Assembly (NCBI GenBank): GCA_013154175.1
Contig: JAADCZ010000162.1
Span: forward strand, 1 to 39,372
Direction: 5' to 3'
Source: Thermodesulfobacteriota bacterium
GTDB lineage: Bacteria; Desulfobacterota; Dissulfuribacteria; Dissulfuribacterales; QOAL01
DNA: 39,372 nt
Positions 1-39,372 of this stretch are shown here, piece by piece. Each line of letters begins with the position of its first letter. Within the stretch, counting starts at the first letter, position 1. Both the position numbers and the translations under genes were made by a program. The notes below the pieces were generated by a model that searched no databases, was not told the origin of the DNA, and saw nothing but the letters and a program-made list of their open reading frames with translations.

Positions 1-1488
1 GGGCACACCTTTAAGTCCGATACAGATACAGAAGTACTTGCACATCTTATAGAAAAGTACCTGGAAGATGATCTTGAAAAGGCCGTAAGACAGGCTTTAT
101 CAGAGGTTGAAGGGGCCTATGCCCTAGGAGTCCTCTGGGCAGAGCGGCCAAATATGTTGATAGCTGCTAGAAAGCAGAGCCCCTTGGTGCTAGGAGTGGC
201 TGAGAAAGAGTGTTTCATGGCATCTGACATCCCGGCACTTCTCCCATATACCAAAAAGGTTGTTTTTCTCGATGATGGCGAGATGGCAGTCCTCACCTCT
301 GATTCCATGCGAATTATGTCGGTTGAGACAGGAGAGGAAATCGATAAGCCCGTCCAGGAGATCGACTGGGATGCTGCAATGGCAGAAAAAGCGGGTTACA
401 AGCATTTCATGTTGAAAGAGATTTATGAGCAACCTCAGGCCATTCTCAATACCTTCAGGGGCAGGATGTTGCCAGATAAAGGTGAGGTGGAACTGCCAGA
501 AATCAAACTTGCCGATGATGTCATAAAACAACTGAACAAGGTGGTATTACTTGCCTGCGGCACTTCTTGGCATGCTGGGCTGGTTGGTAAATATTGGATT
601 GAAAAATGGGCAAGAATTCCTGTTGAGGTAGAACTTGCATCTGAATTCAGATACCGTGATCTTCTCCTTGACGATAAGAGTCTGACTATACCCATTTCCC
701 AGTCGGGCGAGACTGCCGATACGCTGGCAGGTCTTCGGATCGCCAAGGAACTTGGTTCCTCTATCATTTCAATTTGTAATGTGGTTGGAAGCACCATAAC
801 CCGTGAATCTGACGGGACGGTTTATACCCATGCTGGGCCTGAAATTGGTGTTGCATCCACCAAGGCCTTTACCAGCCAGTTAACTGCTTTGTTTCTTTTG
901 GCATTATATCTTGCCCAAAAGAAAGGAACCCTCAAGTCTGACGAAATTTCTAAAAAGCTCAAAGCCCTTTTGAATGTGCCTAAAATCATTGAAAAAAGGC
1001 TTAAGAAATGGCATGAGGAGGCCTCATCCATAGCCGATGATTTTTATACCTACAGTGACTTTCTCTACTTGGGTAGGCATCTTCAATTCCCAATTGCCCT
1101 GGAGGGAGCTCTAAAGTTAAAAGAGATTTCTTACATTCATGCAGAGGGCTATGCAGCAGGTGAAATGAAACATGGCCCCATAGCCTTAATCGATAGAAAC
1201 ATGCCAGTTGTGGCCCTAGTTCCACGGGATCATGTTTATGAGAAGATGGTTAGCAATGTGGAAGAGGTAAAGTCACGACGCGGCATAGTCATTTCAGTGG
1301 GCGTGGATGGTGACGAAGGCCTTGCACGGTTGAGCAATAGAATGATTGGGGTTCCGGAAGTATCAGCTGAAATCAACCCGTTTATTTTTACTATACCTCT
1401 TCAGCTAATTGCTTATGAAATTGCCCTGGCCAGGGGATGTGATGTGGACCAGCCTAGAAACCTGGCAAAAAGTGTTACTGTAGAATAA
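1..1488 (+). CDS. glmS: Glutamine--fructose-6-phosphate aminotransferase (isomerizing), C-terminal part, 5' truncated by window edge
   Basis: Frame open from base 1 (GHTFKSDTDTEVLAHLIEKY...); SIS domains with ACGTSWHAG, SQSGETADT, EGALKLKEISYIHAEGYAAGEMKHGPIAL and C-terminal DVDQPRNLAKSVTVE. Confidence 0.97.
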   Translation, partial: GHTFKSDTDTEVLAHLIEKYLEDDLEKAVRQALSEVEGAYALGVLWAERPNMLIAARKQSPLVLGVAEKECFMASDIPALLPYTKKVVFLDDGEMAVLTSDSMRIMSVETGEEIDKPVQEIDWDAAMAEKAGYKHFMLKEIYEQPQAILNTFRGRMLPDKGEVELPEIKLADDVIKQLNKVVLLACGTSWHAGLVGKYWIEKWARIPVEVELASEFRYRDLLLDDKSLTIPISQSGETADTLAGLRIAKELGSSIISICNVVGSTITRESDGTVYTHAGPEIGVASTKAFTSQLTALFLLALYLAQKKGTLKSDEISKKLKALLNVPKIIEKRLKKWHEEASSIADDFYTYSDFLYLGRHLQFPIALEGALKLKEISYIHAEGYAAGEMKHGPIALIDRNMPVVALVPRDHVYEKMVSNVEEVKSRRGIVISVGVDGDEGLARLSNRMIGVPEVSAEINPFIFTIPLQLIAYEIALARGCDVDQPRNLAKSVTVE

Positions 1489-1515
1489 TGATGCCCGAAA
1501 GGATTTGTTTGCTTC

Positions 1516-2535
1516 ATGAAAGAATTTGAGAAAGTACTTGTTACTGGCGCAGCCGGTTTTATTGGATTTCATTTGTCAAAAAGGTTGTTGGAAGAGGGAT
1601 GTCAGGTAGTGGGCCTGGATATTATCAACGACTACTATGACCCAGCCATCAAAGAGGCAAGACTTGAGCTGCTTAAGCCATATGAAAAGTTCAAGTTCGT
1701 CAAAATAGACCTGGCTGACAAGCCTGCAATGGATGAGCTATTTGCCCAGGAAAAATTTGATGTCGTGGTGAATCTGGCTGCCCAGGCAGGCGTGAGATAT
1801 TCCCTCGTAAATCCACAGTCTTATGTGGACTCCAATTTGGTGGGGTTTGTCAATATACTTGAAGGTTGCAGACATAATGACGTGAAACATCTGGTGTTTG
1901 CGTCGTCCAGCTCTGTGTATGGCTCAAACACCAAGATGCCCTTTAGTGTCCATGACAATGTTGATCATCCAGTCTCTCTTTATGCAGCCAGCAAAAAGTC
2001 CAATGAGCTAATGGCCCATACCTATGCGCATCTGTTTGGTATTCCATGTACAGGCCTTCGTTTTTTCACTGTCTATGGGCCTTGGGGCAGGCCAGACATG
2101 GCACTGTTTCTGTTTACCAAGGCGATTTTGGAAGATAAACCCATAAATGTATTCAATTATGGCAAGATGCAGCGGGACTTTACATATATTGACGATATAA
2201 TTGAAGGTGTAGTTCGTGTGATGGCAAAACCTGCAGCCCCAAATCCGGAATGGAGTGGGGACAATCCAGACCCTGGCTCCAGTTATGCACCTTACAAAAT
2301 TTATAACATAGGCAATAATCAGCCAGTTGAGCTGATGCACTTCATAAAGGTAATAGAAGATACCCTTGGCAAAAAGGCCAAGAAGAATCTACTTCCCTTA
2401 CAGCCTGGTGACGTACCGGCAACTTATGCAGATATTGACGATTTAGTAAAAGACACTGGTTTTAAACCTTCAACCCCCTTGGAAATTGGGATTCCGAAGT
2501 TTATAGAGTGGTACAGGGATTATTTTAAGGTTTAA
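1516..2535 (+). CDS. NAD-dependent epimerase/dehydratase, UDP-glucuronate 4-epimerase type
   Basis: GAAGFIGFHL Rossmann motif, YAASKKSNE (YxxxK), GLRFFTVYGPWGRPDMA typical of CapI/LspL-like UDP-GlcA epimerases. Confidence 0.9.
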   Translation: MKEFEKVLVTGAAGFIGFHLSKRLLEEGCQVVGLDIINDYYDPAIKEARLELLKPYEKFKFVKIDLADKPAMDELFAQEKFDVVVNLAAQAGVRYSLVNPQSYVDSNLVGFVNILEGCRHNDVKHLVFASSSSVYGSNTKMPFSVHDNVDHPVSLYAASKKSNELMAHTYAHLFGIPCTGLRFFTVYGPWGRPDMALFLFTKAILEDKPINVFNYGKMQRDFTYIDDIIEGVVRVMAKPAAPNPEWSGDNPDPGSSYAPYKIYNIGNNQPVELMHFIKVIEDTLGKKAKKNLLPLQPGDVPATYADIDDLVKDTGFKPSTPLEIGIPKFIEWYRDYFKV

Positions 2536-2607
2536 CAACAGCTGCTTGACTATTTTAATAAAAAGTGTTAATCGAAATAGCCTCTAGCGGTATAAGTCAA
2601 AGATTTA

Positions 2608-2684
2608 CGGGACGTGGCGCAGTCTGGAAGCGCACCTGAATGGGGTTCAGGGGGTCGGAGGTTCAAATCCTCTCGTCCCGACCA
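2608..2684 (+). tRNA. tRNA-Pro (anticodon GGG), CCA encoded
   Basis: Acceptor CGGGACG/CGTCCCG, anticodon arm CCTGA-ATGGGGT-TCAGG, T arm GGAGG-TTCAAAT-CCTCT, 3' ACCA; full cloverleaf by eye. Confidence 0.96.
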
Positions 2685-2693
2685 AGAAAAAAT

Positions 2694-2718
2694 AAGGCGT
2701 CGTTAAGACGCCTTTTTT
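2694..2718 (+). terminator. Rho-independent terminator after tRNA-Pro
   Basis: AAGGCGTC-GTTAA-GACGCCTT followed by a T-run. Confidence 0.85.
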
Positions 2719-2757
2719 ATTTTGTTGGATATGGCAATTTTTTTAGCAGTCGTTTTA

Positions 2758-2869
2758 GCCACTAAGTGGCCCATTATCAAAGAGATTAGTTTGATGATGG
2801 GGGACGCCGTCCAAATTTAAAATGGTCTTTTAAAAAGATTTAGGGGCCCAGAGTAAAGGGCCCCTTTTT
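2758..2869 (+). ncRNA. Candidate structured small RNA (serial hairpins ending in a terminator)
   Basis: GCCAC-TAA-GTGGC; CCCATTATCAAA/TTTGATGATGGG; GGAC-GCC-GTCC; TTTAAAA/TTTTAAA; then GGGGCCC/GGGCCCC+TTTTT; no ORF in the region. Confidence 0.4.
2843..2869 (+). terminator. Rho-independent terminator
   Basis: GGGGCCC-AGAGTAAA-GGGCCCC-TTTTT; T-run only on the + strand side. Confidence 0.75.
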
Positions 2870-2883
2870 CATTGCAAGCTTTA

Positions 2884-5427
2884 TTATGGCTGAAGCTCTA
2901 TTTGTCTCTCAAATCCAAGGTCAAAGTTAAGGGGTTTTCTCATGAGCTTGAAGTCTAGGCGGATCTGCTCTAGATCTTCCCCTGCCGGCCAGCTATCTCC
3001 CTCCGGCACGATGATGAAATAGGGTTTTCCGTCTTCTGTGTAGCCATCTGGGGCTAGGCCTGGCTTTGAATCGTCATCCAGAAGGGGAATGGTGCTCGAT
3101 TCCAGGATCATGCGGACGGGGCCGGTAAGATCAGCATCTGAACTGTTGGTCAAAGTAAGATATACAAAGAAACAACGGTTTATTCTGTCATACAGTGTGC
3201 GTGATGTCGTGACTTCAATGTCCGCTGTTATATCCTGCCAGGCAGGGCTAAGGCCATTTACTATTACAGTTACAGGTTCGGATGTGACAGATGCACCATC
3301 GTTGTCATAGGCTGTGCAGGTGGCCTGAAATTCTCCGGCATCTTCATAGGTATAAGTTACAATACTTGCGTCTGAAGTTATTGGGTCATGTCCGTCTCCA
3401 AAGTCGAACTCGTAGTGGTCGATACTTCCGTCATTGTCTGTTGCTTCACAGGAGAATGTCACGGCAAGGGGAGCCTGGCCAGAAGTAGGCTCTGCAGCGA
3501 ATGATTCTATCACAGGCGGTTCATTGGGGATCTGGCTGAAGTTGGCAGTGCAGCTCTTGTCGGAATCCATGGTTATGGCACACGTTGAATTGCTTGCGCA
3601 TTCTTCACAGTCACCGCTCCAGCCTGCAAACTGAAAGCCTTCTGTCGGCTCGGCTGTCAAAGTGACCTGTGTATTTTCCAGAAACTCAGACGAACAGTTC
3701 TCCGGACAGTTTATACCCTCTATGTCGCTTGTGACGCTTCCACCGTCTTCTGGTGATACGTTCACATCCAGCTCATGATGGATTTCAGGACCACTCACTG
3801 TGATGGTGATGCTATTGCTGGTTGCGTTATCATCTTCGTCATCCCACACTCTGCAGTAGGCCGTATAGGTGCCAGGAGTCTGATAAGTATGGGTAAAAGT
3901 AAAGTTTCCTTCAAAAGTATAATATGGGAACTCTGAATCCCCCAAAAACCACTCTATCGATGGAATGGTACCCCCGTCCGGATCGTGGGCCTGGCAGGTA
4001 AAGGTAACATCTAGTGGGGCTTGGCCAGAAGTAGGCTCTGCAGTGAAAGAGTCGATTTGAGGGGGGACGCTTTGTTCTGTTTCATAACTACATTCTTGCA
4101 CTGGTTCTAATGTAATAGGAGTTAACTCTCTAATTACATTATTTTCAGTGACTCCTTCATCTCTATAAATGTTGATTTTGTCATAATAAGAAGAAAATGA
4201 AGAAATGTTTAGGCTATCATGAACGGTTTGAACTAAATTACAATCGGGAATATTTCCATCGGTACTAAGCCTTAAAATCCAAGGGTATGCTGTGTATTCT
4301 CCAGCTACTATAATAGCATCTGATGTTATATCCAAATCATAAAAAAGTTGATGGGCCGTTTCAGTACCATATAATTTTTGCCACAGAAGTTCACCTTCTG
4401 AAGAAAGTTGAGCTAACCATCCGCTATTATTCAAGTTATTATCTAGGTAAGCTCCACCGATTAATATTTTATTGTTAATAATGTTGGTGAATTTAGAGAA
4501 TAAACTACCTGTATTCGATTTTAAGATTTTTGACCAAATGATCTCTCCCCTGTGATTTAACTTTAAAATTAATGCGGTCCAGAGATTATCTACACCTTTA
4601 AGAGATCCAGTTACAATAAATTCGCCATCCTTGGTCTCCTTTATTGAATATGCGGTATCAACTGTGTCATATCCTCCAAACTCATGCACCCATTCTAATT
4701 GACCGATATTATCAACTTTAAGAACTAAAAAGTGCTCTCTCCATTGGTTGCCCCCACCAAAAGACTGAGTATTTCCAGCTATAATATAGCCACCATCACT
4801 AGTTTGCTGCACGAAATAACCTTTATCATCTGTGGAATTTTGCAGATGATTAGGTCCTAAATCCTGACCATATCTATATGACCATTCTAACTTACCAGCT
4901 GATGAGAGTTTTATGAGAAGGACATCGTCTAGATTGCTTTGGATATATCCAGTTACTATGTATCCCCCATCATTTGTAATACCAACTGAATACGCTTCAC
5001 AATGCTCATAATCATCTGCTGTAAAAGATTTTTGCCATTCTAAGTCTCCATCAGAGTCAAGTTTCATTATCCAGACATCTCTGGCATTATCAGTTCCCAT
5101 TGCTGATCCAACTGCAATAAATCCTCCATCATGTGTTTGTTTAATGCTTTGGGCCCAAGTATTTACGTTGGTAATGAATTTGGCCCACTCAACATTGCCA
5201 CTTGAATCCAACTTGATCACTTTTACATGATATCCGCTTAAAGAATCGAGAGCTATCAATCCACCATCGTTTGAATGTTGAATAGACCTGAAGGCTCCCT
5301 TGACCAATAAATTGTTGTTAGTTTCTTTAAATTTTTCAATCCAATAGCTTGAATTACTATACGATATATTTGCCATCCCAAGAATAAATAAGCTTAAAAC
5401 TACTAGAGTTATGACGAATCTATTCAT
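2884..5427 (-). CDS. Secreted multidomain protein: beta-propeller-like repeats, two PKD-like domains and one bacterial repeat (InlB/Flg_new-like) domain
   Basis: N-terminal signal peptide (MNRFVITLVVLSLFILGMANISYS); repeated LDSxGxLEWxKxF/GGYIxxG units; PKD motifs (PTSGQAPLxVTFxC); GGSVTSDIEGINCPENCSSEF...GWSGDCEEC. ORF can extend to 5445; ATG at 5427 preferred. Confidence 0.85.
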   Translation of the reverse strand: MNRFVITLVVLSLFILGMANISYSNSSYWIEKFKETNNNLLVKGAFRSIQHSNDGGLIALDSLSGYHVKVIKLDSSGNVEWAKFITNVNTWAQSIKQTHDGGFIAVGSAMGTDNARDVWIMKLDSDGDLEWQKSFTADDYEHCEAYSVGITNDGGYIVTGYIQSNLDDVLLIKLSSAGKLEWSYRYGQDLGPNHLQNSTDDKGYFVQQTSDGGYIIAGNTQSFGGGNQWREHFLVLKVDNIGQLEWVHEFGGYDTVDTAYSIKETKDGEFIVTGSLKGVDNLWTALILKLNHRGEIIWSKILKSNTGSLFSKFTNIINNKILIGGAYLDNNLNNSGWLAQLSSEGELLWQKLYGTETAHQLFYDLDITSDAIIVAGEYTAYPWILRLSTDGNIPDCNLVQTVHDSLNISSFSSYYDKINIYRDEGVTENNVIRELTPITLEPVQECSYETEQSVPPQIDSFTAEPTSGQAPLDVTFTCQAHDPDGGTIPSIEWFLGDSEFPYYTFEGNFTFTHTYQTPGTYTAYCRVWDDEDDNATSNSITITVSGPEIHHELDVNVSPEDGGSVTSDIEGINCPENCSSEFLENTQVTLTAEPTEGFQFAGWSGDCEECASNSTCAITMDSDKSCTANFSQIPNEPPVIESFAAEPTSGQAPLAVTFSCEATDNDGSIDHYEFDFGDGHDPITSDASIVTYTYEDAGEFQATCTAYDNDGASVTSEPVTVIVNGLSPAWQDITADIEVTTSRTLYDRINRCFFVYLTLTNSSDADLTGPVRMILESSTIPLLDDDSKPGLAPDGYTEDGKPYFIIVPEGDSWPAGEDLEQIRLDFKLMRKPLNFDLGFERQIELQP

Positions 5428-5488
5428 TTTTTTACCATCCTCCATTTGCCTAGATAATTTTTGTATCTTAGGCGGTTGCTATTTCCCA

Positions 5489-6172
5489 CTAGACGATTGA
5501 TTGATAAAGATTACGCCCTCTTCCGCTGCGCATAATCCCGATGCTGATCAAACCCGAGCATAATAGTAAAAAAGTTCCTGGTAGTGGTACTGGGGATGGG
5601 GTTTTGTTGAATGAGATATTGTCTATCTCAAGGGTATCGGATGTGTTGAAGTCAGTATCCCAGATTGTAAATATAAGTTCCACAGTTTGACCGCTATGAG
5701 TCGCTGCAAACGAAGTGATATTTCGTGTTATTGAAATTCCATTGATAAGTTCTGAATCAGGTATATCTGCAAGAAGGTCCACCTGATCCGTGTTGTTGAA
5801 AGCCAATAGGCTAACAGAAAGGCCATCGTCAATGTCACTGGTGGGCGACCATTTTAGCCAGACTGTAATCTCCATAGATTCGTTTGGATCTAGGGAGTCG
5901 AGTTCAAAGTCCTGATAAAGGGAATTTTGCCAATAAGTATCATCAAGAGTCAACCTTGCCTTTTGATCAGCATCAACGATTTGATAATGCCCAGAAGAAT
6001 TGGGATCGACTGCTATGCTATTGAGGTTGACATCGATCAGTTCCCCTTGCCAACCACTAAAATCTCCATTACTAAAATCCCCATTTTGAAAATATGCTGC
6101 TTGTATTTCTGGAGTACACCAACTTATTAGCAACAAAAAGAGAGTTGATATCAAGGTCCCTATCTGCTTCAT
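5489..6172 (-). CDS. PEP-CTERM-type sorted exported protein
   Basis: N-terminal hydrophobic signal; C-terminal SPVPLPGTFLLLCSGLISIGIMRSGRGRN (P-E/L-P motif, TM helix, basic tail). ORF listed to 6187 with a TTG start; ATG 6172 preferred. Confidence 0.82.
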   Translation of the reverse strand: MKQIGTLISTLFLLLISWCTPEIQAAYFQNGDFSNGDFSGWQGELIDVNLNSIAVDPNSSGHYQIVDADQKARLTLDDTYWQNSLYQDFELDSLDPNESMEITVWLKWSPTSDIDDGLSVSLLAFNNTDQVDLLADIPDSELINGISITRNITSFAATHSGQTVELIFTIWDTDFNTSDTLEIDNISFNKTPSPVPLPGTFLLLCSGLISIGIMRSGRGRNLYQSIV

Positions 6173-6260
6173 TACCTCATCCTCCAAATTTTTTTGCTGC
6201 AGATTATTAGCATAAAATGTGCCGTTGTAACTTCTTGATATTTAAGACATTTTTTAATGT

Positions 6261-6274
6261 AAACCAAAAGGTTT
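6261..6274. promoter_or_regulatory. Dyad AAACC-AAAA-GGTTT, candidate operator
   Basis: Interrupted palindrome upstream of the PEP-CTERM gene; sister dyad at 6391-6405. Confidence 0.4.
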
Positions 6275-6390
6275 ATGGAAATAATTATCCATGGAGTTAG
6301 TTTAAGATAGAATTTTCAGGAGATTTGATTTGGTGAGAGGTGTGAAAAAGATTTCCTTTTTTTGAGAAAAGTTTTCCATAAACTCTTTGT

Positions 6391-6405
6391 AAACCTTTTT
6401 GGTTT
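6391..6405. promoter_or_regulatory. Dyad AAACC-TTTTT-GGTTT, candidate operator
   Basis: Same arms as the 6261-6274 dyad with a 5-nt spacer; both are preceded by GT. Confidence 0.4.
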
Positions 6406-6528
6406 GGGGAATAAGGCTTAAAATTTTAAAGAAAATTTCATTAAGAAGGGATTGCTCTGATGTTTATTAAGAATATTGGGAAGCTGATCTATAAAATAGG
6501 GCGAGGGGTGGAGTTGTCTGACGTATCA

Positions 6529-7926
6529 TCAGTATCCTGGATCTGAAAGCTTGAATTTTTTAATAAGTTCTTTCTTGCCTTTGACTCCTGCCTTTTCATA
6601 AATTCTGTTGCAAAGGGCCTTGATGGTTCCAAGGGCTAGGTCAAGCTCTGCGGCAATATCCTTTAATTTTTTGCCTAAGATAAGCTCCTGAAATACTTCC
6701 TTTTCACGTTGTGAAAGTCCAAGTTTGATGGCTATTTCTTCCACGGTGCGGTTTAATCTTTCGGGCCTGGATGCTTGTGTGCCGGTGGCTGTTACTGGCT
6801 TTGGGGAGGGAACGGGCAATGATGGTTTTTCCCCATCAGGAGGTGGAAGGGGCAAGGGAGCTGATGAACTAGTAGTTTTCAGCTCACTTAGGCTTAAATA
6901 GAGGGGTAGAAGCGTTATGAAGAGAAAGCCTAGTGCCCATTGATATTCAAAAAGAGAGTTATGGATGGGAATTTTTTCCAATTCAATGCCAAGGATGATA
7001 GAAACTGGGAAAATGGCCATGCCAGTGGCAGCCTGGCTAATATGATCTGAAAATGCCAGGAGAAAGGTTACAGAAAAGCAGTCCATTAGCCCAAAACTAA
7101 AATCCATGAGGGTCATTGACCATATAGACCATGGACCTTTTGACATCTGTATGGTCAAGGCCAGGCCCATGATGGCGACGGCTCCAAAGGGAATGAGGCG
7201 GCGTAAACTAAGATTTTTTTCATATCTTGACAAAAGGATGGTTACCGCTATGCCTCCGATGTAACAGACTAGGCAAATGAACCAGAAAAGTTTGGATGGC
7301 ACATTTGGTGGGTTAAGATTTTTCATGCCATTGTAGAGACCGCCAAGGGTATAGAAGCAGAGGCAAAATATCCAAAACCATATTAGCTTCTTGTTCCTTT
7401 TGATTTTTAATGAAAGAGCGTTGGGTAGTAGGGCAGGTTTTTGAATTCTCAGGCTGGCCAAGAGTACACAAATGATTAAAAGTCCAATGGGAAATGGCAG
7501 GCTTGACAGGGCATATATAATTGTATTGCCTGCTATGATTCCGATACCAGCCCTTATAACAATATATTCAATCATTTTCCCTGAGCAAAGCAATATCAAA
7601 TGAACAATGAGCACTCCGAAGACAAGGCCCATGGTCAGTCCTAATACGGGAGCTGGTTTACATATGCAGAGTCCGGCAAGGAGCCCTTCAAGGGGCCAAG
7701 CGGCTAATGGTAGCATGGATTCTGGGAAGAATTTCTTCCAGGAAAGTAAACCGAGGGGAAGGCCTGCGATGTTACCAATGAGAAACATGAAGGTGAAGGA
7801 TTGGTTGCCCGGGCTAGGTAATAGGTCTTGCTCCAAACCAACACCAATGAGCACCAGGGTGACAAGGGCAAAGCCGCGTGCAATCGGGTCCTTAAAATAG
7901 GTCAAAAATTTAGACGCAAGTCTCAT
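6529..7926 (-). CDS. Membrane-embedded LuxR-family regulator: polytopic (about 12 TM, MFS-like) N-terminus plus C-terminal LuxR HTH
   Basis: Many hydrophobic helices, Pro-rich linker, then LSQREKEVFQELILGKKLKDIAAELDLALGTIKALCNRIYEKAGVKGKKELI. SD GGAGGAGGG precedes ATG 7926; the ORF track start is 7974. Confidence 0.88.
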   Translation of the reverse strand: MRLASKFLTYFKDPIARGFALVTLVLIGVGLEQDLLPSPGNQSFTFMFLIGNIAGLPLGLLSWKKFFPESMLPLAAWPLEGLLAGLCICKPAPVLGLTMGLVFGVLIVHLILLCSGKMIEYIVIRAGIGIIAGNTIIYALSSLPFPIGLLIICVLLASLRIQKPALLPNALSLKIKRNKKLIWFWIFCLCFYTLGGLYNGMKNLNPPNVPSKLFWFICLVCYIGGIAVTILLSRYEKNLSLRRLIPFGAVAIMGLALTIQMSKGPWSIWSMTLMDFSFGLMDCFSVTFLLAFSDHISQAATGMAIFPVSIILGIELEKIPIHNSLFEYQWALGFLFITLLPLYLSLSELKTTSSSAPLPLPPPDGEKPSLPVPSPKPVTATGTQASRPERLNRTVEEIAIKLGLSQREKEVFQELILGKKLKDIAAELDLALGTIKALCNRIYEKAGVKGKKELIKKFKLSDPGY

Positions 7927-8085
7927 TACCCTCCTCCATTTTCTATGTTTAGAGCTAAAAAATTGAACAGTCAAGAATGTCCAAGGACTTCACCCTGAGA
8001 CATTTCAATGAAATGGTTGCCTGGCCATTTTGCTTGCATTAAGCTTTCTTCACGCTACATATTTAAGATTTTTCAGGGGTAAACC

Positions 8086-8916
8086 ATGTCAGCAAAGGTC
8101 AAGGCAATTGTAACTACGGGTTATGGTACGAACTGTGAAAGGGAAATGGCCCATGCCTGCAAGATGGCAGGGGCGGACCAGGTAGATATAGTTCATCTGA
8201 GCGATATTCTTGATGGCTCGGTCAGGATAACGGATTATCACTTTCTAAATTTGCCAGGGGGCTTTCTCGATGGGGACAACCTAGGTGCAGCCCAGGCAGG
8301 AGCCCACAGGTTGCGTCATGCCAGGATAGCCACAACTGGAGAAAGGCTCATGGATCAAATCCTGGATTTTGTCAAACAAGGTGGCCTTATCCTGGGTATA
8401 TGCAACGGGTTTCAGCTCATGGTAAAAACCGGCCTTCTTCCAGGGTTAAATGGTGACTATGAAAACCGGGTGGTAAGCCTAACCTACAATGACTCTGGCC
8501 GTTTCGAAGACAGATGGGTTACCTGCAAGGTCAATCCTGCCTCCCCTTGCGTGTACACAAAAGGGGTGGATACCATCGAGATGCCTGTGCGTCATGGCGA
8601 GGGCAAGTTTGTTGGCTTGAATGACGAAATCATATCAGACATCCAAAAGTCCAATCTTGTTGCCCTACAATATGTAAACCCAGAAACAGGTGAGCCCACA
8701 CAGGAATACCCCCTAAACCCCAATGGTTCCATAATGGCCATAGCTGGTATTTGTGACCCGACTGGAAGGCTGATGGGACTTATGCCCCACCCTGAGGCGT
8801 ATCACCACTTCACCAACCACCCCCAGTGGACCCGTAAGATGTTTGACAAGGAAGAAGGGGCTGGCATAGCCTTGTTTAGAAATGCTGTAGATTACATTAG
8901 AAACAACATTCTTTAG
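8086..8916 (+). CDS. purQ: Phosphoribosylformylglycinamidine synthase subunit PurQ (glutamine amidotransferase)
   Basis: NLPGGFLDGDNLGAAQAGA, GLILGICNGFQLMVKTGLLPG, GLMPHPEAYHHF. Confidence 0.92.
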   Translation: MSAKVKAIVTTGYGTNCEREMAHACKMAGADQVDIVHLSDILDGSVRITDYHFLNLPGGFLDGDNLGAAQAGAHRLRHARIATTGERLMDQILDFVKQGGLILGICNGFQLMVKTGLLPGLNGDYENRVVSLTYNDSGRFEDRWVTCKVNPASPCVYTKGVDTIEMPVRHGEGKFVGLNDEIISDIQKSNLVALQYVNPETGEPTQEYPLNPNGSIMAIAGICDPTGRLMGLMPHPEAYHHFTNHPQWTRKMFDKEEGAGIALFRNAVDYIRNNIL

Positions 8917-8953
8917 CAATTCGAAAGAATTAGAGAGCTAGGTAGACGGGCTG

Positions 8954-9691
8954 ATGGCAATATCGAGCAGTACCTATGCCGATATAAACGAAGGCGATTC
9001 TGCTGCAAGGAAGATTGCGGTTTTTCTATATCGCTTTCGTCGTTTCATATTAGAGATAGTTATCTCTTTTCTCATCCTTAGTTTTCTTTTTTACTGGATA
9101 GCGCCTGACATTCTTTATTTTTTCCAGCTCCATCTGGATCAGAAGCTGGCCTTTTTCGGGGTGATGGAACCCATTGTATCTCTCATGAAGATTGCCTGCG
9201 TGATGGCCTTGGGTGTCCTCATGCCGTGGATACTCTTTCGCATAAGTCAGGTGCTTGCGATGAATTTCGGTCTGACAAGGAAGTTTTGCATCGGACTCGT
9301 CTTGACGGCCCTGGTGCTCTTCTACGCCGGCGCTGCCTTTTGTTTTTTTGTAACCCTTCCCTTTGGGATAAATTTTTTGCTTGGTTATCAGTCAGAACAC
9401 ATAAAACCAGTTATCAGTGTGGGAAAGTTTGTAAACTTTGTGGGGCTCTTCATGCTGGGGTTCGGGCTGATATTTGAGCTTCCTTTAGTAATGACAGTAG
9501 CCTGCAAGTTACGAATCTGTTCCTACTCACTTTTTAAAAAGGGCAGGCGTTATGCTATTTTGGTCATAGCCATACTGGCAGCCGTGCTGACACCTACGCC
9601 TGATGTGGTAAACATGGCACTCATGGGGCTGCCTCTTTACATCCTTTATGAGCTGGGCATCCTGATAGCCCGATTAGAAAGCAAAAAATAG
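8954..9691 (+). CDS. tatC: Sec-independent (Tat) translocase subunit TatC
   Basis: Six-TM pattern, F(G)LIFELPLVM, ILAAVLTPTPDVVNMALMGLPLYILYELGI. Confidence 0.95.
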   Translation: MAISSSTYADINEGDSAARKIAVFLYRFRRFILEIVISFLILSFLFYWIAPDILYFFQLHLDQKLAFFGVMEPIVSLMKIACVMALGVLMPWILFRISQVLAMNFGLTRKFCIGLVLTALVLFYAGAAFCFFVTLPFGINFLLGYQSEHIKPVISVGKFVNFVGLFMLGFGLIFELPLVMTVACKLRICSYSLFKKGRRYAILVIAILAAVLTPTPDVVNMALMGLPLYILYELGILIARLESKK

Positions 9692-9713
9692 TGGAACATG
9701 CTCCAGCCGTTAC

Positions 9714-9741
9714 TTGACAATCTTAACCCAGGCCATATATT
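9714..9741 (+). promoter_or_regulatory. Sigma70-type promoter for the DUF177-rpmF-plsX-fabH run
   Basis: TTGACA-N16-TATATT, 60 bp before the start codon at 9802. Confidence 0.65.
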
Positions 9742-9801
9742 GTGGGTTTTCTAATAAAATTTTAACGAGATATTTTTGCCAAAGGGCAAAAAATTGGAAA
9801 T

Positions 9802-10338
9802 ATGCAGACAGAAACACGCATTCAGGTAGCCGATATCCCTGAAGAGGGGCTCTTTTTAAATTTTGCTGAGTTGTCCCATCTGATCCCGGAAGTGGACGAA
9901 TATGTCCAGATCGGGAATACCAGCGGACGCCTTGAGATTCAGAAATCGGGCAACGATATAGAAATCCGAGGGTGGGTCAAAAGCACAGTGAATCTCGTTT
10001 GTGATCGCTGTTTAAAGACCTTTCCCAAGGAGATAGAAACATCCTTTTTTTATCTGCTCCAGCCAAGGGACACCTTTGGTGCCGATCTGGAACCGGATCA
10101 TCAGCTTTCTACCGATGAAATAGATGTATATTGGTATGAAGATGGAGAAATTCGGGGAGAAGAGCTTTTCCGGGAGCAGATTCTCCTTCAGTTGCCAATG
10201 AGGGTCCTGTGCTCAGAGGAGTGCAAGGGGCTCTGCCCAGGCTGTGGAGAGGATCTTAACGAGTCAGAATGCAAGTGTGCGAAGGAGAATGTCGATAGTC
10301 CCTTTGCAGTGCTTGCCCAGCTTAAGTCGTCGAGATAA
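9802..10338 (+). CDS. DUF177 (YceD-like) protein
   Basis: LVCDRCLKTF, Cys-rich C-terminus CSEECKGLCPGCGEDLN; position immediately before rpmF. Confidence 0.92.
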   Translation: MQTETRIQVADIPEEGLFLNFAELSHLIPEVDEYVQIGNTSGRLEIQKSGNDIEIRGWVKSTVNLVCDRCLKTFPKEIETSFFYLLQPRDTFGADLEPDHQLSTDEIDVYWYEDGEIRGEELFREQILLQLPMRVLCSEECKGLCPGCGEDLNESECKCAKENVDSPFAVLAQLKSSR

Positions 10339-10375
10339 AAACAAAAATTTTGTCATAATTACGGAGGACTGAAAA

Positions 10376-10558
10376 ATGGCAGTACCAAAAAGAAAAGTGT
10401 CAAGGGCAAGAAGGGGTAACAGGCGCTCCCATGACGCCCTGAAGAAGCCGGCAATTTCCCTGTGCCCTCAGTGTGCAGAGCCAAAGGCGCCTCACAGGAT
10501 TTGTCCACACTGTGGAACTTACAAAGGCCGTGTATTTCTAGGAGAGGAAGAAGAATAA
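10376..10558 (+). CDS. rpmF: 50S ribosomal protein L32
   Basis: MAVPKRKVSRARRGNRRSHDAL..., CPQCAEPKAPHRICPHCGTYKGR. Confidence 0.98.
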   Translation: MAVPKRKVSRARRGNRRSHDALKKPAISLCPQCAEPKAPHRICPHCGTYKGRVFLGEEEE

Positions 10559-10564
10559 AAAGCT

Positions 10565-11572
10565 ATGGCAATCGCTCTCGATGCCATGGGAGGGGATAGG
10601 GGGCCTTCCATCCTGGTCCAGGGTGCCGTTGAAGCAGCCAGGGAGTTCGGAACCGAGATAATATTGGTTGGCAAGGCCGACCTTTTGGAACAAGAACTCG
10701 TCAGGGCCAGGGGTACGGACCTTCCTATCTACATACAAAATGCCACACAAATTGTGGAAATGGCCGAATCTCCCTCAGAGGCTCTAAGGAAGAAGAAGGA
10801 TTCATCTGTCCGTGTGGCCTTTGACTTGGTCAAGGAGGGAAGGGCCAAGGGAGTGGTGAGTGCTGGCAACTCCGGAGCCACCCTTGCCACGGCCATGTTC
10901 ATTTTAGGGCGCATCAAGGGGGTTAGACCAGCCATAGGCACTCTGGTACCCACCCTCAAGGATCCCAGCCTTATTATAGATGTAGGGGCCAATGTCGATT
11001 GCAAACCCCACCATCTTCTTCAATTTGGCATAATGGGTTCCCTGTTCGTCAAGGAGTTCCTCAAAAAGGAGGAGCCTCGGGTGGGGTTGTTAAGCATTGG
11101 TGAGGAGGGCAGCAAGGGAAATCAGCAGGTAAAAAAGGCCTATGACTTGCTTGCTGCAAGTAACCTCAACTTTTTTGGAAACGTAGAAGGAAGGGATGTC
11201 TTCAGGGGAGAGGTGGATGTGATTGTTTGCGACGGTTTCGTGGGCAACATCTGTCTCAAGCTGAGTGAGGGGTTGGCTGAAACGGTTATTGCAATGCTCA
11301 AGAATGAGATAGAGGGAAATTTTCTCGCCATTATGGGTTATGGTCTTGCCAAAAAGGCCTTCAAGCGGTTCAAAAAGCGTGTTGACTACGCAGAATATGG
11401 CGGGGCCCCTCTACTTGGAGTCAAGGGAACGGCCATTATTTGCCATGGTAGTTCCGAGTCCAAGGCGGTCAAAAATGCCATTGGTGTAGCACACAACCTT
11501 GCCAACCTGGACCTTGCTGAAAAGTTGGAGGCGTCCATGTCTAATCGAAAGGATATTCTTAGAATCATCTGA
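10565..11572 (+). CDS. plsX: Phosphate acyltransferase PlsX
   Basis: MAIALDAMGGDRGP, SAGNSGATLATAMFILGRIKGVRPAIGTLVPT, YGGAPLLGVKG. Confidence 0.97.
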   Translation: MAIALDAMGGDRGPSILVQGAVEAAREFGTEIILVGKADLLEQELVRARGTDLPIYIQNATQIVEMAESPSEALRKKKDSSVRVAFDLVKEGRAKGVVSAGNSGATLATAMFILGRIKGVRPAIGTLVPTLKDPSLIIDVGANVDCKPHHLLQFGIMGSLFVKEFLKKEEPRVGLLSIGEEGSKGNQQVKKAYDLLAASNLNFFGNVEGRDVFRGEVDVIVCDGFVGNICLKLSEGLAETVIAMLKNEIEGNFLAIMGYGLAKKAFKRFKKRVDYAEYGGAPLLGVKGTAIICHGSSESKAVKNAIGVAHNLANLDLAEKLEASMSNRKDILRII

Positions 11573-11578
11573 CCCGAT

Positions 11579-12562
11579 ATGTCAACTAGGGCGAAAATCA
11601 TAGGAACAGGCTCCTTCGTGCCTGAAAAGGTCCTGACCAATAAGGATCTTGAAAAGATTATAGATACCAGTGACGAGTGGATAACCACCAGAACCGGTAT
11701 AAAAGAGCGACACATTGCCCAAGAGGGGGAAAATAACTCCGATTTGGCCATAGAGGCCTCTAGGCGGGCCCTCGAGATGGCCAATGTGGATGCAGGTGAG
11801 CTGGATCTCATAATTGTTGGCACCCTGACTCCGGACATGCCAATGCCTTCGGTAGCATGCTTGGTGCAGCGGGCCCTTGGAGCCAAGAAGGCTGGCGCTA
11901 TGGATGTGTCTGCTACATGTTCTGGTTTTCTCTATAGCCTATCCATTGCCGACAAATTTGTCCGGTGTTCTCCAAATATGAAGGTCCTCGTCATAGGAAG
12001 CGAAGTCCTTTCTCGCCGTACCAACTGGCAAGACAGGACCACCTGCGTACTCTTTGCAGACGGGGCAGGAGCAGCAGTGGTTACAGGTTCAGACGACGAT
12101 TCAGGCATCGTCTCAACACATCTGCACGCTGATGGAAGTGTCTGGGAGCTTTTGACCATCCGGGGGCTTGGCACAGCGTACCCAGTGGACGAGAATCTGT
12201 TGAAGAAGGGCTGGCAATATATTGAGATGAAGGGGCGCGATGTATTCAAGCATGCGGTAAAGGCCCTCGAGTCTGTGGCCTTTGAGGCTCTTAATGCCTC
12301 TGGATGGGACATGGACGAGCTCGATATGTTGATAGCCCATCAGGCAAACATACGAATACTGGAACATCTGCGGGAAAGGCTTGGGCTTCCAAAGGACAAG
12401 GTCTTTATCAATATTCACAAGTATGGTAATACCTCTGCGGCAAGCATCCCAATAGCCCTAGACGAAGCCAACAGACAAGGAAAATTGAAAAAGGGCGACA
12501 AAATCCTTTTGATTTCCTTTGGTGGAGGCTTCACTTGGGCAGGCGTTACCATTGAGTGGTGA
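11579..12562 (+). CDS. fabH: 3-oxoacyl-[ACP] synthase III
   Basis: Cys/His/Asn triad in ATCSGFLYSL, AHQANIRI, YGNTSAASIPIAL. Confidence 0.97.
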   Translation: MSTRAKIIGTGSFVPEKVLTNKDLEKIIDTSDEWITTRTGIKERHIAQEGENNSDLAIEASRRALEMANVDAGELDLIIVGTLTPDMPMPSVACLVQRALGAKKAGAMDVSATCSGFLYSLSIADKFVRCSPNMKVLVIGSEVLSRRTNWQDRTTCVLFADGAGAAVVTGSDDDSGIVSTHLHADGSVWELLTIRGLGTAYPVDENLLKKGWQYIEMKGRDVFKHAVKALESVAFEALNASGWDMDELDMLIAHQANIRILEHLRERLGLPKDKVFINIHKYGNTSAASIPIALDEANRQGKLKKGDKILLISFGGGFTWAGVTIEW

Positions 12563-12602
12563 CATTCATGAATCAGCATAAGGGAAAGAAAGGGGCTTTT
12601 TG

Positions 12603-13766
12603 ATGGCAAACGTCAATTATTTTCTTACTGAAGAACAACAGATGATAGTGGATCTGGCCAGGCAGATTGCACGAGAAAAGATAATCCCAGTCAGGGCTGA
12701 ACTTGATGAAAAAGAGGAATTCCCCTGGGACATTATGAAGGATCTGGCCCAGGCAGACCTTTTTGGCCTCTACATCCCAGAAGAGTATGGCGGATTTGGC
12801 GGCGGCTGCTTTGAGAATTGCCTTGCTGTTGAGCAGCTAGCCTATGGATGCATAGCTGTTACTACCACATTTGCTGCAAGTGCCCTGGGTGGGTACCCGA
12901 TTGTTATGTATGGCAGCGATGAGCAAAAGAAAAAGTATCTGCCAGAAATAGCCTCAGGAGAAAAGCTTGCTGCATTTGGTCTGACAGAGGCTGGAGCAGG
13001 AAGTGATGCAGCAGCCATCAAGACCACCGCAGTTGAAGATGGTGATTACTGGGTACTAAACGGTACGAAACAATGGATAACAAGCGGTGGTGAGGCTGAG
13101 ATATATACCATCATCGCCCTCACAGACAAAAACAAGGGGCCCAGAGGGGCTTCAGCCTTCATAGTCGAAAAGGGTGATGAAGGGTTCAGTTTTGGGAAAA
13201 AAGAGAAAAAGATGGGCCTTCGCGCCTCAGCGACAAGAGAGCTGATTTTTAATGATTGTCGCATTCCAAAGGACAGGCTCCTTGGCAGAAGAGGCTTAGG
13301 TTTCATCATTGCCATGAAGACCTTGGATCTTGCCAGGCCTGGAATAGGTGCCATTGGTGTTGGACTTTCCCAGGCCGCCCTGGATGAATCTGTCAATTAT
13401 GCCCGCCAAAGGGTTCAGTTTGGTCAGCCCATCATCTCCTTTCAGGCCATACAACACATGCTAGCAGACATGGCCACCCAGATTGAGGCGGCAAGGGCCT
13501 TGGTTTATGCAGTGGCCAGAACCATCGACTCAGGCGAGAAGGATATCTCCAAGATTTCCGCAATGGCAAAGCTCTTCCCCACAGATGTCGCCATGAAAGT
13601 AACCACTGATGCAGTGCAGATCCTTGGTGGCTACGGCTACATGAAGGAATATCCTGTGGAAAAGATGATGCGCGATGCAAAGATTCTCCAGATTTATGAG
13701 GGCACAAACCAGATACAGAGAAATGTCATAGGTCAGGCATTGAATAAGGAATACGCGAGAAAGTAG
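12603..13766 (+). CDS. Acyl-CoA dehydrogenase
   Basis: FGLTEAGAGSDAAAIKTTA, WITSGGEA, ILGGYGYMKEYPVEKMMRDAKILQIYEGTNQIQRNVIG (catalytic Glu in IYEGT). ATG at 12603; the track start at 12600 is an alternate TTG. Confidence 0.95.
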   Translation: MANVNYFLTEEQQMIVDLARQIAREKIIPVRAELDEKEEFPWDIMKDLAQADLFGLYIPEEYGGFGGGCFENCLAVEQLAYGCIAVTTTFAASALGGYPIVMYGSDEQKKKYLPEIASGEKLAAFGLTEAGAGSDAAAIKTTAVEDGDYWVLNGTKQWITSGGEAEIYTIIALTDKNKGPRGASAFIVEKGDEGFSFGKKEKKMGLRASATRELIFNDCRIPKDRLLGRRGLGFIIAMKTLDLARPGIGAIGVGLSQAALDESVNYARQRVQFGQPIISFQAIQHMLADMATQIEAARALVYAVARTIDSGEKDISKISAMAKLFPTDVAMKVTTDAVQILGGYGYMKEYPVEKMMRDAKILQIYEGTNQIQRNVIGQALNKEYARK

Positions 13767-13767
13767 C

Positions 13768-14556
13768 ATGAATATAGTCGTTTGCATCAAACAGGTCCCA
13801 GACGCAGAGAGCGTCAAGTGGGACCATAAAACAGGTACCCTAATCCGTGATGGTGTTAAAAGCGTAATAAATCCCTTTGATTACCACGCAATTGAGGCGG
13901 CACTTACCTTGAAAGACAAGCTTGGTGCCAAGGTGACTGCCGTAACCATGGGGCCGCCCCAGGCCCAGGATGCCATTCGGGAGGCCATGTCCCTAGGTGT
14001 GGATGAAGGTGTGGTGGTCTCTGACAGGGCCTTTGCAGGTGCCGATACCTTGGCAACCACCTACACCCTGGCCCAGGCCATTGGCAAGCTGGATTCAGTT
14101 GATGCGGTCTTTTGCGGCAAGCAGGCCATTGATGGAGATACGGCCCAGGTTGGGCCAGGTCTGGCTGTAAGGTTGGGTTTCCCTTGCGTAACCTATGTTG
14201 GGGGCATGGATATAATCAATGATGGCAAGGGCCTAAGATTAAAGAGGATGACCGAGCAGGGTTATGACATAGTCGAGGTAGAATTCCCTGTGGTCCTGAC
14301 GGTCCTTTCATGTTTGAATACTCCCCGGGTGCCGTCTTTAAAGGGAAAGATGAGGGCAAAGAAGGCCCAGATTCCCATGTGGAGTGCAGAGGATATTGGA
14401 GCAGAGCCAGATAAGATTGGTCTTGCAGGTTCTCCCACTAAGGTACATTCCACATATATTCCAAAGTTTGAGGCCAAACGGGAATTCCTTGAAGGGGACC
14501 CGGAAGAACAGGCTGAGGCATTGGTGCAAAGACTCAAAGAGGCAGGAATCATCTGA
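13768..14556 (+). CDS. etfB: Electron transfer flavoprotein beta subunit
   Basis: MNIVVCIKQVPDAE, FCGKQAIDGDTAQVGPGLA, VLSCLNTPRVPSLKGKMRAKK. Confidence 0.95.
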   Translation: MNIVVCIKQVPDAESVKWDHKTGTLIRDGVKSVINPFDYHAIEAALTLKDKLGAKVTAVTMGPPQAQDAIREAMSLGVDEGVVVSDRAFAGADTLATTYTLAQAIGKLDSVDAVFCGKQAIDGDTAQVGPGLAVRLGFPCVTYVGGMDIINDGKGLRLKRMTEQGYDIVEVEFPVVLTVLSCLNTPRVPSLKGKMRAKKAQIPMWSAEDIGAEPDKIGLAGSPTKVHSTYIPKFEAKREFLEGDPEEQAEALVQRLKEAGII

Positions 14557-15758
14557 TGCTCAAGATTGATCTCGATAAATGCATAGGGTGTGGCGAGTGT
14601 GAAGAGGTGTGCTCCTTTGGAGCCATTTCCGTGGTGGATGAAAAGGCCCAGGTGGATGCAGAACTCTGTTCCCTGTGTGGAACATGCGTTGACACCTGTC
14701 CGGAAGGTGCCCTGGAGATAGAAGGGGGCCAGGAGAAGGGCCAAGTTGACCTCGATGACTGGAAAGGTGTTTGGGTGATTGCGGAGATGCGCGGTGACGC
14801 CTTTGCACCCGTCACCTATGAACTCCTTGGAAAGGCAAGGCAGCTGGCAGACGAGCTGTCCGTGCCCGTAACTGCGATAGTTTTAGGTCATGGCGTAAAA
14901 GACAAGGCTCCAGAGCTTGTTGCAAGGGGTGCAGACAGGGTAGTGGTGGTCGACAATGAGGCACTTGTCCACTTTGTGGATGAGGCCTATGCCAAGATTA
15001 TCGCCCATCTTGCCAGACAGGAGAAACCAGAAATTATATTGGCAGGTGCCACTGCCACTGGAAGGGCATTCTTCCCCCAGGTGGCCACCATGTTGGAGAC
15101 AGGTCTTACTGCCGATTGTACTGGCCTTGAGATTGAAGAAGGAGGTAGAAATCTCCTTCAGACACGTCCTGCCTTTGGCGGCAATCTCATGGCCACCATT
15201 GTCTGTGACGACAGACGCCCCCAGATGGCCACTGTAAGGCCCCATGTATTGAAGCCACTTGAAGCCGACACTGGCAGACAGGGTGAGATAATTGATTTTG
15301 AGCCCCCCCAGGAGCTTCTGGACCACAGGGTCAAGGTGGTGGAGTCGGTGGTTGAAGAGGCAGAAGGCCCAGGGCTTACAGATGCCGAGATTGTGGTGGC
15401 TGCTGGAAGAGGTCTTGAAAAGCAGGAAAATCTGAAACTGGTGGAGGATCTCGCCCATTGCCTCGATGCAGCCATAGGTGCCACTAGGGCCATTACAGAT
15501 GCGGGCTGGATTTCAACCAACCATCAAATAGGTCAGACTGGCGTTACCGTTTCCCCGAAACTCTACATAGCGTGTGGAATTAGCGGAGCAATCCAGCATC
15601 TGGTTGGCATGCAGGGTTCTGACATAATTGTGGCAATCAATAAGGATAAGGATGCGCCCATTTTCGATGTGGCAACCTATGCAATAGTCGGGGATGTCAA
15701 AGAGGTCTTGCCAGCCCTCACAAAAAAGATTTGTAAGGAGCGCGGTGTAGATGTGTGA
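14556..15758 (+). CDS. etfA: Electron transfer flavoprotein alpha subunit with N-terminal 2x[4Fe-4S] ferredoxin domain
   Basis: [16 protein letters not shown] and [16 protein letters not shown] then EtfA core; FAD domain [57 protein letters not shown]. Start overlaps the etfB stop by one base (TGATG). Confidence 0.95.
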
Positions 15759-16506
15759 AAAACGTTTAGCTGGAAAGAACGCCCTGGTTACTGGCGGTTC
15801 AAGGGGCATTGGCAGGGCAATTTGTCTTCGCCTTGCCCAGGAAGGTGCCCATGTGGCAATAAACTACGCCTCCAATGAGGATGCAGCCAAGGAGGTGTTG
15901 GCACTTATCGAGGCCGACGGAGGCAGCGGCAGCCTGCTTCCCTTCGATGTAGCCAATACTTCCCAGGTGAAGGAGAAGATTTCAGCCTTTGTCAAGGAAA
16001 AAGGCCCCATTCAAATCCTTGTAAACAACGCTGGCATCACCAGGGATGGCTTGCTTGCCAGGATGAAGGAGCAAGACTGGGATCAGGTTCTGTCAGTGAA
16101 TCTCAAGGGCGCCTTCAACTGTGTTCAGGCATGTGCCAGAGACATGATGAAGGCCAGATGGGGCAGGATAATAAATATCGGTTCTGTCGTGGGCACCTCT
16201 GGTAACCCGGGTCAGGCCAATTATGCTGCAGCCAAGGCAGGCCTCGAGGGTTTTACGAAGAGTGTTGCCAAGGAGATGGCCACCAGGGGAATCACTGCCA
16301 ACGTGGTTGCCCCGGGTTTCATTGAAACAGATATGACTGCTGTGTTGCCAGACAAGGTAAAGGAGCGTCTCTTGGGTGAAATACCCCTTGGACGAATGGG
16401 GCAGGCCCATGAGGTGGCGGCAGCCGTCTCATTTCTTGCCTCAGAAGATGCCTCTTACATAACGGGGCATACATTGCATGTTAATGGCGGACTCGTCTGC
16501 CAATAA
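15751..16506 (+). CDS. fabG: 3-oxoacyl-[ACP] reductase
   Basis: SDR motifs TGGSRGIGRAI, NNAGITRDGLL, YAAAKAGLEGFTKSVAKE; overlaps etfA by 8 bp. Confidence 0.95.
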   Translation: MCEKRLAGKNALVTGGSRGIGRAICLRLAQEGAHVAINYASNEDAAKEVLALIEADGGSGSLLPFDVANTSQVKEKISAFVKEKGPIQILVNNAGITRDGLLARMKEQDWDQVLSVNLKGAFNCVQACARDMMKARWGRIINIGSVVGTSGNPGQANYAAAKAGLEGFTKSVAKEMATRGITANVVAPGFIETDMTAVLPDKVKERLLGEIPLGRMGQAHEVAAAVSFLASEDASYITGHTLHVNGGLVCQ

Positions 16507-16530
16507 AGATATTTCAGGAGGAAATGAAAA

Positions 16531-16767
16531 ATGGATGTTCAGGAAAAAATAGTTGAGATAATTTCTAGCCAGTTGAGTGTACCAAAGGAAAAGGTTGTGC
16601 CACAGGCATCCTTTACCGATGATCTTGGAGCAGACAGCCTCGATCTCGTGGAGCTTGTAATGGCAATGGAAGAAGAATTCGGAATGGAAATTGCAGACGA
16701 AGATGCTGAAAAGCTTCAGACCGTTCAAGACACCATTGATTATGTGAAGCAGCATCTTAATAAGTAG
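16531..16767 (+). CDS. acpP: Acyl carrier protein
   Basis: [22 protein letters not shown] phosphopantetheine site; 78 aa; SD AGGAGG. Confidence 0.98.
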
Positions 16768-16788
16768 TTTCAGCCAAAAGGGGTTTCC

Positions 16789-18039
16789 ATGGGCACAAAA
16801 GACTGTAGCCGCAGGGTGGTAGTGACTGGCCTGGGACTGGTGTCACCAGTGGGAATAGGGGTGAGTCAGGGTTGGAGCAACATAGTTGCTGGAAAATCTG
16901 GCATAGGGCCGGTGACCAAGTTCGATACTGAAGGATATGCTTGTCGCATAGCGGGAGAGGTCAAGGGATTTGAGCCGGCCAAGTATATGCCAGAGAAGTT
17001 GGTAAAAAGGCTCGACCCCTTTGTCCAATATGCAATTGCTGCGTCCAAGGAGGCTTGGGAGGATGCCGGCCTCGACATAGACAAGGAAGACCCTGAACGG
17101 ATTGGGGTAATCACAGGTTGCGGCCTGGGTGGTTTGGGCTCCATCGAGCACTATAGAGACATACTTGTCAAAAGGGGCCCAAGGAGAGTAAGTCCGTTTT
17201 TTATCCCAATGGCCATTCCCAATATGGCCTCAGGCCAGATATCCATACTCTTCAATGCAAAAGGGCCAAATACTGTGGTCTGTACAGCGTGTGCAGCAGG
17301 AACGCATGCCATCGGGCAGGCATTCAAGGAGATCCAGCGCGGGGCTGCAGACGTGATGTTTTGTGGTGGTACAGAGGCAGTCATCACCGAGCTTGCACTT
17401 GCAGGTTTTGGTTCCTTGAAGGCCCTTTCCACCAGAAACGATGAGCCAGAGAAGGCCTCTCGCCCCTTTGAAAGGGATAGGGATGGTTTTATCATTGGGG
17501 AAGGGGCTGGCATGCTCATCATAGAGAGCCTTGAACATGCAGAAAGGCGCGGGGCAAGAATCCTGGCTGAGATCAGCGGATTTGGTCTGACAGGGGATGC
17601 ATACCACATGACCGCACCTCCAGAAGATGGCGAGGGCGGTGCCCGTGCCATGAAAGAGGCCCTGAAGGACGCTGGCATGAAGCCAGAGGACATTGACTAC
17701 ATAAATGCCCATGGAACGAGTACACCCCTCAATGACAGCTGTGAGACAAAGGCAATAAAAAGTGTTTTTGGAGACTATGCCTACAAGGTGCCTGTCAGCT
17801 CCACCAAATCCATGACTGGGCACCTCCTTGGTGGTGCCGGCGGTGTGGAGGCAGTTTTTACCGTTAAGGCCCTGGTGGATGGCATAGCACCTCCAACCAT
17901 AAATTATGAGAATCCAGACCCAGAATGTGATCTGGATTATGTGCCGAATGAGGCAAGAAAACTGGAAATTCGTGCTGCCATGAGTAACTCCTTTGGATTT
18001 GGAGGCACAAATGGCGTACTGATATTCAACAAGGTTTAA
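16789..18039 (+). CDS. fabF: 3-oxoacyl-[ACP] synthase II
   Basis: [52 protein letters not shown]. Confidence 0.97.
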
Positions 18040-18044
18040 TTACG

Positions 18045-18491
18045 ATGAAAATCGCTATTGGCTCTGATCACGGAGGTTTCGAACTCAAAGAAATAGTCAA
18101 GCCCTTGCTAGAAGAACTGGGTCATGAAGTGCAGGACGTTGGCTGCTATTCCTTGGACTCCGTAGATTATCCCAAACAGGCCAAAGAAGTGGTTTCTTTG
18201 ATCAGGGCAGGCAAGGCTGAACGGGGCATTCTTATTTGTGGCACAGGGATAGGAATGTCCATTGCTGCAAACCGGTATCCTGGAATTCGTGCCACCCTTT
18301 GCCATGAACCCTTTACTGCAGAGATGAGTCGGCGCCATAATGATTCCAATATCCTGTGTATGGGTGGAAGGGTGATAGGCCCTGGTCTTGCCCTGGAAAT
18401 GGTAAAGGTTTGGCTCACAACCCCTTTTGATGGTGGCAGGCACTCTAGGCGTCTATGTCAGATAGACAAGGCCGAGGAAGAGTGTTCCTGA
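18045..18491 (+). CDS. rpiB: Ribose 5-phosphate isomerase B
   Basis: [50 protein letters not shown]. Confidence 0.96.
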
Positions 18492-18516
18492 ACTTGTTTT
18501 GATTGCAGGTGTTGAA

Positions 18517-19803
18517 ATGAAAGAGCTGTGTGAGACAGATTATCAGGTTTTTCAGGCCTTAATGGCAGAAGTTAAACGGCAGACTGGCCAGTTGGAGATG
18601 ATTGCCTCTGAGAATTTTGCCAGTGAGGCAGTGATGCAGGCCGAAGGCAGCGTTTTCATGAACAAGTATGCCGAAGGCTATCCGGGTAACCGCTACTACG
18701 GGGGCTGCGAAAATGTTGATGTTGTGGAACAGCTGGCCATTGATCGTCTCAATATGCTGTTTGGCTCTGAATATGCCAATGTTCAGCCTCATTCCGGCAG
18801 TCAGGCAAACATGGCAGTCTATTTTGCCATTTTGAATCCGGGAGACACCATACTTTCCATGAACCTGGCCCATGGTGGCCATCTTTCCCACGGGGCATCC
18901 GTAAGTTTTTCTGGCCGCTTGTTCAATGTGGTTCACTACGGAGTGGAGAAGGAAAGTGAGACCATCGACTATGTCCAGGTGGCAGAGCTTGCAAGGGAGC
19001 ACAAACCGAAGCTGATAGTGGCCGGCGCAAGTGCCTATCCGAGGACCATTGATTTTGCCACCTTCAGAATGATAGCCGATGAGGTTGGGGCTTATCTCAT
19101 GGTGGATATGGCTCACATAGCAGGCCTTGTTGCTGCAGGTATCCATCCATCCCCTGTCCCATTTGCAGAGTTCATCACCTCCACTACCCACAAGACCCTT
19201 CGTGGGCCCAGGGGCGGTTTCATACTTTCACAGGAGAAGTACTCCAGGCTTCTCAATAGCCAGATTTTCCCGGGGATTCAGGGTGGCCCCTTGATGCACG
19301 TGATTGCTGCAAAGGCAGTTGCCTTTCAGGAGGCCCTGGAGGACGAATTCAAATTTTATTGCCAGCGTATCGTCTCCAATGCCCAAACCCTAGCAAAGGT
19401 TTTGGCAGATAGAGGCTTTCGCCTGGTGTCTGGCGGCACGGACAATCATCTCATTCTTGTGGATCTTTCAGACAAATCGATCACCGGAGCCCAGGCCGAG
19501 GAGATACTGGAAAAGGCGGGTATTACCGTCAATAAAAATGCCATTCCCTTTGATCCCCAACCTCCAAGGGTTACCAGTGGCATCCGAATTGGTACCCCGG
19601 CAGTGACCACCAGGGGCCTGAAGGAAGAAGACATAGAAGAGGTGGGTAACTTTATCGCCGATCTGCTGCTAAATCCCGAGGATGACAGTCTCGTGGCCAG
19701 CGTGCGTGAAAAGGTCCAGCAAATCTGTAAGAAATTTCCTTTGTACGAATCAAGGCTGAAAAAGTACGAAGACGCCCTCAAGGATTGTTCCAAGAAAGAG
19801 TGA
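18517..19803 (+). CDS. glyA: Serine hydroxymethyltransferase
   Basis: [48 protein letters not shown] (PLP Lys). ATG 18517 preferred over TTG 18499. Confidence 0.97.
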
Positions 19804-19818
19804 GTAGTGGTCAGGCAG

Positions 19819-20301
19819 ATGGATTCCGGCATCAATCACAGGCCCAGCTGGGACGAATACTTCATGTCCATAGCAAGGCTAGTTGCCGGCAGATCCACCT
19901 GTTTGCGTCGAAAGGTCGGGGCCATTCTGGTCAAGGACAAAAGAATTCTTTGTACAGGTTACAATGGTGCACCAGCAGGCTTGAGGCATTGCCTTGATAT
20001 TGGTTGTCTCAGGGAGAAACTTGGAATCAAGTCAGGGCAGAGGCATGAGCTTTGTCGTGCACTCCATGCGGAGCAGAATGTACTGATTCAGGCTGCCTAT
20101 CATGGCATTCCTGTTGCTGGTTCTGTTTTGTACTGCACCAACTTGCCATGTTCCATATGCACAAAAATGCTCATAAATGCGGGCATAAAGCGAATATATT
20201 ACGAAGAGGGTTATCCAGACGATCTTTCCGAGGACATGCTCGGTGAGGCTGGTATTGAACTTGTAAAGTTACCAATCAAACAGGATGTGAAGGGTTGCTA
20301 G
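19819..20301 (+). CDS. dCMP deaminase family protein (ComEB-like)
   Basis: Zn motifs LHAEQN and [22 protein letters not shown] 19819; alternate GTG 19807. Confidence 0.9.
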
Positions 20302-20307
20302 ATAGAT

Positions 20308-21243
20308 ATGAGTGCTAAGATGAACAACAACAATAACAACAACGACAAACTACTTCCGTGGCAGAGGCCCAAGAGAGAGGATGAAGATCCCAAGGCAAGC
20401 GAACTCCTCAAACGCATCATGGAGGACCCTAGTTATCGCCTTGCTGAGGAGGATACAGATTTTATCAAGTCTCCCAGGGCAAGAGGGATAAGGCTTCAGC
20501 TCGACTATCTCAAGGTTGAACTCAAGCTGCAGGAGCTGGGTGTAGAGCACACCATAGTCGTCTTTGGAAGTGCCAGGATAGTGGAGCGGAAGACGGCCCT
20601 TAAGAAGCTCGAGGCCATCCAGAAGAAGTTGCGTAGCGCAGGTGAATCCAGAGAGTTGCTGAAACGGCTGGCAATAGCCGAAAAGATGGTTGAAAAAAGC
20701 ATATATTACGACGACGCCAGGGAGTTTGGCAGACTCGTTGGCAAAAGTGGTAGGGGGCCAGACGACTGCCGCATAATACTCATGACCGGTGGTGGCCCTG
20801 GAATAATGGAGGCCGCGAACAGGGGCGCCTTTGACGTTGGGGCAAAGTCCATTGGTCTTAATATCCAGCTTCCCCACGAGCAGTTTCCAAACCCCTATAT
20901 AACCCCTGGATTGTGTTTTCAGTTCCACTATTTTGCAATCAGGAAGTTGCACTTTCTCAATAGGGCCATGGCCTTGGTGGTCTATCCTGGGGGGTTTGGA
21001 ACGCTGGATGAGCTTTTCGAAACCCTGACCCTTGTCCAGACCCACAAACAGGAACCAATGCCCATAGTCATGGTGGGCAAGAAATTTTGGAACCGACTCA
21101 TAGACTTTGACTTCCTTGTGGAGGAAGGCACCATTGCCGAACGGGATCTGGATATATTTTCAATGGCAGACAGCGCCGAAGAGGCATGGAATATCATACT
21201 GGATTGGTATAAAGACAGGCAAAGGCCGTTATTCCACGTCTAG
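20308..21243 (+). CDS. LOG family / TIGR00730-like Rossmann-fold protein with extended N-terminus
   Basis: GGGPGIMEAANRGAFDVGAKSIGLNI and PGGFGTLDELFETLTL motifs; second in-frame ATG at 20320. Confidence 0.88.
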   Translation: MSAKMNNNNNNNDKLLPWQRPKREDEDPKASELLKRIMEDPSYRLAEEDTDFIKSPRARGIRLQLDYLKVELKLQELGVEHTIVVFGSARIVERKTALKKLEAIQKKLRSAGESRELLKRLAIAEKMVEKSIYYDDAREFGRLVGKSGRGPDDCRIILMTGGGPGIMEAANRGAFDVGAKSIGLNIQLPHEQFPNPYITPGLCFQFHYFAIRKLHFLNRAMALVVYPGGFGTLDELFETLTLVQTHKQEPMPIVMVGKKFWNRLIDFDFLVEEGTIAERDLDIFSMADSAEEAWNIILDWYKDRQRPLFHV

Positions 21244-21277
21244 GCCAATCAAGCAGTCAGCCTTCGAGGGCTGGTCT

Positions 21278-22393
21278 TTAGTATTCGAGACTAAGATATA
21301 GCTCCTTTTGTGGCGGGGCAGGTGCAATCTGCGGGAAGCGGTTGTGAACCGAGTTGGCAATCAGGTAGTCAAGGTGGCCAATTGAGCGTGGGGCCCTTCC
21401 AAAAACATTTTGCCAAACATTGGGCCTTTCCATGCAAAGGTAGGTAAAACACTCATCTGCCCCTGCATCCCTTAATCTTTCGAGAAGGAACCTATACATC
21501 CCTTCGCGAAGGGGTCTTGGATACCTTAGCTTGTTGTCGTCTCCCAAGACCAGTTCAGCCGATGTTATTTTGGTGTTGGGGTAGTTGTTTTCAATCTTCT
21601 TTTTCATCTCCGGATTGAACCTGAGGCTTCCAATGGAGATCCATATTACACTTTTGGGGTTTATCCTATTGAATATTGCCTCTACAAGCTTCTCATATGC
21701 CCTTTGCCACCCCTTGAAAAATATCATAGGGTCGAAATGAAGACCAATGGGGTAGCCTGCCCTGGCAACTTGTTCCATGGCGCCAATGCGTTTTCCCAAG
21801 GGGGCCGTACCTATTTCCTCCCGTTTTATCACCTCCTGGGGGTTGACTGTCCAGGAAACAACGCATCTTCCTCCATGGTCCACATCCAGGAGCGGGGTGA
21901 CTTGGTCCGATTTCGTTCGAAGTTTCAATATGCAGTTGTCCAGGCTGGCAAATTCCATGACGAGCCTTGCAGCCATCTCATTGAGTGGATTCACCCCAAT
22001 GCTGTCTCCTAGCTCCCACGTGCCTATTCTGAAGAGGCGCCAGGGTTGTTCACTGGTTTTTTCCCTGATCTCCTCAATTATGGCCCTGGTGTCTGCCACT
22101 ACAGAAAGGGTGGTGTCGGTTAAATAGTTTTGCAAGAAACAGTAGGTGCATTCAAAGGGGCAGTTGCTGATGTGGGAAACGACATGGGTGCTGCAACAAA
22201 TATAGCGAGGGTCCAAACTGGCGCAGAGATGAAACAGTTGCCCCCGTTTTGGCCCTATGAAGAGGTGGCGTTTGCCCTGTCTGTAATCGGACATCTTGGG
22301 GCTGGGGCCAACCCTGACATTTGATGCGGGCAAGAGTCTTTCCCAATTCGCCTGGTCAATTTCTGGATGTATGGTAACTGTTTTAAAGGTCAT
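21278..22393 (-). CDS. SPL (spore photoproduct lyase)-like radical SAM protein
   Basis: CPFECTYCFLQNYL (CxxxCxxC), SGxxGxRGxxG-less SPL-type core: VVSHISNCPFECTYCFLQ, WTVNPQEVIKREEIGTAPLGKRIGAMEQVARAGYPIGLHFDPMI. Confidence 0.85.
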   Translation of the reverse strand: MTFKTVTIHPEIDQANWERLLPASNVRVGPSPKMSDYRQGKRHLFIGPKRGQLFHLCASLDPRYICCSTHVVSHISNCPFECTYCFLQNYLTDTTLSVVADTRAIIEEIREKTSEQPWRLFRIGTWELGDSIGVNPLNEMAARLVMEFASLDNCILKLRTKSDQVTPLLDVDHGGRCVVSWTVNPQEVIKREEIGTAPLGKRIGAMEQVARAGYPIGLHFDPMIFFKGWQRAYEKLVEAIFNRINPKSVIWISIGSLRFNPEMKKKIENNYPNTKITSAELVLGDDNKLRYPRPLREGMYRFLLERLRDAGADECFTYLCMERPNVWQNVFGRAPRSIGHLDYLIANSVHNRFPQIAPAPPQKELYLSLEY

Positions 22394-22400
22394 GGGCAGC

Positions 22401-23387
22401 CTAGAAGCGAGAAAGTAGTTCCTTCACCCCTTTTTTGGTTTTTTCAGATGAAATTGCCTTTGAAAGGTTCCTTAGCTCTTCAATATCTGTAACAGTGGAG
22501 CTGATTTCAATACGGCGATTTTCAAGGGTTTCATCCCATTTGACATGAAATGGAGCAGAGCTGAAATACGTTTTATGAATCTTCTGAAGCTCCCTCTGAT
22601 AAGAAGTGAGCAGGGGATTTCTCAGCTTTCTGATGTAGCTACGAAACAATCTGGTGGTAGTTGCACGATCCTGCCCGGCCTCCAAGATTTCAATAATTTC
22701 CTTTCTCTGGAAAAACTCCTCCACAGACAGACCTTCCCGTTTCAATATGTCAGAAATTGCATCGCAAAGTTCTTGAAAGAGGCTTGCTGAAAGGGAAAGT
22801 TTGCCCTCGAGTTCAATGAGGCGTTCAAGCAACTGCCTGGGCTGATGGGTGAGGTTGATACAACGCTTGAGAGAGAAGTCCTTTTTGTGGCAAAGGGTCA
22901 GGACCTTGACAGGGAGGGTGGCAACCCGTCTGTATTTTTCCAACAATTTGGCGTGCCCCTGAAGCCCAAGGGCAGGCATGATCTCATTTAGAATCAGGTG
23001 GCTATCAAAGCCCCTTTCTGCAACGAAATCCAGAAACAGGGCAATCAGGGCACAGCTTGTTAGTTCATTGCCATGCTTCTGGAGAAGAAAGAGTAGAAGT
23101 TCCCTGGGGGACAAAGAAGTGTCCATAGCTGAAAGATGTGAGATGCCCCTGTCTCTGGCCCACATGAGCCTCTTGAATCCATCTATCAAGAGTGCAGGGC
23201 CGGAAGAATCCTGTTCATAGGCTACCAAAATGGGTTCAAGGATTCCACTCGTCTCCAGGCTTGAAAAGAGGTGTTCGGTTTTCCACAGCCCCAGTTCCCT
23301 GAGCTTTAGGGAAAAACCAAGATTAAGGTCCAGGGCTTCAGTCTCCACTATGGATATTTCTTTAGAAGGATGGGGTAATTGGTCCAT
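22401..23387 (-). CDS. ParB-like N-terminal domain protein
   Basis: GILEPILVAYEQDSSGPALLIDGFKRLMWARDRGISHL resembles the ParB N-terminal fold (GxKR in place of GERR), followed by an HTH-like helical region. Confidence 0.7.
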   Translation of the reverse strand: MDQLPHPSKEISIVETEALDLNLGFSLKLRELGLWKTEHLFSSLETSGILEPILVAYEQDSSGPALLIDGFKRLMWARDRGISHLSAMDTSLSPRELLLFLLQKHGNELTSCALIALFLDFVAERGFDSHLILNEIMPALGLQGHAKLLEKYRRVATLPVKVLTLCHKKDFSLKRCINLTHQPRQLLERLIELEGKLSLSASLFQELCDAISDILKREGLSVEEFFQRKEIIEILEAGQDRATTTRLFRSYIRKLRNPLLTSYQRELQKIHKTYFSSAPFHVKWDETLENRRIEISSTVTDIEELRNLSKAISSEKTKKGVKELLSRF

Positions 23388-24859
23388 GAAACGTGCCTTT
23401 TGGCCTCTAAATGCCCGAGTATTTCCTGGTAGATTGAGGCGTCATGTAGTTTTTGTCGCTTTTGGGCACCAGTATAAAGTATTAGAAGCCTTTGTTTAAG
23501 TGCAGCTGTGATGGATTTTATGAGCTCTGGGTTGTCCTCGTTCTCAAGGGCCTTCAACAGGGCTGCAACCCTGAATCTGTCCATTGCCGGATACCTGGCA
23601 GAGAGTTGGTCACTATGGCCCCCGTATCTTATCAGATCGGGCTCTGGGTTGAGCCCAACAGGCTTTTGCCTGGTTATCCTGAGCCACAACTCATAGTCTT
23701 CACAGGCCGGGAACCTTTCGTCAAAAGGGCCATAGGTGTCGAGGAGGAGGTCTTTTCTAAGGAGCACTGCGGAAGGGCTTATTGCACAAAGACCGAGGCT
23801 TTTTTCAAATATCCATCCTTCCTCCTTTTCATGGTGCTTGCAACGATTGACCCTCTTGCCATTTCGGATCCATATCTCTTCGCACTGTAGTATTTCAAAA
23901 AATGGATTGGCCTGTAAATAGGCCACCTGGTTGGAAAGCTTCCCTGGGGTCCACTCATCGTCCGAATCGAGAAGGGCGATCCAGTCACCTGTGGCCTTGC
24001 GTATGCCTTGGTTTCTGGCAAAGGAGACCCCCCTTCTTTCCTGAAGCCTTATGAGGTTGATTTTGTCCACGACGTCCCCTGGAAGCATGGAGGCGATGGG
24101 CGGCCTTGATGCGTCATCTATCACTATCACCTCTTTGGGTTTGTAGGTCTGGGCAAGGACAGAGCGGATACATCTTTCAAGACGTCTGTATCTGTTACGT
24201 ACCGGAATGATAACAGATATGGATGGCGATAGGTCCTTTGTGTCAATAAAGCCAAGGATGCCCTGAAGCAGGCTTCTAACCCTTTGAAGAGAATTTTTGT
24301 AATCCCTTCTTGTTGAATCTGAGCAGGTATCAGAGGCCACCTTCAGACATGAAAAGGGGATGTTTTTCCGGGAAAAGATCTGGTTTTGAAACCCAGCCTC
24401 CATATCGACAAGCGGGCCTATACAGGGCGAGTGTTTCAAAAGGGGTCGTTCAAGGCTTTCTATCCACGCCTTTTGGGGTTTCACTTCTTCAGGAAGAGGA
24501 AAGGGCAGCGGCAGATGGCACCTTAAGACCCCTTCAGGGGTTTTGGTTTCACTTGCCACGAATATGCCAGGACCATTGTGGCCAAAAGAGTAGGTTGGCG
24601 AGTTTAAACCACAGGTTCCAACATTTACCACTGCCAGTGGTGAAAGATACTCGCAAATGGCTTCGGCTGCCTGGCGGCTTTTTTCTTTGCCAACACCTGT
24701 AATTACAAAGACTATGCCCTCACGGCCCTTCCTGAATGAGCCACATATGCCACTTCTGAGGGCCTTTGTAGTCACTACTGGACAACCGCATTCCTTAATG
24801 AAAGAGATGGGGAGTTCGTCCCTTACAGCTGCAGTGATGACGAGTTTCGTCTGCGACAT
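23348..24859 (-). CDS. Nucleoside phosphorylase-like (MTAN/PNP superfamily) domain fused to a family 2 glycosyltransferase
   Basis: N-term: VVNVGTCGL, LVDMEAGFQNQIF, LKVASDTCSD; C-term: SVIIPVRNRYRRLERCIRSVLAQTYKPKEVIVIDDAS, ALLDSDDEWTPGKL, FDERFPACEDYELWLRI. ORF can extend to 24877. Confidence 0.85.
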   Translation of the reverse strand: MSQTKLVITAAVRDELPISFIKECGCPVVTTKALRSGICGSFRKGREGIVFVITGVGKEKSRQAAEAICEYLSPLAVVNVGTCGLNSPTYSFGHNGPGIFVASETKTPEGVLRCHLPLPFPLPEEVKPQKAWIESLERPLLKHSPCIGPLVDMEAGFQNQIFSRKNIPFSCLKVASDTCSDSTRRDYKNSLQRVRSLLQGILGFIDTKDLSPSISVIIPVRNRYRRLERCIRSVLAQTYKPKEVIVIDDASRPPIASMLPGDVVDKINLIRLQERRGVSFARNQGIRKATGDWIALLDSDDEWTPGKLSNQVAYLQANPFFEILQCEEIWIRNGKRVNRCKHHEKEEGWIFEKSLGLCAISPSAVLLRKDLLLDTYGPFDERFPACEDYELWLRITRQKPVGLNPEPDLIRYGGHSDQLSARYPAMDRFRVAALLKALENEDNPELIKSITAALKQRLLILYTGAQKRQKLHDASIYQEILGHLEAKRHVSWTNYPILLKKYP

Positions 24860-24906
24860 GGTTTGGTTTCTACACACCAGGGCCTAGGGTAAAGCGCGCC
24901 TGCACA

Positions 24907-25980
24907 TCATGGATCTGGCTCATAGGGAAGGCGCACAAAGAAGGTCGTGCCCACGCCCTCCTGGCTTTTGGCCCATATCCTTCCACCGTGTGACTCCACA
25001 ATCGCCCTGGCTGAGGCAAGGCCAAGACCGGTGCCTTCGGCCTTTTCCTTAGAGTTGCTGGCCCTGAAAAAGTATTCGAAGATGTGGGGAAGCTCTTCTT
25101 TGGGTATGCCGATGCCCTGGTCCTTGACTGAAAATATGAGCCATCCATCCTTGAGCTCTGCCCTAAGCTCGACTGTGCTTCCCTTTGGGGAGTACTTTAT
25201 GGCATTGTCCAGGAGATTGGTTATTACTCTTTTTATCTGGATTTGGTCCAAATAGACGGGTCTCTTAATGGCGCTGTCTATGTGCAGGGTTATTTTGATA
25301 TCGTTGGCCTGGGCCTTGGGGCCTATCTCCTCAATGGCTTCCTTGAGGAAGCTGTGTAAATCTGTGGCGATTTTTTCTACCTGCCTTCTGCCACTTTCAA
25401 TGCTAAGTAACTCCAAAAGGTTGTTGATGAGCAACTCGACCTGCATATTCTCCTTCAATATGAATTCGAGGTATTCGCGCTGCTTGTCGGTGATGGGCCC
25501 GGCCTTTCCAGCCAGTATCCTGTTGATGAGGCCTGCGGTAACACTGACTGGAGTCTTTATGTCGTGGGCAAAGATGGAGATGATATGATTTCTTAGGGTC
25601 TGTAGTCTTTCGTCATCGGCCCTGTCCCGAAAGATCTCTATTCCCACTTCAAGACGGCCAGAGGGGTCAAAGACCTTGGAGCTTGAAAAGCAAATTGGGA
25701 TTTCCTCACCAAATTTGTTTTTTATTGTGGCCTCTCGGGCAATGTATTCCTTTTTCTTTGCAGAGTCATCCTTGAGGGGGCAAAACTGTCCACACAGACT
25801 GCTACGCATCACCTGGGAGCAGGGCTTTCCTATAACTTCCTCCCGTTTCCAGCCAGTAAGCCTTTCTGCCGCCCTGTTAAATGCTATGATTTCAAGATTA
25901 TTATCCACTAGAAAACAGCCTGTCGGCATTCCTTCAAAGAGGATTTCAAACAATTTTCGTCTGCTGGGGAGTGTGACCAC
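24907..25980 (-). CDS. PAS domain sensor histidine kinase
   Basis: PAS with CSQVMRSSLCGQFCPLKDD; H-box IFAHDIKTPVSV; N-box NLLDNAIKYSP; G boxes DQGIGIPKEELPHIFEYF, GTGLGLASARAIVESHGG. Confidence 0.93.
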   Translation of the reverse strand: MVTLPSRRKLFEILFEGMPTGCFLVDNNLEIIAFNRAAERLTGWKREEVIGKPCSQVMRSSLCGQFCPLKDDSAKKKEYIAREATIKNKFGEEIPICFSSSKVFDPSGRLEVGIEIFRDRADDERLQTLRNHIISIFAHDIKTPVSVTAGLINRILAGKAGPITDKQREYLEFILKENMQVELLINNLLELLSIESGRRQVEKIATDLHSFLKEAIEEIGPKAQANDIKITLHIDSAIKRPVYLDQIQIKRVITNLLDNAIKYSPKGSTVELRAELKDGWLIFSVKDQGIGIPKEELPHIFEYFFRASNSKEKAEGTGLGLASARAIVESHGGRIWAKSQEGVGTTFFVRLPYEPDP

Positions 25981-26375
25981 TGCTATCTCCTATTTTAGAT
26001 GGGGGTAAAATAGTTCCAGACCCTGCCATTTTAAGAACTGACAGCAAAAATAAAGCCATTAGCCAGTTGACCCCTTGCCTCAAGAGGCGTACGCCTTTTT
26101 CTGGCCCCTGTGATCCGTAATGGTGAATGAGAGGTCACATTTGCCACAACTTTTAACTAAGAGCCATTGACCGCATGCAGTTTACCATGATCCTCGTGCT
26201 AGACGCGGCGGGTAGGGGCATCACAAGTTTGGTCGAAATGAAGACTTCACAATGGAAATTTAAGGAATAATATTCCAAAGTGCAAATATTTTCAATAAGA
26301 TAAAGCCCAGGGGCATCTATTCGGTGTTGTTACAAGATGTAATTGCCTAAAATGGAACGGGCTTTTAAGTTGTGT

Positions 26376-26762
26376 CTAAAAGGCAAAGGGTATGTGTGTG
26401 ATTTCTGGCTTGTCAGCGTTGCCTGAAAAGGTTATTCCCAAAACGTCGAATCTGACCTTTTGGGATTCAAGGCCATTTTGACTTATGTATGCCTTGGCCA
26501 CCAGTCTTATGATCTTCTGTTTCTGAAGGGTGACGGCCTCATGGGGAGGGCCATATCTGGAAGATTTTCTTCCCTTGACTTCGACAAAGATTATATAGCC
26601 GTCCTTTTGGGCAATGATGTCGATTTCGCCCTGGGGAATCTTGAAATTTCGTTCAATTATCCTGTAACCCTCATTTTGAAGGTAGTCTATGGCAATGTTC
26701 TCGCAAAGGCTTCCAAAGGCCTTGCCCTTTAGTTTAAGGGGATTTTTTGTCCTGAATGACAC
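26376..26762 (-). CDS. UPF0102/YraN family endonuclease-like protein
   Basis: GSLCENIAIDYLQNEGYRIIERNFKIPQGEIDIIAQKDGYIIFVEVKGR; overlaps rnhB. Confidence 0.94.
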   Translation of the reverse strand: MSFRTKNPLKLKGKAFGSLCENIAIDYLQNEGYRIIERNFKIPQGEIDIIAQKDGYIIFVEVKGRKSSRYGPPHEAVTLQKQKIIRLVAKAYISQNGLESQKVRFDVLGITFSGNADKPEITHIPFAF

Positions 26763-27384
26763 CCTTGAAGGACCTCCTGTGGATAGGGCAGGGGCCGAGG
26801 GCTGCCAATTTTTTCAGATGTTCCCTGGTTCCATAGCCCTTGTGGTTTTCAAATCCATAACCGGGAAATTCCTTGGCGTATCTCACCATCAGGTTGTCTC
26901 TGTAAACCTTGGCCACAATGGATGCAGCTGCAATGGAGCAGGAGCGTGAATCGCCCTTAACCAATGTTTTCTGGGGGATTTCCATGGGAATTTGTTGGTT
27001 GCCATCAACCAGAAGGGCCTTGGGGCGTATGGGAAGGGCCTGTACAGCCTGTTTCATGGCTTCGAGGCTGGCCCTCAGGATGTTGATCTGATCTATCTGA
27101 TGGGGCTCTACCTGGGCCACTGCCACTGCAAGGGCCACAGACCTTATAAATTCTGCCAGCTCCTCACGTTGGGCAGGTGACAGCTTCTTGGAATCCGTGA
27201 TTCCGTGGTCAGATATGTCGTCTTTGAGGATAACTGCTGCAGCGACAACGGGGCCTGCCAGGCAGCCTCTGCCAACCTCGTCGACACCTGCTGCTGGCCA
27301 GAGCCCCTGATCCTGCAGGATTTGTTCAAAATGCCAGGCTCCTGGTTCGTCTGATATGTCCTGACCAAACAGGGACCTGGGCAA
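26734..27384 (-). CDS. rnhB: Ribonuclease HII
   Basis: AAGVDEVGRGCLAGPVVAAAVIL, DSKKLSPAQREELAE, ASIVAKVYRDNLMVRYAKEFPGYGFENHKGYGT. Confidence 0.97.
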   Translation of the reverse strand: MPRSLFGQDISDEPGAWHFEQILQDQGLWPAAGVDEVGRGCLAGPVVAAAVILKDDISDHGITDSKKLSPAQREELAEFIRSVALAVAVAQVEPHQIDQINILRASLEAMKQAVQALPIRPKALLVDGNQQIPMEIPQKTLVKGDSRSCSIAAASIVAKVYRDNLMVRYAKEFPGYGFENHKGYGTREHLKKLAALGPCPIHRRSFKGVIQDKKSP

Positions 27385-27386
27385 AA

Positions 27387-27743
27387 CTACATGGTCCTCT
27401 TGTTCCTGATTTTCTGCCTCATGGCCTTGCCGCGGAGGTTTCTCAGGTAGAAGAGCTTGGACCTGTTGTGGCGGCCAGTCTGGACGATTTCTATTTTTTC
27501 GATTCTTGGAGAGTTTACAGGGAAGATTCTTTCAACACCTACGCCGTAGGAAATCTTCCTCACTGTAAAGGTCTCGGAAATGCCGCTGCCTTTACGGCTT
27601 ATGACAACACCTTCAAAGACCTGAATCCTTTCCTTTTCTGCTGTCTCCCTTATCTTTACGTGGACCTTTACCGTATCTCCAGGCCTGAAGGGAGGAATAT
27701 CCGTCCTCATTTCTTCAAAGGCCAGACGACGTATTACATCCAT
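27387..27743 (-). CDS. rplS: 50S ribosomal protein L19
   Basis: [31 protein letters not shown]...; ORF-track start at 27917 is an artefactual extension. Confidence 0.97.
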
Positions 27744-27744
27744 T

Positions 27745-28320
27745 TTATTGCCTCCTGATTCCTGTAATTCTGTCAAGGGTGATGGCAACGGCGCTCCTGA
27801 CAGACAGGTGGTTGTAGTCTGTAGGCCCATAAATGGGGCAAATAACCCCATCGCACTCATGAAGACACTCTTCATGGAGCCCCGAGGCCGTACCAAAGAG
27901 CAATAATATACATTCAAACTCTGGTTTGTACACTATTTTTTCAAATCTTTCCCAAGAAATGCATTCATCAATCTTTCTGGCCGATGTGGCAAACATTCCA
28001 ATCTGGTCTCTTGGATGGCCAATGAGCTCGATGGCTTCAGCCACCGAGTCCACAATGGTCACCTGTTCGAAGGCCCTTTTCCTGTCGGGGTTGAACCTTC
28101 CTCCTGCCCCTGTCAGCCAGTGTTTCATTACCCTTTGGGCAAGGGCTTTTTGCTCCTGGGAAGGGGTGACTATGAAGAACCCCTCTACTCCGAATGTAGT
28201 GCACGTTCTGGCTATGTCGTGGATATCGAGGTTGGTTATAGCCGAACAAATTTTGTCTCCCTGGCGATTAAGCACGGGGTAATGCACCAGTGCAAGGTAT
28301 ATTTCGGCCCTCTTAGTCAT
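27745..28320 (-). CDS. SPOUT-like RNA methyltransferase of the COG4752 type
   Basis: [68 protein letters not shown]; between trmD and rplS. Confidence 0.85.
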
Positions 28321-28335
28321 TTTATGGTCTTTTGA

Positions 28336-29064
28336 TTAACTTTTCTTTAGATTTCTCAAATATTCGAGGTCGGACTCTGTAAGTTCTGTTTTGTCAAGTA
28401 GATCCGGGCGCCTTTCAAGGGTGGTTTCAAGGGATTTTTTACGCCTCCATTCTTCTATTTTCTTATGATCTCCACTTAGAAGAACGTCTGGAACCTCCAT
28501 TCCCATAAATGTTCTTGGCCTGGTGTAGTGGGGGTGTTCGAGAAGTCCTGTGGCAAAGGAGTCCTGGGTAGCCGAGTCCTTGCATCCGAGAACCCCTGGT
28601 ATCAATCTTCCCACTGCATCTATGAAGACCAGGGCGGCAGGTTCCCCGCCAGTTAGGACGAAATCCCCAATGGAGATCTCCATGTCCACAAACTTGTCTA
28701 TGATTCTCTGGTCCACCCCCTCGTAACGACCACAGATGAGTATGAGTTCCTCCTGCTGCGACAGACTTGAGGCGAGTTTGTGGTCAAAGAGGCGACCTGC
28801 AGGCGAAAATAGTATCACTGGAGCATCTGGCGCCTGGGCCTTAACGTGCGAGATGGCCTTGGCCAATGGTTCCGGGGTCATCACCATTCCGGCACCGCCT
28901 CCATAGGGCCTGTCATCGGTTGTCCTGTGGCGATCCGTGGTGAAATCACGCAAATCCACTGGTTCCACCTGCAGAGTCCCAGCCTCTATGGCCTTGGCTA
29001 TGACTCCGTGGCTCAAGGGCGAGTCAAAATAGTCTGGAAATATGGTTATAATGTGGAACTTCAC
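28336..29064 (-). CDS. trmD: tRNA (guanine-N1)-methyltransferase TrmD
   Basis: ITIFPDYFDSPLSHGVIAKAIE, DDRPYGGGAGMVM, ICGRYEGVDQRI, YTRP. Confidence 0.97.
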   Translation of the reverse strand: MKFHIITIFPDYFDSPLSHGVIAKAIEAGTLQVEPVDLRDFTTDRHRTTDDRPYGGGAGMVMTPEPLAKAISHVKAQAPDAPVILFSPAGRLFDHKLASSLSQQEELILICGRYEGVDQRIIDKFVDMEISIGDFVLTGGEPAALVFIDAVGRLIPGVLGCKDSATQDSFATGLLEHPHYTRPRTFMGMEVPDVLLSGDHKKIEEWRRKKSLETTLERRPDLLDKTELTESDLEYLRNLKKS

Positions 29065-29065
29065 T

Positions 29066-29614
29066 TTATTTTTTCTTATGGGAGCGCTTGACCCTGCTTA
29101 AAGTGGCATCTATGAGGGTTTGGGGGATGTCCACGCTGCATATGCCCGCCTCAGTGTCGATATTGCGAATATACTCATCCACCATTGGAATGAGGATTTC
29201 CTGGTCCTTGGCCCTTACTACCAATATATCCTGGGCCCCTGCCTCAATTATGGCCTTGATGGTGCCAAGTTCCTGGGAGTCCGAATTTATAACCCTGAGC
29301 CCCTTCAGCTCATACCAGTAATATTCGTTGGCATCATCCCTTGGAAGAAGGGACTTGGCCTGATATACAGTCTGCCCCTTTAGCTCTTCAGCCTGGGTGC
29401 GATTGTCTATACCGTCGAGGTGGCAAACAGCGTCTTTGGCACCCTTGAGCCTGACAATCCTGATGGGCACCTTTATAAAGTCACCATTTTTTTTGAGAAA
29501 CACACATCCAGCTCTTGCATAGCTGTCTATGCTAGAGAATGCCCTTACGAGTACGTCTCCCCTAAGGCCCACGGCCCTCTTTATGCGTCCTATGGCAACG
29601 TAGTTGTCATCCAT
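29066..29614 (-). CDS. rimM: Ribosome maturation factor RimM
   Basis: VAIGRIKRAVGLRGDVLV, YYWYELKGLRVIN, ILIPMVDEYIRNID. Confidence 0.94.
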   Translation of the reverse strand: MDDNYVAIGRIKRAVGLRGDVLVRAFSSIDSYARAGCVFLKKNGDFIKVPIRIVRLKGAKDAVCHLDGIDNRTQAEELKGQTVYQAKSLLPRDDANEYYWYELKGLRVINSDSQELGTIKAIIEAGAQDILVVRAKDQEILIPMVDEYIRNIDTEAGICSVDIPQTLIDATLSRVKRSHKKK

Positions 29615-29651
29615 GTGGATTGAAAAGAGGAAATGAAGGAAGTTTAGAAAA

Positions 29652-29677
29652 GACCGGCCGTCAGCCAGACGACCGGC
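29652..29677 (-). terminator. Hairpin with short T-rich tail between khpA and rimM (possible weak terminator/attenuator)
   Basis: Minus strand CCGGTCGTC-TGGCT-GACGGCCGG followed by TCTTTTCT. Confidence 0.45.
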
Positions 29678-29759
29678 TGCTAAAGGCTAGAATAAGGTTA
29701 TTTCGACAGGCCAGCCCATTGTGCCGGCCTCTCTAGGGCCAGATTAAATCTGAAACTTT

Positions 29760-29990
29760 TTATTCTAGTATTTCCAGTACGGCCCTTTTTTTCAGTTTTG
29801 TGGAGGCGGCACTCAATATGGTCCTCATGGCCCGGGCCGTCCTGCCTTGTTTTCCAATTATCTTGCCAAGGTCTTCCTTGGCTACTTTGAGCTCGATAAC
29901 AGAGGTCTGCTGACCCTCTACTTCGTTCACCTCAACTTGTTCCGGGTAGTCGACCAGAGCTTTAGCGATGTGTTCTATCAATTCCTTCAT
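29760..29990 (-). CDS. khpA: KH domain RNA-binding protein KhpA
   Basis: [21 protein letters not shown]...[21 protein letters not shown]; 76 aa from ATG 29990. Confidence 0.93.
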
Positions 29991-30045
29991 GTCACTTACC
30001 TCCACATAACCGGCCATCGATTGCTGCAATGAGCAAGATAAGAGC

Positions 30046-30291
30046 CTAGACCGTACATCCCACCTTTGACATCAGTGATCGCACGGTCTGGGATGGCTTT
30101 GCTCCCCTTTCCAGCCACTTTTTGACCTTATCTGGGTCAAGCTTTATTTCGGCCGGATCCTTGAGGGGGTCATAAGTACCTAGTACTTCTAGGAAACGTC
30201 CATCCCTAGGTGACTCTGAGTAAGCTGCCACTATACGGTAAAAAGGCCGTTTTTTGCGGCCACCCCTTGCCAATCGAATTCTAACTGCCAT
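30046..30291 (-). CDS. rpsP: 30S ribosomal protein S16
   Basis: [42 protein letters not shown]. Confidence 0.98.
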
Positions 30292-30377
30292 TTATTCCTC
30301 CAAAATAAATTTTATGCATTTTAGTGCCCTTTGGGAAGTCCCTAATTACTAATTTTGTGCAACTGTTGCAAGTCCAT

Positions 30378-31709
30378 TCAAAAAGGGAACAGCCCGCGGG
30401 GCATTTTTTTGAATTTTCCTTTGCCAAACTTCTTTAACATCTTGTTCATTTCGGCATAGTTCTTTAACAACTGGTTGACGTCCTGGACTGTGGTTCCACT
30501 TCCTTTTGCTATACGACGCCTCCTGCTTGCGTTGATAATGGTATATTTGCGCCTTTCCTCCGGCGTCATGGAGTTTATGATGGCCTCAATCTTAACAAGC
30601 TCCTTCTCATCGGGCATCATATTCTTGAATTGTTTCATCTTATTTAGCCCTGGAATCATGGAGATGATTTGTTCCAGGCTGCCCATCTTTCTTACTTGCC
30701 TTAACTGATCCCTGAAATCTTCGAGGGTGAAGGCATTTTTCTTGAGTTTTTCCTGGAGCTCGAGGGCCTTGTCCTTGTCGATGGTATCCTGGGCCTTTTC
30801 GATGAGGGTCAGCACGTCCCCCATGCCCAAAATTCGGTCCGCTATCCTTTTGGGGTGAAAGACTTCCAGGGCATTGATTTTTTCCCCTACACCCACAAAC
30901 TTGATGGGCACATTGGCCACGGAACGAATGGACAGGGCAGCACCTCCCCTGGCATCACCTTCCATTTTGGTGAGTATGACGCCGGTTAGGGAAAGGGCCT
31001 TGTTGAAGCTGTCGGCTATGTTGACTGCGTCCTGACCCGTCATGGCGTCGGCCACCAGCAAGATTTCCTGGGGCTCAACCTGCTCCTTGATGGCCTTGAG
31101 TTCCGCCATCAGGGCATCGTCTATGTGCAGTCGGCCAGCTGTATCGATTATGACTGTGTCCAGCCCCTGCATCTCCGCCTGGGCAACTGCCTGCCTGGCG
31201 ATGTCTGGTGGAGGTGTACCCTCCTTTGTTGGAAAACAGGGGCAGTTTATCTGTTTCGCCAGGGTCTCTAGCTGTTTGATGGCCGCTGGCCTGTAAATGT
31301 CTGCCGGGACAAGATATGGCTTGCGCCCCTTCTTTCGAAGCCATCTGGCCAGCTTGGCCGCCGTGGTTGTCTTACCTGAGCCCTGAAGTCCTACAAGAAG
31401 TATGACCGCTGGCTGTTTGCCTGAAAGGTTCAGCCCTTCGTCATGTTCTCCAAGGAGTTTGATCAACTCCTCATGGACTATCTTTACCACCTGCTGGCCA
31501 GGTGTCAGACTGTCCATGACTTCTTGGCCAAGGGCGCGCTCCTTGACCCTTTTGATGAAGTCCTTTACAACCTTGTAGTTGACATCGGCCTCCAGGAGTG
31601 CCAGACGCACCTCTCTCAGGCCCTGGTTGATATCTTCCTCGGAAAGTGTGCCTTGACCTTTGAACTTCTTAAAGACCTTGGCCAGTCTATCGCTTAAATT
31701 TTCAAACAT
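30378..31709 (-). CDS. ffh: Signal recognition particle protein Ffh
   Basis: VGLQGSGKTTTAAKLARWL, DTAGRLHIDDALM, LTKMEGDARGGAALS; M-domain present but short (ends KMPRGLFPF). Confidence 0.97.
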   Translation of the reverse strand: MFENLSDRLAKVFKKFKGQGTLSEEDINQGLREVRLALLEADVNYKVVKDFIKRVKERALGQEVMDSLTPGQQVVKIVHEELIKLLGEHDEGLNLSGKQPAVILLVGLQGSGKTTTAAKLARWLRKKGRKPYLVPADIYRPAAIKQLETLAKQINCPCFPTKEGTPPPDIARQAVAQAEMQGLDTVIIDTAGRLHIDDALMAELKAIKEQVEPQEILLVADAMTGQDAVNIADSFNKALSLTGVILTKMEGDARGGAALSIRSVANVPIKFVGVGEKINALEVFHPKRIADRILGMGDVLTLIEKAQDTIDKDKALELQEKLKKNAFTLEDFRDQLRQVRKMGSLEQIISMIPGLNKMKQFKNMMPDEKELVKIEAIINSMTPEERRKYTIINASRRRRIAKGSGTTVQDVNQLLKNYAEMNKMLKKFGKGKFKKMPRGLFPF

Positions 31710-31766
31710 ATATTTGGCCTATTGTTTCTTAAAAAAACATTGGATTCGTAGAGCCTAAACCGTCTA

Positions 31767-31795
31767 AAGATACTTGTGTCCATCAACTATGTCAA
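31767..31795 (-). promoter_or_regulatory. Sigma70-type promoter upstream of ffh
   Basis: Minus strand TTGACA (31795-31790)-N17-TATCTT (31772-31767). Confidence 0.55.
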
Positions 31796-32019
31796 CACTG
31801 TGACATCAGGCAGGGCAAACTTATCGCCTCTTCAAGTGTATCAACGGATTACCCTTTCAGGGTTAATGCCACGTAGCCAACCATGCTTATTCCAAATGCA
31901 ATATTAATCAGCCAAATGAGAAGTAAATTATTTATCTAATTTAAAGCTATTTTGTTGCATTGGCAAATTTTGAACCTATTTTCTCACTAACAAGACTTAT
32001 TCATTAGGGGGGACTAATA

Positions 32020-33123
32020 ATGGCCTGGATTTATGGACCGGTAAACAATGTGGATGATATTAGGCGTATAAACTGCCTCATAAGGGATGAGATGTTGAAG
32101 GTGGAAAGACCAGAAGAGTTAACAGACCTCAAAAAGAGGTCAGATTATCTCTGCACCCTCACTTACAGCCCCTTTTGGCAAAAGAAGTTCGGCCCCCGAG
32201 TGGACAAATTGCGGGAGGCGTCCAGGGAGGAGAACGTTGCCACAGTGCGTCTGGCCAACTACGTGGCCCAGAGCAAGGGCTGGGACAAACATTACAATCC
32301 CTGGAAGGCAAAGACAGCAAAGGAGATAGAAGAAAGGCTGGATGGGTTGGACGATGCTTTGATCGAGGAAATAGAGAAGGCCAAACCCCTTGAGATCATA
32401 GCTGAAATCCAGAGCGAGCTCGATGTGCTACGTCGAGAGTTCTGCAGACTCAGAAAGGCCATGCTCTTTGTGGATGAGCCTCAAGAGCTTATAGAGCTCA
32501 AAAAGTATGCAGACTTTCTGGTCACCCTCACCTATTCAAGAGAGCTTGAGAGAAGGCTTGGAGACGATGTTCCCAAGATTAGGGAGATCGCATACAAAGA
32601 AAACGAGCGCAGTGTGGAGCTTGCCAACCTTGTGGCTGCGGTAAATGACTGGGACATTGCATTCGATACCTGGAATGAGGATGATCTGGTTCAGGAGGAT
32701 ACAGTCGAGGAGTATCTGCAGCGGCTGCTAGAGGAAGAGAAGAAGGCAGATACCTATGTTCCAACTGAAGCCCGCTACAGAAGTGGAAAGACCTTGTGGC
32801 TTGTCTATGAAAGCCCCCATCAGTACAAAGGCGGCAGGGTCTATCCGCGTTTGCGGGTCAAGCGTGTTTACTTTCCAGGAGACGCCTTTGACATCACCAT
32901 GGAAGGGCCTGGGGAATATACAACCCGTTTTGGAAGAAAGGTCTTCGGTGTAAAAATCACCTATAAGACCCGCATCGCCCCCACTACCATCAGGCGGCGT
33001 GGCAGGGTAATTCAGCTTCCTGAGCGCATAGTGACACGCACGAAGATAGTCCAACTCGATGAAGGGGCAACAGACGTGCGCCTGGTCGATGAACGCCCCG
33101 AAAAGGCATACCCTGTGGCATAG
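32020..33123 (+). CDS. Protein of unknown function with internal tandem duplication and a basic C-terminal domain
   Basis: Long ORF with start context AGGGGGG; repeats aa ~14-96 and ~137-219 align without gaps at offset 123. Confidence 0.85.
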   Translation: MAWIYGPVNNVDDIRRINCLIRDEMLKVERPEELTDLKKRSDYLCTLTYSPFWQKKFGPRVDKLREASREENVATVRLANYVAQSKGWDKHYNPWKAKTAKEIEERLDGLDDALIEEIEKAKPLEIIAEIQSELDVLRREFCRLRKAMLFVDEPQELIELKKYADFLVTLTYSRELERRLGDDVPKIREIAYKENERSVELANLVAAVNDWDIAFDTWNEDDLVQEDTVEEYLQRLLEEEKKADTYVPTEARYRSGKTLWLVYESPHQYKGGRVYPRLRVKRVYFPGDAFDITMEGPGEYTTRFGRKVFGVKITYKTRIAPTTIRRRGRVIQLPERIVTRTKIVQLDEGATDVRLVDERPEKAYPVA

Positions 33124-33132
33124 CTCGAATGG

Positions 33133-33162
33133 GGGCAGCTCAATAGGCGGCTGCCCTTTTTT
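33133..33162 (+). terminator. Rho-independent terminator
   Basis: GGGCAGC-N10-GCTGCCC-TTTTTT. Confidence 0.8.
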
Positions 33163-33199
33163 GAAAAAAGTCCAGAGTCTCTCCACTTTTTCGGATATT

Positions 33200-33230
33200 A
33201 GCCCATGAGAAAGGATTCATGGGCTTTTAT
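33200..33230 (+). terminator. Second terminator-like hairpin in tandem
   Basis: AGCCCATGA-GAAAGGAT-TCATGGGCT-TTTAT. Confidence 0.6.
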
Positions 33231-33388
33231 CATTTCTGAGCTTCAATCATTATTGCCATTGACAAAATCCCCTGGCAAAATCCCTGGCAAATACTTGACG
33301 CATTATAATGAAATTAATTATGTTGCCACAATCAGGCTCATAATGCTGGATGATAAGAAATTAACTTGTAGGGGAAGGGAGAGACGAC

Positions 33389-35461
33389 ATGGAAACAGCC
33401 AAGGTAAGAAATTTTGCAATAGTTTCTCAGAGCGGCAGTGGCAAGACATCTCTGGCCGAGGCCCTGCTCTATTCTGCAAAGGCCACCAAAAAACTAGGCA
33501 AGGTGGATGAGGGTAATTCCAACCTCGATTTTGAGCCTGAGGAGGTGAAAAGGAAGATTACCATAAACACTGCCTTCTTTACCTTCAACTGGAACAAGCA
33601 TGCGCTCTACCTTATGGACACCCCGGGGGAAGACAACTTCCTCCATGAAACCATTTCTGCCCTGCGTGTTGCAGACAGTTGCCTGTTTGTGGCAGATGCA
33701 GTTGATCCGGTCAAACCCCAGACCCAGAAGATCTGGTCCATGGTGGCAGATGCCGGGGTTCCGGCCCTGATGTTTCTCAACAAGATGGACAGGGAGAGGG
33801 CAAAGTTCAATGAAGCACTCGATGCCTTGAGGGAAGCACTCGAGATCAGGCTGGTGCCCGTCACCCTGCCAATTGGTCGGGAGGAAGATTTCAAGGGCGT
33901 CGTGGACCTGGTGCAGATGAAGGCCTATGAATTTTCCGAGGATGGGAAAAAGAAGCCCATAGACATTCCTGCCGACATGGCAGATGAGGTGGAAGAGGCC
34001 AGGAACAACCTTATTGAATATGCAGCAGAGTCCGAGGAAGAGCTCCTTGAAAAGTTTCTCGAGGGAGAGGAGCTTTCATCAGAGGAGATACTTTCCGGCC
34101 TTAGGCAGGGTATTCTCGATGGCGGGTTTGTCCCTGTGGTTTGTGGTTCTGCCACCAAGAATATCGGCCCCTCCATTCTCCTCGATCTCATAGTGAGCTT
34201 CTTGCCATCTCCAGAGGACAGGGGTGAGGTTACTGGCGAGGATCCTGAAAAGGGTGAGGAAGTCGTGAGAAAGCCAAGCCCGGACGAACCATTTTCAGCC
34301 CTTGTGTTCAAGACCCTTACAGACCCATACGCAGGTCGCCTTTCCATTATGCGCATATACTCTGGCGTGTTAAAGCCAGACGGAACGGTTTTGAATGCCA
34401 ACAAGAAGGAAAAGGAAAAGTTTGGCCCCTGTTTCGTTTTAAAGGGCAAACAGCAGGAAAATGTTGACGAGGCAGGCCCTGGTGCAATAGTCGCCTTGGC
34501 CAAGCTGAAACATACTGAAACGGGTGATACCCTTTCAGATCCAGCAGCCCCCATCATATATCCCTTCGTTGAATTTCCCTCACCTGTCATCACCTATGCC
34601 CTCAAGCCAAAGAGCAGGGGTGATGAAGAGAAGATTACCCAGGCCCTTGCAAGGCTTAGGGAAGAAGATCCCACCTTGCAGGTCACCAGAGACACAGAGA
34701 CGAACGAGCTCCTTATCTCAGGCCTTGGCCAGATTCATATAGACGCCACCATCGACAAGATGCAGCGCAAGTTTGGTGTCAGTGTTGATCTCACCACCCC
34801 GAAGATAGCCTATCGCGAAACCATCAAGGCCCCCAAGAAGGGAGTCATCTATCGTCACAAGAAACAGACAGGTGGTGCAGGCCAGTTCGCAGAGGTACAT
34901 TTTGACATCACGCCGTTACCCAGGGGCGAAGGTTACGAGTTTGAAGAGGCCCTGGTTGGAATGAATGTTCCAAGAAACTTCGTTCCTGCAGTAGAAAAGG
35001 GTATCCAGGAGGCAATGCAGGCAGGCCCCTTGGCAGGCTACCCTGTTACAGACGTAAAGGTTCGCTTCTACGACGGTAAGTCCCACGAGGTGGACTCCAG
35101 CGAAATGGCCTTTAAGATTGCTGCCATTCAGTGTTTCAAAAAGGGTGTCATGGAGGCAAAGCCCACCCTCCTCGAACCCATTGTGAAGCTGGTGGTCACA
35201 GTGCCTGAAGACAGTGTGGGAGATATCATTGGCGACTTGAATGCCCGTAGGGGAAAGGTCATGGGTATGGAGCCTGGCAAGGGTGTCCAGACCGTGACTG
35301 CCCTCGTACCCCTTTCAGAGGTTCAGAAATATGTCCTCGATCTCAACGCCATGACAGCTGGTCAGGGTACCTTCACCATAGAGTTTTCCCACTATGAAGA
35401 GGTGCCACCCAACCTTATCGAAAAGATAGTTGCTGAAAGAAAGCAGGAGGAAGACAAGTAG
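33389..35461 (+). CDS. Elongation factor G-like (EF-G2-type) translation GTPase
   Basis: SQSGSGKTSL P-loop, DTPGEDNF, NKMD; EF-G domains III-V (RHKKQTGGAGQFAEVHFDI, NARRGKVMGMEPGKGVQTVTALVPLSEVQKYVLDLNAMTAGQGTFTIEFSHYEEVP). Confidence 0.93.
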   Translation: METAKVRNFAIVSQSGSGKTSLAEALLYSAKATKKLGKVDEGNSNLDFEPEEVKRKITINTAFFTFNWNKHALYLMDTPGEDNFLHETISALRVADSCLFVADAVDPVKPQTQKIWSMVADAGVPALMFLNKMDRERAKFNEALDALREALEIRLVPVTLPIGREEDFKGVVDLVQMKAYEFSEDGKKKPIDIPADMADEVEEARNNLIEYAAESEEELLEKFLEGEELSSEEILSGLRQGILDGGFVPVVCGSATKNIGPSILLDLIVSFLPSPEDRGEVTGEDPEKGEEVVRKPSPDEPFSALVFKTLTDPYAGRLSIMRIYSGVLKPDGTVLNANKKEKEKFGPCFVLKGKQQENVDEAGPGAIVALAKLKHTETGDTLSDPAAPIIYPFVEFPSPVITYALKPKSRGDEEKITQALARLREEDPTLQVTRDTETNELLISGLGQIHIDATIDKMQRKFGVSVDLTTPKIAYRETIKAPKKGVIYRHKKQTGGAGQFAEVHFDITPLPRGEGYEFEEALVGMNVPRNFVPAVEKGIQEAMQAGPLAGYPVTDVKVRFYDGKSHEVDSSEMAFKIAAIQCFKKGVMEAKPTLLEPIVKLVVTVPEDSVGDIIGDLNARRGKVMGMEPGKGVQTVTALVPLSEVQKYVLDLNAMTAGQGTFTIEFSHYEEVPPNLIEKIVAERKQEEDK

Positions 35462-35956
35462 TTGTTCAAGGCGGGCGTTCTAACTGTTAGTGACAGTACC
35501 TATCAGGGTCTCCGGGAGGATGCCGGAGGCCCTTTAATATGTGAGTACCTCGAGGGCACGGATAAGTTTCAAATATCCGCAACTGGCGTAACCCCAGATG
35601 AGGAAGACGAGATTAGAAAGACGCTGGTTTCGTGGGTTGACGAACTTGGTCTCGATATCATCTTTACCACAGGGGGCACAGGGCTTTCACCACGAGATGT
35701 GACTCCTGAGGCTACCCTAGATGTCATTGACAGAGCCATTCCAGGGATGAGCGAGGCAATCCGTGCTTATGGTTTGAACAAGACTCCAAGGGCCATGCTT
35801 TCAAGGGGTGTTGTGGGGGTCCGGGGCAAGTGCCTGATCATCAACTTGCCAGGTAGCCCCAAGGCAGTCAGGGATGGTCTCGAGGCGGTTGGCCCTGTCC
35901 TGGAGCATGCTATCATGAAGATTCAAGGGGATACCACCCCGTGCGGTAATCCATAG
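35462..35956 (+). CDS. MogA/MoaB family molybdenum cofactor biosynthesis protein
   Basis: AGVLTVSDSTYQGLREDAGGPLI, IIFTTGGTGLSPRDVTPEAT, CLIINLPGSPKAVRDGLEAV; likely TTG start. Confidence 0.92.
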   Translation: MFKAGVLTVSDSTYQGLREDAGGPLICEYLEGTDKFQISATGVTPDEEDEIRKTLVSWVDELGLDIIFTTGGTGLSPRDVTPEATLDVIDRAIPGMSEAIRAYGLNKTPRAMLSRGVVGVRGKCLIINLPGSPKAVRDGLEAVGPVLEHAIMKIQGDTTPCGNP

Positions 35957-35984
35957 GAAAATAAAAAAATAAGGTAGATTTGTT

Positions 35985-37031
35985 ATGGAAATAGGAATAG
36001 TAGGCCTTCCAGGTTCTGGAAAGACCACCATCTTTAATGCGCTCACAGGAAGCGAGGCAGAAGTTTCTGCATATTCCGGTGGAAAAAAGGATCCAAATAT
36101 TGCCCAGGTGAAGGTTCCAGATGAACGGCTGGACAAGCTCAGCCAGATGTATAATCCCAAGAAGACGAGCCCGGCCATTATCCAGTATGTGGACCTTGGT
36201 GGAGGGTTGAGTGCCAAGGATGAGAAGGATTCAATGGATGCCATTCTGCGTCTGTTGAGGCCGTGTGATGCCCTGGTGCATGTGGTGCGCTGTTTCGATT
36301 TTGCTGGTCAACCCCCAAATCCCCAGGAGGACTTTGAGAACTTTGAGGCAGAACTCCTGCTCACAGACCAGATGATAGTGGAACGGCGCCTGGAGAGGAT
36401 GGAAAAGGAGCTTAAGAAGGGCAAGAAGGGGAATCCAAAGGAGTTCGAGCTCCTGAAAAAGGCCTATGAGCTTCTAGACAGTGGCCGTGCCTTGAGAGAG
36501 GATGAAGAGATAAGTAACGCCCCAGAGTTAAAGGGCTATACCTTCCTTTCTGCCAAGCCCTGCATCGTGGTGTTGAATCTGGGGGAAGATGCAGATCCAA
36601 GCCAGTTCGACGTTGACCTCCCAGAAGGCGTCAGTGTGGTAAAGATAAAGGGCAGTCTTGAGATGGAGCTTTCCCAGCTCGATGAGGAAGAGGCCGAGAT
36701 GTTCAGGCAGGATATGGGCATCCAAGAGCCTGCCACCTATATGCTCATCCGTGAGTCCTACAGTCTTCTTGGGCTGATTTCTTTCTTTACAGTAGGCGAG
36801 GATGAGGTAAAGGCCTGGACGATTAAGAAGGGAACCGTGGCTCAAAAGGCTGCAGGCCGCATCCACTCAGACATTGAACGTGGGTTTATCAGGGCGGAAG
36901 TCGTGGCATTTGATGATCTTATAGCTGCAGGTAGTTATCAGGCGGCCCAGAAGGCAGGAAAGGTACGCCTCGAAGGCAAGGATTATGTGGTGCAAGACGG
37001 GGATGTTATCAACTTCCGATTCAATGTTTAG
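35985..37031 (+). CDS. ychF: YchF/OLA1 family P-loop NTPase
   Basis: MEIGIVGLPGSGKTTIFNALTGS, TVGEDEVKAWTIKKGTVAQKAAGRIHSDIERGFIRAEVV, VQDGDVINFRFNV. Confidence 0.92.
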   Translation: MEIGIVGLPGSGKTTIFNALTGSEAEVSAYSGGKKDPNIAQVKVPDERLDKLSQMYNPKKTSPAIIQYVDLGGGLSAKDEKDSMDAILRLLRPCDALVHVVRCFDFAGQPPNPQEDFENFEAELLLTDQMIVERRLERMEKELKKGKKGNPKEFELLKKAYELLDSGRALREDEEISNAPELKGYTFLSAKPCIVVLNLGEDADPSQFDVDLPEGVSVVKIKGSLEMELSQLDEEEAEMFRQDMGIQEPATYMLIRESYSLLGLISFFTVGEDEVKAWTIKKGTVAQKAAGRIHSDIERGFIRAEVVAFDDLIAAGSYQAAQKAGKVRLEGKDYVVQDGDVINFRFNV

Positions 37032-37213
37032 ATTTTTGGAAGGTTAGGAGAAGGTGATAAAACTATTATAGCGCAGTCTCTGTTTGAAGGTTGGCAAGTG
37101 TAACGTGCCATTATAGTTACTATTTGTATCAATTGATACTACTGAGTCTTATTTGGTAATTCAGCTTTAGTTTTGGAATAGGTTGTTTGAGATAGGTTTA
37201 CTATGAACTTTTT

Positions 37214-37245
37214 GGCCTGGCTAAAATTATTAGCCAGGCCTTTTT
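37214..37245 (+). terminator. Rho-independent terminator
   Basis: GGCCTGGCTAA-AATTA-TTAGCCAGGCC-TTTTT (11-bp perfect stem). Confidence 0.88.
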
Positions 37246-37249
37246 GTTG

Positions 37250-37549
37250 CTAACCCTTTTTAATCATTGCCTTAAAGTCGGCGTAGATATCCTTTATCCT
37301 TTTCCTTAACTCTGCAATCTTCTTGTGTAGATCCTTATGGCCGTGACGAGGCTCAGGCAGTGAGAATATGATTGAATGTAGTTCGTCAATGTAACCCTCA
37401 ATTGATTTTTCCCACTCGGGGTTGCCCGATTTTTCTACATCCATTGCTTCCTTGATTTCTTTTTCCAGGGTAGAGATTGCATCCTCAATTGCATCAATGT
37501 ATTCCTTAGTAATTGCAGCTAGTTTTTCTTGTTTTTCTACAATATTCAT
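37250..37549 (-). CDS. Small charged, probably coiled-coil protein of unknown function
   Basis: 99-aa ORF rich in E/K/I with good SD (GGAGGAG) before ATG 37549. Confidence 0.7.
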   Translation of the reverse strand: MNIVEKQEKLAAITKEYIDAIEDAISTLEKEIKEAMDVEKSGNPEWEKSIEGYIDELHSIIFSLPEPRHGHKDLHKKIAELRKRIKDIYADFKAMIKKG

Positions 37550-37746
37550 GACTTCTCCTCCTTTTATTAAAAGTTGTTTAATAAAAAGATGATCATTCTG
37601 GATTAATTGTCAATAAAACAAAGTATTTTGTAATTAATTTTTTTTAAACGGACTTAATAAAAGGTTTGAAAATGATAGACTTGTTTGAGAATTGCGGTGG
37701 TTTCGCGGCAGGTAGCTGAAAAAAACGGCAATTTACCGGGCTTGCC

Positions 37747-38424
37747 CTACTTCTTTTGAAACAGCATGTTGAAATAGAGTCCGGCCCATTCAGGAAGCCA
37801 GGGCACCAGATGGGCCCTTTTTACCAACCTGAACCAAGGGGTTGCTGCCTCGATACACATTTTGTAGGTGGTGACGTGGTGTTGCTCGATGCCCTTGAAT
37901 CCAATTGAGGCAAATGCCTTTTCCATAAATTTATCGACCCTTGGCATCCCCACGAGCAAATATCCAGAGGGCGTCAACAACTCATGAAGCCTCTCAAAAA
38001 CCGGCTCAAGATCCTGAATGTGTTCCAAGACAGATATTGCCACAATCAAGTCAAAGCCTTCCTTGTCAAAGGTGACCTCAAGTAGGTTCCCTTTAATCAA
38101 ATGGCACTGGACACCGAGGCGTCTCAGGTTTGCTCCCACCACTTCAGGGTCAGAGGCAAGATCCACTCCCGTGACCCTATCAGCCATTTGTGCAAGGGAG
38201 GGAAGGAGTATTCCGCTGCCATAGCCCACCTCGAGCACCGATTTAAACGGGGGGTTCAAGAGGGCAAGGGCCTGCTCAATCCGCTTTTTGAAAAACCAGC
38301 CAACCAAAGGCTTGTAGTAATAGGGAAGGGGATCATCCGGGGTGTTTGGTGTCAAGGAGCCCTTTGGTGGCAGAAGAAAGAGATTGGTCCTTGTCATTGT
38401 GGGGGTATTGGCATCCCTTGGCAT
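37747..38424 (-). CDS. Class I SAM-dependent methyltransferase
   Basis: VLEVGYGSGILLPSLAQMADRVTGVDLASD motif I, FDLIVAISVLEHIQDLE, LLTPSGYLLVGMPR. Confidence 0.92.
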   Translation of the reverse strand: MPRDANTPTMTRTNLFLLPPKGSLTPNTPDDPLPYYYKPLVGWFFKKRIEQALALLNPPFKSVLEVGYGSGILLPSLAQMADRVTGVDLASDPEVVGANLRRLGVQCHLIKGNLLEVTFDKEGFDLIVAISVLEHIQDLEPVFERLHELLTPSGYLLVGMPRVDKFMEKAFASIGFKGIEQHHVTTYKMCIEAATPWFRLVKRAHLVPWLPEWAGLYFNMLFQKK

Positions 38425-38513
38425 CTTGGAAGTCCCTGAAAGCTAGAAGTGAATAAGTAAAAGACAGTGTATTAAACTCGGCCGATTTTTAAAGCGGATT
38501 TTTGGGAAAAGTG

Positions 38514-38589
38514 AAGGTCCAAGAAAGCCTTCAGTAAAAGTCCATGATATCAATGGGATATCAATGGGCCGAAGACCTTCCTGGACCTT
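38514..38589 (-). other. Long intergenic hairpin with tandem repeat in its loop
   Basis: Arms 38514-38534 and 38569-38589; on the minus strand 17 Watson-Crick plus 4 G.U pairs. Confidence 0.6.
38546..38567. repeat. 11-bp perfect tandem duplication GATATCAATGG x2
   Basis: GATATCAATGGGATATCAATGG read directly. Confidence 0.9.
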
Positions 38590-38700
38590 TAGCCCCCCTA
38601 TGAGCCCCTTTGTGAGACTGAATCGAGGATTTGGCTCCAAAAGTGTGTAAGGGGTTTCTTAACGCCTTGTTTTTTTGACGTAAATTAAGGAATCGACCCC

Positions 38701-39372
38701 TTAGGATATGCTAGATGCTACCACCTCTGCCGCCTTGGCAAATTGTTCCCTTTGCATATCCTGGTCAGAGGTCTCCTCCACATGGGGCAGTATCTTAAAC
38801 CCCCTGTCTTTCATGGCACCAATCAAATCACTGTATTGATCTTCCTCACCCTTTACCATGTTAAGCAGGAAGAATTTTTCAGCGTAATCCTCCCTTGGAA
38901 GCTGTTGCACCCTGTCCAGGGTTTGCCTGTCCTTGAGGCTCAGGACGACCACTACCATCTCTGCATCATCCAGCAGCCTGGCAGCAGTCTCCCCAAGACC
39001 ATAGGTTTCGGACAGAAGGGTGTCAGATGCCTGCTCTGCCTCCTTTTTAATTTTTTCCACCATCAAGGGCCCGCCCTGTGCCCCTGGGAACAGTTTTCCA
39101 TAAAAGAGCCTCTGGCCGTTGCTCTCGATCCTGAGGAGTTCTCCAACCTGCATGTTGAGCATCTGGAGGGCCTTTTGTGGACAATGGGCAGCACAAATTC
39201 CGCAACCTTCGCAGTCAAAGGGGTCTATCCACAAATCCTCCTTGCTGATTGCTCCAAAGGGGCATTTTTTTGCGCAAAGCCCGCAGTTGGCACACACCAT
39301 ATAGTTGCGAAAGGGGGCCAGTATGTTGAAGGGCTCCTTTTGGGGCTCATTTTCCCCAAAGTAGTCCTTCAA
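38701..39372 (-). CDS. MinD/Mrp-like P-loop ATPase with inserted 2x[4Fe-4S] ferredoxin domain, C-terminal part, truncated by window edge
   Basis: CANCGLCAKKCPFGAI and CEGCGICAAHCPQKAL, then LFYGKLFPGAQGGPLMVEKIKKEAE; reading frame runs to the window edge. Confidence 0.75.
   Translation of the reverse strand: MKDYFGENEPQKEPFNILAPFRNYMVCANCGLCAKKCPFGAISKEDLWIDPFDCEGCGICAAHCPQKALQMLNMQVGELLRIESNGQRLFYGKLFPGAQGGPLMVEKIKKEAEQASDTLLSETYGLGETAARLLDDAEMVVVVLSLKDRQTLDRVQQLPREDYAEKFFLLNMVKGEEDQYSDLIGAMKDRGFKILPHVEETSDQDMQREQFAKAAEVVASSIS

Follow-up and report, generated by a model that had tools for sequence, protein, structure and literature searches.

The last three genes of a four-gene run in the window, i.e. 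the whole 39,372-nt stretch of DNA analyzed in this work, constitute an ancient three-gene module encoding a nucleosidase fused to a GT2 family glycosyltransferase (NUC-GT2), a ParB-like protein and a radical SAM enzyme resembling spore photoproduct lyase (SPL). As a tentative reading, to which we give a probability of roughly 45%, the core of this unit is a DNA-directed radical SAM module that probably repairs or chemically marks DNA. Each component belongs to a known superfamily; in the open-licence literature searched, no paper was found that joins SPL with ParB, or with a nucleosidase and a glycosyltransferase, and neither the conserved combination nor the residue signature of the SPL clade was found there.

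The window makes up one contig of a genome that spans 2.33 Mb and is 92% complete. An earlier sequence-only reading of this DNA had placed four ORFs on the minus strand, separated by about 30 bp, a 40-bp overlap and 7 bp, and had considered them co-transcribed. All four ORFs are exact to the base, the measured distances are 29 bp, a 40-bp overlap and 7 bp, and a single transcription unit is likely. The features of the run are as follows.

25981..26375, minus strand: intergenic leader upstream of the histidine kinase gene, where the loci of relatives carry a MarC-family membrane gene which the window lacks
24907..25980, minus strand: first gene of the run, PAS-HisKA-HATPase histidine kinase (HK) with a Cys-rich PAS domain, lineage-specific (domain matches; locus orthologues only at L052, L053, L056 and L059)
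23348-24877, minus strand: ORF of the NUC-GT2 fusion, from a GTG start
24248..24859, minus strand: MTAN-like nucleosidase domain, N-terminal half of the fusion (PNP_UDP_1; E12, E174 and D197 in E. coli MTAN numbering kept)
23348..24241, minus strand: GT2 family glycosyltransferase domain, C-terminal half of the fusion (Glycos_transf_2, 9.2e-32)
22401..23387, minus strand: orphan ParB-like protein, 328 amino acids (AlphaFold2 model, hhalign to ParBs of relatives, Foldseek)
21278..22393, minus strand: last gene of the run, SPL-like radical SAM enzyme, 371 amino acids (Pfam SPL, 7.5e-30; AlphaFold2 model compared with spore photoproduct lyase)
22223..22225, minus strand: C57 of the SPL-like protein, candidate hydrogen-atom donor (aligned to Gt SPL residue 76)
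22139..22162, minus strand: radical SAM CxxxCxxC motif, C78, C82 and C85, CPFECTYC (no variation in alignments A1 and A3 or in the per-locus table)
22013..22015, minus strand: E127 of the SPL-like protein, at the position of Cys140 (Gt) / Cys141 (Bs) (alignments to 4rh0)
21434..21436, minus strand: C320 of the SPL-like protein (LCME), candidate second Fe-S site together with C66 and C67 (invariant columns of A3)

The fusion probably starts at the ATG at 24859 (MSQTK...) rather than at the GTG at 24877. The run is flanked on one side by a convergent LOG-family gene (20308-21243, plus strand) and on the other by the string yraN-rnhB-rplS-trmD-rimM-rpsP-ffh (gene names assigned by eye). Promoter and terminator scans gave nothing clearly above shuffled expectation; a single sigma70-like site lies within the leader at 26295-26267, in a scan that overall was not above chance.

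In genomes of the same genus the order MarC, HK, NUC-GT, ParB, SPL is found between the same flanks as in the window. In another genus of the family (G011, G016 and G018) the block MarC, (HK), NUC-GT, ParB, SPL occupies a different site, and the kinase was undetected in several same-family loci. Thus the flanks vary while NUC-GT, ParB and SPL remain together. The sequence-only reading had taken the run for a genuine unit and had named the lack of conserved co-occurrence of at least three of the four genes in relatives as the observation that would speak against it; the trio is conserved both in relatives and across phyla, and that view survives.

The HK, composed of PAS, HisKA and HATPase domains, is a lineage-specific addition to the module: its detection at the locus is limited to part of the window's genus and one other genus, and it was seen in no other phylum. 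The idea that the run is at its core sensor-linked is therefore unsupported. The MarC-HK-NUC/GT-ParB-SPL order in relatives and the Cys-rich PAS domain might suggest a redox- or membrane-stress regulon in which the kinase and MarC sense and the other proteins respond. Such a regulon is highly improbable, since the kinase and MarC have been seen in the window's family alone, the run contains no response regulator, and no MarC match was found either in the window, with remnants included in the search, or in the rest of the recovered genome. A role in anti-phage defence was rejected, as PADLOC gave no match for the three genes and only a weak generic one for the kinase. A mobile or phage origin was rejected as well because the module is chromosomal and widespread; there were no relatives in IMG/VR, and phage records and plasmids yielded only distant SPL-like matches.

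GTDB contigs were scanned with the SPL alignment, neighbours were mapped by iterated profiles and further phylum samples were added. Loci of the SPL clade have been found in Desulfobacterota, Nitrospirota, Bdellovibrionota, Margulisbacteria, Marinimicrobia, SAR324, Binatia, Acidobacteria and others, and 242 of 395 sampled Desulfobacterota genomes contain an SPL-family match of this kind. After removal of duplicates and of loci with less than 1.2 kb upstream, 119 clade-1 SPL loci were retained. A ParB-like gene lies on the same strand within 400 bp upstream of SPL at 81 of them, with a spacing between -100 and +50 bp in 71 of these 81. The loci had been picked mostly by SPL similarity alone, and at this frequency the ParB-SPL arrangement is not due to chance. 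The commonest spacing, counted before redundancy removal, is -4 bp, which suggests translational coupling. GT2 is found upstream of SPL at 40/119 loci and the nucleosidase at 23/119, the latter including the AMP nucleosidase of L103, a weak profile match from a different family that was given no weight.

An adjacent ParB is absent at about a third of SPL loci, some of which have GT alone, and this counts against the DNA-directed reading, since ParB is not indispensable at the locus. At three such loci (L198, L206, L207) the GT gene overlaps SPL. A second, distant SPL clade in the window's relatives (L077, L080, L084, L085) is accompanied by a separate nucleosidase of 279-295 amino acids whose gene overlaps or abuts SPL. 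ParB, GT and NUC therefore each pair with SPL independently, NUC doing so in two separate clades. NUC and GT are found fused or as separate genes across loci; the split pair of L102, with an ambiguous base where the ORF ends, is likely an artefact of assembly and was not taken as a case of separate genes. Long frames in G226, G147 and G100 were considered as ParB-SPL or GT-SPL fusions and rejected, their extra N-terminal stretches having the appearance of spurious high-GC open reading rather than of homologous domains.

The association extends to genomes in which the genes are unlinked. Among 141 Desulfobacterota genomes (G046-G186), scored with thresholds chosen to select the subfamilies, SPL, ParB-like and GT2 are all present in 59 and all absent from 53, presence and absence of the trio both being spread over many families. 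A GT2 orthologue is present in 72 of the 81 SPL-bearing genomes. Fisher tests, which ignore shared ancestry, gave p values of 5e-21 (SPL/ParB), 1.6e-22 (SPL/GT) and 3e-15 (ParB/GT). Different contigs carry the genes in many genomes, as in G053 and in G055 (SPL on C64, ParB on C11, GT on C49). Some exceptions are apparently assembly edges, as in G111, where ParB and GT stand at a contig end and SPL would come next.

These data bear on the alternative that the neighbours are housekeeping genes, each with a function of its own, whose order and co-occurrence reflect shared vertical inheritance. It could draw on the Fisher tests being uncorrected for ancestry and on housekeeping surroundings in several lineages, where ParB-SPL follows purC and unlinked GT2 is located near ispH-rpsA or dus. 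The order recurs, however, in at least eight phyla and at different sites within one family, NUC and GT occur fused or separate, and co-absence is scattered over many families (G059 lacks all three genes while its genus-mates G096 and G159 retain SPL and GT). We consider independent neighbours quite unlikely.

The sequence-only reading had assigned the last gene to the SPL class of radical SAM enzymes. The fold and the CxxxCxxC motif bear this out, but two catalytic residues of spore photoproduct lyase have been replaced, and judged by these residues the protein is not that enzyme. Pfam SPL matches at 7.5e-30, and NCBIfam TIGR04070 scores 121 bits, far below its 400-bit equivalog cut-off. The AlphaFold2 model (pLDDT 93) aligns in Foldseek with spore photoproduct lyase 4FHC and its variants over up to 347 columns with TM scores of 0.72-0.80, so that the protein is predicted to have the spore photoproduct lyase fold from end to end. 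Residues were mapped by pairwise and profile alignment to PDB 4rh0, with a chain numbering offset of 27 deduced from the position of C140A. E127 falls at Cys140, F86 at Tyr98, Y84 at Tyr96 and C57 at residue 76. The hydrogen-donor cysteine is replaced by Glu in 138 of 140 clade-1 sequences, and the tyrosine (Tyr98 in Gt, Tyr99 in Bs) is Phe, Ile or Val in nearly all of them. In the B. subtilis enzyme Cys141 is essential in vivo, and in the C141A and Y99F mutants the ratio of SP repaired to 5'-dA is about 1, i.e. SAM regeneration is abolished (PMC3742179). Compared with spore photoproduct lyase (SplB; PF20903, TIGR04070, 4FHC), the SPL-like protein thus shares the full-length fold, the cluster motif and the Tyr96 equivalent, and differs in these two positions, in four other invariant cysteines (C57, C66, C67 and C320) and in its ParB, GT2 and nucleosidase partners.

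C57 is a cysteine throughout the 140 clade-1 sequences and in 9 of 10 readable lower-scoring ones, the latter having neither C66 nor C67; SPLs of clade 2 also keep its equivalent, with none of the other extra cysteines. Residue 76 of Gt SPL is Ser in the wild type and Cys in 4rh0, which by its structure title is the C140A/S76C variant. The clade, judged from alignment, looks like a natural case of the hydrogen-donor relocation designed in that variant. The C140A/S76C design is reportedly active again owing to a rewired H-atom path. C66, C67 and C320 are invariant columns in A3 (53 sequences) and near-invariant in clade 1, and may bind a second Fe-S cluster. Since clade 1 includes SPLs both with and without ParB, the residue pattern is independent of ParB.

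A true spore-photoproduct-type lyase, repairing SP or a related dithymine lesion with its donor Cys relocated to C57 and ParB as a lesion-scanning accessory, would agree with the fold, with the exact correspondence of C57 to the engineered S76C position of 4rh0/4rh1 and with its conservation in clade 2. Such an enzyme would leave GT unexplained; moreover, the Tyr98 relay is lost and the curated SP-lyase score is not reached. SP forms mainly in dry, SASP-bound DNA, which is not expected in these bacteria, and the sequence-only reading saw no spore genes in the window. That reading had thought a spore-specific role unlikely, and our results point the same way: we attach little probability to the SP-lyase alternative.

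The ParB-like protein had been described as having a ParB-type fold for DNA binding. The relationship to ParB was upheld, and comparison of sequences allows a more precise description as a divergent full-length ParB, with a predicted N-domain carrying a GxxR box, an HTH region and a C-terminal alpha-beta-beta-alpha domain. Pfam ParB does not match the window's protein itself, although it matches 20 of 49 relatives. The family profile detects the N-domain and HTH of Spo0J, ParB and Noc in the PDB at 4e-19 to 1e-14 (best Spo0J/ParB, 4e-19). Alignment with genuine ParBs of relatives by hhalign reached a probability of 98.5, from the N-domain through the HTH into the C-domain, the C-terminal part alone being weak (probability 20, pairwise P 0.001). 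All three parts of ParB, including the C-terminal dimerisation domain, are therefore represented, the last weakly when taken alone. The AlphaFold2 model (pLDDT 94.7) retrieves ParB, Noc and KorB in Foldseek at about 1e-5 with low TM scores, probably due to differing relative positions of the domains. Matches to MLKL, HECT and Trans_reg_C were dismissed as weak and spurious.

No parA is present in the run and no LG(R/K)GL ParA-binding motif was found at the N-terminus, so the run does not encode a ParABS system; the same genome has another protein above the HTH_ParB cut-off, with its gene on a separate contig (C114). Of the CTP-binding boxes, box II (GERR) keeps its GxxR as GFKR, while box III (ENxQR) is absent from the window's protein and partly kept in some relatives; most other conserved ParB residues have also been lost. 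These losses weigh against the DNA-directed reading, for which clamp loading and CTP/NTP use are only putative. Box III is often missing in orphan ParB-fold proteins according to a 2025 survey (PMC12704722). The orphan ParB-CTPase-fold proteins described there (Noc, KorB and others) likewise have a GxxR N-domain, an HTH and a C-terminal domain and are encoded away from parA; the present protein differs by lacking Box III and the ParA-binding motif and by its dedicated radical SAM partner, the words 'radical' and 'photoproduct' having 0 occurrences in the main text of the survey (PMC12704722).

The N-terminal half of the fusion had been recognized as a nucleoside-cleaving type of domain, and its catalytic set is intact, although PNP_UDP_1 scores 24.2 bits, just below the 25.1 cut-off, and the MTAN-type family PRK05584 18.4 against 169 bits. 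As judged from alignment to E. coli MTAN, the nucleosidase appears to retain all three MTAN catalytic residues, equivalents of E12, E174 and D197 being conserved in all family members with coverage of these positions. It resembles MTAN/Pfs, futalosine hydrolase and HpnG in these residues and in PNP_UDP_1 family similarity, and differs in being short, divergent, GT2-fused and below all curated cut-offs. The other half is a clear GT2 domain (Glycos_transf_2 9.2e-32, 110.7 bits against a cut-off of 23.3) with an Asp-rich DSDD motif.

A radical SAM enzyme, a nucleosidase and a GT2 are combined in the hopanoid and arsenosugar pathways, and the logic is that of hopanoid side-chain (HpnH/HpnG), futalosine (MqnE/MqnB) and arsenosugar synthesis. 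A small-molecule pathway would follow it: the radical SAM enzyme adds 5'-deoxyadenosyl to a metabolite or rearranges it, the nucleosidase removes adenine and GT2 glycosylates, the ParB-like protein acting as a regulator or a SerK/SbnI-like kinase. Weak NCBIfam matches to HpnG, futalosine hydrolase and the arsenosugar GT2, the ParB/Srx fold common to SbnI and SerK, and the frequent separation of GT from ParB are in its favour. Yet the protein retains the SPL fold over its whole length, and to our knowledge the only characterized members of this fold act on DNA. The ParB-like protein keeps its HTH and C-terminal parts, unlike SerK and SbnI, and the family matches of the genus-type nucleosidase all fall far below curated cut-offs. 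The hopanoid (HpnH-HpnG) and arsenosugar (ArsS, nucleosidase, TIGR04283 GT2) pathways also differ in using a radical SAM family other than the SPL fold and in having no ParB-like partner. A small-molecule role is the main competitor of the DNA-directed reading but appears rather unlikely on balance.

The link to nucleic-acid repair or modification, or to nucleoside chemistry, made by the sequence-only reading has been kept as the best family of explanations. We infer DNA as the substrate, loading by ParB, C57 as donor and 5'-deoxyadenosine as the substrate of the nucleosidase; the conserved unit, the folds, the residue changes and the co-occurrence are computed. DNA targeting is proposed because of the SPL fold and ParB, SAM consumption because the relay is lost, and clearance of an adenine nucleoside because the nucleosidase is present. 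In the DNA-directed module the orphan ParB-type dimer would bind or clamp DNA and load the SPL-like enzyme, whose gene follows directly. The latter enzyme would cleave SAM and abstract hydrogen from a base that is damaged or targeted, probably thymine, and the hydrogen would return via C57 in place of the classical Cys140, giving lesion reversal or base modification. With the SAM-regenerating Cys140/Tyr98 relay missing, each turnover would release 5'-deoxyadenosine, which the MTAN-like nucleosidase would hydrolyse, relieving product inhibition. GT2 would belong to the same function, as its genome-wide co-occurrence suggests. Against this reading, a glycosyltransferase is unexpected in a lesion-reversal system, the three extra cysteines point to a chemistry that goes further than the simple return of an H atom, and the dark habitats from which many hosts come make UV an unlikely driver.

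GT2 would find a place in an O2-independent DNA base hypermodification of anaerobes, in which the ParB-delivered SPL-like enzyme functionalises genomic thymine, possibly by means of a second Fe-S cluster with C66, C67, C320 and C57 as ligands, and GT2 then glycosylates the base. It would parallel, in anaerobes, the base J pathway, the first step of which uses O2. We regard this version as improbable.

No assigned function was found for the widespread non-spore SPL-family radical SAM proteins. Their fixed partners (orphan ParB, GT2 and nucleosidase), together with what looks like a natural relocation of the donor cysteine, make the function of the SPL family directly testable. If the DNA-directed reading is true, the ParB fold would have a role outside segregation, in DNA repair or modification.

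The NUC-GT2 gene, coding for an MTAN-like nucleosidase joined to a glycosyltransferase, probably starts at the ATG at 24859 (MSQTKLVITAA) rather than at the GTG at 24877. The site corresponding to 25981-26375 of the window is occupied in relatives by a gene for a MarC-family membrane protein, which was found neither in the window nor in the recovered genome to which it belongs. The sole Rfam match within the window was the following:

2608-2681, + strand, tRNA gene

In the same-genus genome G006 the ParB-like gene is broken over two contig ends (loci L070 and L071), and the gene block is therefore probably intact there. A distant clade of SPLs in the window's phylum (L077, L080, L084 and L085) is partnered by a separate nucleosidase of 279-295 aa bearing an additional C-terminal extension; these SPLs have Tyr at the position of Cys140, the essential H-donor of Gt SPL, and retain C57, the candidate H-atom donor of the window protein.

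Gene neighbors were also identified by eye. The unlinked GT2 orthologue (L237, L240, L243, L245, L253, L267, L268, L270 and L274) lies downstream of an ispH-rpsA-like gene, with a dus-like gene close by in several cases. In several Desulfobacterota genomes purC (SAICAR synthase) immediately precedes ParB-SPL or adjoins ParB (L208, L213, L217, L230, L233, L067 and L075). In seven Marinimicrobia loci (L133, L134, L135, L136, L137, L141 and L142) a dnaE-like gene (DNA polymerase III alpha) is located immediately upstream of the SPL-like gene, separated by approximately 3 bp, and this placement hints at a DNA role for the SPL-like gene.
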